Shown piece after piece: positions 1 through 64,000 of a stretch of 64,000 nt of DNA. The notes below the pieces were generated by a model that worked only from the letters and a program-made list of their open reading frames with translations, made no database searches and was not told the origin of the DNA. Source of the stretch: Asaia lannensis NBRC 102526 (GTDB lineage Bacteria > Pseudomonadota > Alphaproteobacteria > Acetobacterales > Acetobacteraceae); assembly GCF_024054035.1 (NCBI RefSeq), contig NZ_JAMXQU010000006.1:62001-126000 (forward strand). The letters run 5' to 3'. The first letter of the stretch is position 1. Each line of letters opens with the position of its first letter. Made by a program: the position numbers and the translations under genes.

Positions 1-90
1 CCCCCCTGCAAGATCGAGACCCGCGGACCTGACCTCCTCGGCACAAAGCGTGCCGAGGCGACCTGTAATCCCTGCAATGCCGATACGCAT
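1..90 (-). CDS. dapB: 4-hydroxy-tetrahydrodipicolinate reductase, N-terminus only
   Basis: Thirty N-terminal residues are visible before the window edge. They begin MRIGIAGITGRLG, a Rossmann GxxGxxG dinucleotide-binding loop at the very N-terminus, as in DapB, which reduces hydroxy-tetrahydrodipicolinate with NAD(P)H in lysine and diaminopimelate synthesis. The ATG lies 5 bases after the dnaJ stop codon, so the gene is probably the last of a dnaJ-dapB transcription unit, an order common in acetic acid bacteria. The identification rests on the short N-terminus plus this context. Confidence 0.8.
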   Translation of the reverse strand, partial: MRIGIAGITGRLGTLCAEEVRSAGLDLAGG

Positions 91-95
91 GACGC

Positions 96-1247
96 TTACT
101 TTCCTTCGAAGAAGTCCTTGACCTTGGCGAAGAACCCCGTGTGCTCGGGATTGGCCTTTTCCTGGTCCTGAGCCTCACCGGCTTCGGCCTCGAAAGCTTC
201 GAGCAGTTCCCTCTGACGCGCACTGAGATGATGCGGCGTTTCTACGGCGACCTGGATATACATGTCGCCCCGTGCGCTTGAGCGCAGAACGGAGAACCCC
301 TTGCCACGCAGACGGAAATTCTCGCCCGATTGCGTGCCGGCGGGGATTTTCACCTTGGCGCGACTTCCATCGATAACCGGCACCTCGATTTCAGTGCCAA
401 GGGCAGCCTGCGTCATGCGCAGTGGAACGCGGCAATAGATATTGGCCCCGTCACGCTGGAAAATGTCGCTGACGCCGACAGACACATGCACATAGAGATC
501 GCCCGGCTGCACACCGCTGCCACCGGCTTCACCCTCGCCTGTCAGGCGGATGCGCGTTCCGTCTTCGACACCTGCGGGAATGGCGATTTCAAGCGTGCGC
601 GTTTCTTCTGTTGTGCCGCTGCCCTTGCAGCTCTTGCAGGGGTTGCGCACAACCTTGCCCGAGCCCTTGCAGGTCGGGCAGGGACGCTCGACCAGAAAGA
701 AACCCTGCTGCGCACGAACGGCTCCTGCGCCATGACAGGTGGGGCAGGTCGCATCGCCGGGATTGCTGTCAGCCGAGCCTGTTCCGTGGCAGCTCTCGCA
801 GGCCACGCGCGTACGGATCTCGACCGGCTTCTTCACACCCGTAAAGGCTTCCGAAAGCGTGATCTCGACCTGAACCTGAATATCGCTGCCGGTGCGGCGA
901 CGCCCGCCACCACGGCGGCCGCCCATCATGTCACCGAACATCTCGAAAATGTCATCGAGGCCACCGCCCCCGAATCCACCTCCGAAACCGCCGCCGAACC
1001 CACCGCCCATACCGCCATTTTCAAAGGCGGCGTGGCCGAAGCGGTCATAGGCAGCGCGCTTTTGCTCGTCTTTCAGAACATCGTACGCTTCGTTGATTTC
1101 CTTGAACCTGTGTTCGGCTGTTTCATCCCCCGGGTTGCGGTCGGGGTGATAGCGCATGGCCTGTTTGCGATAGGCCTTTTTGAGCTCATCCGCAGAGGCG
1201 GTACGGGAGACTTCAAGAACAGCGTAGAAATCGATCTTGGTGGCCAT
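96..1247 (-). CDS. dnaJ: Chaperone protein DnaJ
   Basis: Type I Hsp40 co-chaperone of 383 aa, which stimulates the DnaK ATPase and hands it unfolded clients. An N-terminal J domain carries the HPD motif (YHPDRNPG, about residues 33-40). It is followed by a Gly/Phe-rich linker with repeated GGGFGGG units, four CxxCxGxG zinc-finger repeats (about residues 150-215) and the C-terminal substrate-binding domains. Full length for the family. It lies downstream of dnaK on the same strand, separated by 242 bases containing a strong hairpin, and runs into dapB after 5 bases. Confidence 0.98.
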   Translation of the reverse strand: MATKIDFYAVLEVSRTASADELKKAYRKQAMRYHPDRNPGDETAEHRFKEINEAYDVLKDEQKRAAYDRFGHAAFENGGMGGGFGGGFGGGFGGGGLDDIFEMFGDMMGGRRGGGRRRTGSDIQVQVEITLSEAFTGVKKPVEIRTRVACESCHGTGSADSNPGDATCPTCHGAGAVRAQQGFFLVERPCPTCKGSGKVVRNPCKSCKGSGTTEETRTLEIAIPAGVEDGTRIRLTGEGEAGGSGVQPGDLYVHVSVGVSDIFQRDGANIYCRVPLRMTQAALGTEIEVPVIDGSRAKVKIPAGTQSGENFRLRGKGFSVLRSSARGDMYIQVAVETPHHLSARQRELLEAFEAEAGEAQDQEKANPEHTGFFAKVKDFFEGK

Positions 1248-1413
1248 GGGAGTCCTCGTCAGGAGATCCAGGGATCAGAAAAGCGGCCTGTAATGACCAG
1301 CGGGGGCAATGAGAGCATCACGGGGCGGAACCATCTAGATCAGGACGATCTCTGCCAGACTCATCCTGGCGATATCATCCATGGTGGTGCAGCCCCGAAG
1401 CAGAACGTCGAAA

Positions 1414-1443
1414 CGCCCGTCCTTCCCTGAGGAAGGACGGGCG
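1414..1443 (-). terminator. Strong hairpin between dnaK and dnaJ
   Basis: Perfect 13-bp stem (CGCCCGTCCTTCC paired with GGAAGGACGGGCG) with a 4-base loop, 47 bases after the dnaK stop. On the minus strand it is followed only by TTTCG, so it may be a weak terminator or a processing / mRNA-stability hairpin that keeps dnaK above dnaJ. Confidence 0.55.
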
Positions 1444-1489
1444 TCGAAAGCATCAGGCCTCAGGAGGGGCGAACCCCTCCTTCGGGAGA

Positions 1490-3394
1490 TCAGTGCTTCT
1501 TGTTGTCGTCCACATCCTCGAAATCGGCATCGACGACGTTTTCGTCCTTGGCAGCATGAGCCTCGCCACCGGCGGCGCCTTCTTCTGCCTGACCGGAGGC
1601 ATAGGCTGCCTGACCGATCTTCATGGCCGACTGCGTCAGACGCTCGGTTGCAGACTTCAGTGCTTCGATGTCGCTGCCGTTCATGGCTTCACGCACGGCG
1701 GCTACAGCGGCTTCCGCTTCCGACTTGTCAGCGGCAGGAACCTTGTCACCGGCTTCCGTCAGCGACTTCTCGGTCTGATGGATCAGGGCTTCAGCGTTGT
1801 TGCGCTGATCGACCATTTCACGCTTGGCCTTGTCTGCCGTGGCATTGGCCTCGGCTTCCTTCACCATGCGGTCGATATCGGCTTCGGTCAGACCGCCAGA
1901 TGCCTGGATCTTGATCTGCTGTTCCTTGCCGGTCGCCTTGTCCTTGGCCGACACGTTGACGATACCGTTGGCATCGATGTCGAAGGTGACTTCGATCTGC
2001 GGTACGCCGCGGGGAGCCGGAGCGATGCCCGTGAGGTCGAAATTGCCAAGCAGCTTGTTGTCTGCGGCCATTTCGCGCTCGCCCTGATAGACCTTGATGG
2101 TCACGGCGCTCTGGTTGTCATCGGCAGTCGAGAAGGTCTGGCTCTTCTTGGTCGGGATCGTCGTGTTACGGTCGATCAGACGGGTGAAGACACCGCCCAG
2201 CGTTTCGATACCCAGCGAAAGCGGGGTGACGTCGAGCAGCAGGACATCCTTCACATCACCCTTGAGCACGGCACCCTGAATGGCTGCACCGATGGCCACC
2301 ACTTCGTCAGGGTTGACGTTGCGGGCAGGTTCCTTGCCGAAGAACTGCTTAACGGTCTCGATGACCTTGGGCATACGCGTCATGCCACCGACGAGAATGA
2401 CTTCGTCGATTTCTGCCGGTGTGACCGAAGCGTCCTTGAGAGCCGAACGACACGGACCGAGCGTACGCTGGATCAGGTCTTCAACCAGGCTTTCCAGCTT
2501 GGCGCGGGTCAGCTTGATCACGAGATGCTTCGGACCCGAAGCGTCGGCCGTGATGAAGGGCAGGTTGATCTCTGTTTCCTTGGAGGAGGAAAGCTCGATC
2601 TTGGCCTTTTCAGCGGCTTCCTTCAGGCGCTGCAGAGCCAGCTTGTCGCTGCGCAGGTCGATACCCTGCTCGCGCTTGAACTCGTCTGCGAGGTAACCGA
2701 TGATGCGGTTATCGAAATCTTCACCGCCGAGGAAAGTGTCACCATTGGTGGACTTCACTTCGATCACGCCATCGGAGATCTCGAGGATCGACACGTCGAA
2801 CGTGCCGCCACCAAGGTCATAAACAGCGACCGTGCCGGAATCGCGCTTGCCAAGGCCATAGGCCAGAGCAGCAGCTGTCGGCTCGTTGATGATACGCAGC
2901 ACTTCGAGACCGGCGATACGACCGGCATCGCGCGTTGCCTGACGCTGGGCATCGTTGAAGTAGGCAGGAACCGTAATGACGGCTTCGGAAACGGTCTCAC
3001 CGAGATAGGCTTCGGCGGTTTCCTTCATCTTGCCCAGAATGAAAGCGGAGATCTGGGCAGGAGAGTAGTCCTTGCCGCGTGCGCGGACCCAGGCGTCGCC
3101 GTTATCGCCACGTACGATCTCGTACGGGACCATTTCCTTGTCCTTGGCGACGGTCGGATCGTCATAGCGACGGCCGATCAGGCGCTTCACGGCATAGAAT
3201 GTGTCGGTCGGGTTTGTGACGGCCTGACGCTTTGCTGCCTGCCCGACGAGACGCTCACCGTTTGCGGTGAAAGCGACCATGGACGGCGTGGTGCGTGCGC
3301 CTTCGCTGTTCTCGATGACCTTGGTCTCATCGCCTTCGCGAACCGCGACGCAAGAGTTTGTTGTGCCAAGGTCAATACCGATGACTTTACTCAT
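1490..3394 (-). CDS. dnaK: Molecular chaperone DnaK (Hsp70)
   Basis: Hsp70 of 634 aa. It starts [18 protein letters not shown], the phosphate-1 signature. The other Hsp70 signatures are present: [13 protein letters not shown] (about residue 190) and [13 protein letters not shown] (about residue 333). The substrate-binding domain follows ([17 protein letters not shown]), then a helical lid and an acidic tail ending [11 protein letters not shown]. With GrpE (upstream) and DnaJ (downstream) it forms the complete KJE folding machine in the cytoplasm. A candidate heat-shock promoter lies in the grpE-dnaK gap. Confidence 0.99.
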
Positions 3395-3490
3395 GTTTCA
3401 GTCCTTTCAGCGGCGCTGTCCGGCCCATAAAGGCACCGGGCAACGCCCTTGTTTTCGTCTCCCTGCCTCGGCAGGGGCGGGTTACAGATA

Positions 3491-3521
3491 AAATCTAGGA
3501 GCGCGTGACGAGGGTTTCAAG
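3491..3521 (-). promoter_or_regulatory. Candidate sigma-32 heat-shock promoter for dnaK
   Basis: On the minus strand CTTGAA (3521-3516) is followed after 16 bases by CCTAGATTT (3499-3491). This resembles the alphaproteobacterial RpoH pattern CTTGAA-N16/17-CYTATNT. It sits about 97 bases before the dnaK ATG and just past the grpE stop, so dnaK could be induced separately from grpE. Pattern recognition only. Confidence 0.5.
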
Positions 3522-3523
3522 CC

Positions 3524-4102
3524 TCATTGTGCGGCTTTGTTGCCACCCTTTGCCACAACGACCATGGAGGGCTTGAGCAGACGGCCATGAAGCGTCCATG
3601 TGGGTGTCCATGCCTGCATCACAGTGCCGTCAGCATGTTCGTCGCTGGGCTGTTCTGCCATGGCCTGATGCTTGTTCGCATCGAAGGTCTCGCCCACCGG
3701 GTGTTCGCAGGTAATGCCGTTGCGCTCGAGAATGCCGAGGAAGGAGCGCTCCGTGCTCTCGAAGCCCTCGCGCAGTTTGGCAACCAGACCGTCTTCGTGG
3801 TCTGTCTTCGCCGGTAGGGAGGCCAGACCACGTTGCAGGTTCTCGGCCGCCTCGACCACGTCCTTGGCGAATTTCTGCACGGCATACTGGCGTGCGTCTT
3901 CTACCTCACGCTTGGCGCGTATGCGGTAGTTCTGCATCTCGGCTTCGGAGCGCATCCATTTGTCACGAAATTCCTCGACCTTGGCTTCAAGCTCGGCAAT
4001 CCGTGCTTCTGGCGTCTGCGACGAGGCATCGGTCTGGGTTTCTGCCGTTTCGGTGGCCGGGGTCTCGTTCTGTTCGTCGTGCAGCGCGTTATCTGTCGTC
4101 AT
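3524..4102 (-). CDS. grpE: Nucleotide exchange factor GrpE
   Basis: GrpE of 192 aa, which releases ADP from DnaK. The N-terminus is acidic, disordered and Thr/Glu-rich. A long coiled coil begins around residue 32 (RIAELEAKVEEFRDKWMRSEAEMQNYRIRAKREVEDARQ is split over this stretch). The compact beta domain follows, with the family-typical V.E.FDANKHQAM region and TPTWTLHGRLLKPSMVVVAKG at the end. Upstream of dnaK on the same strand, divergent from the response regulator gene. Confidence 0.97.
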   Translation of the reverse strand: MTTDNALHDEQNETPATETAETQTDASSQTPEARIAELEAKVEEFRDKWMRSEAEMQNYRIRAKREVEDARQYAVQKFAKDVVEAAENLQRGLASLPAKTDHEDGLVAKLREGFESTERSFLGILERNGITCEHPVGETFDANKHQAMAEQPSDEHADGTVMQAWTPTWTLHGRLLKPSMVVVAKGGNKAAQ

Positions 4103-4363
4103 CGTGGTCGCAACCTCGAAAAATCGGGCCCGGAGACCGGGCAGCTATGGGTCGGCTTCAGCGTACTCCCCCGTTGCGGGGCGAGCGTGACCGCCAGAAG
4201 CCACGAAAGACACCGGTCGATCATCAAGGGGTGATGCCCGACCGTTTTCGACTGCCCCGTCTTGGGCGCAGCCGCGTGGTAAGATATAGGTGGCTGCATC
4301 AAGCCATATGCCAACCCCCTTTTTATTGGCAACAGGCAGAAATTGAAGGCGGATGCATCGCGT

Positions 4364-5077
4364 ATGGAGACGACAAAGCACACCATCGCCCTGGTGGATG
4401 ACGATCGTAACATCCTCACTTCGGTCCAGATGACGCTGGAAGCCGAAGGGTTTGTAGTGCATGCCTATACAGATGGCGAAGCCGCCCTTCAGGGGATTCT
4501 GGCCCGCCCGGTCAGCCTTGCCGTGCTGGATATAAAAATGCCGCGTATGGATGGTATGGAGCTGTTGCAGCGTCTGCGCGCGCGCTCCGCCCTGCCGGTC
4601 ATTTTCCTCTCTTCCAAGGATGAGGAACTCGATCAGCTCATGGGGCTGCGCCTGGGGGCTGACGACTACATCACCAAACCGTTCTCCCAGCGCCTGCTGC
4701 TGGAGCGCATCCGCGCCCTGCTGCGCCGTCAGGATGCAAGCCGCGCCGAAGGCAGTGGCACGGCCGGTGCCGGTGCGGCCATCGTGCGTGGCAGTCTTAC
4801 GCTGGACGAGACACGCCATCAGTGTCTGTGGGCCGGTCAGGATATCATGCTCACCGTGACCGAATTCCTGCTCGTGAAGGCTCTGGCCCTGCGTCCCGGC
4901 ATGGTGAAGTCGCGCGATCAGCTGATCGATGCGGCCTATGGTGAAAATATCTATGTGGATGACCGCACCATCGACAGCCATATCAAGCGCGTGCGCAAGA
5001 AGTTCAGGCAGATCGACGATAACTTCAACCAGATCGAGACGCTTTACGGCATAGGCTATCGTTACAAGGAAGACTGA
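4364..5077 (+). CDS. chvI: Two-component response regulator, ChvI-like (OmpR family)
   Basis: OmpR-type regulator of 237 aa. The receiver domain has the acidic pair VDDD near residue 12, phospho-acceptor Asp56 ([13 protein letters not shown]) and the conserved Lys in DDYITKPF. A winged-helix DNA-binding domain follows ([25 protein letters not shown] and [14 protein letters not shown]). The kinase gene starts 7 bases after the stop, so the two are co-transcribed. The acidic VDDDRNI start and the kinase's double-membrane-span architecture fit ChvI/ChvG, which responds to acid and envelope stress in alphaproteobacteria. An in-frame TTG at 4343 is an alternative start. The chvI name is by resemblance and gene order. 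Confidence 0.85.
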
Positions 5078-5084
5078 ACCGATC

Positions 5085-6887
5085 ATGCCGCAGCGTGAAT
5101 CCTTCGGCAGACGCCCCCGGCGCGGGGCTCCGGGTTTCGTCGCGCAGATGCTTCGTCGCCTGCGCAGACGCTCCTTTCGCTATGGTGACACGATCGCGCT
5201 CGAGGCGGGGCGGGAAGAGGGCCACAAGGCCAGAAAACGCTTCAGTCTGCCCCGTTTCGCCTCTCCGCTCATGCGGCGTATCTTTCTGCTCAATACACTG
5301 CCTCTGGCCATTCTGGCCGTCACGCTGCTTTTTCTGAACGACTTCCAGAACAGCCTTCTTGAAACCGATGTAAATGCCCTGCGTGAGCAGGCGCATATCT
5401 ATGCTGCGGCTCTGGGTCAGATTGCCGTCGTACGCGATCCGGCGCGTCATCCGTTTCCCGGTGCGGAATTCATGCTGGATGGAGCCGAGGCCCGCCCGCT
5501 TCTGCTTCGCCTGACAGAGCCGAGCCCCAATGTGCGTGCGCGTCTGGTCGGGCCGGATGGAACGCTGGTGGCAGACAGCCTCAACGAAGCCGCTCTGGTG
5601 CGCCGTGACCGAAAGGGGCAATCGGGGGCCGGTGAGCCCGCCCCGCCGCCCCGCTGGCAGCCGCCGCGCAATAACGGCATCGAAATCGCCTATGAGTGGC
5701 TGCTCTCCCTTCTGCCGCTTTCCTCACGCGAGGGCATTGTCACGCTCGAAAGTCAGGACAGTCCGCCGCCCCTTCGTGCAGCAGGCGAGTATCGCGGGGT
5801 CGAGGCGGCTCCCTATATCCGGCGCACGCCAGAGCACGAGCTTGTCATCACAGTGGCTGAGCCGGTCATTCATGACGGGCAGACCGTCGGCATTATCCAG
5901 CTTACCCGTCAGGCGCAGGAAGTCGATCGTTCCCTTTTTGCCGTACGCTCTTCCATTCTCTCGCTGTTTCTGGCCGCCATGGCTGTGACGGTCCTGCTGT
6001 CATGGTATCTCTCGATCACCATCGCCCGTCCGCTTCTGCGTCTTGCCGTGGCCTCGCATGACATGCGCGATGTTGCGGGCCGTGCCGACAGCGTTCCGGA
6101 ATCGCTGCTGGTGCGTCGCGACGAAATCGGGGTTCTGGCACGCGCCCTGCGTGGCAGTGTGCTGGCTTTGTGGGCGCGTATGGACGCCATCGAGCGTTTT
6201 GCTGCCGATGTCAGCCACGAAATCAAGAACCCTCTTTCATCCATACGTTCGGCCATCGAAACCCTGCCGCGTATCGAGAACCGTGAACGACAGACCCGTC
6301 TGCTGGCCATCATCAATAACGATGTGCGTCGTCTGGACCGTCTGATCAGCGATATTGCCGATGCAAGCCGTATCGATGCGGAGCTGTCACGTACACGATC
6401 CGAGCCTGTTGCTGTGGGTATGCTGCTGTCGATCCTGACGGAAATGCACCAGACCACGCGAAAGCCTGAAGATGCGATCATCGTTCTGGATGATTCCCAT
6501 GACGATGCCAATCATCCGCTGCGGGTTCTGGCGGTCGAGGATCGTCTGGTTCAGGTGCTGCGTAACCTGATCGGTAATGCCATCTCGTTCTCTCCGCCGC
6601 GTGGTCATATCACGCTCTTCATGCGCCCCGAGGACCGGCAGATACGTATTACCGTCAGCGATGAAGGGCCGGGCATTCCCCCCCTCAAGCTCGAGGATAT
6701 TTTCGACCGCTTCTACTCGGAACGTCCCCAGACCGAGAATTTCGGACAGCATTCAGGTCTGGGTCTGGCGATCAGCCGTCAAATTATCGAAGCGCTGCAT
6801 GGCACATTGCATGCTGAGAACCGGTATGACGATGCGGGCCGTATCATCGGCGCGCGTTTCGTCATTCTTCTGCCACGCGCGCTGTAA
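5085..6887 (+). CDS. chvG: Sensor histidine kinase, ChvG-like
   Basis: Membrane sensor kinase of 600 aa. A basic cytoplasmic head of about 60 residues precedes the first membrane span (LNTLPLAILAVTLLFLN). A periplasmic sensor of roughly 200 residues follows, with a Pro-rich stretch near residue 185. The second span (about 288-312) leads into HAMP and then HisKA with phospho-acceptor His378 (DVSHEIKNPLSSIRS). The HATPase domain has N, G1 and G2 boxes (NLIGNAISFSPPRG, DEGPGIPPL, SGLGLAISRQI). This matches ChvG/ExoS-type kinases that phosphorylate ChvI. The exopolysaccharide and PTS genes that often follow chvG in rhizobia are absent. Confidence 0.85.
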   Translation: MPQRESFGRRPRRGAPGFVAQMLRRLRRRSFRYGDTIALEAGREEGHKARKRFSLPRFASPLMRRIFLLNTLPLAILAVTLLFLNDFQNSLLETDVNALREQAHIYAAALGQIAVVRDPARHPFPGAEFMLDGAEARPLLLRLTEPSPNVRARLVGPDGTLVADSLNEAALVRRDRKGQSGAGEPAPPPRWQPPRNNGIEIAYEWLLSLLPLSSREGIVTLESQDSPPPLRAAGEYRGVEAAPYIRRTPEHELVITVAEPVIHDGQTVGIIQLTRQAQEVDRSLFAVRSSILSLFLAAMAVTVLLSWYLSITIARPLLRLAVASHDMRDVAGRADSVPESLLVRRDEIGVLARALRGSVLALWARMDAIERFAADVSHEIKNPLSSIRSAIETLPRIENRERQTRLLAIINNDVRRLDRLISDIADASRIDAELSRTRSEPVAVGMLLSILTEMHQTTRKPEDAIIVLDDSHDDANHPLRVLAVEDRLVQVLRNLIGNAISFSPPRGHITLFMRPEDRQIRITVSDEGPGIPPLKLEDIFDRFYSERPQTENFGQHSGLGLAISRQIIEALHGTLHAENRYDDAGRIIGARFVILLPRAL

Positions 6888-6928
6888 CCCGGGCCTGTTC
6901 GCGCCAGACCCTTTCCCGTTCTGTCCGT

Positions 6929-7282
6929 TCACGAACGTGCCAGACGGGTCTCGGTCGCGAGGGTACGACGGGCATAGATATCACGCATCTGCTGAATACC
7001 GTTTTCATAAGCCGACTGGGTGCATTCCTCGATTTCGGCATCGCGACGTTCACTGGCCGTGATGGTGCGCTCGCAGAGATCGGCAGCTTTCGCACGAACA
7101 GCATCGGCCACACGGTTCCAGTCGCGGTCGGATTTCAGGCTGGTATTGGAAACATCGATCTGTGCGGACTGATCGGGGGTAGCCTGAATGGTTTCGGCAA
7201 GACGATCCTGAGCAAGAGCGGGCTGGGCAGCAAGAGCGACGAAGCTGACGGCAGCGGCGATGGACTTGGCGAAAGCGAACAT
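6929..7282 (-). CDS. Small secreted protein, UrcA-like
   Basis: Protein of 117 aa starting at the ATG that gives a clean signal peptide (MFAFAKSIAAAVSFVALAAQPALAQ) with AGGAT upstream; an in-frame extension to 7339 looks spurious. The mature part has IDVSNTSLKSDRDWNRVADAVRAKAADLC followed by a second Cys and an ECTQSAYENGIQQM helix. That spacing resembles UrcA-family periplasmic proteins, which have no established function. Convergent with chvG. The family assignment is tentative; the secreted nature is well supported. Confidence 0.6.
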   Translation of the reverse strand: MFAFAKSIAAAVSFVALAAQPALAQDRLAETIQATPDQSAQIDVSNTSLKSDRDWNRVADAVRAKAADLCERTITASERRDAEIEECTQSAYENGIQQMRDIYARRTLATETRLARS

Positions 7283-7655
7283 GATCGAGATCCTAAATTG
7301 TCCCCCGGGCCCTTCGCCCGACGGTCTGATCCCTCTCATGCAAATGCCGTGCCAAACTCGTTCAGTTGGCGATTTTCAGGGTGCTTAATTTCTATATTCC
7401 GAAAATACGAGCTGGAAAACATAATTATTGGTGTAAAGCGCCATGATATAACAATTATTACCATCTTGATATGGAATCCCCAATGGATGGGGGCGCGCGA
7501 GACGAAAAATGCAGGCGAATGATCTCGGGTCATTCTCAACGACTGTCTTTCATTTCGAATATATTACGAAGTGAAGAGCGGCGCGTTTTCTGTCCTTCGA
7601 CAATATTGAATGGATCGCGAACTCGGTGCAGTCTCCCGTCCAAAAGGAGGAACCG
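7283..7655. other. AT-rich divergent intergenic region
   Basis: This 373-base gap lies between two divergently transcribed genes and should hold both promoters. The centre (about 7380-7480) is clearly AT-rich against its surroundings. I see no convincing ORF or RNA fold. A consensus-like AAAGGAGGA ribosome binding site closes the region, just before the hydroxylase start. Confidence 0.5.
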
Positions 7656-8450
7656 ATGGATTACCTCGGCAAACGCGTACAGGATCATGGCAAGAAGCTG
7701 CCATTTATTGGCAAATCGCTTTATCAGATTGGCAAGGATATGCGCCCTGCTATCGATCGCTTCATTGCCCGGCAATCTCTCATACCCAATACTGCGCTGG
7801 TCGATACGCGCTTCTTTCCATGGATACGCATGATCGAGCGTCATTGGGAAACCATACGCGATGAAGCTGTCGCACTTCGTGCGCAGGATATTCCGTCTCT
7901 GGGCGAGATTTCGAAAGAGCATGGCCGTATTGCTGGCGATCTGCGCTGGCGCTCGTTCTTCTTCGAAGGATATGGTTATCGCCGCGAGGAGAACTGTCGT
8001 CTTGCGCCGCGAACTGCCGCGCTTCTTCGTCGTATTCCTGGTCTGGTTACGGCCAGTTTTTCCGTTCTGGAAGCGGGATGTCGTATTCCACGTCATGTCG
8101 GCATGACAAAAGGAACACTCGTTTATCATCTGGGGCTCAGGATTCCCAAAAAGCGGGACTCATGCCAGATCACCATAGAGGGCGAGAATCACAACCACGT
8201 CTATTCCTGGGCCGATGGTGAATCCCTGCTGTTCGACGACACGTATAATCATCAGGTGTTCAACGATACCGATGAGGATCGTTACATCCTGCTGCTTCAG
8301 ATCCAGCGTCCCTGCCGTCTGCCTGCAAGGCTTCTCTTGCGTTTCTTCCTGTTCTGCGTGCGTCATTCGCGTTTCGTGCAGGAAATCAAGAACCGTCTCG
8401 ACAGGATGCCCGCCAGACCGTCACCTGTTTCTGCGGTCGAACCAGTCTGA
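7656..8450 (+). CDS. Aspartyl/asparaginyl beta-hydroxylase family protein, LpxO-like
   Basis: Fe(II)/2-oxoglutarate dioxygenase of 264 aa. The start is fixed by AAAGGAGGAACCG directly before the ATG. The catalytic core shows GCRIPRHVGMTKGTLVYHLGL, then the turn GESLLFDDTYNHQVFN. The latter matches the FDDSFEHEVWN block carrying the second iron-binding His and the Asp in this fold. A hydrophobic C-terminal stretch (RLLLRFFLFCV) suggests membrane association, as in LpxO, which 2-hydroxylates lipid A acyl chains. Substrate is inferred; other small-molecule or protein substrates are possible. Nearby ChvGI would be a plausible envelope-stress regulator, but no link is shown. Confidence 0.7.
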   Translation: MDYLGKRVQDHGKKLPFIGKSLYQIGKDMRPAIDRFIARQSLIPNTALVDTRFFPWIRMIERHWETIRDEAVALRAQDIPSLGEISKEHGRIAGDLRWRSFFFEGYGYRREENCRLAPRTAALLRRIPGLVTASFSVLEAGCRIPRHVGMTKGTLVYHLGLRIPKKRDSCQITIEGENHNHVYSWADGESLLFDDTYNHQVFNDTDEDRYILLLQIQRPCRLPARLLLRFFLFCVRHSRFVQEIKNRLDRMPARPSPVSAVEPV

Positions 8451-8471
8451 TCATGAAGGTTCCTGGGGTGG

Positions 8472-8575
8472 TCATGGGGCTTCTACCCTATCGCCCACCT
8501 GAAGGCGTTCACCCTCGGGAAAACTGCCTGGGAATAAAGCCGGGATCGAAGGAACTCGTGCCTTTGCGGATACGC
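8472..8575. repeat. Degenerate copy of a dispersed intergenic repeat
   Basis: The stretch CATGGGGCTTCTACCCTA followed about 60 bases later by GGGATCGAAGGAACTCGTGC resembles the left and middle parts of the repeats at 44923-45057 and 61121-61240. The conserved right end (GGGCAGAGCCC) is lost here. It lies between the convergent hydroxylase and dsbB genes. Confidence 0.35.
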
Positions 8576-8580
8576 TGCGC

Positions 8581-9081
8581 TCAGCGCGCAGCGCGCCAGC
8601 GACGGGATTGCAGGACGATGCTGTAGCTTACGAAGATGAACAATATGGCAGCGGCAATACCGCCCAGAACGGTCATGGAAACCGGAAGGTGAAAAAGATA
8701 CGTCGGATCGTCACAAGGTTTTGCGGGGCGCATGGGCATGCTGGCCATACGTTCGCGAAAGCTGGCTCCGGCGTGAAAAACTGGGGCGTGGCACGCCGGT
8801 AGCGGGCTTTCCCACCATTTCTGTTCCACACCGTTATGCAGACCGGCAAGCATGATGGCCGCAGCGAGCGCAGGCAGGCTCAGCACGGTCGCCCAAAAGC
8901 CGATCATGCCGGGTATCAGGAGCGCCAGAACGCCGAGAAAAGCGATAATGCGCCAGGGCGCGCGCTCGATCAGGCAGAGTTCGCAGGGCGCATAGCCGAG
9001 AACGTGCTCGGCCCACCAGGCAATCCCGATTGCAGCCATACCGGCGATAAAGAGCAATCCACCGGTCAGTCGCGCAATCAT
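8581..9081 (-). CDS. dsbB: Disulfide bond formation protein B
   Basis: Inner-membrane quinone-dependent oxidase of 166 aa that re-oxidises DsbA. It has four predicted membrane spans. The first periplasmic loop carries the redox pair CELC (YAPCELCLIERAPWR), and the second loop has two further cysteines (PACHAPVFHAG and AKPCDDPTY), so all four catalytic cysteines are present. Its ATG overlaps the otsA stop (ATGA), making it the third gene of a coupled otsB-otsA-dsbB operon. Confidence 0.93.
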   Translation of the reverse strand: MIARLTGGLLFIAGMAAIGIAWWAEHVLGYAPCELCLIERAPWRIIAFLGVLALLIPGMIGFWATVLSLPALAAAIMLAGLHNGVEQKWWESPLPACHAPVFHAGASFRERMASMPMRPAKPCDDPTYLFHLPVSMTVLGGIAAAILFIFVSYSIVLQSRRWRAAR

Positions 9082-10421
9082 TCCTGTCTTTCGGTCTCTC
9101 TGAGCATATCAAGAAAGCGATCCGCCCAGTTGGCTGCCGTGTTCTGGGTGACATCGCGATGCAGAGCCTGCCAGCGTCTCTGCCGCTCTTCAAGACTCAT
9201 TGTGATGCCAGCATGAATTGCGTCGGCAATACCCTCATGATCGTAGGGGTTTACCATCAATGCCTCTTCCATCTCGGGCGCAGCACCGGCGAGAGAGGAC
9301 AGAATGAGGGCGCCTGGATCGTCCGGGCTCTGCGCGGCAACGAATTCCTTTGCGACAAGGTTCATGCCGTCACGCAGAGGGGTGACGAGAGCCACGTCGG
9401 CGATGCGATGGAACCCGGCCAGAACCTCGCGCGGAACGGATTGTGTCAGGTAGCGTATGGGCGACCAGTCGAAATTACCGTGCATGGCATTGATATGGCC
9501 CGCCATCTCATCCAGTTCGCGGCGTAGCGCGCGATAGCTTGCCACGCCTGCACGCGAGACCGGGGTGATCTGCAGAAGAACCGTCTCGCCCTTGTGTTCG
9601 GGGTAGCGGTTGAGAAAGGTCTCGTAGCCGTGGATACGTTCGGGAATGCCTTTGGAATAATCGAGACGATCGACGCCTAGAATAAGCTTTCGTCCGCGAA
9701 GGGAGGCATGAAGACGCTGGACTTCTTCTGCCATGACATTGCGTACGGCCTGTTCGCCGAACTCGACCGGGTCGATCCCGATCGGGAAGTGGGCCGCGCG
9801 TGCGGGCAGATTATTGGCCTCGAAGCAGCTGTTCATGTTGCTGGCATCTTCGGCAGTCTGCACGCCGATCAGATCGTAGGCTGCCATTTCACGCAGCATT
9901 TCCTCGGCGCAGGGCAGAACGCGCGTGACGCTCCAGGGCGGAAACGGGATATGCAGGAAGAAGCCGATCTTGGCCTTGACGCCTCGCCTGCGCAGCTTCG
10001 CGCCGAGCGGAAACAGATGGTAGTCATGGATCCAGATCGTATCGTCCTCGCGTAGCAGGGGCGCGAGCTGGTCGGCGAAAAGCGCATTGACCTCGCGATA
10101 GACCTGATAATCGAGACGCTTGTAGTTGATGATTCCGATGCGATAGTGGCAGAGCGGCCAGAGCAGACCATTGGAGAAATTCTCGTAGAAATGCTCGTAT
10201 TCGCTGCGTGTCAGATCGATCGTGGCATAGGTGCAGCTCTCATGCGTGTCGAGCTTGGGTGTCTGGTCCTTGGACTGGCTGGTATGACGGCCCGACCAGC
10301 CGAACCAGAGACTCTCGGTGCCGCGTACGGCATCGCGAAGGCCAACAGCGAGCCCGCCGGCAGGCTGGTTTCGCTCGCGCGGGGCGGGCACACGATTGGA
10401 AACGACAACGAGGCGACCCAT
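9078..10421 (-). CDS. otsA: Trehalose-6-phosphate synthase (GT20)
   Basis: Cytoplasmic GT20 enzyme of 447 aa transferring glucose from UDP-glucose to glucose-6-phosphate. Family motifs are visible: the N-terminal NRVPAPRERNQPAGGLAVGL loop, WIHDYHLFPLGAKLR, GVDRLDYSKGIPER and LVTPLRDGMNLVAKEFVAAQ, which carry the phosphate- and nucleotide-sugar-binding residues. Slightly shorter than E. coli OtsA (474 aa). It overlaps otsB (ATGA at 10419-10423) and dsbB (ATGA at 9078-9081), so translation is coupled through the operon. Trehalose would serve osmotic, acid and desiccation tolerance. Confidence 0.96.
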   Translation of the reverse strand: MGRLVVVSNRVPAPRERNQPAGGLAVGLRDAVRGTESLWFGWSGRHTSQSKDQTPKLDTHESCTYATIDLTRSEYEHFYENFSNGLLWPLCHYRIGIINYKRLDYQVYREVNALFADQLAPLLREDDTIWIHDYHLFPLGAKLRRRGVKAKIGFFLHIPFPPWSVTRVLPCAEEMLREMAAYDLIGVQTAEDASNMNSCFEANNLPARAAHFPIGIDPVEFGEQAVRNVMAEEVQRLHASLRGRKLILGVDRLDYSKGIPERIHGYETFLNRYPEHKGETVLLQITPVSRAGVASYRALRRELDEMAGHINAMHGNFDWSPIRYLTQSVPREVLAGFHRIADVALVTPLRDGMNLVAKEFVAAQSPDDPGALILSSLAGAAPEMEEALMVNPYDHEGIADAIHAGITMSLEERQRRWQALHRDVTQNTAANWADRFLDMLRETERQE

Positions 10422-11164
10422 CAGGCAGTCTCCGCATAATGGGTGAGCCAGGCCCGGAAGGCCTGGGCAGTCTGGAAGTCATCGGGAATCAGATAGCCAA
10501 AGCCGCCCAGTTCTCTGGCGGCGCGAACGCCATCCATATCCGTCACATCGTCACCGACAAAAAAGGGCACGCGACCTGCAAAGGGCGCCTGTTCCATGAG
10601 GGCTTCGACAGCATTGCCCTTGTTGATACCCGCAAGGCGAATTTCCCAGGCCATCTTGGACGGATGAATCTCGAATACATCCTGCCCTGAGAGCCAGCTC
10701 AGAATGGCACTTTTAAAGGTCTCTTCAACCTCGGGGTTGCCGCGATAATGCAGAACGAGGCCGGCCTTCTTTTCCTCGAGTGCCGTACCGGGAAAGCGTC
10801 CGACGAGTTCTTCTGCACGATCCCGCCAGTCAGAAGGCAGTTTCGCGCCAGTTACCGGCTCTTCTGCACGATCCGGGTACCGACGCAGGGTAAGGCCATG
10901 CTCGCCCGCGACTGCCGTGGGAATACCCGGAAGGAAATGGTCGATCTGTTCGATAGGCCGCCCCGTGACGATGGCGAGTGCACCGCCGCAACGATCCCTC
11001 AGGCGCAGGAGAACATCGGCAAATCCGGGCTCGAGCTGCACAGAAGCCGGGGTTGGCGCGATATCGACGAGTGTTCCATCGAAGTCGAGCAGGAAGGCGG
11101 CACGGTCTGCCGTGGGTGCCGTGGGTCCGGTAGACTCTGGCACCGTGGGAGAGGGGGTTGTCAT
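10421..11164 (-). CDS. otsB: Trehalose-6-phosphate phosphatase
   Basis: HAD-superfamily phosphatase of 247 aa. Motif I is FLLDFDGTLVDIAP (nucleophile Asp plus DGT), with motif II in LAIVTGRP and motif IV in FVGDDVTDMDGV. It dephosphorylates the OtsA product to trehalose. I chose the ATG at 11164 because GAGGAAG lies 11 bases upstream; the in-frame extension to 11200 has no comparable site. Its stop overlaps the otsA start, so it is the first gene of the operon. Confidence 0.95.
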   Translation of the reverse strand: MTTPSPTVPESTGPTAPTADRAAFLLDFDGTLVDIAPTPASVQLEPGFADVLLRLRDRCGGALAIVTGRPIEQIDHFLPGIPTAVAGEHGLTLRRYPDRAEEPVTGAKLPSDWRDRAEELVGRFPGTALEEKKAGLVLHYRGNPEVEETFKSAILSWLSGQDVFEIHPSKMAWEIRLAGINKGNAVEALMEQAPFAGRVPFFVGDDVTDMDGVRAARELGGFGYLIPDDFQTAQAFRAWLTHYAETA

Positions 11165-11287
11165 GGGGCTGATAACTTCCTCATTGATACGCGGTTGCAC
11201 CGAAATTCAGGCACAGTCTCGTTATCAGCCCCAAATCTGATCAGAATATGTTCAAAATGTCATTTTGTTGCAGCGTTTCCCTCAACC

Positions 11288-12142
11288 CTATTGTCCATAG
11301 GGCTGCGGTGGCGGCAAAGCCTGACCGTTACCGCCCGAAACGGGGCCATTTGAAACGGGTCCGCCTGAAAGGGGGGCAAGCTGGGTGGGGCCGCCCTGAT
11401 CGTCACGTGTCGTGCCTGAAGCTGTCTGTCGCGGCAGGGCATTCATCGGGCGCGAGGCGCCTGAGGGATCGCCAAGCGGGGCAAGGCGTGTCGGTCCTCC
11501 GGTGGTGGGGGACGCATTGCCTGAACGGCCTGTCGGCATGGAGCCCGGTAGTGTTTGCGGCGTCGCGGCATGGGACGGATCGTCCAGATCGCCCGGCTGG
11601 TTTTGCGCACCTTCTGGCGTTGCTGACGACAGGACGGGCACAACCGGCTGCGGCAGAGGCGCGACCGCAGGGTCGGCCTTCGGCCCGGAACAGGCGACGA
11701 CCGCGAGGCCGTATAACGCGCTCTTATAGGCGTTGAGCGAAGGCTCTTCGGCAAGGATCCAGCCCGTAAAGCGGGCATCGGGGTCCGTTTCGTCGCTGGT
11801 CGTCACAAGAGCGGCCGCATCGCGGGGCAGGGTCTCGGGACGGTCGACGCAGCGCGTCACCTGTAGATGCAGGCTGCGATACTGTGCCTGCCCGCCCACA
11901 GGGATGGTGAGGGTCTCGATATGGGAGTCCGTGCGGTTGAGCACGCGTATGATCGCTTCGCCGCGCCCCTGCCACAGCGTGGCCGGATACATGACAGGCG
12001 GAGCAATAGCCTCGGCCGCATGAGCCACCGGCGAGAATGAGGGAGCTGCAAATGCGAGAGTGCCGCATAGCAGCAGGGTGCCATGCGATAACAGGGCGCC
12101 TGTCGTGAGGCGCGATCGGGGGCGTGCGAGGAAGGATGTCAT
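11288..12142 (-). CDS. Secreted DUF2155-domain protein with Pro/Gly-rich tail
   Basis: Exported protein of 284 aa with an N-terminal signal peptide ending around VAHAAEA. Residues about 55-160 match the DUF2155 pattern: a beta-rich module with TLTIPVGGQAQYRSLHLQVTRC, FTGWILAEEPSLNAYKSALYGLAVVAC and conserved Cys residues that probably pair. The last 120 residues are low complexity (Pro, Gly, Ser, Thr). The start codon overlaps the stop of the 68-aa gene. In alphaproteobacteria DUF2155 genes commonly sit beside mlaD. Function unknown; an envelope role is inferred from export and context. Confidence 0.75.
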   Translation of the reverse strand: MTSFLARPRSRLTTGALLSHGTLLLCGTLAFAAPSFSPVAHAAEAIAPPVMYPATLWQGRGEAIIRVLNRTDSHIETLTIPVGGQAQYRSLHLQVTRCVDRPETLPRDAAALVTTSDETDPDARFTGWILAEEPSLNAYKSALYGLAVVACSGPKADPAVAPLPQPVVPVLSSATPEGAQNQPGDLDDPSHAATPQTLPGSMPTGRSGNASPTTGGPTRLAPLGDPSGASRPMNALPRQTASGTTRDDQGGPTQLAPLSGGPVSNGPVSGGNGQALPPPQPYGQ

Positions 12143-12345
12143 GGCGTGAACTCCTCAAGCGCCTCGATCATGGCGACCAGATGGCGACGCATGGCATCGG
12201 GCGCCACGCCCATGAGAAGGGCATCTTCGAAAGCATCCTGAAGCGACTGGCGCAGTTCGCTTTCGTTTTCGCGAAGGACCTTGAGTTTTTCGACGCAGGC
12301 GATGGGATCGCCATTGCGATCGGTCCAGAGCGTCGATCCGCTCAT
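12139..12345 (-). CDS. Small conserved protein in mlaD-DUF2155 operon
   Basis: Cytoplasmic-looking protein of 68 aa, rich in charged residues, with a predicted long helix (KLKVLRENESELRQSLQDAFEDALLMG). It has no signal peptide. Both ends overlap neighbours by the ATGA pattern (mlaD stop and DUF2155 start), which is good evidence that it is translated. I do not recognise a characterised family. Confidence 0.75.
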   Translation of the reverse strand: MSGSTLWTDRNGDPIACVEKLKVLRENESELRQSLQDAFEDALLMGVAPDAMRRHLVAMIEALEEFTP

Positions 12346-12842
12346 GGGTTGGCGGCCTTGCGGCTCTTGTCGAGCGAGTCCGTGACTGAGAAAATGAACT
12401 TGCTCAACAGCTGTTCGAGGCTGATCGCCCCCTGGGTCTGTGTCACCATGCCGCCCGGCTTCAGGTTCTTCTCGTCACCACCGGGCGAAAGCGCGATGTA
12501 CTTGCCGCCCAGAAGGCTGTCGGAGGTCACGATGGCCGCACTGTCTGTCGGCAGGTTGATGCCGTTACGTACCGTGAAGGAAACTTCTGCATGATAATTT
12601 GCGGGATCGACACGCTCGGATGTCACGTGTCCGACCGTGATACCGGCAAGGCGTACGTCCGAACCGACCGACAGACCGTCGATCTGGTCGAACACGGCGT
12701 TCAGTGTGTAGCCATCGGTACCGCCCTGATGGCGGCCGAGAACGGCAAGCGCCAGCAGGGCAGCCAGAACGACGAGGACCATGAACCCGGTGGTCAGTTC
12801 AAGAAGATCGCGACGGGGTCGCGCGCCAGACAGTGCACTCAT
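12342..12842 (-). CDS. mlaD: MlaD-type phospholipid transport substrate-binding protein
   Basis: MCE-domain protein of 166 aa anchored by one N-terminal span (LTTGFMVLVVLAALLALAVLG). The single MCE domain (YTLNAVFDQIDGLSVGSDVRLAGITVGHV ... LLGGKYIALSPGG) is typical of MlaD, which forms the periplasmic hexamer of the Mla retrograde phospholipid system. A C-terminal helix follows (QLLSKFIFSVTDSLDKSRK). The start at 12842 is chosen because residues encoded upstream come from a 15-bp tandem repeat. The mlaF and mlaE genes are not adjacent. Confidence 0.9.
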   Translation of the reverse strand: MSALSGARPRRDLLELTTGFMVLVVLAALLALAVLGRHQGGTDGYTLNAVFDQIDGLSVGSDVRLAGITVGHVTSERVDPANYHAEVSFTVRNGINLPTDSAAIVTSDSLLGGKYIALSPGGDEKNLKPGGMVTQTQGAISLEQLLSKFIFSVTDSLDKSRKAANP

Positions 12843-12853
12843 TAGGCTATGGC

Positions 12854-12894
12854 CCCGAAAAGGATGAACCCGAAAAGGATGAACCCGAAAAGAT
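12854..12894. repeat. 15-bp tandem repeat, about 2.7 copies
   Basis: The unit CCCGAAAAGGATGAA occurs at 12854-12868 and 12869-12883, followed by a partial copy. It lies in the leader of mlaD, only 12 bases before the start codon, so changes in copy number could alter the 5' UTR. Confidence 0.8.
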
Positions 12895-13057
12895 AACCGT
12901 CCCAGTCCTACAGGCTTCGCTTGCGAGCGTCCATGACCCTGCTGGAAACTGCTCACGTAATGTTATCCACCATATCCCCATTATGCGGACCATTATCCCC
13001 TGTCTGCAGGGCCGAAATACCCTTTTCCATCCACGAGTCGATGCCTAGATTCAGGGT

Positions 13058-14605
13058 ATGACAACGCTTCTCCAGTGGAACGGGGTGCGTATGCGTACTG
13101 CGCATGTCGCTGCCGATCCTGACGATCTTGCCCTGCGCGCCGTAACGCTTCCAGCCAGCTGGGACGACGAGGCGGCCATAGCGCTCCTGCAGCTTTCGGG
13201 ATCGACCGGCGCCCTGCGCCTGTCGACCGAGGCCGCGCGCTGGCTGGAGCGTTTCACGACGCTCCCCGCCCTGCCCGGTGAACCCGGCGCGAAGGCGCTC
13301 GGTCCGATGCTTGCTGCAGGACTGCTGGAGCGTCAGATCGCGCCCATGGCCTCGCTATGGCAGGGGCAGATCGACCGGCGTGCAGGCTTTGTCGTCAATC
13401 TCGGGGCGTTCGTTCAGGAGGGCGAGTTCAGGGGGGACAGTTTCGTTGCGACCCTGCGTCTTGCCTGTGCTGCGCTGCGTCGCCTGCATGCGGTCAACGG
13501 ACCCATGCTCAATGGCGAACTGCCTCTTTTCGATGGCCCTGTCACTGCACCGTCGGACGTGGACCAGCAGGGCGGTCCGGCCGGCACGCTGCTTCTGACC
13601 AATCTCGATTGCTGTCTGGCTCTGCTCGGCCTCGATTACGACAGTGAGACGGGGCGCGATGCGGCCTGTTATCTGAGCTGGCTTGCCACATCCCTGGCGC
13701 GTCAGGGTGCAGGCCCCGTGCCTCTGCCGCCCGTGTCCTGCCCGATCCCCGGGCTTGAGGTCACCGGCAGGCAGATCCGTGACGAAATGGAAGACAGTCT
13801 TCCGGATATTCCCGACAGGGCAGTGATCGAGACCGGTTTCTCTCTCCCTGGCCCGGTCGATGCACTTCTGGGTGTCGAATCCTGCGGTCTTGCGCCGATT
13901 TTCTCGCCCCTGCGGGATAATGGCCATCTTCGCGTCAGCGCCCTGTCACGTCTCGCCCATCGTGGGCTGAGCCTCGAAGCGGCGCTGGCATCATCGGTCA
14001 TGGGTGATAACCCGCTGCCACAGCCGGGGCCCGATGCGCATCTGCGCATGCACCGCGCCCTGACGGGTTTCGTCGATCGTATGCCTGCCCGCCCCGATCC
14101 GGCGGCACCCTTGTCGCTCAGGGCTCGTCTGGAACGTGGCGTGCGTCGGCCGTTGCCCGCCCGTCATGGTGGCTTTACGCAGCGCAGTGCGATCGGGGGG
14201 CATCGTCTTTATCTGCGTACGGGCGAATATGAGGACGGTTCGCTGGGCGAGGTTTCCCTGACCCCGGGGCGGGAGAGCGCCATGGTGCGCGGCCTGCTCG
14301 AAAGCGTCGGACAGGCGGTCACGATCGGTCTGCAATATGGCGCCCCGCTCGAAGCCTATGTCGAGCAGTTTGCCCATACACGCTTTGGGCCTGCAGGGAC
14401 GGTCGAGGGCGACCCTGTGGCCGCCTATGCCTCATCGCTGCTTGATTATGCCTTCCGGGCGTTGTCAGATAGCTATCTGGGCAAGCGCCTGCCCGATAGC
14501 GCGCCCGAAGATCCTCACGTCGTAGAGGAGGATCCGATGCTGCCGCTCGATATTCCGGGCGATCTTCCGCCGCGCGAACGTGGCAGGCTGCGTCTGGTCA
14601 GCTGA
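13058..14605 (+). CDS. TSCPD-type protein resembling a degenerate class II ribonucleotide reductase (NrdJ)
   Basis: Protein of 515 aa without a signal peptide. Residues about 369-475 closely track the C-terminal part of B12-dependent NrdJ: GGFTQRSAIGGHRLYLRTGEY, then SIGLQYG-like TIGLQYGAPLEAYVEQFAHTRFGPAG and ASSLLDYAFRALSDSYLG. Upstream, GVESCGLAPIFSPL recalls the barrel loop of reductases. The length is about half of NrdJ, and I see no NxCxE active-site motif or C-terminal CxxC pair, so it should not reduce ribonucleotides. Such TSCPD proteins recur in Acetobacteraceae with no known function. RidA follows after 33 bases. Confidence 0.75.
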   Translation: MTTLLQWNGVRMRTAHVAADPDDLALRAVTLPASWDDEAAIALLQLSGSTGALRLSTEAARWLERFTTLPALPGEPGAKALGPMLAAGLLERQIAPMASLWQGQIDRRAGFVVNLGAFVQEGEFRGDSFVATLRLACAALRRLHAVNGPMLNGELPLFDGPVTAPSDVDQQGGPAGTLLLTNLDCCLALLGLDYDSETGRDAACYLSWLATSLARQGAGPVPLPPVSCPIPGLEVTGRQIRDEMEDSLPDIPDRAVIETGFSLPGPVDALLGVESCGLAPIFSPLRDNGHLRVSALSRLAHRGLSLEAALASSVMGDNPLPQPGPDAHLRMHRALTGFVDRMPARPDPAAPLSLRARLERGVRRPLPARHGGFTQRSAIGGHRLYLRTGEYEDGSLGEVSLTPGRESAMVRGLLESVGQAVTIGLQYGAPLEAYVEQFAHTRFGPAGTVEGDPVAAYASSLLDYAFRALSDSYLGKRLPDSAPEDPHVVEEDPMLPLDIPGDLPPRERGRLRLVS

Positions 14606-14638
14606 GGGGAGATCGCCTCTCAGCAAGGAGACACGATC

Positions 14639-15115
14639 ATGTCCGATACTGCATCTGAAACACCTGCCTCGCGTCTGGCTGCCCTTGGTCTCACCCTTCC
14701 CAAGGCGGCTGCACCGGTTGCGACCTATGTGCCCGTAGCGCGTACGGGGTCGCTTCTGGTGGTGTCCGGCCAGCTGCCACTTGCCGGCGGTACGCTGAAG
14801 GCCACAGGCAAGCTGGGCGAGGATGTTGCGCCGGAGCTCGGTCGTGAATGCGCCGAGCTGTGCTTTCTCAATATCCTTGCGCAGGTCCAGGCCGAACTTG
14901 GCGACCTGTCCAGGGTCAAACGCATTGTGCGTCTGGGTGGCTTCATCGCCTGTACGCCCGATTTTACGCAGCATGCCACAGTCATGAATGGTGCGTCCGA
15001 CCTCGCCGTCGCGATCTTTGCCGAAGCAGGACGTCATGCACGTTCCACGATCGGCGTTCCTTCCTTGCCGCTGGATGCGCCGGTAGAGGTCGAGGCACTG
15101 ATCGAAATCGTCTGA
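14639..15115 (+). CDS. RidA / YjgF family enamine/imine deaminase-like protein
   Basis: RidA-fold protein of 158 aa, preceded by AAGGAG (14625-14630). Conserved features are LLVVSGQLPLAGG, the ECAELCFLNILAQVQAELGDLSRVKRIVRLGGFIAC core (split over this stretch) and ATVMNGASDLAVAIFAEAGRHARSTIGVPSLPLDAPVEVEALIEI. The Arg in HARSTIG matches the substrate carboxylate-binding Arg of active RidA proteins. This is the longer (about 150 aa) subgroup. Likely hydrolyses reactive enamines; the exact substrate is unknown. It lies between the NrdJ-like gene and the acyltransferase on the same strand. Confidence 0.9.
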   Translation: MSDTASETPASRLAALGLTLPKAAAPVATYVPVARTGSLLVVSGQLPLAGGTLKATGKLGEDVAPELGRECAELCFLNILAQVQAELGDLSRVKRIVRLGGFIACTPDFTQHATVMNGASDLAVAIFAEAGRHARSTIGVPSLPLDAPVEVEALIEIV

Positions 15116-15322
15116 TTTCCGGCTTCCCGTTGCGCTGCCTCCTGCGTGGCCGCCGGGGAAGATCCCGAACGGTCCAGGAGCGCAGCCGACAGGGTACATC
15201 CTGACCGACGCGCTATGAAAAGACCCGTGCCCGACGTCAGGGGGATCTGAAGCAGGAAAGGTTTTCCGGTCCTTCGGTCGGGGCAGGTTGTTTTGCCCCA
15301 TGTCGTAGACCACATCCTGCCC

Positions 15323-16477
15323 ATGACGGACTGGTCCCTGACGCTTCATGCGTCCATCTCGGAAATCGACGCCGCTCTTTGGGATCGCTGTGCTGGCGAT
15401 GACAATCCTTTTCTGTCGCACGGCTTCTTTCTGACCCTTGAAGAGAGCGGCTCTGTCGGGATGCGCACAGGCTGGCTGCCACGTTATGCTGCCCTGCGCG
15501 ACGGGAGTTCTCTCGTGGCTGTGGCGCCATTGTTCCTCAAGGGGCATTCCTATGGGGAATATGTGTTCGATCAGGCCTGGGCGCGCGCCTATGAACAGGC
15601 AGGGGGCCAGTATTATCCCAAGCTGCAGATTGCCGTGCCGTTCTCGCCCGTCAGCGGGCCGCGCCTGCTGGTCGATCCTGCCTGCATCGACTCCGATGCC
15701 GTCATGGGTGTTTTTGGCGATGCACTGCGTCAGGCCTGTCAGGAACTGGGGCTGTCCTCGATCCATATGACCTTCTGCACCGGTCACGAACAGGATGTGC
15801 TGACCCCCCATGGCTGGATGGCGCGCACAGGGCTGCAGTATCACTGGCACAATCGGGGTTATGAGAGTTTCGATCAGTTTCTCGACGCGCTGGCATCGCG
15901 CAAGCGCAAGGCCATCAAGCGTGAAAGGCGCGAGGCGCAAAGCTGCGGCCTGGCATTTCGTACGTTGCGCGGTGCCGATATCACAGAGCACGACTGGGAC
16001 CGTTTTTATGCGTTCTATCAGGCGACCATCGATCGCAAATGGGGGCAGGCCTATCTGACTCGCGATTTCTTTTCGGGTCTGTCTGCCCGTTTGGGTGAGA
16101 AGATCGTCCTGATGCAGGCCGTTCATGACGGTGTTCCGGTCGCCGCGGCGCTGAATCTGGTCGGGCGCGATACGCTCTATGGACGTAACTGGGGCTGCGA
16201 GGGTGACTGGCCCTTTCTGCATTTCGAGCTGTGCTATTATCGTGCCATCGATTTTGCCATTGCCGAAGGGCTTGCCTGTGTCGAAGCGGGAGCGCAGGGC
16301 GAACACAAGATCCAGCGCGGCTATCTGCCGAGTCTGACCCATTCGGCGCATTTCATTCGCGATCCGGCGCTTGCCCGCGCCGTTGGGCCGTATCTGGCCG
16401 AGGAACGCAAAGCCATTCTTGAAGAGAAAGAGGCGCTTGAGACCCTCTCGCCCTATCGTCATGAAAATAGTTGTTGA
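15323..16477 (+). CDS. FemAB/DUF482-type GNAT-like acyltransferase
   Basis: Protein of 384 aa matching the COG3146 / DUF482 peptidogalycan-type family. Recognisable blocks are SEIDAALWDRCAGDDNPFLSHGFF, EYVFDQAWARAYEQAGGQYYPKLQIAVPFSPVSGPRLL, FDQFLDALASRKRKAIKRERREAQ and VEAGAQGEHKIQRGYLP. These describe two tandem GNAT-like folds as in Fem transferases. The reaction is not established. The start is the ATG at 15323; a TTG at 15293 is in frame but lacks support. Its stop codon overlaps a Fur-like palindrome. Confidence 0.8.
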   Translation: MTDWSLTLHASISEIDAALWDRCAGDDNPFLSHGFFLTLEESGSVGMRTGWLPRYAALRDGSSLVAVAPLFLKGHSYGEYVFDQAWARAYEQAGGQYYPKLQIAVPFSPVSGPRLLVDPACIDSDAVMGVFGDALRQACQELGLSSIHMTFCTGHEQDVLTPHGWMARTGLQYHWHNRGYESFDQFLDALASRKRKAIKRERREAQSCGLAFRTLRGADITEHDWDRFYAFYQATIDRKWGQAYLTRDFFSGLSARLGEKIVLMQAVHDGVPVAAALNLVGRDTLYGRNWGCEGDWPFLHFELCYYRAIDFAIAEGLACVEAGAQGEHKIQRGYLPSLTHSAHFIRDPALARAVGPYLAEERKAILEEKEALETLSPYRHENSC

Positions 16478-16489
16478 GAACGACTCTCA
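16475..16489. promoter_or_regulatory. Fur-box-like palindrome
   Basis: TGAGA-ACGAC-TCTCA is a perfect 5-bp inverted repeat with a 5-base centre, followed by CTATCATATAG. Taken together, GAGAACGACTCTCACTATC differs from a GAGAATGATTCTCATTATC-type Fur operator by three C-for-T changes. It overlaps the acyltransferase stop and precedes the small ORF at 16638. Inference from pattern only. Confidence 0.4.
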
Positions 16490-16637
16490 CTATCATATAG
16501 GCTGACCGCAGTCGGGGTGCAGGGATAGGCCCGGTACCTCCCTGAAAGAGGATCGTCTTTCAGGTCATTGTTTTCATGCCCTGTCTCGGTCGCGCATATT
16601 GCCCGACCCGGGAAAGGGTCGCGAGGGTCAGACTGAA

Positions 16638-16829
16638 ATGATCAGATATCTTTCGACCGGCGCTGCCGATCTTGCCCGCCTGCTTGCCCAGAGCCACAAG
16701 ACGCAGCCCTCGCCTGTCTGGGCCGAAGCGCAGATGTTCTTTGGCTTCGATGGCGCCGAGCGCAATGAGACACCCAGCCTGAACGCGTCTACGCTCTGGA
16801 ACGAACACAGCGAAGCCATTGCCCGCTGA
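16638..16829 (+). CDS. Small hypothetical protein
   Basis: Possible 63-aa protein beginning MIRYLSTGAADLARLLAQS, with an amphipathic N-terminal helix and no signal peptide. The ATG at 16638 is weakly placed (GCGAGGG lies about 10 bases upstream). No family is recognised. Support is limited to codon pattern and its position 150 bases behind a Fur-like palindrome; the opposite strand holds a less convincing ORF. Confidence 0.4.
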   Translation: MIRYLSTGAADLARLLAQSHKTQPSPVWAEAQMFFGFDGAERNETPSLNASTLWNEHSEAIAR

Positions 16830-16872
16830 AGAGCGCGCCTGAAACCGCAACAACGAAATCAGGCGCGCGCTG

Positions 16873-18897
16873 TTACGGATGCGATGAGGGTATCGTCACG
16901 GCCGGCTGAAGCGTGAGACCGCTCCTGTCAGGAATGGGCAGACCCCGATCGGGGTCGAGTGCAATGGTCTTCACCGCGCCATGGTCAGGGAAACTCAGGC
17001 TCAGCCGGTCATGCAGGGCCCAGGCTTCGGTCGGGATAAGACGGTCTGCCTGCGATCCATCCTGCCAGGTCACGCGCAGCAGGACGGGCAACAGAAGCTT
17101 GCCCTCATTACGCACGCCAATGGCGATGCTGCCGGGATTTCCATCCTTTGCAGGCTGTGCGGTCATGCCGTCGAGACGATACTGGGGGCACCAGTTCTCG
17201 AAATACCAGCCGCGCCAGAACCATGTCAGATCCTCGCCTGCTTCGCTGGACATGAAGCGGAAGAAATCGGATGGCGTCGGGTGTCTGAATGCCCAGGCGC
17301 GGATATAGGCGCGGAATGCAGCGTCGAAACGCTCTGGCCCAAGAATTTTCTCTCGCAATAGCATCAGCCCATAGGCGCTTTTGAAATAGGTTACCTTGTG
17401 ACGGTATTTTTCCGGCACCAGTTCTGCGGGCATCATCAGGGTCGGCGCATCGCCAGCGGTCAGAACCGGAACGATATCCTTTGCCGGATCACCCGTCTCG
17501 GGGGCGAATTCAGGGTCTTTCTTGGGCGCGTACTCGCCGTGATTGAAATGCTGCGAGGCGTAGGCGTCTATGAAGGTATTGAACCCTTCATCCATGAAGG
17601 CATGACGCCGCTCATTGCTGCCGACGATCATCGGGAACCAGCCATGGCCCAGCTCATGGGTGGTGATCCAGAACAGCACGTCGTTTTTGTCCTGCCAGCC
17701 ATCGAAGACGATGCCCGGATATTCCATTCCCGCGCCATGACCGCCGAGATTCACGGCATTGGGCCAAGGGTAGGGGTACCATTGCGAAGAGAAATACTCG
17801 ATGGCGTGTTTCACATACTCGGTTGAGCGGTCCCAGGCCTGTGGGCCGGCGCCTTCGCGCGGATAGACCGACATGGCCAGACGTGGCTGGGGCTTCTGGC
17901 CTTTGGCGACGGGCAGGGCAGGCAGGTTCAGACGTGCGGCATCCCAGACGAATACGGGTGAGGCCGCAAAGGCCACATCGCGCGTATTGTCCATATGAAA
18001 GCGCCATGTCTTTTCACCCGAGCGCGCCAGATGACTGGCGGGGTCGAGTACATCTTCCGGTGTGCGGATCAGAACACGTCTGTCGCTTCTGGTCGCTTCG
18101 GCCAGACGCGCCCGCTCCGTCGAGGTCAGTACATCCTGGGGGTTGGTGAGGGCGCCAGAGCCGACCACCGTGAAATTCCATGGCACGGTCACGGCGTAAT
18201 CGATGGTGCCGTATTCCAGATAGAATTCCTGGCCCAGATAGGGGAGCGTGTCCCAGCCGCGCAGATCGTCATAGACGCTCATACGCGGATACCATTGGGC
18301 GATCTCGTAGATCTTTCCGTCCTTGACCGGGGTAACGGCGGTGCGGCCGCCCCAAAGGCCGGGAATAGTGTGATGCCACGTCACATGCAGGCGAAGCTGC
18401 TTGCCGCCTGCAGCAAGAGGCGCTGGCAGGGTGATCTGCATGCGGGTGTCGGAAATATGGAAGGGCACCGGCTTTTCATGACCATCGACCTCGATCGTAA
18501 CATCCCCGATCACGAAACCGTCCGAGCTGGCAGAATGCCAATCGGGATAGGCAACCCATGAGCGGGAATCCTTGCGATACATGTTCTGGTCGAGTTGCAG
18601 CCATAACACGTCGAGGGCATCGGGGCTGTTATTGGTATAGGTAATCGTTTCCGTGCCGCTCAGGGTCTGACTGGCTGTATCGATGCGTGAGGCGATGCGG
18701 TAATCGGCCCTGTTCTGCCAGTAGGCCGGTCCGGGACGTCCCGACCCGCTGCGCCATATATCGGGGGCGTCGGGCAGAACCAGCGTATCGAATACGGGTC
18801 GCATGGAGAGTGGCATGGATTGACTCGGCGCCGGACGTGCTGCGAGCGCTGTGCCCAGACAGGACGTCAGACCGAGAAGGGTAAGAAACGGACGCAT
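16873..18897 (-). CDS. Secreted M1-family metallopeptidase
   Basis: Zinc aminopeptidase-type protein of 674 aa. The start at 18897 gives a signal peptide (MRPFLTLLGLTSCLGTALAARP); the in-frame extension to 19059 would bury it. An N-terminal beta domain leads to the exopeptidase-like loop GAGMEYPGIVFDG and the zinc site HELGH (414-418), with the third ligand Glu in FMDEGFNTFIDAYA. The thermolysin-like helical domain follows, then a short beta C-terminus without the large ARM domain of PepN. Likely periplasmic or secreted peptide degradation. Confidence 0.88.
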   Translation of the reverse strand: MRPFLTLLGLTSCLGTALAARPAPSQSMPLSMRPVFDTLVLPDAPDIWRSGSGRPGPAYWQNRADYRIASRIDTASQTLSGTETITYTNNSPDALDVLWLQLDQNMYRKDSRSWVAYPDWHSASSDGFVIGDVTIEVDGHEKPVPFHISDTRMQITLPAPLAAGGKQLRLHVTWHHTIPGLWGGRTAVTPVKDGKIYEIAQWYPRMSVYDDLRGWDTLPYLGQEFYLEYGTIDYAVTVPWNFTVVGSGALTNPQDVLTSTERARLAEATRSDRRVLIRTPEDVLDPASHLARSGEKTWRFHMDNTRDVAFAASPVFVWDAARLNLPALPVAKGQKPQPRLAMSVYPREGAGPQAWDRSTEYVKHAIEYFSSQWYPYPWPNAVNLGGHGAGMEYPGIVFDGWQDKNDVLFWITTHELGHGWFPMIVGSNERRHAFMDEGFNTFIDAYASQHFNHGEYAPKKDPEFAPETGDPAKDIVPVLTAGDAPTLMMPAELVPEKYRHKVTYFKSAYGLMLLREKILGPERFDAAFRAYIRAWAFRHPTPSDFFRFMSSEAGEDLTWFWRGWYFENWCPQYRLDGMTAQPAKDGNPGSIAIGVRNEGKLLLPVLLRVTWQDGSQADRLIPTEAWALHDRLSLSFPDHGAVKTIALDPDRGLPIPDRSGLTLQPAVTIPSSHP

Positions 18898-19283
18898 CGG
18901 AAAGAAGCCTTGCGGGAAGAGGAAACGGTCTCCTGATCGTTTCACTTCCGGTCTCATTAGACAAGGGACTTCGGGGGCTTGCAGCTCTTCGGTCAGCGAA
19001 ACGGGGATTGCATGATCGCGACGATGAAGATGCGCGGAGAAGGGGAGCTGAATGCGCATCCCGATACATTGCTACAGTGCTACTGTGCCGATCGCGCCGG
19101 GAGCGGCACTTTTCCTTTTCCTGCGGATTTGACCGATCGAGGTTCGGGCAGGGCGAAGGATGCCCCGTGCCTAAACCACACCGCCCTGTCCCGATCCGGC
19201 ATCGATCGGGCCACTGGAAGGGTCATCGGAAGGGCTGGGCGTTTTACGGTTATCGCTTGAGCCCGGCTCTGGGGGCTACAGGA

Positions 19284-20516
19284 TCAGACGGCCATCCAGT
19301 GCGGCGTCTGATGCTTGTACGGTGTATCGAATTCTTCGATCAGCTGACTGAAAACACGGTGATCGTGAATGCTGGTGGGGGCAAGCGGCGCGATACCGGA
19401 CAGATCGCGATGGATCAGACGGTTCAGCGCGCGATTGAACACACCGGGGCCGGTCTTGTACGCGATGAACAGGCCGGGGTGCAGATAACAGTTGCGATAG
19501 ATGTTCAGCAGGGCTTCGTTCAGAAGCGGGCTCTGGGCCACGGCACCGAAGAAGTCGTTATGAACGACATTGTTATGGGTCAGGAACAGGACATTCTGCT
19601 CATGACGATCAAGGATGAACTGCAGGGCCTGCTCGTCACGGATGCGGATATCCGCATCGAGCCACCAGCCACCCAGAGCCTGGATGACATGGACGCGCAG
19701 AATATCGGCGGCTTCGGCAGGGTGGCGCGCACCGAGGAACAGGGAACGGGCCTCAACGCCATAGACGTCGTAGAGCCACTGTTCGGCCTCTGGCTTGTCA
19801 AAAATCTTGACGTCCAGCCCGGTGATCTGGCGGTGGAAGTCGAAATTGCGCTGGATTTCTTCCGGAGGATTTTTGTCCCAGTAGAGGAACAGCTTGTTCG
19901 GGATAACGCGATGGTCGGCGCAGCCCTTGGTGAAAGGGAAATTCGCCTGAAGCGCAAAGCCGAGATACAGGGAGTCGATTTCCTCTCCTGTATGAAATTC
20001 CTCGAAGGCATTGGCCGTATGACGCATGGCGCCCATGGCATCGCCCTCGCGCCACGCCTTGTGCACGCTTTCGATGAAGTTTGCATGAGGAATGCACAGG
20101 GCACGCAGCTCGGCAATTTCATTGGCAGGCGCGTCCTGCCCGGCCTTCATGAGGCAGAGAAGACGTGCCTGAAGCAGGGACTGTGCCAGCGGGTATTCGC
20201 CATGGCTTTTCGAATGCAGATCGAACGCAACACGATAGAAGCGTGAGGCTTCCAGCACGCGGAAACTCGTATGCAGGATGTTCGCCAGAGTGAAGGCATG
20301 CATGACTGTCGTACAGCCATTCTGTCTGTAGAATGCGATCGCCTGACCGTCATTCGCAAAATCCTGGTCGGTAAGCGAATCCAGCCCGTTCAGCGTGTCC
20401 TTGAGCGGCGCGACATCGGTTTGTGTGTCGATCGCGGAAGTCCCGTCAGACCGGAGTTCATCCCAAGCCTCGATATCGGCCGAGACAGGGTCTGATCCCG
20501 GATTCTTGCTGTCCAT
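19284..20516 (-). CDS. Glycosyltransferase with DXD sugar-binding domain (GT32-like)
   Basis: Protein of 410 aa with no signal peptide. Residues about 195-310 match the Gly_transf_sug / GT32 fold: IPNKLFLYWDKNPPEEIQRNFDFH, PAEAADILRVHVIQALGGWWLDADIRI with the metal-binding DAD, then a helical end. The preceding 190 residues are helical (TPR-like in appearance: AFTLANILHTSFRVLEASRFYRVAFDLH). The donor and acceptor are unknown. No other surface-polysaccharide gene adjoins it, so it could be a stand-alone modifying enzyme. Confidence 0.75.
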   Translation of the reverse strand: MDSKNPGSDPVSADIEAWDELRSDGTSAIDTQTDVAPLKDTLNGLDSLTDQDFANDGQAIAFYRQNGCTTVMHAFTLANILHTSFRVLEASRFYRVAFDLHSKSHGEYPLAQSLLQARLLCLMKAGQDAPANEIAELRALCIPHANFIESVHKAWREGDAMGAMRHTANAFEEFHTGEEIDSLYLGFALQANFPFTKGCADHRVIPNKLFLYWDKNPPEEIQRNFDFHRQITGLDVKIFDKPEAEQWLYDVYGVEARSLFLGARHPAEAADILRVHVIQALGGWWLDADIRIRDEQALQFILDRHEQNVLFLTHNNVVHNDFFGAVAQSPLLNEALLNIYRNCYLHPGLFIAYKTGPGVFNRALNRLIHRDLSGIAPLAPTSIHDHRVFSQLIEEFDTPYKHQTPHWMAV

Positions 20517-20984
20517 TGCCCTTGAATTCCCGCTTCTGTGACAACTGCTATAGGCATCCTATCTCACATCCGTAACCATATGTCCATTCATCGATTTCAC
20601 TAGTAATCAAATATATTATCTTATTATTTCTGTTTATATAATATTTGTGTGGGATGATGACCATGAAATAGTTGGATACAGGAAAAGACCAGATCGTCGA
20701 ACATGGGGCCATGACGACAGACTTGTGCGATGACATGGCATCACTGTTAAATGATAGTATCAAACGTTAATATTTTTCGCAGGGACTAGGACATATCTGA
20801 ACCGTTTCTCTACACGGGAATGCCCTCTATCTTTGCTCGCCCTCCGAGGTCGATGTGTCATAGGGCTGTTTGTCATTCAGAATCAATGTTGGGCGCTAGG
20901 ACAAAATACCGATAGGCAACACAGGCCGGATCACCTAGTCATCACGTCATGATATCGACGCATGACAGGGTGGGAGGAAAGGCA
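20517..20984. other. Long divergent intergenic region with AT-rich core
   Basis: A 468-base gap between the divergent glycosyltransferase and DUF2946-like genes. Positions about 20570-20660 are strikingly AT-rich (runs such as ATATATTATCTTATTATTTC), unlike the flanks. A 71-codon minus-strand ORF here has no ribosome binding site and atypical composition, so I do not call it. The region must contain the promoters of both neighbours. No known metal-regulator operator was recognised. Confidence 0.5.
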
Positions 20985-21338
20985 GTGTTCTGGCTGCTCT
21001 CCCTGCTTGCGCTCATGATGCGTCTTGTCATGACGGCGCCCTCGCCGGGTCTCGTTCCGGACGATGCGCTCGACGTTCTGACCCAGATCTCGGTACTGTG
21101 CGACAGTACGCCGCTGCCCGGGCCCGACAAGCACCCTTCCACTGTTCTTGCCGATGCCGATCTTGCACTGACAGGCCTGCTCGATGGACATGAGATGGCT
21201 TTCGCCGGGAGCGTTCTGCACGCCGGAGCCATACTGTACGGCGTCATGACCCGTTTCTGGTGTTTCCCTCCGGTGCGTGGTCCGCCGCTGCATCGTCTGG
21301 GGACACGTTTCGCACAGGGACCGCCCGTTTTTTCCTGA
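20985..21338 (+). CDS. DUF2946-like small exported protein
   Basis: Protein of 117 aa starting at GTG, preceded by GGGAGGAAA; an ATG at 20949 is an alternative. The N-terminal hydrophobic segment is MFWLLSLLALMMRLVMTAPSP (initiator GTG), followed by ISVLCDSTPLPGPDKHP and a second hydrophobic stretch. It ends FPPVRGPPLHRL, recalling the PPxRGPP end of DUF2946 proteins. These are typically encoded next to TonB receptors and SCO genes and are thought to take part in copper handling. It precedes the TonB receptor by 50 bases. Family assignment is moderate. Confidence 0.6.
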   Translation: MFWLLSLLALMMRLVMTAPSPGLVPDDALDVLTQISVLCDSTPLPGPDKHPSTVLADADLALTGLLDGHEMAFAGSVLHAGAILYGVMTRFWCFPPVRGPPLHRLGTRFAQGPPVFS

Positions 21339-21388
21339 CCGCCTTCGTTTCATGATTTGCCGGTGCGCGATGCAGCGTGCGGTGAATC

Positions 21389-23827
21389 ATGACCCCGTCT
21401 CCAGTCAGGTTATGGTCCATGTCACGTCTGTTCCATGCTGCACGCCTGTGCGGCACGTCTCTCCCTGCCCTGCTCCTGCTGGGCAGTGCTCCGTCTCTCG
21501 CCTCGAACCGGCCCCACAGGAAAACTGCCACCCGGCCTGTGCCGTCCCAATCCGTATTGCCCCATTCTGTATCGCGCGGCTCCGTATCCTCCGTGCCGCG
21601 ATCGGGATCGAAAACACCGCCAGGGCCCGAGGCTGCGCGCCACGGTCACAAGCGCATAATCGAGTCCATAGAAGTCAGGGGGCAGTCCCGTGGCCCTGTC
21701 ACGCTTTCACCCGTGGGGCAAACCACCTACAGCGCCGAACGTCAGGATTTTGCCGGTCACGTCGCACAGAATGTCGGTGACATGCTGGTGACCGTACCGG
21801 GGGCGAGCTTCCTGCAAGGCAATGGTCCGCGCGATACGGTGGTCTCCATCCGCGGATCGGGCGCGCGCCAGTCCTATGGGCTACGCAACCTTCAGGTGTC
21901 TGAAGACGGGTTTCCCGTCACCCAGCCCGACGGCACGGCGCGCGCCGATCTGATCGACCCTCATGCCTATGAGGGGGTCGACGTGTTTCAGGGACCGGCA
22001 TCCACGCTCTATGGCAATTACGCCATCAACGGCGCGATCAACTTCCGCACGCGTAGCGGCGCGTCGATTCATGGGCTCGAACTCGGTTCCGATTTTGGCA
22101 GTTTCGGCATGTTCAACAACTACATGACGCTGGGTGCCGGCAATCGTGCGTATGATTTCATGCTTTTTGCCAGCGATGTGCGCAGCGACGGGTTTATCGC
22201 CAACAGCCAGTATGCGACGTCGACAGAGAACATGCGCCTGCGTGTCTCGCTCTCACCCAGAGACCGTCTCGTTCTCAAATTCATCAACAACGTGACCGAC
22301 GCTTTTCTGCCGCTACGGCTTTCACTCAACCAGTATCGTCTCAACCCCTATCAGCAGGGATGTGCCACTGCCTCCGGTGCTGCTGCCGGGTGCGCCACGG
22401 TCTCACTCTATCGCAACGGCGCTTATGGCGCCCAGACTGCCGTTACGCCGCAACAGGCCAATCTGGGGCGTTTCGACCGACGCAGTATTGTCGGACTGCG
22501 CTGGGAGCACGATTTCACGCCGCGCATGGTCTGGCGTACCCAGTTTACCTATGACCAGCGCCATGTCGAGCAGCCGACCTCAACCACCAGCTTTGTAGGG
22601 CCGTTCAACTCCTATAATGTCCAGACCGATCTGACCCGCCACGATACGCTGGGCAAGACGCCGCTCACCAGCTTCGTTGCCGCGAATTTCGACTACATGG
22701 ATTACGGCTATCAGGTTTATGCCCTGCTGCCGCAGCCGGGTGCGACACGGGGCAGCGAGACATCGACCTCTTATGGACATCAGTGGAATATCGGCCTGCG
22801 CTTCGAAGAGGACTGGCAGTTCGCGCCGAAATGGCATGTGGTGATCGGACTCGGTGGCACGCAATCCGATATCGGGGCTGTGCAGACCGTTTACAGCCGA
22901 AGCGCCAGTGGCATGCGGTCCCAGTATATTCCGGCTAACCGGCGCTTTTTCAATCTTGCGCCTGAGGCCTCTGTCGTGTTCGCGCCCGACAAGGCCTGGA
23001 CCTGGCATGCCCGACTTGGCACGGCCTATGCGACACCGGGCTATTCCAGCTTTTTCGTCACGCCCCAGGGCAATTACGGCAATAACACCCAGCTCAAGAG
23101 CCAGAGCAGCCTGGGCATCGATCTTGGTACGGCATGGCATCCGTCACCTGCGCTCGATGTTCAGGCAACCGGGTTCTATGAGTTTTACAGAAACGAGCTG
23201 GTCAGCCAGTCAGCGGGAGTCAACACGCAGGCCGGCAGCTACACGTTCAACGCGCCGGCTTCGCAGCATCGTGGCGTGGAGCTTGCCGCGACATGGCAAG
23301 CCCTGCCGCATTCCCTGCCGGGGGCGAAGCTGCGTCTGTCCTATACCTATGACAACCAGATCTATACGAATTACACCGAAATGCTGTCGAACACGGCGCT
23401 GTCTCGCAGCTTTTCGCGCAAGGGCAATCTGATACCGGGCGTCATGCCGCATTTCCTGAATGCGCGCGTGCTCTACGACCAGCCTTCGGGGCCGCTCGAA
23501 AGTCTGGGCGGATTTGCAGAAGTGACATGGCGCAGCGCCTTCTTCATCGATAACGCCAATCTGCTCAAAGTCCCCGGATATGGTCTGCTCAATCTGGAAA
23601 TGCATTACGACCCTCCCGCAAGGCTGGGCTGGGTGCATCGTCTGCACAGCTATCTCGAGGTGCAGAACGTTGCCAACACTGTCTATGCCGCGGGCGCGAC
23701 GACCATCAGCGACAGTCTTCTGGCCAATGGGCAGCAGGCTGGCGCGTCTGTACTCGCGGGCAAGACAGGGTCGATCTATGCCGGTAGTCCACGCGCCTTT
23801 TTCGGTGGCGTGCGGGTACGGTTCTGA
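21389..23827 (+). CDS. TonB-dependent outer-membrane receptor (probably copper)
   Basis: Receptor of 812 aa with a signal peptide ending near APSLAS; an ATG at 21419 would shorten it. A TonB-box-like IIESIEVRG is followed by a plug domain (VGDMLVTVPGASFLQGNGPRDTVVSIRGSG, GVDVFQGPASTLYGNYAINGAINF). A beta-barrel follows and ends in the terminal Phe required for assembly (GGVRVRF). The substrate is inferred from neighbours: a DUF2946-like protein, a Met-rich PepSY protein and SCO1 point to copper, as with OprC-type receptors. An iron chelate remains possible. Confidence 0.85.
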   Translation: MTPSPVRLWSMSRLFHAARLCGTSLPALLLLGSAPSLASNRPHRKTATRPVPSQSVLPHSVSRGSVSSVPRSGSKTPPGPEAARHGHKRIIESIEVRGQSRGPVTLSPVGQTTYSAERQDFAGHVAQNVGDMLVTVPGASFLQGNGPRDTVVSIRGSGARQSYGLRNLQVSEDGFPVTQPDGTARADLIDPHAYEGVDVFQGPASTLYGNYAINGAINFRTRSGASIHGLELGSDFGSFGMFNNYMTLGAGNRAYDFMLFASDVRSDGFIANSQYATSTENMRLRVSLSPRDRLVLKFINNVTDAFLPLRLSLNQYRLNPYQQGCATASGAAAGCATVSLYRNGAYGAQTAVTPQQANLGRFDRRSIVGLRWEHDFTPRMVWRTQFTYDQRHVEQPTSTTSFVGPFNSYNVQTDLTRHDTLGKTPLTSFVAANFDYMDYGYQVYALLPQPGATRGSETSTSYGHQWNIGLRFEEDWQFAPKWHVVIGLGGTQSDIGAVQTVYSRSASGMRSQYIPANRRFFNLAPEASVVFAPDKAWTWHARLGTAYATPGYSSFFVTPQGNYGNNTQLKSQSSLGIDLGTAWHPSPALDVQATGFYEFYRNELVSQSAGVNTQAGSYTFNAPASQHRGVELAATWQALPHSLPGAKLRLSYTYDNQIYTNYTEMLSNTALSRSFSRKGNLIPGVMPHFLNARVLYDQPSGPLESLGGFAEVTWRSAFFIDNANLLKVPGYGLLNLEMHYDPPARLGWVHRLHSYLEVQNVANTVYAAGATTISDSLLANGQQAGASVLAGKTGSIYAGSPRAFFGGVRVRF

Positions 23828-23836
23828 GGGACGATC

Positions 23837-25198
23837 ATGACACAGGCTACGCGCTTCTCCCGTCCCGTCCTCGCTCGCCCATTCTGGCCCGATCGCGCCA
23901 CGCTTTGGCGATGGCATTTCTTTGCCGGGCTGTTCTGCCTGCCTTTCGTCATCATGCTTTGCGTGACCGGCTCGCTTTATCTGTTCAAACCGCAGATAGA
24001 GACCTGGCTCGACCGCGATATCGACCGCACCGTTTCAACAGGGTCACCACGAAGCGTGAGTGCCCAGCGCGATGCGGCGCTCGCGGCCGTGCCGGGCGGT
24101 CATTTTCTCGCGCTTGAAATGCCGTTCCAGGCAAGGCAGGCCACACGTGTCCTCGTTGCGCATGGGGCCGATGTGGCGCGGGTCTATATCGATCCTGTCA
24201 CCCTCAGGGTCATGGCCAGTCGCAATGAGCAGACACGTTTCGAGCGCCTGGTATTCAGGCTGCACGGGCAGTTGCTGATCGGCAACTGGGGCTCTGCAAT
24301 CATGGAAATGGTCGCGTCATGGACGTTGGTCCTGATTCTGACGGGGCTGCTGCTCTGGTGGCCGAGACGAATGGTCGCAGGCGGGACTGTCCTGCCAAGG
24401 CTGGGTGCGAAAGGCCGCCTGTTCTGGCGCGATATCCATGCTGTCGGAGGCGTGTGGATTTCTCTCGTGCTCGTGCTTTTTCTCGTCTCCGGCCTGCCGT
24501 GGTCTTTTATCTGGGGATCGGCCTTTTCTGCCGTAGAGAGCCGTATCGGCAGGCTCGTCACCATTCAGGACTGGGAGATCGGGGCGGTGCCCATCGCCGC
24601 AACGCTCTCGGGATATGCCACCATGCCCGGCATGTCGGACGCCGAGATGGCGGGGATGACTATGGAATCCCGGCCCCAACCGGCTATGACGCAGATGGGG
24701 CTGGATGCTGTCTATGAAACAGCCCGTGAACTCGCCTATCCCGCACCGGTGCTCATTACCCCACCCGCTACCACAGGGGCAGCGTGGCATATACGCTCTG
24801 ATGCGCAGGACCGTCCGAAACGGATCGAGGCCAGCGTGACGGATCGAGGGCACGTCACCCATGTTGTCCGTTTTGCCGATAAAAGCCTGTCAGACCGGCT
24901 GATAGGCTATGGCGTGGCCTTTCATGAGGGGCATCTGTTCGGTGTGCTCAATCTCGCCCTTAATCTGCTTGTCGCGTTCTTGCTCACACTCGCCAGTGTG
25001 GCAGCGCTCATGCTCTGGCTCAGACGTCGTCGCCCCGGCCATCTCGATGCGCCCTGTGCCTCGCCACGCCCCATCGGCTGGGGTGCGCTTTGCATCATGG
25101 GGTTGATGGGGGTGCTTTTGCCCGAGCTCGGCGCCTCGCTTTTATTGCTCGTTCTGGCGAACTGGGGGCTGGGCAGGCGGTTTTCAGCGCTTCGCTAG
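23837..25198 (+). CDS. PepSY-domain membrane protein with Met-rich periplasmic segment
   Basis: Inner-membrane protein of 453 aa, 9 bases behind the TonB receptor. It begins with a cytoplasmic head and the PepSY_TM hallmark span WRWHFFAGLFCLPFVIMLCVTGSLYLF. Further spans lie near 150-175, 205-230, 365-390 and the C-terminus. The periplasmic portion holds five methionines in 14 residues (M263-M276: MPGMSDAEMAGMTM), a spacing typical of Cu(I)-binding loops. PepSY_TM proteins pair with TonB receptors as metal reductases or transporters. A role in copper reduction or transfer is inferred. Confidence 0.8.
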   Translation: MTQATRFSRPVLARPFWPDRATLWRWHFFAGLFCLPFVIMLCVTGSLYLFKPQIETWLDRDIDRTVSTGSPRSVSAQRDAALAAVPGGHFLALEMPFQARQATRVLVAHGADVARVYIDPVTLRVMASRNEQTRFERLVFRLHGQLLIGNWGSAIMEMVASWTLVLILTGLLLWWPRRMVAGGTVLPRLGAKGRLFWRDIHAVGGVWISLVLVLFLVSGLPWSFIWGSAFSAVESRIGRLVTIQDWEIGAVPIAATLSGYATMPGMSDAEMAGMTMESRPQPAMTQMGLDAVYETARELAYPAPVLITPPATTGAAWHIRSDAQDRPKRIEASVTDRGHVTHVVRFADKSLSDRLIGYGVAFHEGHLFGVLNLALNLLVAFLLTLASVAALMLWLRRRRPGHLDAPCASPRPIGWGALCIMGLMGVLLPELGASLLLLVLANWGLGRRFSALR

Positions 25199-25855
25199 AT
25201 AAGGGGCAAGATCATGCGCCACGACAGCCGGGCTTGAATCGGCAGGAAGAATGGCCTGGAGACGGTTTTGGCCGTCCATCAGGTAAAGTACGGAGGAATG
25301 GTCGATCCGGTAATCGCCCTTTTCCTCGTCTCCCCCGTCACGATCGGCTGCAGGATCGAGCGTTACGTGCGACGTGACATGAAATGCCTTTGCGACAGCG
25401 TTGATCTGCGCTGTCGTGCCGGTCAGGCCGATGATCTCGGGCGAGAAGCGTCGCGTATAAATCCCGACATCCTCCGGGCGATCCCGCTCCGGGTCGAGCG
25501 TGATGAAAACCGGTACCGGGCGCAGCATGTCGGGGGGAAGCAGCGTATAGGCCTGCGCTACAGTCGCAAGTGTCAGCGGGCAGACATCGAGACAATGCGT
25601 GTAGCCGAAATAGATGAGTGTCTGCTGTCCCGCAAAACGCGCCTGCGTGGTGGGGCGGTTCGTACTGTCAATCAGGCTGTAAGGACCACCGATCTGCGTT
25701 TGATGCCGATGGGCAAACAGGGTCCGTAAACCGGTTGCTCCGGTGAAAAGTCCGGCGATGACCAGCGTAGGCACGATCCAGAGGCGGAGCGTAGCACGTC
25801 GCGCGCTGGATGGCTTCGATCGGAGAGGTCTGGCGGTGGAGGATTTCCGGGCCAT
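25184..25855 (-). CDS. SCO1/SenC/PrrC family copper chaperone
   Basis: Thioredoxin-fold protein of 223 aa anchored by an N-terminal span (WIVPTLVIAGLFTGATGL). It carries the copper-binding CxxxC (THCLDVCPLTL), the DPERDRPEDVGIY block, and the distal His in DYRIDHSSVLYLMD, all needed to metallate the CuA site of oxidases. The start at 25855 has GGGAGA upstream. Convergent with the PepSY gene, overlapping it by 15 bases, and functionally consistent with the copper module on the other strand. Confidence 0.9.
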   Translation of the reverse strand: MARKSSTARPLRSKPSSARRATLRLWIVPTLVIAGLFTGATGLRTLFAHRHQTQIGGPYSLIDSTNRPTTQARFAGQQTLIYFGYTHCLDVCPLTLATVAQAYTLLPPDMLRPVPVFITLDPERDRPEDVGIYTRRFSPEIIGLTGTTAQINAVAKAFHVTSHVTLDPAADRDGGDEEKGDYRIDHSSVLYLMDGQNRLQAILPADSSPAVVAHDLAPYLAKR

Positions 25856-25949
25856 GCGCGTCTCCCTTTTAGAGAAAGAGGCGGGACTTTGGCCCGCTCC
25901 TTGCAAAGAGGCAAACCCCTTTTACCCCCAGTGAGAGGGGGCCAGAGAG

Positions 25950-26032
25950 CAGAAGCCCCGGGGCGATAGCTCTGGACAAAAGCCCTGGGGCAATAGCGCT
26001 CTGGCGGTGTGCAGGGCAGAGCCCTGCACGCC
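25950..26032. repeat. Dispersed intergenic repeat copy with GGGCAGAGCCC hairpin
   Basis: Two imperfect copies of AGCCCYGGGGCRATAG precede the perfect palindrome TGCAGGGCAGAGCCCTGCA (stem TGCAGGGC, loop AGA). The GGTGTxxxGGCAGAGCCC core recurs at 61214-61239 and, degenerate, at 45028-45050. It lies between ahcY and the SCO gene and may also act as a terminator for ahcY. Confidence 0.6.
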
Positions 26033-26036
26033 TTTG

Positions 26037-27326
26037 TCAGTAGCGGTATTCTTCGTGCTTGAACGGACCGGCAACCGGCACGCCGATATAATCGGCCTGC
26101 TTTTCGCTCATCTTGCTCAGCTCTGCGCCAACCTTGGCGAGGTGAAGTGCAGCCACCTTCTCGTCCAGCTTCTTCGGCAGGGTGTAGACCTTGGTTTCGT
26201 ACTGGCCGGGCTTTGCCGTCCAGAGTTCGATCTGGGCCAGGGTCTGGTTGGTGAAGGATGCCGACATCACGAAGGAAGGGTGACCCGTGGCATTGCCGAG
26301 GTTCACGAGACGGCCTTCGGAGAGCAGGATGATGCGCTTGCCGTCGGGGAATTCGATCTCGTCCACCTGCGGCTTGACGTTGTCCCACTTGTAGTTGCGC
26401 AGCGCCTCGACCTGGATTTCGCTGTCGAAATGGCCGATGTTGCACACGATGGCACGGTGCTTCATCTCGCGCATATGCTCGACGGTGATGATGTCGACAT
26501 TGCCCGTGCAGGTCACGAAGATATCGCCACGCGGTGCGGCGGCTTCCATCGTCACGACCTCATAGCCTTCCATCGCAGCCTGAAGGGCGCAGATCGGATC
26601 GACTTCGGTCACGAGTACGCGGCAGCCTGCATTGCGCAGCGAAGCGGCAGAGCCCTTGCCCACGTCGCCGTAACCGGCAACCACGGCAACCTTGCCGGCC
26701 ATCATGACGTCGGTGCCACGGCGGATCGCGTCCACCAGGCTTTCGCGGCAGCCATAGAGATTGTCGAATTTCGACTTGGTGACGCTGTCGTTCACGTTGA
26801 TGGCCGGAACCTTCAGCGTGCCCTTCTTCGCCATTTCCCACAGGCGGTGCACGCCGGTGGTCGTCTCTTCGGACAGGCCGCGCACATCATTCAGCATCTC
26901 GGGGTACTTGTCGTGCATGAGCACGGTCAGGTCGCCGCCGTCATCGAGGATCATGTTCGGCGTCCAGCCATCGGGACCCTTGATGGTCTGCTCGATGCAC
27001 CACCAGAATTCTTCCTCGCTCAGGCCCTTCCAGGCAAAAACCGGCACGCCGGTTGCAGCGATGGCAGCTGCAGCCTGGTCCTGGGTCGAGAAGATGTTGC
27101 ACGACGACCAGCGTACGGTCGCACCAAGGGCCGTCAGCGTCTCGATCAGCACGGCGGTCTGGATCGTCATGTGCAGACAGCCAGCAATGCGCGCGCCCTT
27201 GAGCGGCTGGCTGGCGCCGTATTCCTCGCGGAGCGCCATCAGGCCGGGCATTTCGCCTTCGGCAATGGAGATTTCCTTGCGGCCCCATTCGGCCAGGGCG
27301 ATGTCGCGCACCTTGTAATCGGTCAT
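26037..27326 (-). CDS. ahcY: Adenosylhomocysteinase
   Basis: NAD-dependent S-adenosylhomocysteine hydrolase of 429 aa, regenerating homocysteine after SAM-dependent methylation. Diagnostic blocks are [38 protein letters not shown], the substrate and NAD loop [26 protein letters not shown] and the C-terminal [10 protein letters not shown], whose Lys and Tyr contact the NAD of the neighbouring subunit. Full length. I looked for an SAH riboswitch in the short leader and saw none. Confidence 0.98.
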
Positions 27327-27397
27327 TCTGAAACCCTTGTTTCTCTGGTGAGGGGCATTTGTATAGAGCGAGTTCCCGCTTTGGGCCAGCGCGCATG

Positions 27398-27428
27398 AAA
27401 AAAGCGCCTGCCCAGAGGGCAGACGCTT
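27398..27428 (-). terminator. Rho-independent terminator
   Basis: On the minus strand AAGCGTCTGCCC pairs with GGGCAGGCGCTT (one G-U pair) around a TCT loop, followed by a run of T. It ends transcription of the small secreted protein gene upstream of ahcY. The plus strand also carries a T-run (CGTTTTTC). Confidence 0.85.
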
Positions 27429-27469
27429 CGTTTTTCACCGGACCGGTCCGGGTGTCGACTGGTTCGGAA

Positions 27470-27841
27470 TTACTGCTGTGCCGACTTGTCGGACATTTTC
27501 ATGCCCTTCATCCCGTGCTTGTGCTTTGACGCTTTTTCATGCTGCGGCGAGGAAATCGGCATTTTTTCCGATGTCTGACCGGTGGGGGTCGCCGTGCCCA
27601 TCGGAGCGCCCGGCGCCTTGGGGTCCGGCTGCTCGTTCATCTGGTTCTTGTACGTCTTGTTCTGCTCGGTCGGGTTGTGGATCTGCGTCGACTGGTTCTT
27701 CAGTGCTTCTGCCTTCTGGGCAGAGGGGGCCTGCTCGCTATCGGTGGCCGTCGTCGCCTGAGCGAAAGCGGGGCCTGAGACCAGGGCAGGGGCAGCGAGG
27801 AGGGCGGATGCGGTCAGAACGGCCTTGAGTGCATGTTTCAT
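27470..27841 (-). CDS. Small secreted protein with His/Met/Lys-rich tail
   Basis: Protein of 123 aa. The ATG at 27841 has AGGAG upstream and opens a signal peptide (MKHALKAVLTASALLAAPALVSGPAFA). The mature part is low complexity, rich in Gln, Asn, Pro and Thr. It ends in HEKASKHKHGMKGMKMSDKS, where alternating His, Met and Lys suggest metal or polyanion binding. No family is recognised. It has its own terminator, so it is separate from ahcY. Confidence 0.75.
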   Translation of the reverse strand: MKHALKAVLTASALLAAPALVSGPAFAQATTATDSEQAPSAQKAEALKNQSTQIHNPTEQNKTYKNQMNEQPDPKAPGAPMGTATPTGQTSEKMPISSPQHEKASKHKHGMKGMKMSDKSAQQ

Positions 27842-28112
27842 GACAGGCTCCTGTCGAATAACGGGGTAGGGATGCCAGACCTGTTTTTGGACTTGTTTAT
27901 GGTTTTGCTGGACATCTTGATGGACAGGTAACAAACCGGGGGCGTTCCGGTTTCCTTGCCGCTACATTAAGCTTGGAAACCGGTTGCCTGGACCTCTCGC
28001 CCATGCGAGACAGCGAGCACGTTCGCCCGGATCGGACGTCTGGAATGGAAGTCCAGGACAGACGTCTATAAACAGACGCCCATAACGAGATTTCCTCAGG
28101 ATGGAGGATGGC

Positions 28113-29198
28113 ATGTCCAACACACGCTCACAGCTGCCGTTCTCCGTTATTGCAGGTCAGGACGTGAAGCCTGCCGGGACCCTGCCGCATGGCATTGCCA
28201 ATGGGCTTGTCTGGGCAATCAGGGCGCGGCCGGGCGAGGACCCTGTTCCACTTGAGCCTCATGAAATCGAGAGTCTGCTCAACGACCGCACACCGCCCTC
28301 CAATTATCCCAAGCCGTCGGAAAGCTGGGCCTGGCTGCATTTCGACACAGTGCACAGCTCGGCGCGCCAGCACGTGGCAACCCTGCCCTGCCTGCCAGAG
28401 GATGTCAGCGCGATGCTGGCCGAAACCGAATATGGCGTGATGCTCGAAGCCATGCCCGGCCTTGTATGGGGCGCGCTCCCGGCATTCGACGATGCTGTGT
28501 CGGAAGAGGATCGCGATATCTGCGCCTGGCGCTTTGCCATGCGCCCCGATCTTCTCATCACGACAAGGCGCAACCCGATCCCCGTGCTTGGAGCAGCCTT
28601 TCGCACCCTGCGTGCGGACTCCATTCCGCGCAGCCCTGCCGGTGTGATCGACCGTGCCCTGCGCGAGTTCACCGGCAGTGTGCGTCGCCAGATCGGCAAG
28701 CTCGATGACGAACTCGATCGCGCAGAAGACGCGCTGTTGCTGATCGAGCGACGCACGGATCTCGGTCATCTCGGCGGTATTGTGGGCAAGGGCAGGCGAC
28801 GTGCTACCGAACTCCGCCGTGTGGTGACCCCGATCGATCGTGTGTTGCGCGATGAGGATCTGGAGTTGCCCGAATGGGCCGAGGACGAATTACGCGACCG
28901 TACCGAGCGTCAGGTTCATGCTGCACTCGATGACATGATCGCCCTACTCGACCGTGCCCGCTCGCTTCAGGATGAGCTCGGTTCGTCACAGGCAGAAGAA
29001 ACCAACCGCCGCCTTTACATTCTGACGGCGGCGACCATCCTCATGTTCCCGGCAACGCTGGTGACCGGGTTTTTCGGCATGAATACGGGCGGCATGTATC
29101 TGGCCAGCGGCCAGTACGGCACGCTCGAAGCGGGTGCCGTGTGCTTTATTGCCATGATCCTGACCTGGGTATTCCTGAAGCTCGCCCGCCTTCTCTGA
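28113..29198 (+). CDS. zntB: CorA-family transporter, ZntB-like
   Basis: MIT-family protein of 361 aa. The large cytoplasmic N-terminal domain includes a long helix (SVRRQIGKLDDELDRAEDALLLIERR). Two C-terminal spans follow; the first ends in the pore signature GFFGMNTGGM (GMN) and the second is CFIAMILTWVFLKL. The WAIRARPGED-like start and the absence of an MgtE domain fit ZntB, a zinc transporter, but Mg/Co transport by a CorA cannot be excluded. The start is the ATG at 28113 with GGAGG five bases upstream. Confidence 0.8.
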   Translation: MSNTRSQLPFSVIAGQDVKPAGTLPHGIANGLVWAIRARPGEDPVPLEPHEIESLLNDRTPPSNYPKPSESWAWLHFDTVHSSARQHVATLPCLPEDVSAMLAETEYGVMLEAMPGLVWGALPAFDDAVSEEDRDICAWRFAMRPDLLITTRRNPIPVLGAAFRTLRADSIPRSPAGVIDRALREFTGSVRRQIGKLDDELDRAEDALLLIERRTDLGHLGGIVGKGRRRATELRRVVTPIDRVLRDEDLELPEWAEDELRDRTERQVHAALDDMIALLDRARSLQDELGSSQAEETNRRLYILTAATILMFPATLVTGFFGMNTGGMYLASGQYGTLEAGAVCFIAMILTWVFLKLARLL

Positions 29199-29691
29199 GA
29201 CGACGATCCAATACGTCCCGCAACAGATGCGAGTCGATTGCAAGACGGCGGTCGGTCGAAATCCCTGTGCCTGAAACGTCAGGAAGAGAGTATTTCTAAA
29301 TTTATGTAATATTGATCTTCATCAATACTTAATCGTTCGCGAATAAATTTCGAGACAAAAGTCATACCGTACCTTTCTTCAGGATTGCCGTGCCATTGCA
29401 GAAATCGGAACTGCGCTGTTCGGGAGTCGGTTGAAAAGCTGTGAAACCTGCATCGACGGGCCAATCAGCAGAATTTGTCACATGAGGCGATTGTAATGCG
29501 GGCGAATGTGATTGATTTCAAAAATTATTCGTTAAAAGAAAACAAAATAATAGCGGTTTAACAATTATCCATTATTCATGAAATAACTCGGAATCCGCAC
29601 GGGTTTGTGATCGTATTCCAGAGAACAGGAATGCCGGCTCTGGAGTACTCGGGAGTCCTGTTATGGGATATTTTTGACGGGATAGTCAGAA
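29199..29691. other. AT-rich region upstream of the first Hint gene
   Basis: A gap of 493 bases. The first 80 are ordinary. From about 29285 to 29690 the sequence is markedly AT-rich (for example AAAACAAAATAATAGCGG), and this continues into the first 150 bases of the Hint gene. The composition shift suggests acquired DNA or a complex promoter. The only ORF here (61 codons, minus strand) has no supporting features. Confidence 0.5.
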
Positions 29692-31548
29692 ATGAGTAGT
29701 AAAATAACAACAATTACAGATTCTGGCGTAACCTATGAGGTTACGTATAGTACTTCGTGGGGAACAACGACTTATTCTGTTGTTATCACAGACCCGGATG
29801 GAAGCGTTCTCTATGATGGATCTATAAAATCCGGTGTAATAAATACCGGTAATGTTGCGATTTCAGACGGTTTCTCCATCAATATCGGTGCCTCCATTCT
29901 AGGTGCGGTCTATGTCGTTCCTGCCGGTCTGAGCGGTACCATCAATATTGCAGCCAATATACCGGTCGGCTCTCCTCCGACCATTTATGTTGGGGGAACT
30001 GCCACTATTTCGACTGGGTTATCTCTGGCAGGCAGCCTGAATATTCAGGTCGACGGAGGCTCTGCCGTTCTTGCCAACGGTATAGTGGGCGCACTCCTCA
30101 GCGGTACGACGGTCACGCTCTCCAATGGAGGCTCTTTCGCCAACGGCAATGGAGGGCTGAGTGTCCTGTCCGGTATCACCATAGACTTTGCGAAGGGCGG
30201 TGGCACTTTCGTGGTCAATAGCGGTGGTGCGGTGATCAATCTCTCTACGGTCGAGATAATCAATTACGACCCGCGATATGATGTGATCGAATTCGCGGGT
30301 ATGACGACGCAGGTCAGTAGCTACACGATCTCGGGTACAGGGACCCAGCGTACGATTGTTCTGTATGACGCCCTGGGGCAGAACGCAGGGGAATACACAG
30401 TTTCGCTGGCATCCGGCGTCGTGCTTCCTGCCGGGACCTATTACACGGGATCGTCAGATAGCAACCCTCTGAGCATCAGCCATGTCGATGGAAATACCTA
30501 TGTCGGCCTATGCTTTCTCGAAGGGATGCAGATCAGCACGCCAGAAGGTGAACGTCCTGTCGAGACGATCCATGCCGGCGATATGGTGCATGTCTTTGCC
30601 GAGGGTGAAATGACCGTCCGTCGCGTGCGCTGGGCAGGCATGGCCATTGCGCACGTCAATACGGACAGACCCGAGGATATGGCGGGCTATCCTGTGCATA
30701 TTCTCAAGGATGCATTCGAGGAAAATGTTCCATCGGCAGATCTCGTGGTGACGCCGGAGCATTGTCTGTACTTCAATGGGACATTCGTTCCTGCACGTAT
30801 GCTCGTCAATGGTCTGAGTATCTATTACGACAGGACAAAGGTCGAGTATAAATACTATCATATCGAGACTGAGGATCATTCGGTTATCAAGGCCAATAAT
30901 ACGCTGACCGAAAGCTATCTCGATACCGGTAACAGGCATGTTTTCAGAAAGCATGGCAGGTTTTGCGCGATAGGCGGCAAATCGAAGATCTGGAACCAGG
31001 ACAGTGCCTGTCCCCTGAGGGTCGACCAGGAGCATGTCGAACCGATTTACCGTCATTATGAAGCCAGGGCGAAGCTGGCCGGTATCGAAGACAAGCGCCC
31101 TGCCTGTGTCAGGAGTTCCGATCCCGATATCTATCTTGTCGATGATCACGGGCGACATATTCGCAGGGCCAGAGGTAATGGGTCTCTCTGGGTGTTCATG
31201 ATTCCCGCGCTGACCAATGCGGTCAGAATCATGTCGCGGACAATGCAGCCCAGTCGGGTTATGGGATCATTCGTGGATGATCGGCGGGAACTGGGCGTTC
31301 TGATCGGAAAGGCTACATTTTTCGACGCAAGGCGTTTTCATGAACTGACGAAGCACCTGCACGATCCCGATCTCGATGGGTGGAACAATCTGGAGCCCAC
31401 AGCATGGCGCTGGACCGCAGGAAACGCCCTGTTCCCGCTCGACAGGGAGGATGTGGAAGGTATGGGTATCCTTTCGCTCACGATTGTACCGGCTTCGGAA
31501 TATCTGGTGTCGGATCATGCGGGCGAACCGGTTGCACTGCGTGCCTGA
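29692..31548 (+). CDS. Hint-domain surface-type protein 1
   Basis: Protein of 618 aa. Residues 1-270 are Ser/Thr/Gly-rich beta repeats resembling AIDA-type passenger sequence (SGGSFANGNGG, GTYYTGSSDS). At Cys274 a Hint_2 module begins (CFLEGMQISTPEGERPVETIHAGDMV), with the TPEHC block His357 and the end ESYLDTGNR. About 180 residues of a conserved C-terminal domain follow (DPDIYLVDDHGRHIR, FVDDRRELGVLIG, LDGWNNLEP). The N-terminal Cys and TxxH-type His are those needed for a thioester shift. No signal peptide or outer-membrane barrel is seen, so export must use another route. Function unknown; such proteins are multiplied in acetic acid bacteria. Confidence 0.8.
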   Translation: MSSKITTITDSGVTYEVTYSTSWGTTTYSVVITDPDGSVLYDGSIKSGVINTGNVAISDGFSINIGASILGAVYVVPAGLSGTINIAANIPVGSPPTIYVGGTATISTGLSLAGSLNIQVDGGSAVLANGIVGALLSGTTVTLSNGGSFANGNGGLSVLSGITIDFAKGGGTFVVNSGGAVINLSTVEIINYDPRYDVIEFAGMTTQVSSYTISGTGTQRTIVLYDALGQNAGEYTVSLASGVVLPAGTYYTGSSDSNPLSISHVDGNTYVGLCFLEGMQISTPEGERPVETIHAGDMVHVFAEGEMTVRRVRWAGMAIAHVNTDRPEDMAGYPVHILKDAFEENVPSADLVVTPEHCLYFNGTFVPARMLVNGLSIYYDRTKVEYKYYHIETEDHSVIKANNTLTESYLDTGNRHVFRKHGRFCAIGGKSKIWNQDSACPLRVDQEHVEPIYRHYEARAKLAGIEDKRPACVRSSDPDIYLVDDHGRHIRRARGNGSLWVFMIPALTNAVRIMSRTMQPSRVMGSFVDDRRELGVLIGKATFFDARRFHELTKHLHDPDLDGWNNLEPTAWRWTAGNALFPLDREDVEGMGILSLTIVPASEYLVSDHAGEPVALRA

Positions 31549-31882
31549 TCGGCGCGACAGGTTTTATCCATTTCTGCTGAACGACACAGACCGTACGCCT
31601 CAGTAAAACGGCGCGTACGGTCTCTTATTCGTCCTGTTGCAAGAAATGCTGTGTTCGCAGTCTGCTGAAATACCCCGGCGGCAAATGTTCCGTAGGCAAA
31701 GGCGCCGAGAGGCAACGGTTATCTGGGGCGCCTTTCCCTGGAAAAGCCTTTTCCCGATTGCCGGATGAGCCGGTCCGGGAATTCTGCCTTTCAATGTCTG
31801 ACAAGGGCGTCAGCGATCCTGAGCGATCCCGTTTGCAAGCGGTCGTGCATTTTTGCGGTTTCAGCCCATGCTCGCAAACGGA
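31549..31882. other. Intergenic region between Hint gene 1 and trhO
   Basis: A gap of 334 bases between convergent genes. It holds the terminator-like hairpin at 31588-31623. The rest shows no plausible gene or RNA; short ORFs on both strands lack start signals. Confidence 0.5.
31588..31623 (+). terminator. Terminator-like hairpin after Hint gene 1
   Basis: Perfect 11-bp stem AGACCGTACGC / GCGTACGGTCT with a 14-base loop, 39 bases after the stop codon, followed by CTTATTC (weak T-tract). Confidence 0.6.
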
Positions 31883-32830
31883 TTACGATGAGTGTTGCCC
31901 CTGCTCGGTCCCGATATGATGGGTGCCTCGCGCACGGGCGAGGTCTTCCTGATGCTGACGGGCGGCATAGCGGGCGCGCTGGGCCTCTGTGCGTTCGGCT
32001 GCACAGGCGGGGCATTGTACGCCTTCGATGAACAGCGGCGACTTCTTGTCTTCTTCGGAAACCGGACGTCGACAGGCGTGGCAAAGAGCGTAGTCGCCGG
32101 GCTCAAGACCATGGCGTACGGTTACGCGCTGGTCGAACACGAAGCATTCCCCTTCCCACAGGCTTTCGGCCTCGGGCACGTCCTCCAGATATTTGAGAAT
32201 GCCACCTTTGAGGTGATACACGTCTTCAACACCTTCGGAGAGCGCGAAAGCCGTGGATTTCTCGCAGCGTATGCCACCTGTGCAGAACATTGCGATTTTT
32301 GGTTTGCGACCCTCTGCTTCAAGCGCGGCCCGACGGGCGCGGAACCATTCGGGAAACTCGCGAAAGCTCTGTATATCGGGGTCGATTGCCCCTTTGAATG
32401 TGCCGACAGCGACTTCGTAATCATTGCGCGTGTCGATCAGAACGGTATCGGGATCGCTGATCAGGGCGTTCCATTCGGAGGCAGGTACATAATGGCCGAC
32501 CCCCGTCAGAGGATCGATATCGGGTTGCCCCATGGTGACGATTTCACGCTTCAGACGCACCTTCATACGGTTGAAGGGCATGGTCTCGTCGTAGGAAAGC
32601 TTCCATTCCAGCGCATCGCAGCCGGGCAGTGCGCGGATATGGCTCAATATAGCCTCTATCCCGTCGGCGCTTCCTGCAATCGTGCCGTTTATGCCTTCGC
32701 GTGCCAGAAGCAGCGTGCCCTTGATACCGTGCTCAAGGCAGGCATCGAGCAGAGGACCGCGCAGGGCGGCCGGATCGGCGAACGGGGTAAAGCGATAGAG
32801 AGCGGCAATGCAGATAGGCGCCTGCGCCAT
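31883..32830 (-). CDS. trhO: tRNA uridine(34) hydroxylase, rhodanese family (YceA/TrhO)
   Basis: Protein of 315 aa. The N-terminal acylphosphatase-like module ([34 protein letters not shown]) precedes a rhodanese domain with catalytic Cys in [18 protein letters not shown]-terminal Cys-rich tail follows ([23 protein letters not shown]). This matches TrhO, which performs oxygen-dependent 5-hydroxylation of U34 in tRNA. The ATG at 32830 was chosen by homology of the [14 protein letters not shown] start. Its location between two Hint genes on the opposite strand looks coincidental. Confidence 0.93.
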
Positions 32831-33130
32831 AATGAAAATTCCTGAAACCTTGATCACGTTAGGACAGGTTTCATAGCGCAAATCGGGGGAGGAAGCCTAT
32901 CAAGAATGGCCGATCGTTAAATCTGCGTCGTACTCATGCGCAATAGGATGAAGAGATTATGAACAATAACGGTGATTAATCATTATGATCCTACAGGCTG
33001 TCGAATTTAACGAAGTTTGTTGATTAAGCCGTTAAATCTGATTGCGGAGCGGCGAAGAGCGCGACTAAGACCCACATGATGATCGCCCCGACGACATCAG
33101 ACGGCTGCGATTGCACCTGGGGGTAGAGCG

Positions 33131-35377
33131 ATGGCAACGACGACGGTCCTGAGCGGGGGAAGCTGGTCTGCAGTCAATAGCAGCGGCGTTACATGGTATG
33201 TGAGCGGTAGCGTCTCTGCGACAGGCGCTGTTGTTTTTTCCAGTATCAATAGCCTGACAATTTCCAGTGGCGCAGTCGTTTCCGGCGCGCTGCTATCAGG
33301 TGGTATTCCGACGGTATCCGTTCTCAATGGCGGCGCCATGATTTCCTCGACGGAGATCAACGGTTATCTGCGTGTTGCCAGCGGTGGCACCATATCGGAC
33401 AATACGCTCAACTCCGATGAGGTCACGCTTTCTTCCGGCGCCAGCTCGATCAACGATCTGTTCCTCAACAGCGGCTCTGTGGCCGATGGCGATGCGTATG
33501 TCTATGTTTCGTCTGGTGCGTCGCTGATTGGGGCCACCATGACGAATGGTGCGCAGGCGGGTCTGACCGCTTATGTCTCATCTGGAGCGACAGTAAGCGA
33601 CCTGACATTGGGGTCTGGAGCAGGAGCGACGGTTTCTTCCGGTGCGTTTGTTTCTGGAACGATCAACACCGGCTCCGGTAGTGTTCTTTCCCTGGCGACG
33701 GCTTATGGAAGCGGTAGCGCAACCATTAACACCCAGGCCAGAAATCCGGTCATTCTCTCCGGTGGGACATGGTCTGCCGTTCTGCGCGGTACGACAACCT
33801 ATTATGTCAGTGGACAGGTGTCAGCGACAGGGCCTGTCGTGCTCTCCTCGATTTCTACTCTGGTAATTTCGAGCGGTGCTGTTGTGTCGGGCGCTGTTGT
33901 CAGCGGCGGCATACCGACTGTTTCGGTAACAAGCGGTGGCATTCTTGAAAACTCGCTTGTTCTGAATGGGTATGTCTCGGCGCTGAACGGCGCCACATTA
34001 TCGAGCAACACGCTTAACTCAGATATAGTCATGCTCTATTCGGGCGCCAGTTCCATACGGGACACCTATATCAACAGCGGTTCGGGTACGGATAGTCTAT
34101 CCGATGCCACTGTCTATAGCGGTGCAACACTGGATACGCCTTATATCGGATCGGCCAATGCCGGTTCGTTTACGGTGACTGTGTCGTCGGGCGCATCGGT
34201 GACCAACCCAACTCTGGTGCAGAGCGGGGGCAAGCTCGTGGTTTCGGGTGGTACGCTCACGACAGATACGACCGCACCCTGCTTTTTGTCCGGGACCCTG
34301 ATCGAGACCGCAGACGGTCTGAAAGCCGTGGAAGATATACGCATCGGCGATCGGGTGCTGACCTATGCCGCGACCGATTTCGAACGCGGCATTGCTCTGG
34401 CACGTGAAGTAATCTGGGCGGGACGAACGTCAGCGCGGATCGATCCGGGCCAGCCTGACGATCTGTCCGGTTTTCCGGTGCGCGTGGCCAGGAACGCACT
34501 GGAAGATGGTGTACCGTTCAAGGACCTGCTGATTACGGCCGAACATTGCCTGTTGATCGATGGTGCGTTCGTGCCAGTACGCATGCTCGTTAATGGGCGG
34601 ACGATCCGTTACGACAAGACAATCAGCGCATACGAGTACTATCATATTGAAACCGAAGATCATGCGATCATCAGCGCCGATGGTGCCCTGAGCGAAAGCT
34701 ATCTCGACACAGGTAACAGACAGTCGTTCAGACAAGCGGGCAAGATCCATGCATTCGGCAGTCGAAAGCTGGACTGGCATGACGCAGCGGCAGCGCCATT
34801 GATGACAGACCGTGATTTTGTGGAGCCGATCTACCGAAAGCTCGAGTCACGGGCTGACGCCCTGCATGATGCGGGCGATATCAGCAAGGACAGGGCGATC
34901 ACCCACGATCCGGATCTGTATATCGTGACCGAATCAGGTGAGTGGATCGGTCAGCACAGGCGCCAGAACGGGCAGTATGTCTTTGCCCTGCCGCACGATA
35001 CGCAGGATATACGCCTCGTTTCGAATAGTAGTCGCCCCAGCGATGCAATTGCGCCTTATCTCGACGACCGTCGCACGCTGGGCGTTCTCGTCGGGGATCT
35101 GAGGATTTATGACAGCTGGGGAACGATCGAGCTTGCCGATATCCTGACGAGTGCCACGCTGGACGGGTGGAACGATATCGAGCCTTGCGGCAGACGCTGG
35201 ACGAACGGCAATGCACGGGTGACGCTGCCTGAACGCCGTCCTGGAGGGATATCCCTTCTGGCCCTGAAAATCGATGCGGCTGGGCCGTATGTCATGCAGT
35301 CGTCAACGGAGATGGAGACGATTACAGCAATCTCATCTCCGGTAGAAAACGGGTCGGATCGCAGAAAATCTGCCTGA
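33131..35377 (+). CDS. Hint-domain surface-type protein 2 with duplicated passenger
   Basis: Protein of 748 aa homologous to the Hint protein at 29692. Residues about 5-200 and 200-375 are a tandem duplication. Each copy starts VLSGG(S/T)WSAV and contains SATG(A/P)VV, the shared ISSGAVVSGA and SGGIPTVSV, and a Ser/Gly repeat region of AIDA type. The Hint module begins at Cys384 (CFLSGTLIETADGLKAVEDIRIGDRVL), has His472 (ITAEHCLLIDG) and ends ESYLDTGNR. The conserved C-terminal domain follows (DPDLYIVTESGEWIG, YLDDRRTLGVLVG, LDGWNDIEP). No signal peptide or barrel. Probable self-processing secreted protein; function unknown. Confidence 0.8.
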   Translation: MATTTVLSGGSWSAVNSSGVTWYVSGSVSATGAVVFSSINSLTISSGAVVSGALLSGGIPTVSVLNGGAMISSTEINGYLRVASGGTISDNTLNSDEVTLSSGASSINDLFLNSGSVADGDAYVYVSSGASLIGATMTNGAQAGLTAYVSSGATVSDLTLGSGAGATVSSGAFVSGTINTGSGSVLSLATAYGSGSATINTQARNPVILSGGTWSAVLRGTTTYYVSGQVSATGPVVLSSISTLVISSGAVVSGAVVSGGIPTVSVTSGGILENSLVLNGYVSALNGATLSSNTLNSDIVMLYSGASSIRDTYINSGSGTDSLSDATVYSGATLDTPYIGSANAGSFTVTVSSGASVTNPTLVQSGGKLVVSGGTLTTDTTAPCFLSGTLIETADGLKAVEDIRIGDRVLTYAATDFERGIALAREVIWAGRTSARIDPGQPDDLSGFPVRVARNALEDGVPFKDLLITAEHCLLIDGAFVPVRMLVNGRTIRYDKTISAYEYYHIETEDHAIISADGALSESYLDTGNRQSFRQAGKIHAFGSRKLDWHDAAAAPLMTDRDFVEPIYRKLESRADALHDAGDISKDRAITHDPDLYIVTESGEWIGQHRRQNGQYVFALPHDTQDIRLVSNSSRPSDAIAPYLDDRRTLGVLVGDLRIYDSWGTIELADILTSATLDGWNDIEPCGRRWTNGNARVTLPERRPGGISLLALKIDAAGPYVMQSSTEMETITAISSPVENGSDRRKSA

Positions 35378-35392
35378 CTGCCTGTCCAGCAC

Positions 35393-35427
35393 ACAGAAAA
35401 ATCCGGTCCCAGACCGGCTTTTTCTGT
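35393..35427. terminator. Bidirectional terminator
   Basis: ACAGAAAAA-T-CCGGT-CCCAG-ACCGG-C-TTTTTCTGT: a GC core with flanking A and T runs that pair, placed between the convergent Hint gene 2 and the siderophore receptor. It would stop transcription from both sides. Confidence 0.85.
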
Positions 35428-35441
35428 TGGAGCTGTTTTTA

Positions 35442-37805
35442 TCAGTAGCTGAGACTGATCTGCCCGAGGAATGTCCGGCCAGCCGATGGCGTGGCACGGT
35501 TGGAAAACAGGCTCTGGTAATTCAGGCGATTGGCCAGATTGTAGCCATTGAGCGAGACCTTCCAGTGTTGGCCTAGACGATGCGAAATGACGGCATCGAA
35601 ATCGAGATTGGCCGGGACTTTCAGCGTGTTTGTGGTGTTGAGCCACACATGCTGACGCCATGTCACGCCGCCGCCGAAAGACAGGTTATAGGGCGTGGTA
35701 GGGAAAGCTTCGTAAACCGACCAGAGCGTGGCCTGATTATGCGGCACATACTGCACCTGTTTGCCGATTGCGGCAGCCGTATCGGAGGCCAGTGTGTCGC
35801 TGTCATACAGGGCATAGGTGGCCGAGATATTCCAGTGACGGGTAATCATGCCGCCCACGGAAAGCTCAAGACCCTGATTGCGCTGTCTGTCGCTCGATCC
35901 CTCGACCTGACCCGTGACAGGATCGGCATTGATGGCGTTGTTCTTTTCCAGACGGAACAGCGAGGCGGTAAAGCCCATGCGGTCATGAAACGCGCTGTAC
36001 TTCGCGCCGATCTCGTAGAGGCTGGCTTTCTCCGGGCTGGCAAAGCTGTTCGTGCCGGGGCGAATGGGTACGGAGCCATTGGTCACATACATGCCGCTTG
36101 GCGTGGTCGAGGTTGCCCAGGTGAAATAATAGGTCTGATGGGCGTCAGGCGTCGCGACAAGGCTGACATTGGGGTTAAAGACGCTGCTGACCTGATGATA
36201 ATGAATATCGGGGCTGGTCGCGACATTGCCGCCCGTCAGGTTGTAGCTGGTCTGCCAGCGATCCCAGCGGAAGCCACCCTTCACCGACAGCCAGTTGGTG
36301 AACCAGATCTGGTCATAGAAGAACAGGCCGGTATCAAAGCCATAGCCGTTTGAATGTGATTTGGCCCCCAGAGCACCGAGGCTGACCAGCCCACCCGGAT
36401 TCAGATCGCCAGGCACCAGAAGCAGATTGCCGACATAGGGGTTGGGGTTGACCAGTGAGGCATAGGGCTTTGCTTTGAGATAGGTCGATTGCGAGCGCAC
36501 ATCGTTGACGCGTTCGAGATCGAAACCTGTCACGATCTGATGCTTGAGAAAACCCGTATGAAAATCGGCCACCATCGAGCCGACATTCTGCACCGACCAG
36601 CTTGTCTGCTGATAGGGCAGGGGCGCCATATAGGTGCCCGGACCTGTTCCTTTGCCCGCACCGCTCGGCCCGGATCGCGCAACCAGTGCCGAAGCCGGAT
36701 TGCCGAGAAAGTAGTTATTGACGCAGGTCGTGTCGCATGTGGCCTTGGAGGCTGCGAATGTACGGTAGAATTCGCCGCCACGCAGATCGTCGTAGAATTT
36801 GATATGGTCGTTGAGTTTATATGAGAAACGCGCTGTTTCCATATTGTCGTTGGTCGCGTTCTGATCGTTGTTCGTGCCGTAGAAATTGGTGCGCCGGATA
36901 CCGTATTCGGTAATCGGTCCACCTGTTTTTGCACCTGGCGGGGTCACGACCGGCACGCCGAAATCGGGAATGGAGTTCTCCTGCTGGTGCATGTACTGGA
37001 GCACCAGCGTGGCCTTGCTGCCCAGTCCGAAGGCGATGGACGGCGCGATGCCCCAGCGATGCGAATAAAGGAAATCGCGCCCGACAATATTGTTCTCGTT
37101 GCCCATACCGGTAATGCGCAGGGCCGTATGATCGTCGAGCTTCTTGTTCACGTCGAGCACGCCACGATAATACGAGCCCGATCCACCGTTGAATTCGGCT
37201 GAATAATGATCGCGCAAGGTCGGTGTCTTGGTCACCATATTGATTGCGCCGCCAGTCGTGCCATTACCGAAGACCTCGGATGACGGACCCTTGATGACCG
37301 AGATGGTCTCAAGATTGAAGGCATCGCGGCTATAGACACCGAAATCGCGCAGGCCGTCCTGATAGATGTCATTCTGCGCCTGGAACCCGCGTATCAGGAA
37401 CTGGTCGCCATTCATGCCGCCAGCGCCTTCACCGATGGATGAGGTCACGCCCGGCACGTTGCGCAGGGCCTCATCGACCGATTTCACGTTCTGTTGCTTC
37501 ATGAGCATCTGCGGCACGATATTGATCTGCTGCGGCGTATGCAGCGCATCCTGAGGCATGCGCGACAGGCCGATGGGGTCTTTCAGCGTGTTGAACCCAT
37601 TGCCGAGCACGGTAATCTGCTCATCGGGCTTTTCTTCACGGCTGCGCTTGTCGGTCGGATGTTTGTCGGCCTTGCGCTGGCGTTGCGGTTTCTTGTCCTT
37701 GCGGTCGTCTGTCGCATCCGTTGCGGCATGGGTTTGAGTCGCTCCGAGAATGATCCCTGTGAGCATCGGTAACAGAGACAGTGATTTGCGCGAGGGGGAC
37801 CGCAT
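35442..37805 (-). CDS. TonB-dependent siderophore receptor (Fiu/PiuA-like)
   Basis: Receptor of 787 aa. A signal peptide (LLPMLTGIILGATQTHA) is followed by a very basic Lys/Arg-rich linker (DRKDKKPQRQRKADKHPTDK). The TonB-box region is EQITVLGNG, and the plug has PQQINIVPQMLMKQQNVKSVDEALRNVPGV and ETISVIKGPSSEVFGNGTTGGAINM. The barrel ends with an aromatic residue (LGQISLSY). The catecholate-type plug and the divergent Sel1 gene recall the PiuA locus. Two TTGCGA-N5-TCGCAA-type palindromes directly upstream suggest iron control. Ligand unproven. Confidence 0.88.
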   Translation of the reverse strand: MRSPSRKSLSLLPMLTGIILGATQTHAATDATDDRKDKKPQRQRKADKHPTDKRSREEKPDEQITVLGNGFNTLKDPIGLSRMPQDALHTPQQINIVPQMLMKQQNVKSVDEALRNVPGVTSSIGEGAGGMNGDQFLIRGFQAQNDIYQDGLRDFGVYSRDAFNLETISVIKGPSSEVFGNGTTGGAINMVTKTPTLRDHYSAEFNGGSGSYYRGVLDVNKKLDDHTALRITGMGNENNIVGRDFLYSHRWGIAPSIAFGLGSKATLVLQYMHQQENSIPDFGVPVVTPPGAKTGGPITEYGIRRTNFYGTNNDQNATNDNMETARFSYKLNDHIKFYDDLRGGEFYRTFAASKATCDTTCVNNYFLGNPASALVARSGPSGAGKGTGPGTYMAPLPYQQTSWSVQNVGSMVADFHTGFLKHQIVTGFDLERVNDVRSQSTYLKAKPYASLVNPNPYVGNLLLVPGDLNPGGLVSLGALGAKSHSNGYGFDTGLFFYDQIWFTNWLSVKGGFRWDRWQTSYNLTGGNVATSPDIHYHQVSSVFNPNVSLVATPDAHQTYYFTWATSTTPSGMYVTNGSVPIRPGTNSFASPEKASLYEIGAKYSAFHDRMGFTASLFRLEKNNAINADPVTGQVEGSSDRQRNQGLELSVGGMITRHWNISATYALYDSDTLASDTAAAIGKQVQYVPHNQATLWSVYEAFPTTPYNLSFGGGVTWRQHVWLNTTNTLKVPANLDFDAVISHRLGQHWKVSLNGYNLANRLNYQSLFSNRATPSAGRTFLGQISLSY

Positions 37806-37826
37806 AAGGCGCGACGCTCCGTGAAG

Positions 37827-37843
37827 TTGCGAGGATTTCGCAA
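37827..37843. promoter_or_regulatory. Fur-type palindrome, site 1
   Basis: TTGCGAGGATTTCGCAA is a perfect 6-bp inverted repeat with a 5-base centre, 22 bases before the receptor start. It has the TTGC-rich form I associate with alphaproteobacterial iron operators. Its centre lies 30 bp (about three helical turns) from the centre of site 2. Confidence 0.6.
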
Positions 37844-37856
37844 CTGCTTACGCGGG

Positions 37857-37873
37857 TCGCGACTAAGTCGCAA
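37857..37873. promoter_or_regulatory. Fur-type palindrome, site 2
   Basis: TCGCGACTAAGTCGCAA is a 17-bp palindrome with one mismatch and the same TTGCGA-N5-TCGCAA layout as site 1. It lies on the side nearer the Sel1 gene. Two direct repeats of TTGCGAAATG follow at 37882-37891 and 37903-37912, 21 bp apart. Confidence 0.55.
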
Positions 37874-37954
37874 TTGCTTTATTGCGAAATGTGTGTAGAT
37901 TTTTGCGAAATGTTCAAACTCTTCCTTCGTGATGTGCACGCTGCGTGCAGGGCT

Positions 37955-38746
37955 ATGGTCTTGCGTGGTTTGCGCAGGCCTCATAGCCGTCACGCATGGC
38001 GCAAGGCTGCGCGTGCGCTTGCGAAGGCCGAACCGTCGTCACGCTATGCGCGTCTGCCCGACGATATCGAGACTATCCGTCAGAAGGCCCGTGCAGGCCA
38101 TGTGCTCGAACAGGTACAATGGGGTCAGATCCTGCGCGAGAGCGTGTATATGCCGCCTCGGCCCGATCTTGCTTTCAAATGGTTCGAGAGCGCCGCTCTG
38201 GCCGGTTTCGGTCCGGGTCTGAACATGCTGGGGCGCTGTTATCAGTTCGGCTGGGGATGCACGCTGGATCTGTTGCGCGCTGCGGCCTGTTACGAGCAGG
38301 CCGCCGTCAGGGGCGATGTCTGGGGGTGTTATAATCTGGCGATTCTGACCATGCGCGGGCTTGGGGTGGAGCAGGATCTTTCACGTGCGCTCTGCCTGTT
38401 TCAGGCCGGTGCGCAGGCCGGACACGCCAAATCGATGAATCTCTATGCCCGTTTTCTCGAAGAGGGATGGGAGATCGCGCAGGACAGGGTTATGGCAGAG
38501 CACTGGTATCGACGTTCTGCCGAGTCAGGCGATTATCGTGGGCAGCATAATTATGCGACGCTGCTTTGCGATCGCGGAGAGTACGACAAGGCCCTGGAAT
38601 GGTGGCGTAGGGCAGCGTCAGAGGCGACTTCGGATATTCTTCTGGCCATGCGCAGTCGTCTGGAAATAGCCGGGATACACGGCGATACGGCTTTGCTCGA
38701 TCTTGTATGCGAGCGTCTTGCCGGTCTCGAACGCATGGCCCGATAG
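37955..38746 (+). CDS. Sel1-repeat (TPR-like) protein
   Basis: Protein of about 263 aa built of Sel1 repeats of roughly 36 residues: ALAGFGPGLNMLGRCYQFGWGCTLDLLRAAACYEQAA, VRGDVWGCYNLAILTMRGLGVEQDLSRALCLFQAGA and two more (each quoted only to show spacing). No signal peptide. The start is uncertain: the frame is open from 37874, with ATGs at 37889 and 37910, but those overlap the operator repeats and a possible TTGCTT-N16-TAGATT promoter, so 37955 is preferred. In Pseudomonas a Sel1 gene lies beside piuA and piuC; piuC is absent here. Confidence 0.75.
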   Translation: MVLRGLRRPHSRHAWRKAARALAKAEPSSRYARLPDDIETIRQKARAGHVLEQVQWGQILRESVYMPPRPDLAFKWFESAALAGFGPGLNMLGRCYQFGWGCTLDLLRAAACYEQAAVRGDVWGCYNLAILTMRGLGVEQDLSRALCLFQAGAQAGHAKSMNLYARFLEEGWEIAQDRVMAEHWYRRSAESGDYRGQHNYATLLCDRGEYDKALEWWRRAASEATSDILLAMRSRLEIAGIHGDTALLDLVCERLAGLERMAR

Positions 38747-38967
38747 TCTGAGCGGGCTCATGCTGACCGAATTCCGCAGCTCAATTTTTCGTATGCGGCG
38801 CTTTCTGGACAAAACGTCGCTGGAAAATCGAACGTCCGGCAGAAGCAGGCTCACGAAACAGTCTCTTGATCTGATCGTTTTTTTGGGGAAGGTCGTTGGG
38901 CCGACGACCTCCGGGTCCGGTTTGCGGTCGGCATATAACCGGCCCGATGAGAGGGGAACGATCAGGA

Positions 38968-39837
38968 ATGTCTGACAGCCACGTTTTCAGTAACGGGACT
39001 TATACAGCCCGCGTTTCCGCTCTCGGAGCCGAACTCTGTTCGCTATGCGATCGCACCGGGCGGGAGATCATGTGGACGGGTGGGGCATGGCCGCGCCACT
39101 CACCGGTCCTGTTTCCGATCGTGGGGCGTCTTCGCGATAACCATGCCCTGATCGATGGGCTGGACTATACGCTTACCCAGCACGGGTTTGCGCGCGATCG
39201 TTTGTTTCGCTGGGTGGAGCGCAGCGAAACCGGATGCACGCTGATGCTTGAGGACGACCCCACAAGCCGCACGCTGTTCCCTTCTGCATTTCGTCTGATT
39301 CTGCGTTACACGCTCGACGAGCAGGGACTGCACGTTCATTACACACTGGCCAATCCCGACAGCAGAAGCCTTCTTCATGCTTCGCTTGGCGCCCATCCGG
39401 CTTTCATCTGGCCTCTGACCCCCGATACGGCAAAAGACAGTTATGTGCTCGATTTTGACGCACCGGAGCCCGGTTCCCTTGCCCTGTTGCAGGAAGGGCT
39501 TATTGCCGAAGGTGAGCGCCCCAATCCGATGGATGGATCACGTCTCGCCCTGAACGACGATCTGTTCGAACAGGATGCCCTGATTTTCATGCATCCCGTC
39601 AGTCGTCAGGTGAAGTTCCATGCCCCCGAGGGCGAGGCCCTGCTGTTTTCGTGGCACGGTTTCGAGCAACTCGGTATCTGGATGAAGCCGGGCTCCGATT
39701 TCCTCTGCCTGGAACCGTGGATGGGCTACGCAAGTCCGGTCGATTTCGACGGACCATTCGAGCAGAAGCCCGGATTGCTGCATCTCCCGCCCGGAGGGAG
39801 CTGGGAGGCAGGCTGGTCGATACGGGTGGAGGAATAA
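38968..39837 (+). CDS. Aldose 1-epimerase family protein
   Basis: Galactose-mutarotase-like beta-sandwich protein of 289 aa. Conserved blocks are ALGAELCSLCDRTGREIMWTG, PVLFPIVGRLRDNH, HGFARDRLFRW (first catalytic-region His), ASLGAHPAFIWPL (second) and CLEPWMGYASP (general base Glu). It belongs to the LacX/YeaD-like subgroup, acting on sugars or sugar phosphates in the cytoplasm. The ATG at 38968 follows AGGA closely. Exact substrate unknown. Confidence 0.88.
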   Translation: MSDSHVFSNGTYTARVSALGAELCSLCDRTGREIMWTGGAWPRHSPVLFPIVGRLRDNHALIDGLDYTLTQHGFARDRLFRWVERSETGCTLMLEDDPTSRTLFPSAFRLILRYTLDEQGLHVHYTLANPDSRSLLHASLGAHPAFIWPLTPDTAKDSYVLDFDAPEPGSLALLQEGLIAEGERPNPMDGSRLALNDDLFEQDALIFMHPVSRQVKFHAPEGEALLFSWHGFEQLGIWMKPGSDFLCLEPWMGYASPVDFDGPFEQKPGLLHLPPGGSWEAGWSIRVEE

Positions 39838-39922
39838 GGGGCTGTCATCATAACATCCCTTGCATCCCCGGACCGGTGATGGAACGCTCCTGCGCTTCAG
39901 ATCCCCCGTTTTTCGAGGCCCC

Positions 39923-40834
39923 ATGACACGACGCTCGCTTTGCGCCTTTTCGGCGCTGCTTTCTGCTGCTGCCCTGACCATTTGTTCTCCGCATGCGCTG
40001 GCATGGGGTCCCTATGGACATGCGATCGTTGCCGATATCGCCCAGAGCCGTCTGACCCCTCAGGCGCAGGATGAAGTGACCCGTTTGCTGGCGCTCGAAC
40101 ATCACCAGACGCTCGATCAGGTTGCATCATGGCCCGATACGATCGGTCATGTTCCTCCGGAGAAGGGCGGCCTGCCCCAGACCCTGCCCTGGCATTATGT
40201 CGATACCGACGCGCAGTTTGCGACTTATGACAAGGCACGCGATTGCGGCGACGATATCTGCGTGACTGAAAAACTGCCTGAGATGGAAAAGGTACTGGCC
40301 GACCCGAAAGCGACACCGCAGGCGCGTCTGACGGCCCTGAAATGGGTTGTGCATCTGATGGGCGACCTGCATCAGCCGCTTCATGCCGCAGAGCGCGATC
40401 ACGACAAGGGCGGCAACATGGTCAAGGTCTCGTATTTCGGTCAGGACCGTCAGGGGCATGAAAACCTTCATTCCCTGTGGGATGAAGGCATTATGGATCA
40501 TGAGCGCCATCTCGTTGTCGGGCCGCATTACAGCATCGATTTTGCCAAAGCGCGTGAAGAAGCCGATCGACTGAATGCCCAGATCACGCCGGGTCAGGCC
40601 GCATTCTGGGCGGGCGCTCTTGCGCCTGCCACCATGCATGATGCGGTGGTGCAATGGACCGATGAAAGCCACGGTCTGGCGCGGTCCGTTGCCTATGGTG
40701 CCCTACCCGCCGGCAAGACGAAAGATCTTGGCGAGGCTTATACCGCCATCGCCTTTCCCGTCATCGAAACACGTCTGCAGCAGGCCGGGGTACGTCTGGC
40801 CGATGTCCTGAACACGGCACTCACGACACACTGA
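39923..40834 (+). CDS. S1/P1-type secreted nuclease
   Basis: Zinc-dependent nuclease of 303 aa. A 27-residue signal peptide (MTRRSLCAFSALLSAAALTI then CSPHALA) is cleaved to expose Trp28. Its free amino group is a zinc ligand in this family (WGPYGHAIVADIAQ). Other ligands are visible: ASWPDTI, the HLMGDLHQPLHAAERDHDKGGN block and LHSLWDEGI. It should degrade single-stranded nucleic acid or 3'-nucleotides in the periplasm or medium. Preceded by 85 bases after the epimerase gene. Confidence 0.93.
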   Translation: MTRRSLCAFSALLSAAALTICSPHALAWGPYGHAIVADIAQSRLTPQAQDEVTRLLALEHHQTLDQVASWPDTIGHVPPEKGGLPQTLPWHYVDTDAQFATYDKARDCGDDICVTEKLPEMEKVLADPKATPQARLTALKWVVHLMGDLHQPLHAAERDHDKGGNMVKVSYFGQDRQGHENLHSLWDEGIMDHERHLVVGPHYSIDFAKAREEADRLNAQITPGQAAFWAGALAPATMHDAVVQWTDESHGLARSVAYGALPAGKTKDLGEAYTAIAFPVIETRLQQAGVRLADVLNTALTTH

Positions 40835-40959
40835 CGCGCTTGCGTAACGTCCCGACAGGTCCGGTCTGCAAGGTGTCTGACCTGTCGTGGCGCTTCAGGC
40901 CCCGAAGAGAGGTTTTGCCCGGGCGCTTCGGTCATTCCAGGTATCTCGATAGCTCTGGC

Positions 40960-42891
40960 TCAGGCGGACCTGGTGCCATCGGTGCGGAAAATGCGTTGAT
41001 AGAAATCAAGTTCTCTGGCGAAGCTGTCGGTCAGTGTGTCCTGCTGGCGAAAGCCATGACCTTCGCCAGCATAGACATGCATTTCCGAAAGACGTCCGCG
41101 CGCGCGTAACGCGTCGTGCATGGAGCGTGCCTGATCGAGCGGCACGACCTTATCCTGATCGCCATGCAGGAAAAGAGTGGGTGCGGTAAGCGTGTTGACA
41201 TGGCTCAACGGGGACCGTTCGAGATACAGGGCTTCCTGCTCGGGATAGGGACCGATGAGCCGATCGAGATAACGGGACTCGAATTTATGGGTCTCTTCGG
41301 CAAGGGCGCGCAGATCCGTCACGCCATAAAGCGAGCATCCGGCGGCAAAGACATCCGATGTGGCGAGTGCCATGAGAACCGTCAGCCCGCCTGCACTGCT
41401 GCCGCGTATGACGCAGCGCGAGGGATCGGCCAGACCACGCGCGACGACATGCTTCACTGCAGCGATACAATCCTGCACATCGATGACACCCCATGCGTCA
41501 TTCAATGCCTCACGATAGGCTCGACCAAACCCGGTCGATCCCCGGTAATTGACGTCGAGCACGGCAAAACCGCGACTTGTCCACCACTGCACCTTGAAGG
41601 AAAAAGCCGCACTGGCCCGGCCTGTCGGACCGCCATGCGCCATGACGACAAGTGGCGGTTTTTCACCGTCGGCAATGTGATGATGACGGTTGACCGGTGG
41701 ATAATAGAGCGCATGGGCGATGGCATTGCCGGATGTGGGAAATGTCAGTTTTTCAGGTCTGGAACAGTCCTGCGCATCCACTCCCGAGGGAAAATCGAAC
41801 GCCTGCCGGATGATGGAAGGAGGGTCGTTCATCATGATGGCTTGCGGTGCATCGGGGGCCGCGCCGAGCCATGCAAAACGACCTTCTACCCAGACAGGCA
41901 CCTGGGCCGCGTCGATATCCGGACAGGCTGTCCATGTTGAACCGTCGAGCACGGCAGTATGGGAGAGGCCGTTGCGGATCACCTGAGCAAGGATGCGGCC
42001 GTCGGGCAGGACACGCAGGCTATGCTGGCCGAACACCCAGTGTGGAAAACCTGTTTCCCCTCCCGGATCGGGAAGAAACACGGGCATGGCTTCAGCGATG
42101 CGCTCTCCTTCAGAAGGCAGCTCCGCGATGTGAAACCGGCAGGGCTTCCACGTTCCCGGTCCGTCATGGCTGACCAGAAGCGTTTCGCTGTTTTCCCACA
42201 CAGGATCGACGCAACTGCATCGCGTCGTCTCACCGGCCAGACATGTTGCCTCCCCCGTTTCAGGGCGTCCGTCGTGCCAGTCCAGAAGTGCGACCATGAG
42301 ACGCGTGGCGTCCCACGGCATGTCGGGATGCGACCAGCTGATCCATGCAAGATGGCTGTTATCCGGCGCAGGGCGCGGCGATGCGTAGAAATCGTCTCCT
42401 TCGACCAGAACGCGTTCGCTGTGCCGATCGAGCCAGACGATGGCGGCAGCAGGCTCGCCTGCTACGCGGCTGTCTTCCCGCACGCAGAAAACACCGCTTT
42501 CCGTGGCGTCGAAGCTGAAATCGGCATAGGCACAGCCAGGTGTGCTGGCCAGAGCCACCACACTGCCCTCGGCCTCGCGTAGCGATACGGCACCGGTCTT
42601 GCGGTCGCTGAACACGATACGCTGGGAGGGAGAGACCGTGTAGGCGCCTCCGCCATATTCATGGACGCTTGTGCCGACGGAGCAGTTTGCAGACAACAAA
42701 TCCCGGGGCGCTTCCCCACGTTTGACACTAACCAGGGCCGTGCGGCCCCCTTCCTGCGGTCTGCCTTCGAGCCAGTATACCCTGTCTCCCTGGGCCTGAA
42801 GTTCGGATAGGGAGACGCTGCGCCCTGCAACAAGGTCGGTCGAGACCCAGGAAGGCCAGAAACCGGGAGGAAGCGAAGATGGATTCGTCAT
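40960..42891 (-). CDS. S9 family prolyl oligopeptidase-type peptidase (S9C-like)
   Basis: Serine peptidase of 643 aa with no signal peptide. The N-terminal two thirds form a beta-propeller (VHEYGGGAYTVSPSQRIVFSD and later blades). The C-terminal alpha/beta hydrolase has the oxyanion region VVMAHGGPTGRASAAF, nucleophile Ser in IRGSSAGGLTVL, Asp in LHGDQDKVVPLDQA and His in GEGHGFRQ. This matches dipeptidyl aminopeptidase / acylaminoacyl-peptidases. The start at 42891 is by homology; extension to 42957 is possible. Divergent from the DedA gene. Confidence 0.9.
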   Translation of the reverse strand: MTNPSSLPPGFWPSWVSTDLVAGRSVSLSELQAQGDRVYWLEGRPQEGGRTALVSVKRGEAPRDLLSANCSVGTSVHEYGGGAYTVSPSQRIVFSDRKTGAVSLREAEGSVVALASTPGCAYADFSFDATESGVFCVREDSRVAGEPAAAIVWLDRHSERVLVEGDDFYASPRPAPDNSHLAWISWSHPDMPWDATRLMVALLDWHDGRPETGEATCLAGETTRCSCVDPVWENSETLLVSHDGPGTWKPCRFHIAELPSEGERIAEAMPVFLPDPGGETGFPHWVFGQHSLRVLPDGRILAQVIRNGLSHTAVLDGSTWTACPDIDAAQVPVWVEGRFAWLGAAPDAPQAIMMNDPPSIIRQAFDFPSGVDAQDCSRPEKLTFPTSGNAIAHALYYPPVNRHHHIADGEKPPLVVMAHGGPTGRASAAFSFKVQWWTSRGFAVLDVNYRGSTGFGRAYREALNDAWGVIDVQDCIAAVKHVVARGLADPSRCVIRGSSAGGLTVLMALATSDVFAAGCSLYGVTDLRALAEETHKFESRYLDRLIGPYPEQEALYLERSPLSHVNTLTAPTLFLHGDQDKVVPLDQARSMHDALRARGRLSEMHVYAGEGHGFRQQDTLTDSFARELDFYQRIFRTDGTRSA

Positions 42892-42986
42892 GGAACTCAG
42901 AATAATCCGACGAAAAGCATCTGACGAGTTTTCCTGAGAGCGGCTTTCAGGCATCAAGTCGGTCTCTTAATTGCCATGCCTCAAGG

Positions 42987-43643
42987 ATGAGAGCCCTGCT
43001 GCATCTTCTGGAACATCTTCTCAAGGAATATGGCTACGGCATTATCGGCGTCGTGGTCATGCTCGAAAGCATGGGTCTTCCCCTGCCTGCCGAGAGCCTG
43101 ATCATCGGCGCGTCGCTTTATGCGGCCACGACCCATCATCTTGAAATACGCTGGATCGTGGTTGCGGCTGTAACCGGGGCTATTATGGGCGATAATTTCG
43201 GTTATCTGATCGGTCGCTCCATCGGTTACAAGCTGCTGCAGAAACATGGTACCAAAGTGGGTCTGACCAAGGAGCGCCTGCTGCTGGGGCGTTTCCTGTT
43301 CAAGCGTCATGGCGGTCTGGTTGTGTTTGTCGGGCGTTTCGTCGCCGTGCTACGCGTCTTTATCGCTCTTCTGGCCGGTGCAAACCATATGCCGTGGAAA
43401 TCATTCCTTTGGCATAATGCCCTTGGTGGCGTGTTCTGGGCTGGCGGCTATGCCGTTGCGACCTATTTTCTCGGCAAGGAAATTTTCAGCCTTTCCGGCC
43501 CCCTTGCCATCGGTCTCGGGTCAATCGTGGTGGTGGGGCTGGGCGTTGCCCTTTATTTTCTCAAGAAGAACGAGAAACGTCTGACCGAAGAAGCGCTCAA
43601 AGAAGCCGAAGCCGAGGAACACTCGGGAAAGGCCGCATCGTGA
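42987..43643 (+). CDS. DedA family membrane protein
   Basis: Inner-membrane protein of 218 aa with the DedA/VTT signature: GIIGVVVMLESMGLPLPAESLIIGASLYA (conserved Glu residues in the re-entrant loop), GAIMGDNFGYLIGRSIGYKLL, and GRFVAVLRVFIALLAGANHMPWKSFLWHNALGG with the essential Arg pair (each quoted in part). Family members flip or transport lipid carriers and support envelope homeostasis. The charged C-terminal tail is cytoplasmic. Its stop overlaps the GTG start of the SDR gene. Confidence 0.93.
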   Translation: MRALLHLLEHLLKEYGYGIIGVVVMLESMGLPLPAESLIIGASLYAATTHHLEIRWIVVAAVTGAIMGDNFGYLIGRSIGYKLLQKHGTKVGLTKERLLLGRFLFKRHGGLVVFVGRFVAVLRVFIALLAGANHMPWKSFLWHNALGGVFWAGGYAVATYFLGKEIFSLSGPLAIGLGSIVVVGLGVALYFLKKNEKRLTEEALKEAEAEEHSGKAAS

Positions 43644-44614
43644 CAGAGACAATCGAGCCGGTGTTCGACCGGTTTGCCCACCAATCCTGCGAGGGCATGA
43701 CAGCAATCGTCACCGGGGCGACCGGCGGTCTGGGGCTGGCAACCGCGCGCGGTCTGGCGCAGGCCGGAGCCGATGTGATCGTGACCGGTCGCAATGCCGA
43801 AAAAGGCCGGGCAGCACTCGCTGCCATCCAGTCGGATTGCCCGAGTGCGACGCTTCGCTTCGAGGGGCTCGATCTGGCGTCTCTTGCCTCTATCGCGCGT
43901 TTTGCCGAGCGTATGGGCAGCCAGCCTGTGCATATCCTGATCAATAATGCAGGTGTTATGGCACCCGCGCATCGCTGTGCCACTCAGGACGGGTTCGAAC
44001 TCCAGTTCGGGACCAATCATCTGGGTCATTTTGCGCTGACCGGGCGCTTGCTGCCGTCGCTCGTGGCCGGGGAAGCGCATATCGTTACCGTGGCATCGCT
44101 CGCTGCATGGCGCGGCGCCATGCCTCTGGACGACCTCAATGCGACCGAGAGCTATCGGCGTTTCGCACGCTATAGCCAGAGCAAGCTGGCCAATCTCATG
44201 TTCAGTCTCGAGCTCGACAGACTTGCCCGGTCTGCGGCGCTGCCTTTGCATGTTCGCGCGGCCCATCCCGGATGGTCGACAAGTTCGATCATCACCAATA
44301 GTGCGGCGTTCGGCCTGACGGGATCGCCTCTGGGTCGCGCCTTTTCGCGCGTACAGGACCGGCTGGGCAATTTCCTCTTTCGTCTGATGGGGCAGGATGT
44401 AGCGTCCGGCGCCGAGTCGATCCTTTATGCAGCCATAGCCAATGCTGCGCGTGATGGCGGTTACTACGGCCCGCAGGGTAAGGGCGAACGCCGTGGCCCT
44501 CCCGGACCGGCCGAGATTCCGCCGCAGGCTATGGGGCTTTCCCTCAGGGCAAAGCTCTGGCAGGCTTCGGAGAACATGACCGGTGTCCGGTATGACTGGG
44601 AGGTTGTCCGATGA
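43640..44614 (+). CDS. Short-chain dehydrogenase/reductase
   Basis: SDR of 324 aa, retinol-dehydrogenase / WW-oxidoreductase-like. It starts at GTG overlapping the DedA stop (GTGA). The cofactor motif is TGATGGLGLATA, with Arg after beta-2 (VTGRNAEKG) implying NADP preference. Also visible are NNAGVM, catalytic Ser in VTVASLAAW and YSQSK (YxxxK). The physiological substrate is unknown. Coupled on both sides (DedA before, the 102-aa protein after). Confidence 0.9.
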   Translation: MTETIEPVFDRFAHQSCEGMTAIVTGATGGLGLATARGLAQAGADVIVTGRNAEKGRAALAAIQSDCPSATLRFEGLDLASLASIARFAERMGSQPVHILINNAGVMAPAHRCATQDGFELQFGTNHLGHFALTGRLLPSLVAGEAHIVTVASLAAWRGAMPLDDLNATESYRRFARYSQSKLANLMFSLELDRLARSAALPLHVRAAHPGWSTSSIITNSAAFGLTGSPLGRAFSRVQDRLGNFLFRLMGQDVASGAESILYAAIANAARDGGYYGPQGKGERRGPPGPAEIPPQAMGLSLRAKLWQASENMTGVRYDWEVVR

Positions 44615-44919
44615 GCATGACCCTGTCCGTATTCAAGGAAAGCCTGCAAGACGGCATTCCACCCGATAACATTTCTCCCGCTCTTCTGGCGCTCTGGTGG
44701 GCGAGAAAGGAAGACTGGGCCGCAGCTCACGAAATTGTCCAGTCCAACGAGCGCGATGCGGACTCGAACTGGGTTCATGCCTGGCTGCATCGTGTGGAAG
44801 GCGACAACGACAACGCGCGTTACTGGTACCGTCGCGCAGGTCATCCCATGGGCCATGGGGAGATCATGGACGAGTGGCAGACGATCGTGATCCGCCTGTT
44901 GAGTGGTTCAGGATATTAG
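44611..44919 (+). CDS. Conserved hypothetical protein, 102 aa
   Basis: The start overlaps the SDR stop (ATGA). The sequence ARKEDWAAAHEIVQSNERDADSNWVHAWLHRVEGDNDNARYWYRRAG (shown as landmarks) is that of a widespread small alpha-helical family with a TPR-like helix pair, frequent in proteobacteria and still uncharacterised. It has no signal peptide. Last gene of the DedA-SDR-hypothetical operon. Confidence 0.85.
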   Translation: MSMTLSVFKESLQDGIPPDNISPALLALWWARKEDWAAAHEIVQSNERDADSNWVHAWLHRVEGDNDNARYWYRRAGHPMGHGEIMDEWQTIVIRLLSGSGY

Positions 44920-44922
44920 GCT

Positions 44923-45057
44923 TCATGGGGCGCTGCCCCATACCCGGCCGCAGGGTAGTCGCCTTCAGAAGACGGGTGTCTTTCTGGAAATCTGCTGCTG
45001 GCAGAACGGGATCGAACTGCCCCGTCACGGGTGCAAGGCAGAGCCCCGTGTACCCCC
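44923..45057. repeat. Dispersed intergenic repeat copy
   Basis: Begins TCATGGGGCGCTGCCCCATA, has GGGATCGAACTGCCCCGTCA in the middle and GGGTGCAAGGCAGAGCCCC at the end. This order and spacing parallel the copy at 61121-61240. It occupies the space between two convergent operons. Confidence 0.6.
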
Positions 45058-45093
45058 CGGACAGACGGGCGCGATGCTGGCGCCTGTCCGGGG
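45055..45093 (-). terminator. Hairpin downstream of speE
   Basis: Perfect 10-bp stem CCCCGGACAG / CTGTCCGGGG with a 19-base loop, 10 bases past the speE stop. No T-run, so a Rho-independent role is uncertain. It abuts the dispersed repeat. Confidence 0.45.
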
Positions 45094-45102
45094 AGAGGCC
45101 GA

Positions 45103-45975
45103 TCAGCCTTCCTGCTTGGGAAGGTTCTCAGCGATATAGGGTGGCAGGTTGAAGCTGCCGACGTGGATTTCCGGTGTCCAGTAGCGTGTGGTGCCCAGGA
45201 TACCGGCCGCTTCGGCGCGGGTACGCACGTCTTCCACTGACTGCTTCGTGGGGTTCACGCCCTTGGCGGCAACGCCGAGCGTCATGAAGCCACCGACATA
45301 GGTCGGGACGGCAGCAACATAGGCCGAGACATGCGGGAAGAAATTGGCGCGTCGCAGGCTGGTTTCACGCAGCTCATCGGCCTGCATGAAGGGCACGCCG
45401 CACTGGTTGACGATCAGACCCTGTGCCGAAAGGATGCGGGCGCAATCCTTGTAGAACGCGTCGGTGAAAAGCACTTCGCCCACGCCGATGGGGTCGGTCG
45501 AGTCGACGATGATGACGTCGAACGAACCGTCTTCGGCCTTGGCGACGTAATCGATGCCATCACCGACGATCACATCGGCGCGCGGGTCGTTCCAGGCATC
45601 GCCTGCAATATTGGGGAGGTGCTGCTTGGAAAGCTCGATGACCGCGCCATCGATCTCGACCATGACGGCCTTTTCGACGGTCTTGTGCTGAAGCACGCGA
45701 CGGAGCACGCCACCATCGCCAGCGCCGATGATCAGCACGCGTCTGGCATCGGGATGCGTCAGAAGCGGCACATGGGTGAGCATTTCCTGATAGACGAATT
45801 CGTCGCGCTCGGTGATCTGGATAACGCCATCGAGAACGAGCACGCGGCCGTGGAAATCGCTTTCGAAAACGACGATGTCCTGAAAATCGCTTTTGACGCG
45901 TGCCAGCTCGCGTGTGACGCGAAAACGCTGACCCCAGTCGGGGTAGAGGGTTTCGTTGATCCAGGATTCAGACAT
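45103..45975 (-). CDS. speE: Polyamine aminopropyltransferase (spermidine synthase)
   Basis: SpeE of 290 aa, transferring the aminopropyl group of decarboxylated SAM to putrescine. Family motifs are LVLDGVIQITERDEFVYQEML, the nucleotide-binding loop VLIIGAGDGGVLRRVLQH, and FDVIIVDSTDPIGVGEVLFT with the catalytic Asp. The ATG at 45975 gives the usual SWINETLYPDWGQRF start. It follows speD by 83 bases, with a strong terminator in between. The C-terminus (YIAENLPKQEG) is normal. Confidence 0.96.
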   Translation of the reverse strand: MSESWINETLYPDWGQRFRVTRELARVKSDFQDIVVFESDFHGRVLVLDGVIQITERDEFVYQEMLTHVPLLTHPDARRVLIIGAGDGGVLRRVLQHKTVEKAVMVEIDGAVIELSKQHLPNIAGDAWNDPRADVIVGDGIDYVAKAEDGSFDVIIVDSTDPIGVGEVLFTDAFYKDCARILSAQGLIVNQCGVPFMQADELRETSLRRANFFPHVSAYVAAVPTYVGGFMTLGVAAKGVNPTKQSVEDVRTRAEAAGILGTTRYWTPEIHVGSFNLPPYIAENLPKQEG

Positions 45976-45999
45976 GAGGCGGTCTCTCCCAATTTGTTC

Positions 46000-46030
46000 A
46001 AAAAAAAGGCCGGGCAACGGGCCCGGCCTT
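46000..46030 (-). terminator. Rho-independent terminator between speD and speE
   Basis: On the minus strand AAGGCCGGGC pairs with GCCCGGCCTT around CCGTT and runs into an 8-base T-tract. It lies 28 bases after the speD stop and 24 bases before the speE start. speE expression must therefore come from read-through or its own promoter. Confidence 0.9.
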
Positions 46031-46058
46031 ATCTGCTTTCAAGCGCAGCGCAACGCGC

Positions 46059-46535
46059 TCAGCCTGCAGGTGCAATCTTTTCGCGACCGCGACGCACTTC
46101 GTCAGAGACGACGCGACCAGCCTGGAAAAGACGCTGCATGACCGGAATCGTCAGATTCGGGTCGCAGGCGCCGCACATGAACACGTCCACGGCAGCAAAA
46201 TTGCGCTCGGGCCATGTGTGAATCGAGATGTGGCTTTCGGCCAGCACGATCACGCCCGACACACCGCCATTGGGCGTGAAGTGATGGAAGTGGCTGTGCA
46301 GGATTGTTGCCCCTGCGGTAACCGCTGCCTCGCAAAGCGTGGCGTCGATTGCTGCGGGATCGTCCAGGTTCGTGGCGTCCCAGAAATCGATCAGCAGGTG
46401 ATGACCGGCGAAGCGTTCACCATCACGCTCAATAAAGTAATCCTTGCACACCTCTTCATGAGATGTGTTCGATGCGACAGTCTGGTTATCTCTCGGGAGT
46501 CCCGATACCATCCCCAGTTGAGCAAGTGCGTTCAT
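46059..46535 (-). CDS. speD: S-adenosylmethionine decarboxylase proenzyme
   Basis: Class 1b AdoMetDC proenzyme of 158 aa. Self-cleavage at Glu100/Ser101 (VIVLAESHISIHTWPE) yields the pyruvoyl cofactor, and the downstream Cys in VFMCGACDP is the conserved proton donor. The N-terminal 45 residues are longer than in the shortest bacterial forms. AGAGGT precedes the ATG at 46535; a GTG one codon upstream is also possible. Supplies decarboxylated SAM to SpeE. Confidence 0.95.
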   Translation of the reverse strand: MNALAQLGMVSGLPRDNQTVASNTSHEEVCKDYFIERDGERFAGHHLLIDFWDATNLDDPAAIDATLCEAAVTAGATILHSHFHHFTPNGGVSGVIVLAESHISIHTWPERNFAAVDVFMCGACDPNLTIPVMQRLFQAGRVVSDEVRRGREKIAPAG

Positions 46536-46923
46536 CACGTACCTCTAAACCAGCAGACAGCCTGTTGGGCAACATGCCCCCTTGGGCCAAGGCCGCCCGA
46601 TTAAAGGTCATGCCCCCCCGATGCAAGGTTTTTCTGACCCGGTCACCATATTTTCTTCATAACGTTACCAAAGGCGGATCGCCAGGGTGTAGCCCCCTGC
46701 GGGAGGTGACAGATGGACGAACCCTCTTGCCCCGGGTTGGGTCCGCGGCCGGGGCACTTGTCGTGTGGCAGGCGGATCGGGAAAAACTGTGCGATAGGCC
46801 CGGAAACGGCGAGGTTTCGGCCTGCTGGCCGCTGCGCGATGCGGCTCAGGCCGGTTCAAGCTTTGCGGAGTCGCGGTGGGTCAGGCCGGGCGACATGGCA
46901 TAAAGGCCAGGAACGGAGGGCGT
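46536..46923. other. speD upstream region
   Basis: A 388-base gap on the 5' side of speD. A weak promoter match on the minus strand (TTGCAT at 46626-46621, TTTAAT at 46605-46600, spacing 15) would give a leader of about 60 bases rich in short inverted repeats such as GGCCTTGGCC. The remainder is GC-rich with no gene I can support. Confidence 0.4.
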
Positions 46924-47241
46924 TCAGCGTCGCGAGGGGGAGATGACCCTGAAAGCGCCCACATAACGCATGTCCTGCAACAGGGGCGAGCACGCCGCGT
47001 CGAGCGTTGCAAAAGCGTCTGGGTGGTCGTTGCGGAAGTTCAGATACGCCCGATGAGTCGTCCATTCGTCGATGGCAATATACTCGCCAGGCTTCTCCAG
47101 ATCGGCAATGAGCCGCGTACCGAGATAGTCGCGCACATTGCGGTAGAGGCGCGCCCATGGACCCTCAGGTCCATAGGTCGATTCGAAAATCTCGATCTGG
47201 CTCGGGACAACACTGAAAACCCGGACGATCTCGCAAGACAC
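46924..47241 (-). CDS. Antibiotic biosynthesis monooxygenase (ABM)-like protein
   Basis: Small ferredoxin-like alpha/beta barrel protein of 105 aa: IVRVFSVVPSQIEIFESTYGPEGPWARLYRN, LIADLEKPGEYIAIDEWTTHRAYLNFR and a final strand (landmarks). The pattern of a repeated beta-alpha-beta with a central EYIAIDEW strand fits ABM-domain dimers. The function of this member is unknown. It starts 5 bases after the aldolase stop, so the two are co-transcribed. Confidence 0.75.
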   Translation of the reverse strand: MSCEIVRVFSVVPSQIEIFESTYGPEGPWARLYRNVRDYLGTRLIADLEKPGEYIAIDEWTTHRAYLNFRNDHPDAFATLDAACSPLLQDMRYVGAFRVISPSRR

Positions 47242-47246
47242 GGTCT

Positions 47247-48356
47247 TCAGTCCCTCGTTGCGATGGATCTGCCCTTTGAACCCAGATCGGCAAAGGCTTC
47301 TTCAAGGCGGTCGACAATGCTCTTTTCGCCCACGCGCAGCCATTTGCGCGGGTCGTAGAACTTCTTGTAAGGCGCATCGGTCTCGGGATCGATCTGGTGC
47401 AGGAAAGCCTTGGAGTGATCCAGCACGTATTTGCCGATGCCATTGGCGAACGCAAACTGCACATCGGTATCGATGTTCATCTTGAACACGCCATAGGATA
47501 CGGCTGCGGTGATCTTGTCTTTCTCCGAGCCCGACCCGCCATGGAACACGAGGGCCAGAGGCTTGGGGCCAAGACCGGTCTTCTCGGCGACATGCTCTTG
47601 CGAATGAAGCAGGATTTCAGGGCGCAGCTGGACGTTGCCCGGCTTGTAGACGCCATGCACATTGCCGAAAGACGCAGCAACCGTGACGTGACCCAGCGGG
47701 GAGAGCCGGTTCCAGGCGGTCAGCACATCCTCAGGCTGCGTGTACAGATGGGCATTATCCTCATGATCCTCGAGATCGTGCCCGACGCCATCTTCCTCGC
47801 CGCCGGTAACGCCGAGCTCGATTTCAAGGCTGATACCCAGCTTGGCCATACGCGGCAGCAGGCGCGCACACTCTTCCAGATTGCTTTCCAGCGGCTCGGC
47901 GGAAAGGTCGATCATATGCGATGAGAAAAGCGGCGGGCGTCCGGCGGCCACTTCCTTCTCGCTCAGATCGAGCAGGCCCTCGACCCAGGGAATCAGTTTA
48001 CGGTCTGCATGATCGGTATGAAGGATCACGCAGATTCCATATTCTTTCGCCAGAAGATGGACATGATGGGCCATGGCGGCAGCGCCCAGAACACGGGCCT
48101 TGTGCTGGTCCGCCAGACCTTCGCCTGCATAGAAGCGGGCACCGCCGTTCGAACACTGCACGATCACATCGGAGTTGTTGCGCGCAGCCGCCTCAAGAAC
48201 CGCATTGACGCTGTCTGTGCCGACAACATTGACAGCCGGAAGGGCATAACCGCCTTCCTTGCAGGCCTCGATCAGGGTGAGATAGTCATCACCTGTGACA
48301 ACTCCCGGGGGCAGGGCTCGGCTGGGGCGCGACGCATTCGGGTTTGTAGGGGTCAT
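47247..48356 (-). CDS. fba: Fructose-bisphosphate aldolase, class II
   Basis: Zinc-dependent aldolase of 369 aa, class IIa (FbaA/yeast type). Visible are PAVNVVGTDSVNAVLEAA, CVILHTDHADRKLIPW (catalytic Asp and zinc His), the EIELGVTGGEEDGV loop, FGNVHGVYKPGNVQL and LVFHGGSGSEKDKI. It interconverts fructose-1,6-bisphosphate with triose phosphates; in acetic acid bacteria lacking phosphofructokinase it mainly serves gluconeogenesis (family knowledge). The start at 48356 is by homology. Confidence 0.95.
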   Translation of the reverse strand: MTPTNPNASRPSRALPPGVVTGDDYLTLIEACKEGGYALPAVNVVGTDSVNAVLEAAARNNSDVIVQCSNGGARFYAGEGLADQHKARVLGAAAMAHHVHLLAKEYGICVILHTDHADRKLIPWVEGLLDLSEKEVAAGRPPLFSSHMIDLSAEPLESNLEECARLLPRMAKLGISLEIELGVTGGEEDGVGHDLEDHEDNAHLYTQPEDVLTAWNRLSPLGHVTVAASFGNVHGVYKPGNVQLRPEILLHSQEHVAEKTGLGPKPLALVFHGGSGSEKDKITAAVSYGVFKMNIDTDVQFAFANGIGKYVLDHSKAFLHQIDPETDAPYKKFYDPRKWLRVGEKSIVDRLEEAFADLGSKGRSIATRD

Positions 48357-48619
48357 AAGGATCTCATGTCTCTGAAAACGGGTCTTCGAGGCCAATTTAT
48401 CGCGATACGGACCCGGAATGCCTAGACCTTTCCTGGACACATTGAAGTCATTCTCGTTGCAGTTTTGAATGATTGTCGCCTGGGCGACAGTTTTGCCTTG
48501 CGCTGATCGACCCGTTCGGTCAGTTCTGGGTTCTGCTTGCAGGCGGTCACCGCGTTTGCGTCTGACTGTCCTGCTCGACATCAGGCCCCTGCTCTCGATG
48601 AGATCAATGTGTCAGACGG

Positions 48620-49309
48620 ATGGACCGGTTGAATAAGAACGAAGGAAGCATCTTGCCCGAGAATGACGATACGATACGCGAGAGTGCGTCCTGCAACGCG
48701 AAGCGACGTCAGATCCTCGATGGCGCAGAGGCGATCTTTCTGGAGTCCGGTTATGAAGGCGCCTCGATGTCCCAGATCGCCTGCCGCGCAGGGGTATCGA
48801 AGGGCACGCTCTATAATCATTTCGAAAACAAGGCCGACCTGTTCGGCGCCGTGATCGAGGATCTGAGCCGTGGCAAGCTGGCCCCGGCAATCTGTCAGAG
48901 CTACCTCACCACCATGAGCTGCGAGGCTGCTTTCACGCAGCTGGCCGAACGCTTCATCACGGTTCTTCTTGAGCCTGGACCGCTGCGCCTGTACCGGATC
49001 ATCGTCGCTGAGGCCCCGCATTTTCCGGATCTGGCCGATACGTTCTGGCGTCACGGCTTCGGGCGGACGCTGAATACGGTCACGCAGTGGGTCGAGCACT
49101 GGATCGAACAGGGCGCAATCGCAACGGACGATCCCCTTTTTGCCGCAGAGCAGTTCATGGCGCTGTGTCAGACGCGCCTCGTTCAGCGCAAGCGTTTTGA
49201 ACTGCCGATCGATTGCAGTGAAGAGCAGATCCGTTCAGTGGCGGGTCGTATAGGCAGGGCCTTCATGGCGATTTACGGAACGCCGCATGACCGTCCGGCC
49301 GCATCCTGA
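48620..49309 (+). CDS. TetR/AcrR family transcriptional regulator
   Basis: Repressor-type protein of 229 aa. The N-terminal TetR helix-turn-helix is ILDGAEAIFLESGYEGASMSQIACRAGVSKGTLYNHFENKADLF. The C-terminal domain (FTQLAERFITVLLEPGPLRLYRIIVAEAPHFPDLADTFWRHG) resembles the AefR-like TetR_C group that often controls efflux pumps. It is divergent from fba with 263 bases between, but no efflux gene lies nearby, so the target is unknown. Confidence 0.88.
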   Translation: MDRLNKNEGSILPENDDTIRESASCNAKRRQILDGAEAIFLESGYEGASMSQIACRAGVSKGTLYNHFENKADLFGAVIEDLSRGKLAPAICQSYLTTMSCEAAFTQLAERFITVLLEPGPLRLYRIIVAEAPHFPDLADTFWRHGFGRTLNTVTQWVEHWIEQGAIATDDPLFAAEQFMALCQTRLVQRKRFELPIDCSEEQIRSVAGRIGRAFMAIYGTPHDRPAAS

Positions 49310-49458
49310 GACCGGCTTTCGGGCGTGATCCTGAATGACGGTATCTCGCAGGGTAAAAGGCGGCTGAATAAATATGGCGGTCGAGCGAGGGTGATTATTG
49401 CAAACGGAGTACGAGAGCGTATAGCGGGGCAAAAGAACTGCCGCTGAAGGGCTGCCCC

Positions 49459-50238
49459 ATGGTCAAATCTGCCGCCCGTTTTACCTTGTTTCTGGGGCTG
49501 GCTGTTCTGAACGGTCCGGGCCTGCCGGTTGAGGCAGAAGCTGCCGTTCCTGTCCTGCCCGTGCAGATCGTTGCGCGTTACCCGCACGATCCTTCGGCCT
49601 TTACCGAAGGGCTCCTGTATCGTGACGGGTTTCTTTACGAGAGCACGGGCCTGTCCGGTCGCTCTGTCATACGCAAGGTCGCCTTGCAGAGCGGGAAAAC
49701 CCTGAGTCAGACCACCGTGCCTGACGGTCATTTCGGTGAGGGTATCGTCGATTGGGGCAATACCCTGATCAGCATCACATGGCGCAGCGGTAACGGCTAT
49801 GTCTGGAATTTTCCGTCTCTCACCCTGAAAGATCATTTTACCTATACCGGGGAAGGCTGGGGGCTGACTCACGATTCCCATACGCTGATCATGTCGGATG
49901 GAACGTCCTGCCTGAAGCGTCTCGACCCGGTCACGCTGCATGTGATCGGACGGCTTTGCGTGACTGCCGATGGTATTGCAGTGAATAGACTGAACGAACT
50001 CGAATATATTCACGGCGAGATCTGGGCCAATATCTGGATGACACCCGAGATTGCGAGAATCGATCCCGAAACAGGTCAGGTGAAATCGTGGGTCGATCTG
50101 ACAGTTCTTGAAGAACAGGTTAATCTGGACGATCCGGATGCGGTGCCGAATGGTATCGCCTATGACCGGACAACAGACAGAGTATTCATCACTGGTAAAT
50201 ACTGGCCGTATCTTTACCAGATCAGATTTCCGGGATAG
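49459..50238 (+). CDS. Glutaminyl-peptide cyclotransferase (bacterial/plant type)
   Basis: Secreted beta-propeller enzyme of 259 aa with a signal peptide ending near VEAEAA. Diagnostic blocks are RYPHDPSAFTEGLLYRDGFLYESTGLSGRS, the catalytic Glu regions GHFGEGIVDWGN and LNELEYIHGEIWANIWMT, GWGLTHD, and DPDAVPNGIAYD with RVFITGKYWPYLYQI (landmarks). It cyclises N-terminal glutamine to pyroglutamate on exported proteins. Single gene between regulators of unrelated type. Confidence 0.88.
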   Translation: MVKSAARFTLFLGLAVLNGPGLPVEAEAAVPVLPVQIVARYPHDPSAFTEGLLYRDGFLYESTGLSGRSVIRKVALQSGKTLSQTTVPDGHFGEGIVDWGNTLISITWRSGNGYVWNFPSLTLKDHFTYTGEGWGLTHDSHTLIMSDGTSCLKRLDPVTLHVIGRLCVTADGIAVNRLNELEYIHGEIWANIWMTPEIARIDPETGQVKSWVDLTVLEEQVNLDDPDAVPNGIAYDRTTDRVFITGKYWPYLYQIRFPG

Positions 50239-50427
50239 AAGAAATAATTTGTGAAAAAATACGAACTACTACAGTCTTGATTACATAGATGTGAACAAAA
50301 AACGAAGATAAAGGTTTATTCGGACAGCAATAACGTTATGAGATGCTCTCGCGCCCTAGGTGGAGCAAGAACAACCCTCATAGCGAACGACAAGCCCTTC
50401 AGAAGACCAAGGCACCGTTCAGAACAC

Positions 50428-51216
50428 ATGGAGCGGCACGTGGCATATTCGGATAAAGACTGGCCTCAGGGCACACAGACCCTCGGTCGCGGTCTGTCGA
50501 TCATTCTGGCCGTAAAGGCTGGAGTCGACACTCTTTCCGAACTGGCTCTGGAAATCGGGTGTACGCGCAGCACGACACAGCGTCTGACTGCGGCCCTGCT
50601 CCAGCAGGGCTGGCTGCGTCTGAAATCTATGGGGCGCTACGGTCTGGGTGAGAAGCTGACAACCCTGACGACGCAGGCCCAGGCCGTGACACCGCTTCTC
50701 GGGCTTGCCACCCCGCTCCTCCAGCGTCTGAACGAGACGACGGATCGCATGGTCCATCTGGGTGTGCGCTCGGATGGCGGGGTGATCTATATCATGAGGC
50801 TGGACGGACGGACGCCGCTTTCTGTCCGTACCGGAACCGGGCAGCATGTGCCGCTTGCGCGTACAGCCGGGGGCCGTGCGCTCATTCTTGACGAGGATGA
50901 GGCAGAATGGGCGCGTCATTATCGCACCAGCTACCGCCACATGCCTGCCGGGCTATCCAGCTGGGTCAATCGCATGCGCTTTTACAGGGCATCGGATTGC
51001 GTGTTCGATCTGGAAGATGACGAGATTGGCGTTCACTGCGTCGCCGTGCCTGTACGGGATGCATCGGGGAGTATCGTTGCCTCGATCAGCATCACCGGTG
51101 GTACGGGCGATATGCCGCTCATGCGCATGAAGGCGCTGGCGCCCCAGGTGCGTCACACGGCGTCGCTGCTTTCGGCCAAGCTCGGCTGGCATGAATTCAG
51201 CGATGTCGCCGATTAG
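50428..51216 (+). CDS. IclR family transcriptional regulator
   Basis: Regulator of about 262 aa. The N-terminal winged helix has QTLGRGLSIILAVKAGVDTLSELALEIGCTRSTTQRLTAAL (landmark), and the C-terminal effector domain has YIMRLDGRTPLSVRTGTGQHVPLARTAGGRALI and GVHCVAVPVRDASG. The start at 50428 is preferred because upstream codons look non-coding, though the frame is open to 50338. No catabolic operon is adjacent, so effector and targets are unknown. Confidence 0.85.
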   Translation: MERHVAYSDKDWPQGTQTLGRGLSIILAVKAGVDTLSELALEIGCTRSTTQRLTAALLQQGWLRLKSMGRYGLGEKLTTLTTQAQAVTPLLGLATPLLQRLNETTDRMVHLGVRSDGGVIYIMRLDGRTPLSVRTGTGQHVPLARTAGGRALILDEDEAEWARHYRTSYRHMPAGLSSWVNRMRFYRASDCVFDLEDDEIGVHCVAVPVRDASGSIVASISITGGTGDMPLMRMKALAPQVRHTASLLSAKLGWHEFSDVAD

Positions 51217-51389
51217 GTGCAGGATGCGGAATGCTGGGGGATCTGTCTGAAACCCCGCATTCTGCCGCATGATTTCTCGACCACCTGTCAGAGGCTGCGG
51301 CTCGTGGTCTGAAACGCGGATCGTATGGCCGGACACGGCCCTGAGCCATATTCTTCCGTTAGTGTGGTCGTCGGTGACAGTAAGGGTGT

Positions 51390-51698
51390 TCAGTACCCTG
51401 CGTGCAGGGAAGCGAAGACCAGACGGTTGAGAACCGGCACGACGAGATATTGCAATCCGAGCAGAACCGCGAGCGGGCTCAGATCGAGCGCGCCGAATTG
51501 CGGCAGGATGGACCGTACGGGGTTGAGCACAGGCTCGACGATACGTCCCAGAAAGATCACGATATTATAGACGAAGCGGTTGCCCGGATCGAGCAGGCGA
51601 AACCCGACGAGCATGCTCATGACGCAATAGAGCAGCAACGCCCAGGTGAAGAGCTGAATCAGCATCATGATGATGTTGTAAATGGTGAGGATCAGCAA
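51390..51698 (-). CDS. YggT family membrane protein
   Basis: Protein of 102 aa with two hydrophobic domains: IQLFTWALLLYCVMSMLVGF and a second near PLAVLLGLQYLVVPVLNRLV. The family motif NRFVYNIVIFLGRIVEPVLNPVRSILPQFGALDLSP (landmark) lies between. It begins at TTG with AAGAGA upstream, which preserves the usual YggT N-terminus. Family members affect osmotic tolerance and cell division in other bacteria; the mechanism is unclear. Confidence 0.88.
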   Translation of the reverse strand: MLILTIYNIIMMLIQLFTWALLLYCVMSMLVGFRLLDPGNRFVYNIVIFLGRIVEPVLNPVRSILPQFGALDLSPLAVLLGLQYLVVPVLNRLVFASLHAGY

Positions 51699-51793
51699 AT
51701 CGGGTCTCTTTGTCAGAAGGGCTAAGGCCCCAGTCTAGCCGCGCAGGGCTGTTCGGCACAACAGGATGTGCTCTGGCTTACGGTTTGTCATTC

Positions 51794-51821
51794 TTGACTT
51801 TGATGAGAGACCGTGTAGCTT
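51794..51821 (+). promoter_or_regulatory. Likely sigma-70 promoter of tRNA-Ala
   Basis: TTGACT (51794-51799) and TAGCTT (51816-51821) with 16 bases between, ending 14 bases before the mature tRNA. The -35 box is near consensus; the -10 is weak. Confidence 0.5.
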
Positions 51822-51835
51822 TTGCAGCGTTCCGT

Positions 51836-51911
51836 GGGGCTGTAGCTCAGATGGGAGAGCGCCTCGTTCGCAATGAGGAGGTCAGGGGTTCGATTCCCCT
51901 CAGCTCCACCA
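51836..51911 (+). tRNA. tRNA-Ala (anticodon CGC)
   Basis: Complete cloverleaf of 76 bases with encoded CCA. The acceptor stem GGGGCTG pairs with CAGCTCC (one G-U). The D-arm has AGCTCAGATGGGAGAGC, the anticodon stem CCTCG/TGAGG with loop TTCGCAA gives CGC, and the T-arm is AGGGGTTCGATTCCCCT. It reads GCG alanine codons. No integrase or attachment-site duplication adjoins it. Confidence 0.97.
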
Positions 51912-51974
51912 TGGAACGCTTCCCCGTATCGCTGTTCTTGCCGAACTCTGCCCGATTGACGGTTGCGCGCCTCC

Positions 51975-52901
51975 TCAGCGTACCCAGACCTGTCCTGCGC
52001 TGAACGAAATCCAGATATCGTGCTGGGCAAACCAGTCTGCGCCCAGAAGCATGTCGGCATCGTCGCGCATATCCGAGACGGTAAGAACCGGGTTTGTCCA
52101 GACAGGGTTGCCGCTTCCGGGTTTTTCCTCCTGAAGATGCAGGGCATGGAAATGATGCCAGTGATACCAGCGCGCATTCAGATCCACACCGCTCGTCACC
52201 CCTCCCTGATCGCGTCGCAGCACATCGTCGGAAATACCCATGGAATGGGCGAACCTGCGTGACAGGATATGCGAGCGCGCCCCGCTATCCACCAGAGCCA
52301 GACCGTCATGGCCATCGAGTGTGAAAGACAGGGTCAGGCGTGTTCCTTCACGTCTGGCACGCAGCGTCGTGTAGCCAGCGGGCCAGGCAGGTGCAGCCAG
52401 GCAGCGCCCGTCGCCGGGGACGGCACGCCAGAGCGTAAGGCGCTGTCGGGGCACATTGAATTCAATATCCATGCCATGCAGCAGATCCACACCCATCAGT
52501 CCCGCGACGGGCGGTGTCAGCGACGGCAGGCCGGGCAGGGCGCCCAGGGGGATGGAGCGTTGACCGAGCGGAATGGTGCCAAGTGCAAGCGAGCGTATCA
52601 GCATATTCGGGGCAAGCTGACCGCGCCCGTTTGGCCCCTGGATAACGGTCGCATGGGCCGGGTCGGGCGTAAGACGCAGCGCCGCTGCCGCTTCGGGGAT
52701 AATCAGGCTGCCTTCGGACCCCGTATCGACAATGAACCGTGCCTGACGGCCATCCAGCACGACCGGCGCATTGAGAAACAGCCCGTCATTATGGAGCGGA
52801 ATATCGGCAATACGCTGCGGTGCGCAGGGCGCAGACCAGGCCCGGGCGATCGACAGACCTGTCGTAAAGGCAAGGAACAGGGCGGGGAGAAGGCGCGGCA
52901 T
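51975..52901 (-). CDS. Retropepsin-like aspartic protease with two catalytic lobes
   Basis: Exported protein of 308 aa (signal peptide about residues 1-24). It has two retropepsin-type lobes in one chain. Lobe 1 has [12 protein letters not shown] (Asp59-Thr-Gly) and the second motif [18 protein letters not shown]. Lobe 2 has [14 protein letters not shown] (Asp205-Ser-Gly) and [18 protein letters not shown]. Both catalytic triplets are intact, so it could work as a monomer, like pepsin. Substrate unknown. Six bases downstream of xerC on the same strand, hence co-transcribed. Confidence 0.85.
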
Positions 52902-52907
52902 GACAAT

Positions 52908-53843
52908 CTATTTCCTTGCGCGTGGATGAGCCTGCCAGACGGCAAGGAGATGGCGTTCGTCGGCCAGGGTATAGGCCTGGGTGGTGGAAAGACTGGCATG
53001 GCCGAGAAGTTCCTGTATCGCACGCAGATCGGCACCTCCTTCCATGAGATGCGTAGCGAATGAGTGCCGCAGGGCATGGGGGGTCGCACTGGCATCAAGG
53101 CCGCTCTGATCGCGCCACGCCTGCATGACCCGTCGTGCCACGGCTGGCTGAAGCCTCTTGCCACGCAGGCCGACGAACAGAGGCGCGTCGGGAAGCGGGC
53201 AGGGATGCTGACGACGCCATGCCGTAAGTGCCTTGAGAACGCTGGGCAGGACGGGAACGATACGCTCCTTGCCTCCCTTGCCTATGACGCGCAGTCCGGA
53301 CTCCGCGGCACGATCGCAGTCGCGCACATCGAGGGCGAGCGCCTCGCCGATACGCAGGCCTGCGCCATAAAGCAGGGTAAACAGGGCCTCGTCGCGTGCG
53401 GCACAAAGGGGGTGCAGGGCCAGGGCAGCCATTTCGACAGGGGCGGCACGCGCAATATCGCGCGAGAGCGGGCGGGGCAGACGCTTGCGCGTTTTGGGGG
53501 CCTTCATCTGGCGAAGCGCACTGGCACTCAGCCCATGGCGCAGGGAGAGATACTGGAAAAACGACCGCAGCGCGGAGACCCGTCTCGCACGAGAGCGGGC
53601 GCGTCCATCCGGTGTGCCACGCCCTGTTTCGGAGCGGCTGGCATCGAAAGCCAGCCATGCGCGGAAATCGCTCGTTCTCAGGGTCGAAAACGCGTTGAGA
53701 TCGGGTTCTCCTCCCAGATGCCCGGTGAGAAATGCCAGTGCCGAACATACATCGTGACGATAGGCGATGACGGTATTGGGACGTGCCCTCTTTTCGAGTG
53801 CCAGCCAGTCGAGCCAGTTTTCAAGACATTCATGCATCAGCAT
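52908..53843 (-). CDS. xerC: Tyrosine recombinase XerC
   Basis: Recombinase of 311 aa with the SAM-like N-terminal core-binding domain (WLDWLALEKRARPNTVIAYRHDVCSALAFL, landmark). The catalytic set is complete: Arg in GAGLRIGEALALDV, Lys in VIGKGGKERIVPV, HALRHSFATHL (HxxR), His in LGHASLSTTQAYT and nucleophile Tyr there. Size, domain order and genome position beside priA mark it as the chromosome-dimer-resolving XerC, not a phage integrase. Divergent from priA by 56 bases. Confidence 0.93.
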   Translation of the reverse strand: MLMHECLENWLDWLALEKRARPNTVIAYRHDVCSALAFLTGHLGGEPDLNAFSTLRTSDFRAWLAFDASRSETGRGTPDGRARSRARRVSALRSFFQYLSLRHGLSASALRQMKAPKTRKRLPRPLSRDIARAAPVEMAALALHPLCAARDEALFTLLYGAGLRIGEALALDVRDCDRAAESGLRVIGKGGKERIVPVLPSVLKALTAWRRQHPCPLPDAPLFVGLRGKRLQPAVARRVMQAWRDQSGLDASATPHALRHSFATHLMEGGADLRAIQELLGHASLSTTQAYTLADERHLLAVWQAHPRARK

Positions 53844-53899
53844 GACGTCGGACCTCGTCTCGGGTAAGAGGACAGGACAGAAGGGGGCGCTTGGGCAGC

Positions 53900-56134
53900 A
53901 TGACAGAAGCGAGCTTAGAGAAGCTGGACGCAGATGGCGAGAGAGCCGTGCGTGTCAGCGTGCTGCTGCCACTGCCATTTCCGACGCCGCTCGATTATCT
54001 GGCGCGTGAAGGAGCGCTGTCTCCCGGCGATCTGGTTGCCGTGCCTCTTGGGCGACGTCAGGAAACGGGCTGTGTGTGGGATACGCAAAACGATGTCCCT
54101 GCCGATTTTGCGCCGGCGCCTGCACGTTCTGTCCCGATGGCGCGGCTCAAACCCGTGCTCGAACGGCTCGACATGCCTTCCCTGCCCGGCGATCTGCGGC
54201 GTTTCATCGACTGGCTGGCCGCCTATACGCTGACGCCCCCCGGCCTTGTTCTGGCAATGGCAATCCGTGCCCGTCACACGGCGCCTACGCGTGTCCAGCT
54301 CGGCTGGATAAAGGGCACCGCCGATACGCAGGGCGTGCGTATGACAACGGCCCGGCAGCGCGTGCTTGACGCAGTCGGGGCCGAGCCTGTGTCTACTGCT
54401 ACGCTGACTGCCGAGACGGGCGTCTCACCGGCTGTCCTGCGCGGTCTGGCTGCTGTGGGGTTGCTGCAGGAAGCGCCTCTGGTGCTTGCACCGCTCTTCG
54501 CTCACCCGGATCCGGATTTTCAGCCGCCGCATCTTTCACAGGAGCAGAAGGACGCCGCAACTGAGCTGACGGCGGCCGTACACACGCGCAGCTTTGGTGT
54601 AACCCTGCTGGAGGGCGTCACCGGCTCGGGCAAGACGGAGGTTTATTTCGAAGCGATTGCTGCCTGTCTGGCCGAGGGGCGGCAATGTCTCGTCCTGTTG
54701 CCTGAAATTGCCCTGTCCACCCAGTGGACCGACCGTTTCGAACGACGTTTCGGCGTTCAGCCTGCACTGTGGCATTCCGAACTGGGTGGCAAGAAACGGC
54801 GTGAAACCTGGCATGCCATCGCACAGGGGCAGGCCAGTGTCGTTGTGGGCGCGCGTTCGGCGCTTTTCCTGCCCTTTCCCGATCTCGGGCTGATCATCGT
54901 GGATGAGGAGCACGAATCAGCGTTCAAGCAGGAAGAAGGCGTTACCTATCACGGGCGCGACATGGCGATCGTGCGCGCGCGGCTTGCAGATGTGCCTGCC
55001 ATACTCGTATCCGCCACACCGAGTCTGGAAACGCTGACCAATGTCGAGACGGGGCGATATCGTCACGTGGTGTTGCACAGCCGTCATGGCGATGCGACCC
55101 TGCCTGATGTGCAGCTGATCGACATGCGGCGCGCGCCTCCCGAAAGGGGGCAGTTTCTCTCACCGGCGCTGATCGATGCCATACAGGCCACTTTCGAACG
55201 TCAGGAACAGGCAATGCTGTTCCTCAACCGTCGGGGTTACGCGCCGCTGACACTGTGTCGTGCCTGCGGTCATCGTATGGAATGCCCCAATTGCTCGGCC
55301 TGGCTTGTGGAGCACAGGGCAAGGCAGATTCTGACCTGTCATCATTGCGGGCATAACGAACCCCTGCCGGACACCTGTCCTGCCTGCGATGCGGAAGCCA
55401 GCCTTGTTGCTGTCGGTCCGGGAATCGAGCGCGTGCATGAAGAGGCGAGGCTCCATTTTCCCGAGGCGCGTATTCTGGTCATGGCCTCTGACACACTCGG
55501 GTCGCCCTCGGCCACGGCAGAAGCGGTCAGGCGTATCAGCGAACGCGAGATCGATCTGGTGATCGGGACGCAGATCGTTGCCAAGGGCTGGCATTTTCCT
55601 GATTTGACCCTGGTCGGCGTGGTCGATGCCGATCTCGGTCTGGGCGGGGGGGACCTGCGTGCTGCCGAACGGACCGTCCAGCTTCTGCATCAGGTGGCCG
55701 GTCGCGCCGGTCGTGCGGAAAAGCCTGGTACTGTTCTGCTTCAAAGCTATCTTGGCGATCACCCCGTCATGAAAGCGCTGGTCTCGAACGATTATCTTGC
55801 TTTCATGGATCAGGAAGCGGCGCAGAGAAAACCCGGGTTCTGGCCACCGTATGGGCGCCTGGCCGCATTGATCATCAGCGCCGACTCAGCCGAAGCGGCC
55901 GACAGGGTTGCCGCCATGCTTGGCGCGCGCGCGCCCGATCTTCCTGGCGTGCAGGTGCTTGGGCCGGCCCCGGCCCCGCTGGCCATTCTGCGCGGTCGTC
56001 ACAGGCGTCGGCTTCTGCTGCGCACAAGACGCAATGTCGCGGTGCAGCCGATTCTCAGGCACTGGCTCGATGGGGTCAAACTCTCCAGCCATGAGCGCAT
56101 CGACGTCGATATTGACCCGATTTCGTTTCTCTAG
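53900..56134 (+). CDS. priA: Primosomal replication protein N' (PriA helicase)
   Basis: Replication-restart helicase of 744 aa. An N-terminal 3'-DNA-end binding domain (VSVLLPLPFPTPLDYL, GDLVAVPLGRR) and winged helix precede the SF2 helicase with Walker A GVTGSGKTEVYF and DEEH box (LIIVDEEHESAFKQEE). A zinc module (CRACGHRMECPNC, CHHCGHNEPLPDTCPAC) and the second RecA lobe (GTQIVAKGWHFPDLTLVGVVDAD) complete the protein. The ATG at 53900 is used; a TTG lies three codons earlier. Confidence 0.97.
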   Translation: MTEASLEKLDADGERAVRVSVLLPLPFPTPLDYLAREGALSPGDLVAVPLGRRQETGCVWDTQNDVPADFAPAPARSVPMARLKPVLERLDMPSLPGDLRRFIDWLAAYTLTPPGLVLAMAIRARHTAPTRVQLGWIKGTADTQGVRMTTARQRVLDAVGAEPVSTATLTAETGVSPAVLRGLAAVGLLQEAPLVLAPLFAHPDPDFQPPHLSQEQKDAATELTAAVHTRSFGVTLLEGVTGSGKTEVYFEAIAACLAEGRQCLVLLPEIALSTQWTDRFERRFGVQPALWHSELGGKKRRETWHAIAQGQASVVVGARSALFLPFPDLGLIIVDEEHESAFKQEEGVTYHGRDMAIVRARLADVPAILVSATPSLETLTNVETGRYRHVVLHSRHGDATLPDVQLIDMRRAPPERGQFLSPALIDAIQATFERQEQAMLFLNRRGYAPLTLCRACGHRMECPNCSAWLVEHRARQILTCHHCGHNEPLPDTCPACDAEASLVAVGPGIERVHEEARLHFPEARILVMASDTLGSPSATAEAVRRISEREIDLVIGTQIVAKGWHFPDLTLVGVVDADLGLGGGDLRAAERTVQLLHQVAGRAGRAEKPGTVLLQSYLGDHPVMKALVSNDYLAFMDQEAAQRKPGFWPPYGRLAALIISADSAEAADRVAAMLGARAPDLPGVQVLGPAPAPLAILRGRHRRRLLLRTRRNVAVQPILRHWLDGVKLSSHERIDVDIDPISFL

Positions 56135-56255
56135 GTCTGGCTTTGCCGGGGGCCTTTATGGCGCGGGCGGCTGAACGGATGCGCTTCAGATAGCCCAAAA
56201 GGGGCGCTGCGCCTGCCGGGCAGGGATCGGGACCATTTTTGCAGGAATATGGGGT

Positions 56256-56279
56256 GGATGCAGCCCGAAGGCTGCATCC
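56256..56279 (-). terminator. Hairpin with TTCG tetraloop
   Basis: On the minus strand GGATGCAGCC-TTCG-GGCTGCATCC, a very stable hairpin 10 bases past the stop of the small membrane protein gene. No T-run follows (ACCCCATATT). It could serve both this gene and the convergent priA. Confidence 0.6.
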
Positions 56280-56288
56280 GGGTAAGGC

Positions 56289-56537
56289 TCAGGCCTTCTT
56301 GTCTTCACGCTTGATGGCCTTGACCACGAAGGTGACGATGGCGATCACGGCCAGAACATGCTGAAGATGCGGACGCAGCTTCTTGGGGCCGAACATGCTG
56401 AGGAAGGTCAGGCCTCCCAGAATGGCCTCTTTGGTCTGCGGCTTGGCGGCGCAGCACATCTTGCTGATGCAACAGCCCTTCTTGCCCTGTTCCGGCGCGG
56501 TCAGTTCGGTAACCTTGGCCTTGTTCTTCTTGAACAT
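56289..56537 (-). CDS. Small membrane protein with Cys cluster
   Basis: Protein of 82 aa, start fixed by TAAGGAGAA before the ATG at 56537. A basic N-terminus is followed by the cysteine cluster KKGCCISKMCCAAK (four Cys in seven residues) and a hydrophobic segment, HVLAVIAIVTFVVKAI. It ends in a charged tail (KREDKKA). No signal peptide is evident and no family is recognised. The Cys cluster could bind a metal or be lipidated. The good ribosome binding site and own hairpin support a real gene. Confidence 0.7.
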   Translation of the reverse strand: MFKKNKAKVTELTAPEQGKKGCCISKMCCAAKPQTKEAILGGLTFLSMFGPKKLRPHLQHVLAVIAIVTFVVKAIKREDKKA

Positions 56538-56608
56538 GATGTTCTCCTTATGACTTCGACATCTTATCAAACTGCGCAATCAAGGCAGAGTTGAGATGGT
56601 GACGCGCT

Positions 56609-57358
56609 TTAAATGGGACGTCCATCCAGGGTGGCCTGCAGTGTCTTCACACGTTTGATACCGCCACTAGCCAGAGGGTCTACCACAAGCACCTGTTTTG
56701 CCGCCTGAAGCGCTGCCCCGATATCGTGACGCTCTTCCTCGACCTGGGAAAGGAGCTGCCATGAGAGCGGATCGTCAGGGTCGAGATGCAGGGCCACGCC
56801 GAGATCGCTTATCGCCCCTTCGAAATCGCCTGCGGCATAGCGTATGCGCGCCCGGCCGCGGCGTATGAATGCCTTGTCGGGCTGGAGAACCAGCGCATTG
56901 TCCAACGCAGCCTCGGCCTTGCGGTAGTCATGCGCCTTCAGGTTCGTATCGCCGCTCTCAAGCAGGAGGCGCGTACTGGCTGAAAGCCCTTTCTGTCTCA
57001 GGGTCTCGGCGCGACGTTCCAGAGCGCGTGCCTCGGCCGGACTATGCGCGTTGCGCAGGGCCTTGCTGACGTCGCGCAGCGGGTCTGGCTTTGCCTTGTC
57101 TGCGGGTAATTTCCCCGAAGGCGCCTGCTTCGATGCTGGGGTGGAAGAGGAGGAGCCAGCCCCCTGTGCGGTTGCGGACCGGTTGCCTGCATGGGGGGAG
57201 TGGGTCTGGTCGGTGCCCGGGTGAGCAGGAACAGCCTGGCAGGGGGTGTACGCAGAAACGACAAAAGCCGCGCTGCTGACAAGCAGACACGGCCTGACGA
57301 CGGTCCGGTAAAGGACCGTGCAATGCGTCAAAACGGGGCTGAGGCTCCGTTTTGGCAT
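56609..57358 (-). CDS. Tetratricopeptide-repeat exported protein
   Basis: Protein of 249 aa. An N-terminal hydrophobic export segment (VVRPCLLVSSAAFVVSAYTPCQAV) is followed by a Ser/Pro/Gln-rich linker. The C-terminal half holds about three TPR units (LLLESGDTNLKAHDYRKAEAALDNALVLQPDKA, RRGRARIRYAAGDFEGAISDLGVALHLDPDDP; landmarks). TPRs mediate protein-protein contacts; the partner is unknown. The ATG at 57358 was chosen over an adjacent TTG. It starts 10 bases after the rpmJ stop on the same strand, so may be co-transcribed. Confidence 0.75.
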   Translation of the reverse strand: MPKRSLSPVLTHCTVLYRTVVRPCLLVSSAAFVVSAYTPCQAVPAHPGTDQTHSPHAGNRSATAQGAGSSSSTPASKQAPSGKLPADKAKPDPLRDVSKALRNAHSPAEARALERRAETLRQKGLSASTRLLLESGDTNLKAHDYRKAEAALDNALVLQPDKAFIRRGRARIRYAAGDFEGAISDLGVALHLDPDDPLSWQLLSQVEEERHDIGAALQAAKQVLVVDPLASGGIKRVKTLQATLDGRPI

Positions 57359-57368
57359 CAACAGTGAA

Positions 57369-57494
57369 TTAGCCCTGGCGAGCCTTCATGCGCGGGTTCT
57401 TCTTGTTGATGACATAGACGCGGCCACGACGGCGAACGACGCGGCAGTCCTTGTCGCGGAGCTTGGCGGATTTGAGGCTGTTACGGATCTTCAT
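57369..57494 (-). CDS. rpmJ: 50S ribosomal protein L36 (zinc-free form)
   Basis: Ribosomal protein of 41 aa: [20 protein letters not shown] then [21 protein letters not shown]. It is the variant with a single Cys, lacking the CxxC...CxxxxH zinc ribbon of the classical L36. Alphaproteobacteria normally use this form. The ATG at 57494 is preceded by GGAAG. Short genes like this are easily missed. Confidence 0.96.
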
Positions 57495-57661
57495 GATAAT
57501 TTGCTTCCCGGGCCATGCAAGACGAACGGGCGTCGCGCCCGCGAGTGGTGGTCGGAATACTCATCGCCTTGTCCAGAGTCAACTCTTAGCTGCATTTCAG
57601 CGCGTGGAAACCCCGTATTTTGGGCGTTTTCAAAGGATGAAAAGGCAATTATCCTGATTCG

Positions 57662-58057
57662 ATGAAGAAAGCTCTGCCTGTTTTTGCCGCCCTGATGCTG
57701 GGTTTGCCTCTTTCGGCGCAGGCTGCGCCACATCCTAAAAACGATCCCGCATCGATCCTCAACCGGATTCTTGCCGTGTTGCAGACAGATCCGGACTCGG
57801 CCAGCGACAGCTGTGTCGAAGCCCTGAAGGAACTGCACAAGACGCAGAAGATCATTGCAGATCAGGATACGGACAGCAGCAGCAATCAGGATGCGGCAGT
57901 CGCACGCGATGTGCTCGAATCCGATTTCGAGGAAACCATCGAGATCTGCGGTACGGATGCGCGCACCATGTGCCGCACGAAAGCCGAGTCCGATGCCAGG
58001 CTTCCGCCACTTTGTGCGGCCATACGGCCCCGCCCCCAGGCAGAGACCGACGAATAA
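57662..58057 (+). CDS. Small exported hypothetical protein
   Basis: Protein of 131 aa with a clear signal peptide (MKKALPVFAALMLGLPLSAQAA). The mature part is acidic and helical, with four cysteines (SDSCVEAL, EICGTDARTMC, PPLCAAI) that could form two disulfides. No family is recognised. It is followed within a few bases by a perfect hairpin. Confidence 0.75.
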   Translation: MKKALPVFAALMLGLPLSAQAAPHPKNDPASILNRILAVLQTDPDSASDSCVEALKELHKTQKIIADQDTDSSSNQDAAVARDVLESDFEETIEICGTDARTMCRTKAESDARLPPLCAAIRPRPQAETDE

Positions 58058-58060
58058 GGC

Positions 58061-58085
58061 GGATCGGCCCGGTTCTGGCCGATCC
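58061..58085. terminator. Perfect hairpin between convergent genes
   Basis: GGATCGGCC-CGGTTCT-GGCCGATCC, a 9-bp stem directly after the stop codon of the small exported protein gene and 29 bases past the ptrB stop. No T-run on either side. Confidence 0.5.
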
Positions 58086-58114
58086 ACGCCTCTACAGAGC
58101 TTTCCTGTATGGTT

Positions 58115-60262
58115 TCAGGGCGCGCTTGTATCGGGGGCGCCGTCTGTCAGAGGGCGCCTTGCCATGGCCCAGAGTGCGAAGGCCTGCACATAAGCGACCT
58201 CTTCAAGGCGCTTGAACCGTCCCGACGATCCGCCGTGACCGGCATCCATATTGATCCGGCACAGGAAAGGCCCTCCTGACGCCACTTCGCGTAGCTTTGC
58301 GATCCATTTCGCGGGTTCCCAATAGGTCACGCGCGGGTCGGACAGCCCACCCATTGCCAGAACGGGCGGATAGGCCACCGGCCTGATATTATCGTAAGGC
58401 GAATAGCTTGCGATCAGGTCATAGGCATCCCGATCTTCCAGCGGGTTACCCCATTCGGGCCATTCAGGCGGGGTGAGCGGCAGGGTATCGTCGGACATGG
58501 TGTTAAGAACGTCCACGAACGGCACCTGTGCGGCGATGCCGGCGAACAGTGCAGGTGCAAGGTTGGCGACCGCCCCCATCAGCAGTCCGCCCGCCGATCC
58601 ACCATGAGCGACAATGCGACCCTCCTTCCCGTAACCCCGGCTGACGAGATCGCGTGCACAGGTCACGAAATCGGTAAAGCTGTTCGGCTTGTGCTTGCCT
58701 CGCCCTTGCAGAAACCAGTTCCAGCCTTTTTCCGACCCGCCGCGGATATGCGCGACGGCATAGACCCAGCCACGGTCCACTAGGCTGAACACAGAGGTAC
58801 TGAACCCCGATTCCATGGAGATTCCGTATGACCCGTAGCCATAGAGCAGGATCGGGGCCGTACCATCGATGGGCGTGTCGCGTCGTTTGAGAACGGTGAT
58901 CGGCACCTCTGCACCGTCATCTGCCACGGCGAAAAGACGATGCGTTTCATAGAGTGCGGGGTCATGACCCGAAGGAACCTCGCGTATTTTCTGCAGAACC
59001 TGTTCGCCCGAGCGCATGTCGAGATCGTACCAGTGTGCAGGCGTCGTCGGTGATTCGTAGATATATCGCAGAACCGCGTCGTCATATTCGAGAAAGCCGA
59101 GCAGGGTGAGATCGAAGGCAGCCTCCTGCATTCCGATCGTTCTGGCCTGACTGCGTATGTCCTTCCCGGTGTCGTTCCCCCCGGCATCCGCCTTGACCAC
59201 ATGGATCTCGATATTGCCGTCGACACGTTCCGACCAGGCCAGATAATCCCGGCTGGCGGTGGCGCCGAGCAGGTAGCGACCCGGATGATGCGGCACGAAA
59301 TCGCGCCAGTTCTCACGCGACGGTGCCGTGTCCGGTGCCTGCATGAGAGCGAAATCGACTGCATTGCCGGTATTGGTCAGTATGATGAACCGGTCGTTCC
59401 AGTGCGTGAGCGTATAGCGCTCGCCCCGTACCATCGGTGAGGCGATCTCGGGCATCCGGGTCGGATCGGATGCCGGTATGAGCAGAGTCTCGTTCGTGTC
59501 GTGGTCGCCACGTTCGATCAGGATCCATTGACGCGATGCCGAGACGGCAAGGCTGAGGAAAAATCCGGGATCGGGTTCGTCGAACACGAGTACATCCTCG
59601 CCCCCGGCGAGAGGACGCCGATAGACACGAGAGGGACGTCCATGGTCATCGCGATAGATCCAGAAAAGCCATGCGCTGTCGGGCGAGATCACGAAACTGC
59701 CCGAAGCGCTCTCGACGACAGGTGCGAAAGGCTTGCCCGTTTCGAGATCGATGCTGTGCAGGCGGTAAACCTCCGATCCCTGCGTGTCTGCGGCGTAGAC
59801 GAACACGCGATGATCGTCTGAATGGCGTGTGGCAGCGAGCGCGAAATAGGCATGCGCCTTTGCCAGGGCGTCGACATCGAGCAGCACCTGCTCTGCTTCA
59901 TCCTGTCCCTCTCCCCCACTCCGACGCGGGCGTCGCAGATAGACGGGATGCTGTGCATCCTTGGCGAAACGCGAGAAGTAGAGCCAGTCGCCGTCGGGCC
60001 AGGGAACGGAATCCTCGGCGGGCGGAATACGCCCGATCATTTCCCGCAGCAGCGTCTCGCGTTCAGGCGCCATGGGGGCCAGACAGTGCTCGGTATAGGC
60101 ATTTTCCTCACGCAGGGCCTCGGCAATATCCGTGCGTAACAGGGATGGATCGCGCAGGACTTTCTGCCAGTTCTCATCCTTCATCCAGGCATAATCATCC
60201 TGCCGGACACGGTCGAGCTGGGTGATCGTATGAGGCACGCGCCTCGGTGAGGGAGGGATCAT
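58115..60262 (-). CDS. ptrB: Oligopeptidase B (S9A prolyl oligopeptidase family)
   Basis: Cytoplasmic serine oligopeptidase of 715 aa cleaving after basic residues. The start RQDDYAWMKDENWQKVLRDP is typical of PtrB, and a seven-bladed propeller follows. The catalytic domain has YGSYGISMESGFST, RGGSEKGWNWFLQG, nucleophile Ser in AHGGSAGGLLMGAVAN, Asp in GLSDPRVTYWEPAKW and His in DAGHGGSSGRF. The acidic residues that set Arg/Lys preference are in the usual region but were not individually verified. Monocistronic. Confidence 0.94.
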   Translation of the reverse strand: MIPPSPRRVPHTITQLDRVRQDDYAWMKDENWQKVLRDPSLLRTDIAEALREENAYTEHCLAPMAPERETLLREMIGRIPPAEDSVPWPDGDWLYFSRFAKDAQHPVYLRRPRRSGGEGQDEAEQVLLDVDALAKAHAYFALAATRHSDDHRVFVYAADTQGSEVYRLHSIDLETGKPFAPVVESASGSFVISPDSAWLFWIYRDDHGRPSRVYRRPLAGGEDVLVFDEPDPGFFLSLAVSASRQWILIERGDHDTNETLLIPASDPTRMPEIASPMVRGERYTLTHWNDRFIILTNTGNAVDFALMQAPDTAPSRENWRDFVPHHPGRYLLGATASRDYLAWSERVDGNIEIHVVKADAGGNDTGKDIRSQARTIGMQEAAFDLTLLGFLEYDDAVLRYIYESPTTPAHWYDLDMRSGEQVLQKIREVPSGHDPALYETHRLFAVADDGAEVPITVLKRRDTPIDGTAPILLYGYGSYGISMESGFSTSVFSLVDRGWVYAVAHIRGGSEKGWNWFLQGRGKHKPNSFTDFVTCARDLVSRGYGKEGRIVAHGGSAGGLLMGAVANLAPALFAGIAAQVPFVDVLNTMSDDTLPLTPPEWPEWGNPLEDRDAYDLIASYSPYDNIRPVAYPPVLAMGGLSDPRVTYWEPAKWIAKLREVASGGPFLCRINMDAGHGGSSGRFKRLEEVAYVQAFALWAMARRPLTDGAPDTSAP

Positions 60263-60500
60263 GACAGGGCCTTAGCATGGATGACGATTGATCATCCCAC
60301 AGTGCGGCAGATCAGGGCGCAGCTCAATGTTTCCCGGGCTCGAAGTAACAAAGTTTCGATTGGGTAATAAACTAGCGCCTGGCTCAAATGTTAGACAACC
60401 GCACGTCCTTCGACCTGTCTGAACGACCGGTAAAGCGCGTTTTCACAGGTCCTCATTCAAACGACGGGCCTGAAAAAGAGCATAACTAAGGATCGATTTC

Positions 60501-61028
60501 ATGATGTCACGTCTTTGTCTTGGTCTGACGGCCCTTTGCAGCCTCGCCTATGCTGGCGCAGCTCATGCCCAGCAGGCACCTGTGCCTGCCGTAGCACCGG
60601 GTACACAGTCCACCGTCATGCCTGCCGGTTCCGTTCCCGTTGAGCGTCAGGGCGCACCGACCGCCAATAACGGCGCCATGCAGGCCGTTGGCGGTCCCGC
60701 TGTAAGCAATACGGTCGCTACCGCAGCAACGCCCGGCGTTCTCGACACATACGGTCTGCCGTCGCTCGACTCAGCCAAGGCCGGCAACCTTGCAGGTCTG
60801 GCGAGCTATTGCGTGCGCAACCATCTGGTGCACGGCACGACGCTGCGCGTTGTAGGCCGCAAGCTTGCCAAGCGCCCGGATGTGCAGAACGACCAGTATT
60901 ACTCGCTGGGCGGTCAGGGTCTGCTCCAGACCAGCACGAACGTCCCGTTCGACGTCTCTTCCCTCGATCTGAGCCATCGTACGCAGCTTTGCGCCCAGGT
61001 CGGTCAGCGCGGTCAGAAGTTCAAGTAA
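60501..61028 (+). CDS. Exported DUF2501-like protein
   Basis: Protein of 175 aa with a signal peptide (LCLGLTALCSLAYAGAAHAQ) and a Pro/Ala/Gly-rich linker. The C-terminal domain SAKAGNLAGLASYCVRNHLV, then DQYYSLGGQGLLQTSTNVPFDVSSLDLSHRTQLCAQV, follows the DUF2501 pattern (NxAGxxxYCxxNxxL ... CDxV) with a probable disulfide. Function unknown (E. coli YjjA belongs to this family). A good terminator follows. Confidence 0.7.
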   Translation: MMSRLCLGLTALCSLAYAGAAHAQQAPVPAVAPGTQSTVMPAGSVPVERQGAPTANNGAMQAVGGPAVSNTVATAATPGVLDTYGLPSLDSAKAGNLAGLASYCVRNHLVHGTTLRVVGRKLAKRPDVQNDQYYSLGGQGLLQTSTNVPFDVSSLDLSHRTQLCAQVGQRGQKFK

Positions 61029-61051
61029 GATCTTATTGCCTGACAGAACGC

Positions 61052-61083
61052 AAAAGGGTCGGCCATCAAGGCCGACCCTTTTT
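61052..61083 (+). terminator. Rho-independent terminator
   Basis: AAAAGGGTCGGCC pairs with GGCCGACCCTTTTT around ATCAA, 23 bases after the DUF2501-like stop, with a T-rich continuation (GTTTTC). Confidence 0.93.
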
Positions 61084-61120
61084 GTTTTCTGATGACGGCG
61101 TCTTGGGGTGGGCGGTCCGG

Positions 61121-61240
61121 TATGGAGCACTGCCCCGTACCCCGCCAGAGGACAATCGTTCTCTGAAAACCTGTCAGATCATGAAGCAGGATCGAAGGAG
61201 CGGGCCCCTTCGCGGGTGTAGGGCAGAGCCCTGCAAGGTG
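61121..61240. repeat. Dispersed intergenic repeat copy
   Basis: TATGGAGCACTGCCCCGTAC, then CAGGATCGAAGGAGCGGGCC, then CGGGTGTAGGGCAGAGCCC. Same order and spacing as 44923-45057, and shares the right end with 25950-26032. It lies between the terminator and the opgH stop. Confidence 0.6.
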
Positions 61241-61246
61241 ACGTGA

Positions 61247-63424
61247 TCAGGCGGGAAGCGAAAGAACCAGGTCCAGACCTTCAGCGCTGCACAGCACGGC
61301 TGCTTTTTCCTGACGGGTCAGGGATTGAAGGGCAGAGGAAACGGATGACGCTTCACGCAATTTGAGAAGACCGACCAGAAGATTGGGGTCGATGGCGCTG
61401 CCGGGCTGACGCGGTGCAGGCAAGGCGCGCCGATGCTCTGCTGCCAGATCGGGATTGCTGCGCAGGGCGGCGAAAGCTTCTGCGGGGGGGCGATTGGGTA
61501 GGGCCTCGGCCTGGGTGCGTCGCAGATCGTTCTCCGCGGCCAGAGCGAGGATGGGAGGCAGATTGACCTCTTCGGGGATCAGCAGAAGGCCCCAGCTCCT
61601 GAGCCACAGGCCGACATCGCGGCTGGCCGTCATGGCTGCGAGTGGGATCGCCAGGGCAAGACCCACCAGAACCGGCGTCATCCACAGGAAGAGCGAGAAG
61701 GAAACGGACCAGGCGGCCGCGGCGAGAACGATGCCGAAAGCCGTATAGATCCAGTAGCCGTGCGCGACTTCCTTCAGCGACACGCGCCCGTCATCGCGGT
61801 TCTGGGCGTTCCAGCCCGAATCACGACCGCGAAGAATGGAGATGACGCCCGATGTGTGAATGAGCATGGCGATTGGCGCGATCAGACCGCCAATCAGCGT
61901 TTCGAGCAAAATGGACACGACGAGGCGCACGAAACCGCCACAGCTGCGCAGCATGGAACGATCGAAAAGCGTGGCGATCAGGGCCAGAAACTTGGGAGCC
62001 AGCAATACGGCCATGGTGCCGATGAACACGTATTTGGCCTGTACCGGATCGACCTGTGGCCAGTGCGGATACAGCGTCTTGGTATCACCGAAATATTCGG
62101 GCCGGTCGAAATGCGACTGAAGCGATATCAGGATGCCGAACATCAGGAACAGCAGCCACAGGGGGGAGGTGATATAGGCCCCGATTCCCACCATCATGTG
62201 CATGCGGCTGATCCAGTGCAGCCCGCGCGAGAGGACGATCTTGCCGTGCTGAAGATTGCCCTGGCACCAGCGACGGTCGCGAATGGCGACATCGGTGAGC
62301 GATGGCGGGCTTTCCTCGTAAGAGCCGAACAGGCCGGGAATCATGTGAATGGCCCAGCCACCGCGACGCATGAGGGCGGCCTCGACGAAATCATGGCTGA
62401 GAATGCCGCCGCCGAAAGGCTTGCGCCCCGGCAGATGCGGCAGTCCAGCCTGCTCGGCAAAGGCGCGGGTGCGGATAACGGCGTTGTGCCCCCAGTAATT
62501 GCCTTCCGAGCCATGCCACCAGGCAATACCATGGGCGATGAGCGGTCCGTATACGCGGCCGGCAAATTGCTGCATGCGGGCAAACAGCGTCTTGCCGCCG
62601 ATAATGACCGGAAGCGTCTGGATCAGGGCAACGTTTTTATGCCGTTCCATGGCCGAGACGGTACGCACGATCAGACCGCCATCCATGACGGAGTCTGCGT
62701 CGAGGGTCAGCATCTGCTGATAGGCACCCCCAAAACGCTTGACCCACTCTTCCAGATTGCCGGATTTGCGATCGATGTTCTTGGGGCGTCGGCGATAGAA
62801 GATGCGCCCCTGCCCGTTTACGGCCTCGACGAAAGCCAGATAGGCGCGTTCCTCGCGAACCCAGACATCAGGATCGGTCGTATCGGAAAGCATGAAAAAA
62901 TCGAATGCATCGATACGCCCGGTGGCTACGAGACTGTCGTGAATGGCACGCAGGCCCACAAGCACGCGATCGGGGTCCTCGTTATAGGTGGGCATGAGCA
63001 CGGCCGTGCGTGACATGAGCGCCGGCAGGGGCGTGTCACGCGAAATGCCCAGACCCAGACCGCCGTGACGCAGTACCGAGACGAACCCGGCAAGGGAGGA
63101 GGTAAAGGAAAGCGAGATCCATGCGCCGAGCACGACGAAAAGCGCGAGCACGATAATGCCCAGCGTCGAGACGCCCACGGAATTGAGCACGCGGTTCATT
63201 TCGAACGCGCCCCAGCCGGTCAGGAGAATGGCGCCGCCGATTACAAGCAGGCGTCGCAGCCATAACAGGGAGGGGGTGGTCGGCAGACGGCGATCGCGCC
63301 CGAAGGTCTCGGGACGCTGACGCAGGTTCTGCGTCGGCATCGCAAGTGGCGATTCCGCCGGGAGCACGTCGAAGGGGGTGAAGTTGGGAGAGAGGCTGCT
63401 CACGGCGTCCAACGATACATCCAT
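61247..63424 (-). CDS. opgH: Glucans biosynthesis glucosyltransferase H
   Basis: Membrane GT2 enzyme of 725 aa that polymerises the beta-1,2-glucan backbone of osmoregulated periplasmic glucans from UDP-glucose. N-terminal spans are followed by the cytoplasmic GT domain with VLMPTYNEDPDRVLVGL, LTLDADSVMDGGLIVRTV (DxD-type) and the RRWCQGNLQH motif (Q/RxxRW equivalent). At least four further spans follow. The start overlaps the opgG stop by 25 bases, so the two are coupled. Confidence 0.95.
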   Translation of the reverse strand: MDVSLDAVSSLSPNFTPFDVLPAESPLAMPTQNLRQRPETFGRDRRLPTTPSLLWLRRLLVIGGAILLTGWGAFEMNRVLNSVGVSTLGIIVLALFVVLGAWISLSFTSSLAGFVSVLRHGGLGLGISRDTPLPALMSRTAVLMPTYNEDPDRVLVGLRAIHDSLVATGRIDAFDFFMLSDTTDPDVWVREERAYLAFVEAVNGQGRIFYRRRPKNIDRKSGNLEEWVKRFGGAYQQMLTLDADSVMDGGLIVRTVSAMERHKNVALIQTLPVIIGGKTLFARMQQFAGRVYGPLIAHGIAWWHGSEGNYWGHNAVIRTRAFAEQAGLPHLPGRKPFGGGILSHDFVEAALMRRGGWAIHMIPGLFGSYEESPPSLTDVAIRDRRWCQGNLQHGKIVLSRGLHWISRMHMMVGIGAYITSPLWLLFLMFGILISLQSHFDRPEYFGDTKTLYPHWPQVDPVQAKYVFIGTMAVLLAPKFLALIATLFDRSMLRSCGGFVRLVVSILLETLIGGLIAPIAMLIHTSGVISILRGRDSGWNAQNRDDGRVSLKEVAHGYWIYTAFGIVLAAAAWSVSFSLFLWMTPVLVGLALAIPLAAMTASRDVGLWLRSWGLLLIPEEVNLPPILALAAENDLRRTQAEALPNRPPAEAFAALRSNPDLAAEHRRALPAPRQPGSAIDPNLLVGLLKLREASSVSSALQSLTRQEKAAVLCSAEGLDLVLSLPA

Positions 63425-64000
63425 TTTTCAGAAATCGGGCCCTGCTCATTGGCAAGCTGACAGGTGAGCTCGGCCAGCTTGGCACTGCCGGGGTAGAATT
63501 CGAACGTTGTGCGCCATCCCTTGATGTTGGGGTTGGGCTCGACGACCACGTTCTTGATCGTGCCGGTCGATGCCTGAGGGACGAGATGAAAAGCCGCGTT
63601 GGGCGGCAGGTTCTCGAAAGGCTTGCCCGTGAAGTCGATGACGAACATGCGGCCATCGGCGTGATCGGTCACCCCGCCGACTCGCGTCGCGCCGATACGG
63701 GCCAGATCGGTCGGCCAGGGCGTGTCCCAGCCCCAGTACATGCGATAGGTGTACGAATATTCGTGCCCGGCCTGCATGGTCTGCTTGGGGCGCCAGAACG
63801 ATACGATATTATCGTTGACCTCGTTGGGGGTCGGGATTTCGACCAGATCGACCGCGCCTTCGCCCCAGTCGCCGATAGGCTCGATCCAGAGCGAGGGGCG
63901 TTTCTCGTAGTTCAGGGCGAGATCTTCGAAATCATGAAAGGCGCGACGGCGCTGCATCAGGCCAAAACCGTGCGGGCTGGCGTCCTGAAAAGCGGAGAAC
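63400..64000 (-). CDS. opgG: Glucans biosynthesis protein G, C-terminal part
   Basis: About 200 C-terminal residues are visible; the gene continues past the window edge. SPHGFGLMQRRRAFHDFEDL, YEKRPSLWIEPIGDWGEGAVDLVEIPT and DNIVSFWRPKQTMQAGHEYSYTYRMYWG (landmarks) are hallmarks of the periplasmic MdoG/OpgG family that branches or processes osmoregulated glucans. Its last codons overlap the opgH start. Confidence 0.95.
   Translation of the reverse strand, partial: FSAFQDASPHGFGLMQRRRAFHDFEDLALNYEKRPSLWIEPIGDWGEGAVDLVEIPTPNEVNDNIVSFWRPKQTMQAGHEYSYTYRMYWGWDTPWPTDLARIGATRVGGVTDHADGRMFVIDFTGKPFENLPPNAAFHLVPQASTGTIKNVVVEPNPNIKGWRTTFEFYPGSAKLAELTCQLANEQGPISEKWMYRWTP

Follow-up and report, generated by a model that had tools for sequence, protein, structure and literature searches.

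Layout of the locus

The window, by which we mean the whole 64,000-nucleotide stretch of DNA analysed, carries on its forward strand a gene for a 515-residue protein derived from NrdJ, the B12-dependent class II ribonucleotide reductase (RNR). The gene and its neighbours comprise the following features (window coordinates).

12345..12956, - strand: mlaD, the divergent neighbour (Pfam MlaD, E 1.3e-20), taken as a marker of the ancestral nrdJ slot, with no functional partnership claimed
13058..14605, + strand: short NrdJ-derived protein of 515 residues without the reductase catalytic residues (open reading frame, NF005736 match, profile match, structure model)
13073..13366, + strand: putative N-terminal domain, residues 6-103, corresponding to NrdJ ~104-250 (weak profile matches, and a structure alignment from residue 7)
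13367..13393, + strand: putative deletion junction, residues ~104-112, where NrdJ ~250-582 is absent (exact joint inferred from the mapping)
13394..13909, + strand: second half of the RNR barrel as assigned by profile matches, residues 113-284, corresponding to NrdJ 583-786, with PTGTIG replaced
13910..14128, + strand: shortened linker, residues 285-357, of which 324-341 resemble NrdJ 951-968
14129..14488, + strand: TSCPD domain, residues 358-477, Cys-free, the slowest-evolving domain within the genus (NF005736 and Pfam matches)
14489..14602, + strand: C-terminal tail, residues 478-515, without the NrdJ zinc-finger/CxxC tail (open reading frame, motif count)
14639..15115, + strand: RidA-family protein, 33 bp downstream of the short gene, with an AAGGAG-type ribosome-binding site (Pfam, sequence)
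15293..16477, + strand: FemAB-like/GNAT acyltransferase (Pfam FemAB_like, E 1.5e-154)

NrdJ ancestry is evident at the C-terminus, where the NCBIfam model for B12-dependent RNR, NF005736, matches residues 362-477 at E 1.5e-37 through its positions 968-1083 of 1222; the whole-protein score for this model is 128.8 bits, under its curated cut-off of 1737. The Pfam TSCPD model (PF12637) matches residues 380-471 with 39.7 bits, exceeding the cut-off of 22.8, and is the sole Pfam match obtained with the single-sequence query, which returned no output domain such as a DNA-binding one. An original prediction made from the DNA letters had assigned the last 110 residues to the C-terminal block of NrdJ; the block is present with slightly different bounds, as a TSCPD domain of ~120 residues followed by a 38-residue tail. 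Two things go beyond that prediction: NrdJ ancestry extends to the N-terminal 350 residues, and the gene stands in the old nrdJ slot beside mlaD. A search for sigma-70-like promoters across window positions 12700-16700 found none.

NrdJ homology outside the TSCPD domain

Profiles of 41 members of the short family were compared with 58 NrdJ sequences of >1100 residues, and a wider set of 59 short-family members was used later; NrdJ numbering throughout is that of the sequence L111. Residues 1-355, compared without the TSCPD domain, reach E 6.2e-10 against NrdJ in the 41-sequence comparison, over residues 113-284 and NrdJ 583-786, against E 0.1-0.54 for one reversed and three column-shuffled templates. 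The 59-sequence profile, run without a separate control, returned E 6.6e-14. These data identify residues 113-284, by sequence, as the second half of the NrdJ barrel, independently of the TSCPD domain. The Pfam RNR barrel model matches some short proteins weakly, at or just under its cut-off.

The signal at the N-terminus is fainter. Residues 6-46 match NrdJ 104-148 at E 0.0016 (0.008 against whole NrdJ), compared with 0.27-0.78 for six column shuffles; residues 84-103 give a non-significant E 0.46 against NrdJ 229-248, and residues 1-100 alone gave no significant match to NrdJ with the 41-sequence profile. Within the linker, residues 324-341 weakly match NrdJ 951-968 (E 0.0076, or 0.038 against whole NrdJ). 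A first profile alignment (E 5.3e-73), which placed residues 1-112 on NrdJ ~483-582, was discarded, as the wider profile did not reproduce that stretch.

Database searches point the same way. The 1-355 profile matched 239 of 385 alphaproteobacterial genomes, with full-length NrdJ frames reaching down to E 7e-15. Outside the gene's own family, the matches listed fall within residues 106-309, mostly 110-286, in frames of 793-1364 residues; these frames are NrdJ, a few of them probably cut by contig ends. Matches of the short type, extending over a long range of the profile, occurred in this search in the own family only, in 4/5 of its genomes there. Among 177,635 PDB sequences, a 12-sequence family profile found only the B12-dependent RNR of R. 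sphaeroides (7b9q/7b9p; E ~8e-7, residues 178-287), and the short protein as a single-sequence query found no PDB match.

The fold was modelled with AlphaFold from the 12-sequence alignment (mean pLDDT 74.1, pTM 0.63; the other four models scored 55-67). In the model, residues 7-355 superpose on Rhodobacter sphaeroides NrdJ (7b9q) with Z 25.4 and an rmsd of 3.2 over 331 residues at 18 percent identity, and all 45 Foldseek matches at E <= 0.001 are RNRs. The short protein is thus predicted to have an RNR-like fold in which the N-domain and second half-barrel persist, in keeping with the RNR derivation first proposed, for which superposition on a class II RNR had been suggested. Together with the weak sequence scores, the model suggests that residues 1-112 are the NrdJ N-domain.

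A separate model of the TSCPD part (mean pLDDT 82.4) ranks IscU, SufU and SufE-like chains first with weak scores (Z <= 5.2), lipoate ligase (4.7) and PURA (4.5) domains scoring almost as high, and Foldseek returned nothing significant for it (best E 0.4). On this model an IscU-like fold is possible.

Loss of the catalytic elements

In L111 the NrdJ landmarks are the first redox Cys at 289, the specificity loops at ~318-370, the Cys of NPCSE at 567, a further Cys at 578 and the CxxC pair at ~1270-1290; we take Cys289, Cys567 in NPCSE (the thiyl-radical Cys) and Cys578 to be the catalytic residues. The segment absent from the short protein, NrdJ ~250-582 (~330 residues), spans the first half-barrel, the specificity loops, Cys289, the finger loop with NPCSE, and Cys578. 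That the protein lacks both the NxCxE and CxxC motifs had been noticed beforehand, and the motif counts bear this out: NxCxE occurs in 0/59 members of the short family, the window protein included, against N[PA]CxE in 58/58 NrdJ controls, and CxxC in 5/59, at scattered positions and not in the window protein, against 57/58. The window protein has no Cys downstream of residue 276, and hence none in the TSCPD domain at 358-477. An Fe-S scaffold of the IscU type, considered as a candidate function, was rejected on the same grounds, there being no Cys ligands in those residues.

The substrate phosphate motif PTGTIG is replaced as well. In the columns where NrdJ is >= 95 percent invariant, the short family has the same commonest residue at 21/66 in the half-barrel, 7/15 in the linker and 43/60 in the TSCPD domain. 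With just 21/66 near-invariant barrel columns kept, the protein may have lost the ligand sites of the enzyme it came from. Judged by its sequence, it would have no reductase activity and would no longer make deoxyribonucleotides.

The gene occupies an old nrdJ slot

Thirty short-gene loci had flanks for comparison. A divergent mlaD lies upstream in 30/30 (29 within 1.5 kb, one at 4.7 kb), ridA downstream on the same strand in 25/30, and a FemAB-like acyltransferase gene nearby in 22/30, 21 of these downstream on the same strand. Among 73 full-length NrdJ loci, many with short flanks, mlaD was present in 21, ridA in 15 and femAB in 10, and five loci (L055, L056, L061, L064, L077) combine mlaD, nrdJ, ridA and femAB. 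In 20 further genomes from across the class, inspected ~6 kb each side of nrdJ (L191-L210) and hand-picked among the matches listed to spread by score and contig size, and so a non-random sample, a divergent mlaD lies upstream in 14/20, at 0.5-3.4 kb; ridA is downstream in 2 of the 20 and femAB in 1.

The short gene therefore adjoins the same divergent mlaD as full-length nrdJ does in 14/20 alphaproteobacteria, which indicates that nrdJ eroded in place and that mlaD and nrdJ have long been paired in the class. Being scarcer beside nrdJ, ridA and femAB appear to be a more local addition, in some lineages predating the decay. The travelling of the gene with RidA and an acyltransferase, remarked on from the window alone, is thus real as an association, but it predates the decay and is shared with some full-length nrdJ. 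Since both genes already stood beside full-length nrdJ in some relatives, they are weak functional evidence, and the neighbourhood was set aside as a guide to function. More generally, arguments from gene neighbours such as these can be inherited from an ancestor gene.

A tree of the TSCPD domain agrees with this history. One branch with support 100/100 separates 35 short proteins from 54 NrdJ in a tree built from few columns, with several long branches and poor resolution among the basal rows of the short clade. Acidisoma-type NrdJ (L111, L118) groups among alphaproteobacterial NrdJ, apart from the short proteins. The tree used 89/123 rows after thinning at 93 percent identity; it left out the short copies L027, L124, L126, L135, L128 and L137, together with duplicates, near-copies or a fragment (L001, L004-L008, L045, L121-L123).

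Distribution and co-occurring reductases

The host genome (3.22 Mb, 99.96 percent complete) has one copy of the short protein; no other TSCPD match and no full-length NrdJ were found in it. The one RNR large chain found there is a class I NrdA, which scores 1032 bits (cut-off 620); a class I small subunit is matched ~1 kb from it, and both lie on another contig than the short gene. The closest named record listed is from Asaia sp. W19, at 86 percent identity, in a set from which the records nearest the host genome may be absent.

Recurrence of such proteins in acetic acid bacteria had been anticipated, and it extends more widely in the family: 269/299 family genomes, some of only 1.7-2.0 Mb, have a match to the short protein at E <= 0.001, though some of the matches counted may be full NrdJ or other TSCPD proteins. 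Among the matches listed, many frames are of ~500-600 residues and are matched over most of their length. The NrdJ cut-off is passed by only 5/299, all of the Acidisoma-type genus g54 (G053, G130, G179, G217, G249). All five also carry a frame of 512-676 residues that matches TSCPD, confirmed as the short type over its length in G053 and G217, and none has a match to a class I small subunit, as opposed to its presence in 109/120 family genomes. Acidisoma-type genomes (L111, L114-L118) have likely swapped back from class I to class II RNR. Their full-length NrdJ lies outside the mlaD slot; where both genes are on one contig, as in four genomes, ~26-460 kb separate it from the short gene.

Some family members also have a short class II RNR of the NrdJ_Z type (~760 residues) with a TSCPD of its own (L213, L214; G076, G062). 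In G076 no class I small subunit was found, and the NrdJ_Z type enzyme and the short protein are both present. The short protein therefore coexists with any working RNR type: class I, long class II encoded elsewhere, or short class II.

In two genera (g46, g97; L177-L181, L188-L190) the slot holds a relative that the single-sequence search had missed. This second form lacks the TSCPD domain. Its frame measures 478-549 residues in G045, G125, G176, G154 and G197 and is cut by a contig end in G097; a divergent mlaD adjoins it in all six genomes, none of which has a TSCPD match elsewhere. A profile of the five proteins matches two stretches of NrdJ, 507-968 (E 1.1e-21) and 199-248 (E 0.009), and the form keeps more of the NrdJ middle, including a GHGTL-AP motif, than the short form does. 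Two of three TSCPD-less relatives tested pass the Pfam RNR barrel cut-off, and the third reaches 22.8 of 23.9 bits. By sequence, the N-domain and second half-barrel are the part common to both forms. As the TSCPD domain has been lost in two genera whose copies otherwise stay in the slot, it is not indispensable everywhere, which speaks against a function confined to it.

Losses also occur. In G062, G137, G185 and G066 (genera g63, g67; L184-L187) neither form was found within ~6 kb beside mlaD or by whole-genome profile search, and ridA and femAB were not found near mlaD in these four genomes either. The whole-genome profile search gave no match in G191 and G223. Interrupted or split copies were seen in G259 (C18:24808-26356), G126 (C1:19818-20960) and G136 (C1), which could be assembly errors or local losses.

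The short protein is under strong purifying selection. In comparisons with six relatives from the genus or close to it (L005-L009 of the own genus and Asaia L034), dN/dS is 0.07-0.11 overall, 0.011-0.045 in the TSCPD domain and 0.13-0.19 in the N-domain; these ratios are approximate, as dS is often close to 1 and sometimes higher. Three more distant relatives, completing the nine computed, give 0.166-0.172 over the protein.

A probable non-catalytic remnant of NrdJ, and rival readings

By sequence, the short protein is an nrdJ orthologue that keeps the N-domain, the second half-barrel and, in most lineages, the TSCPD domain. We put at roughly 80% the probability that it is this orthologue in its ancestral slot, the catalytic half lost and the rest kept for a non-catalytic role; that the gene is an eroded, non-catalytic and functional nrdJ, whatever its precise history, we regard as very probable. 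A single deletion would have removed the first half-barrel before the family diversified. Because the remnant is kept under strong selection despite the lost catalytic half, it probably has some other job, conceivably a non-catalytic one that NrdJ already had.

The likeliest function, proposed tentatively, is a specific protein scaffold: a folded mini-NrdJ would bind other proteins, with the TSCPD surface as its main constrained face where that domain is present. This suggestion draws on the lost chemistry, the strong constraint on a Cys-free domain and published remarks on the IscU-like domain discussed below. A more far-reaching idea, possible and rather speculative, is that alphaproteobacterial NrdJ has a second, reduction-independent job in its N-domain, second half-barrel and IscU-like TSCPD. 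As the family moved to class I RNR, only the catalytic half would have been deleted and the job kept as a family-wide, perhaps near-essential non-enzyme, one that full-length NrdJ would still perform elsewhere.

The origin of the protein as an RNR alpha chain, and the chance that its kept parts could pack against RNR chains, invite the reading of it as a dedicated regulator or subunit of a working RNR (a pseudo-subunit, assembly factor or inhibitor). We consider this unlikely. The protein stands beside class I RNR without NrdJ in the host genome, where the class I genes are on another contig, beside full-length NrdJ without a class I small subunit found in 5/5 g54 genomes, and beside short class II RNR without one in G076; it also lacks the Cys tail that NrdJb uses. 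The g54 genomes in particular, with the short protein and no class I small-subunit match, disfavour a dedicated partner or accessory of class I RNR.

Less likely again is a nucleotide or cobalamin sensor, in which the half-barrel would bind the old ligand and signal its level. The predicted persistence of the second half-barrel and N-domain, and the clustering of highly conserved residues in motifs such as GLDYDSE-GR and GVE-CGLAP-FS, would suit such a sensor, but the specificity loops sit in the deleted part, PTGTIG and two-thirds of the near-invariant barrel columns are not retained, and Pfam finds no domain through which a signal could be passed on. New catalytic activity, through Cys186, Cys204, Cys276 or other invariant residues, seems improbable: of 41 aligned rows, 95, 90 and 98 percent respectively have these three Cys, but the catalytic Cys of NrdJ was in the deleted segment, to which none of them belongs, Cys276 drops to 75 percent among the 59 members, and the TSCPD-less copies, aligned by eye, have Ala at the Cys186 position.

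Two readings have very little left to them. Fusion of an unrelated N-terminal protein to a TSCPD captured from an nrdJ, as the single query's lack of a PDB match and of a Pfam match outside TSCPD might imply, is rejected by the TSCPD-free profile match of residues 113-284 and by gene order. A drifting pseudogene on its way out would fit the interrupted or split copies and the slot losses in two genera, but dN/dS of 0.07-0.11 speaks against a dying gene, as do the matches in 269/299 family genomes, those of 1.7-2.0 Mb among them.

Comparison with known reductase chains

The long alphaproteobacterial NrdJ (NF005736, 7b9q) shares with the short protein the N-domain, the second half-barrel, the TSCPD domain and the place beside a divergent mlaD. 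The short protein differs in being less than half as long, without the first half-barrel, NxCxE, the redox Cys, the specificity loops and the CxxC tail. Its TSCPD domain is above the Pfam cut-off for PF12637, yet Cys-free and outside an active RNR.

Few enzyme families are as conserved as RNR, and the literature searched contains no report from a cellular organism of its catalytic half being lost in place with the remainder kept family-wide. Betaherpesviruses reportedly reuse RNR large-subunit homologues without reductase activity, M45 and UL45, which act on host signalling. The likeness goes no further than analogy: in each case an RNR chain that no longer acts as a reductase would serve a different purpose, but M45 and UL45 belong to viruses, whereas here a class II gene of a bacterial cell was shortened where it stood.

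NrdJb of Pseudomonas aeruginosa, from a split class II RNR, likewise exists as a chain by itself and bears the IscU-like domain (TSCPD region) of NrdJ. It has retained the zinc-finger Cys tail and acts together with NrdJa; the short protein has no Cys tail and still has its half-barrel attached, and no NrdJa partner was found in the host genome, where the only RNR large chain found is of class I. NrdJb is described as the separate chain of the split enzyme that carries dithiol exchange (PMC4520616). Without a Cys tail, the short protein cannot perform exchange in the manner of NrdJb. An IscU-like domain has been described in the C-termini of long class II RNRs (PMC9669993), and we equate it, by position, with TSCPD. 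The same paper raises oligomerisation as something this domain might serve and states that no role has been reported for it (PMC9669993). Here the TSCPD/IscU-like domain is kept apart from catalysis, so that its role is open to a deletion test while class I RNR sustains DNA synthesis.

The expectation that the protein is functionally undescribed agrees with a search of the open-licence literature on TSCPD, RNR pseudoenzymes and nrdJ/RNR in acetic acid bacteria, conducted mostly by title, in which no paper on it appeared. A minor feature of the window is a 665-residue open frame on the reverse strand (14465-16462), which overlaps the last part of the short gene as well as ridA and the acyltransferase gene and is probably a by-product of codon composition.
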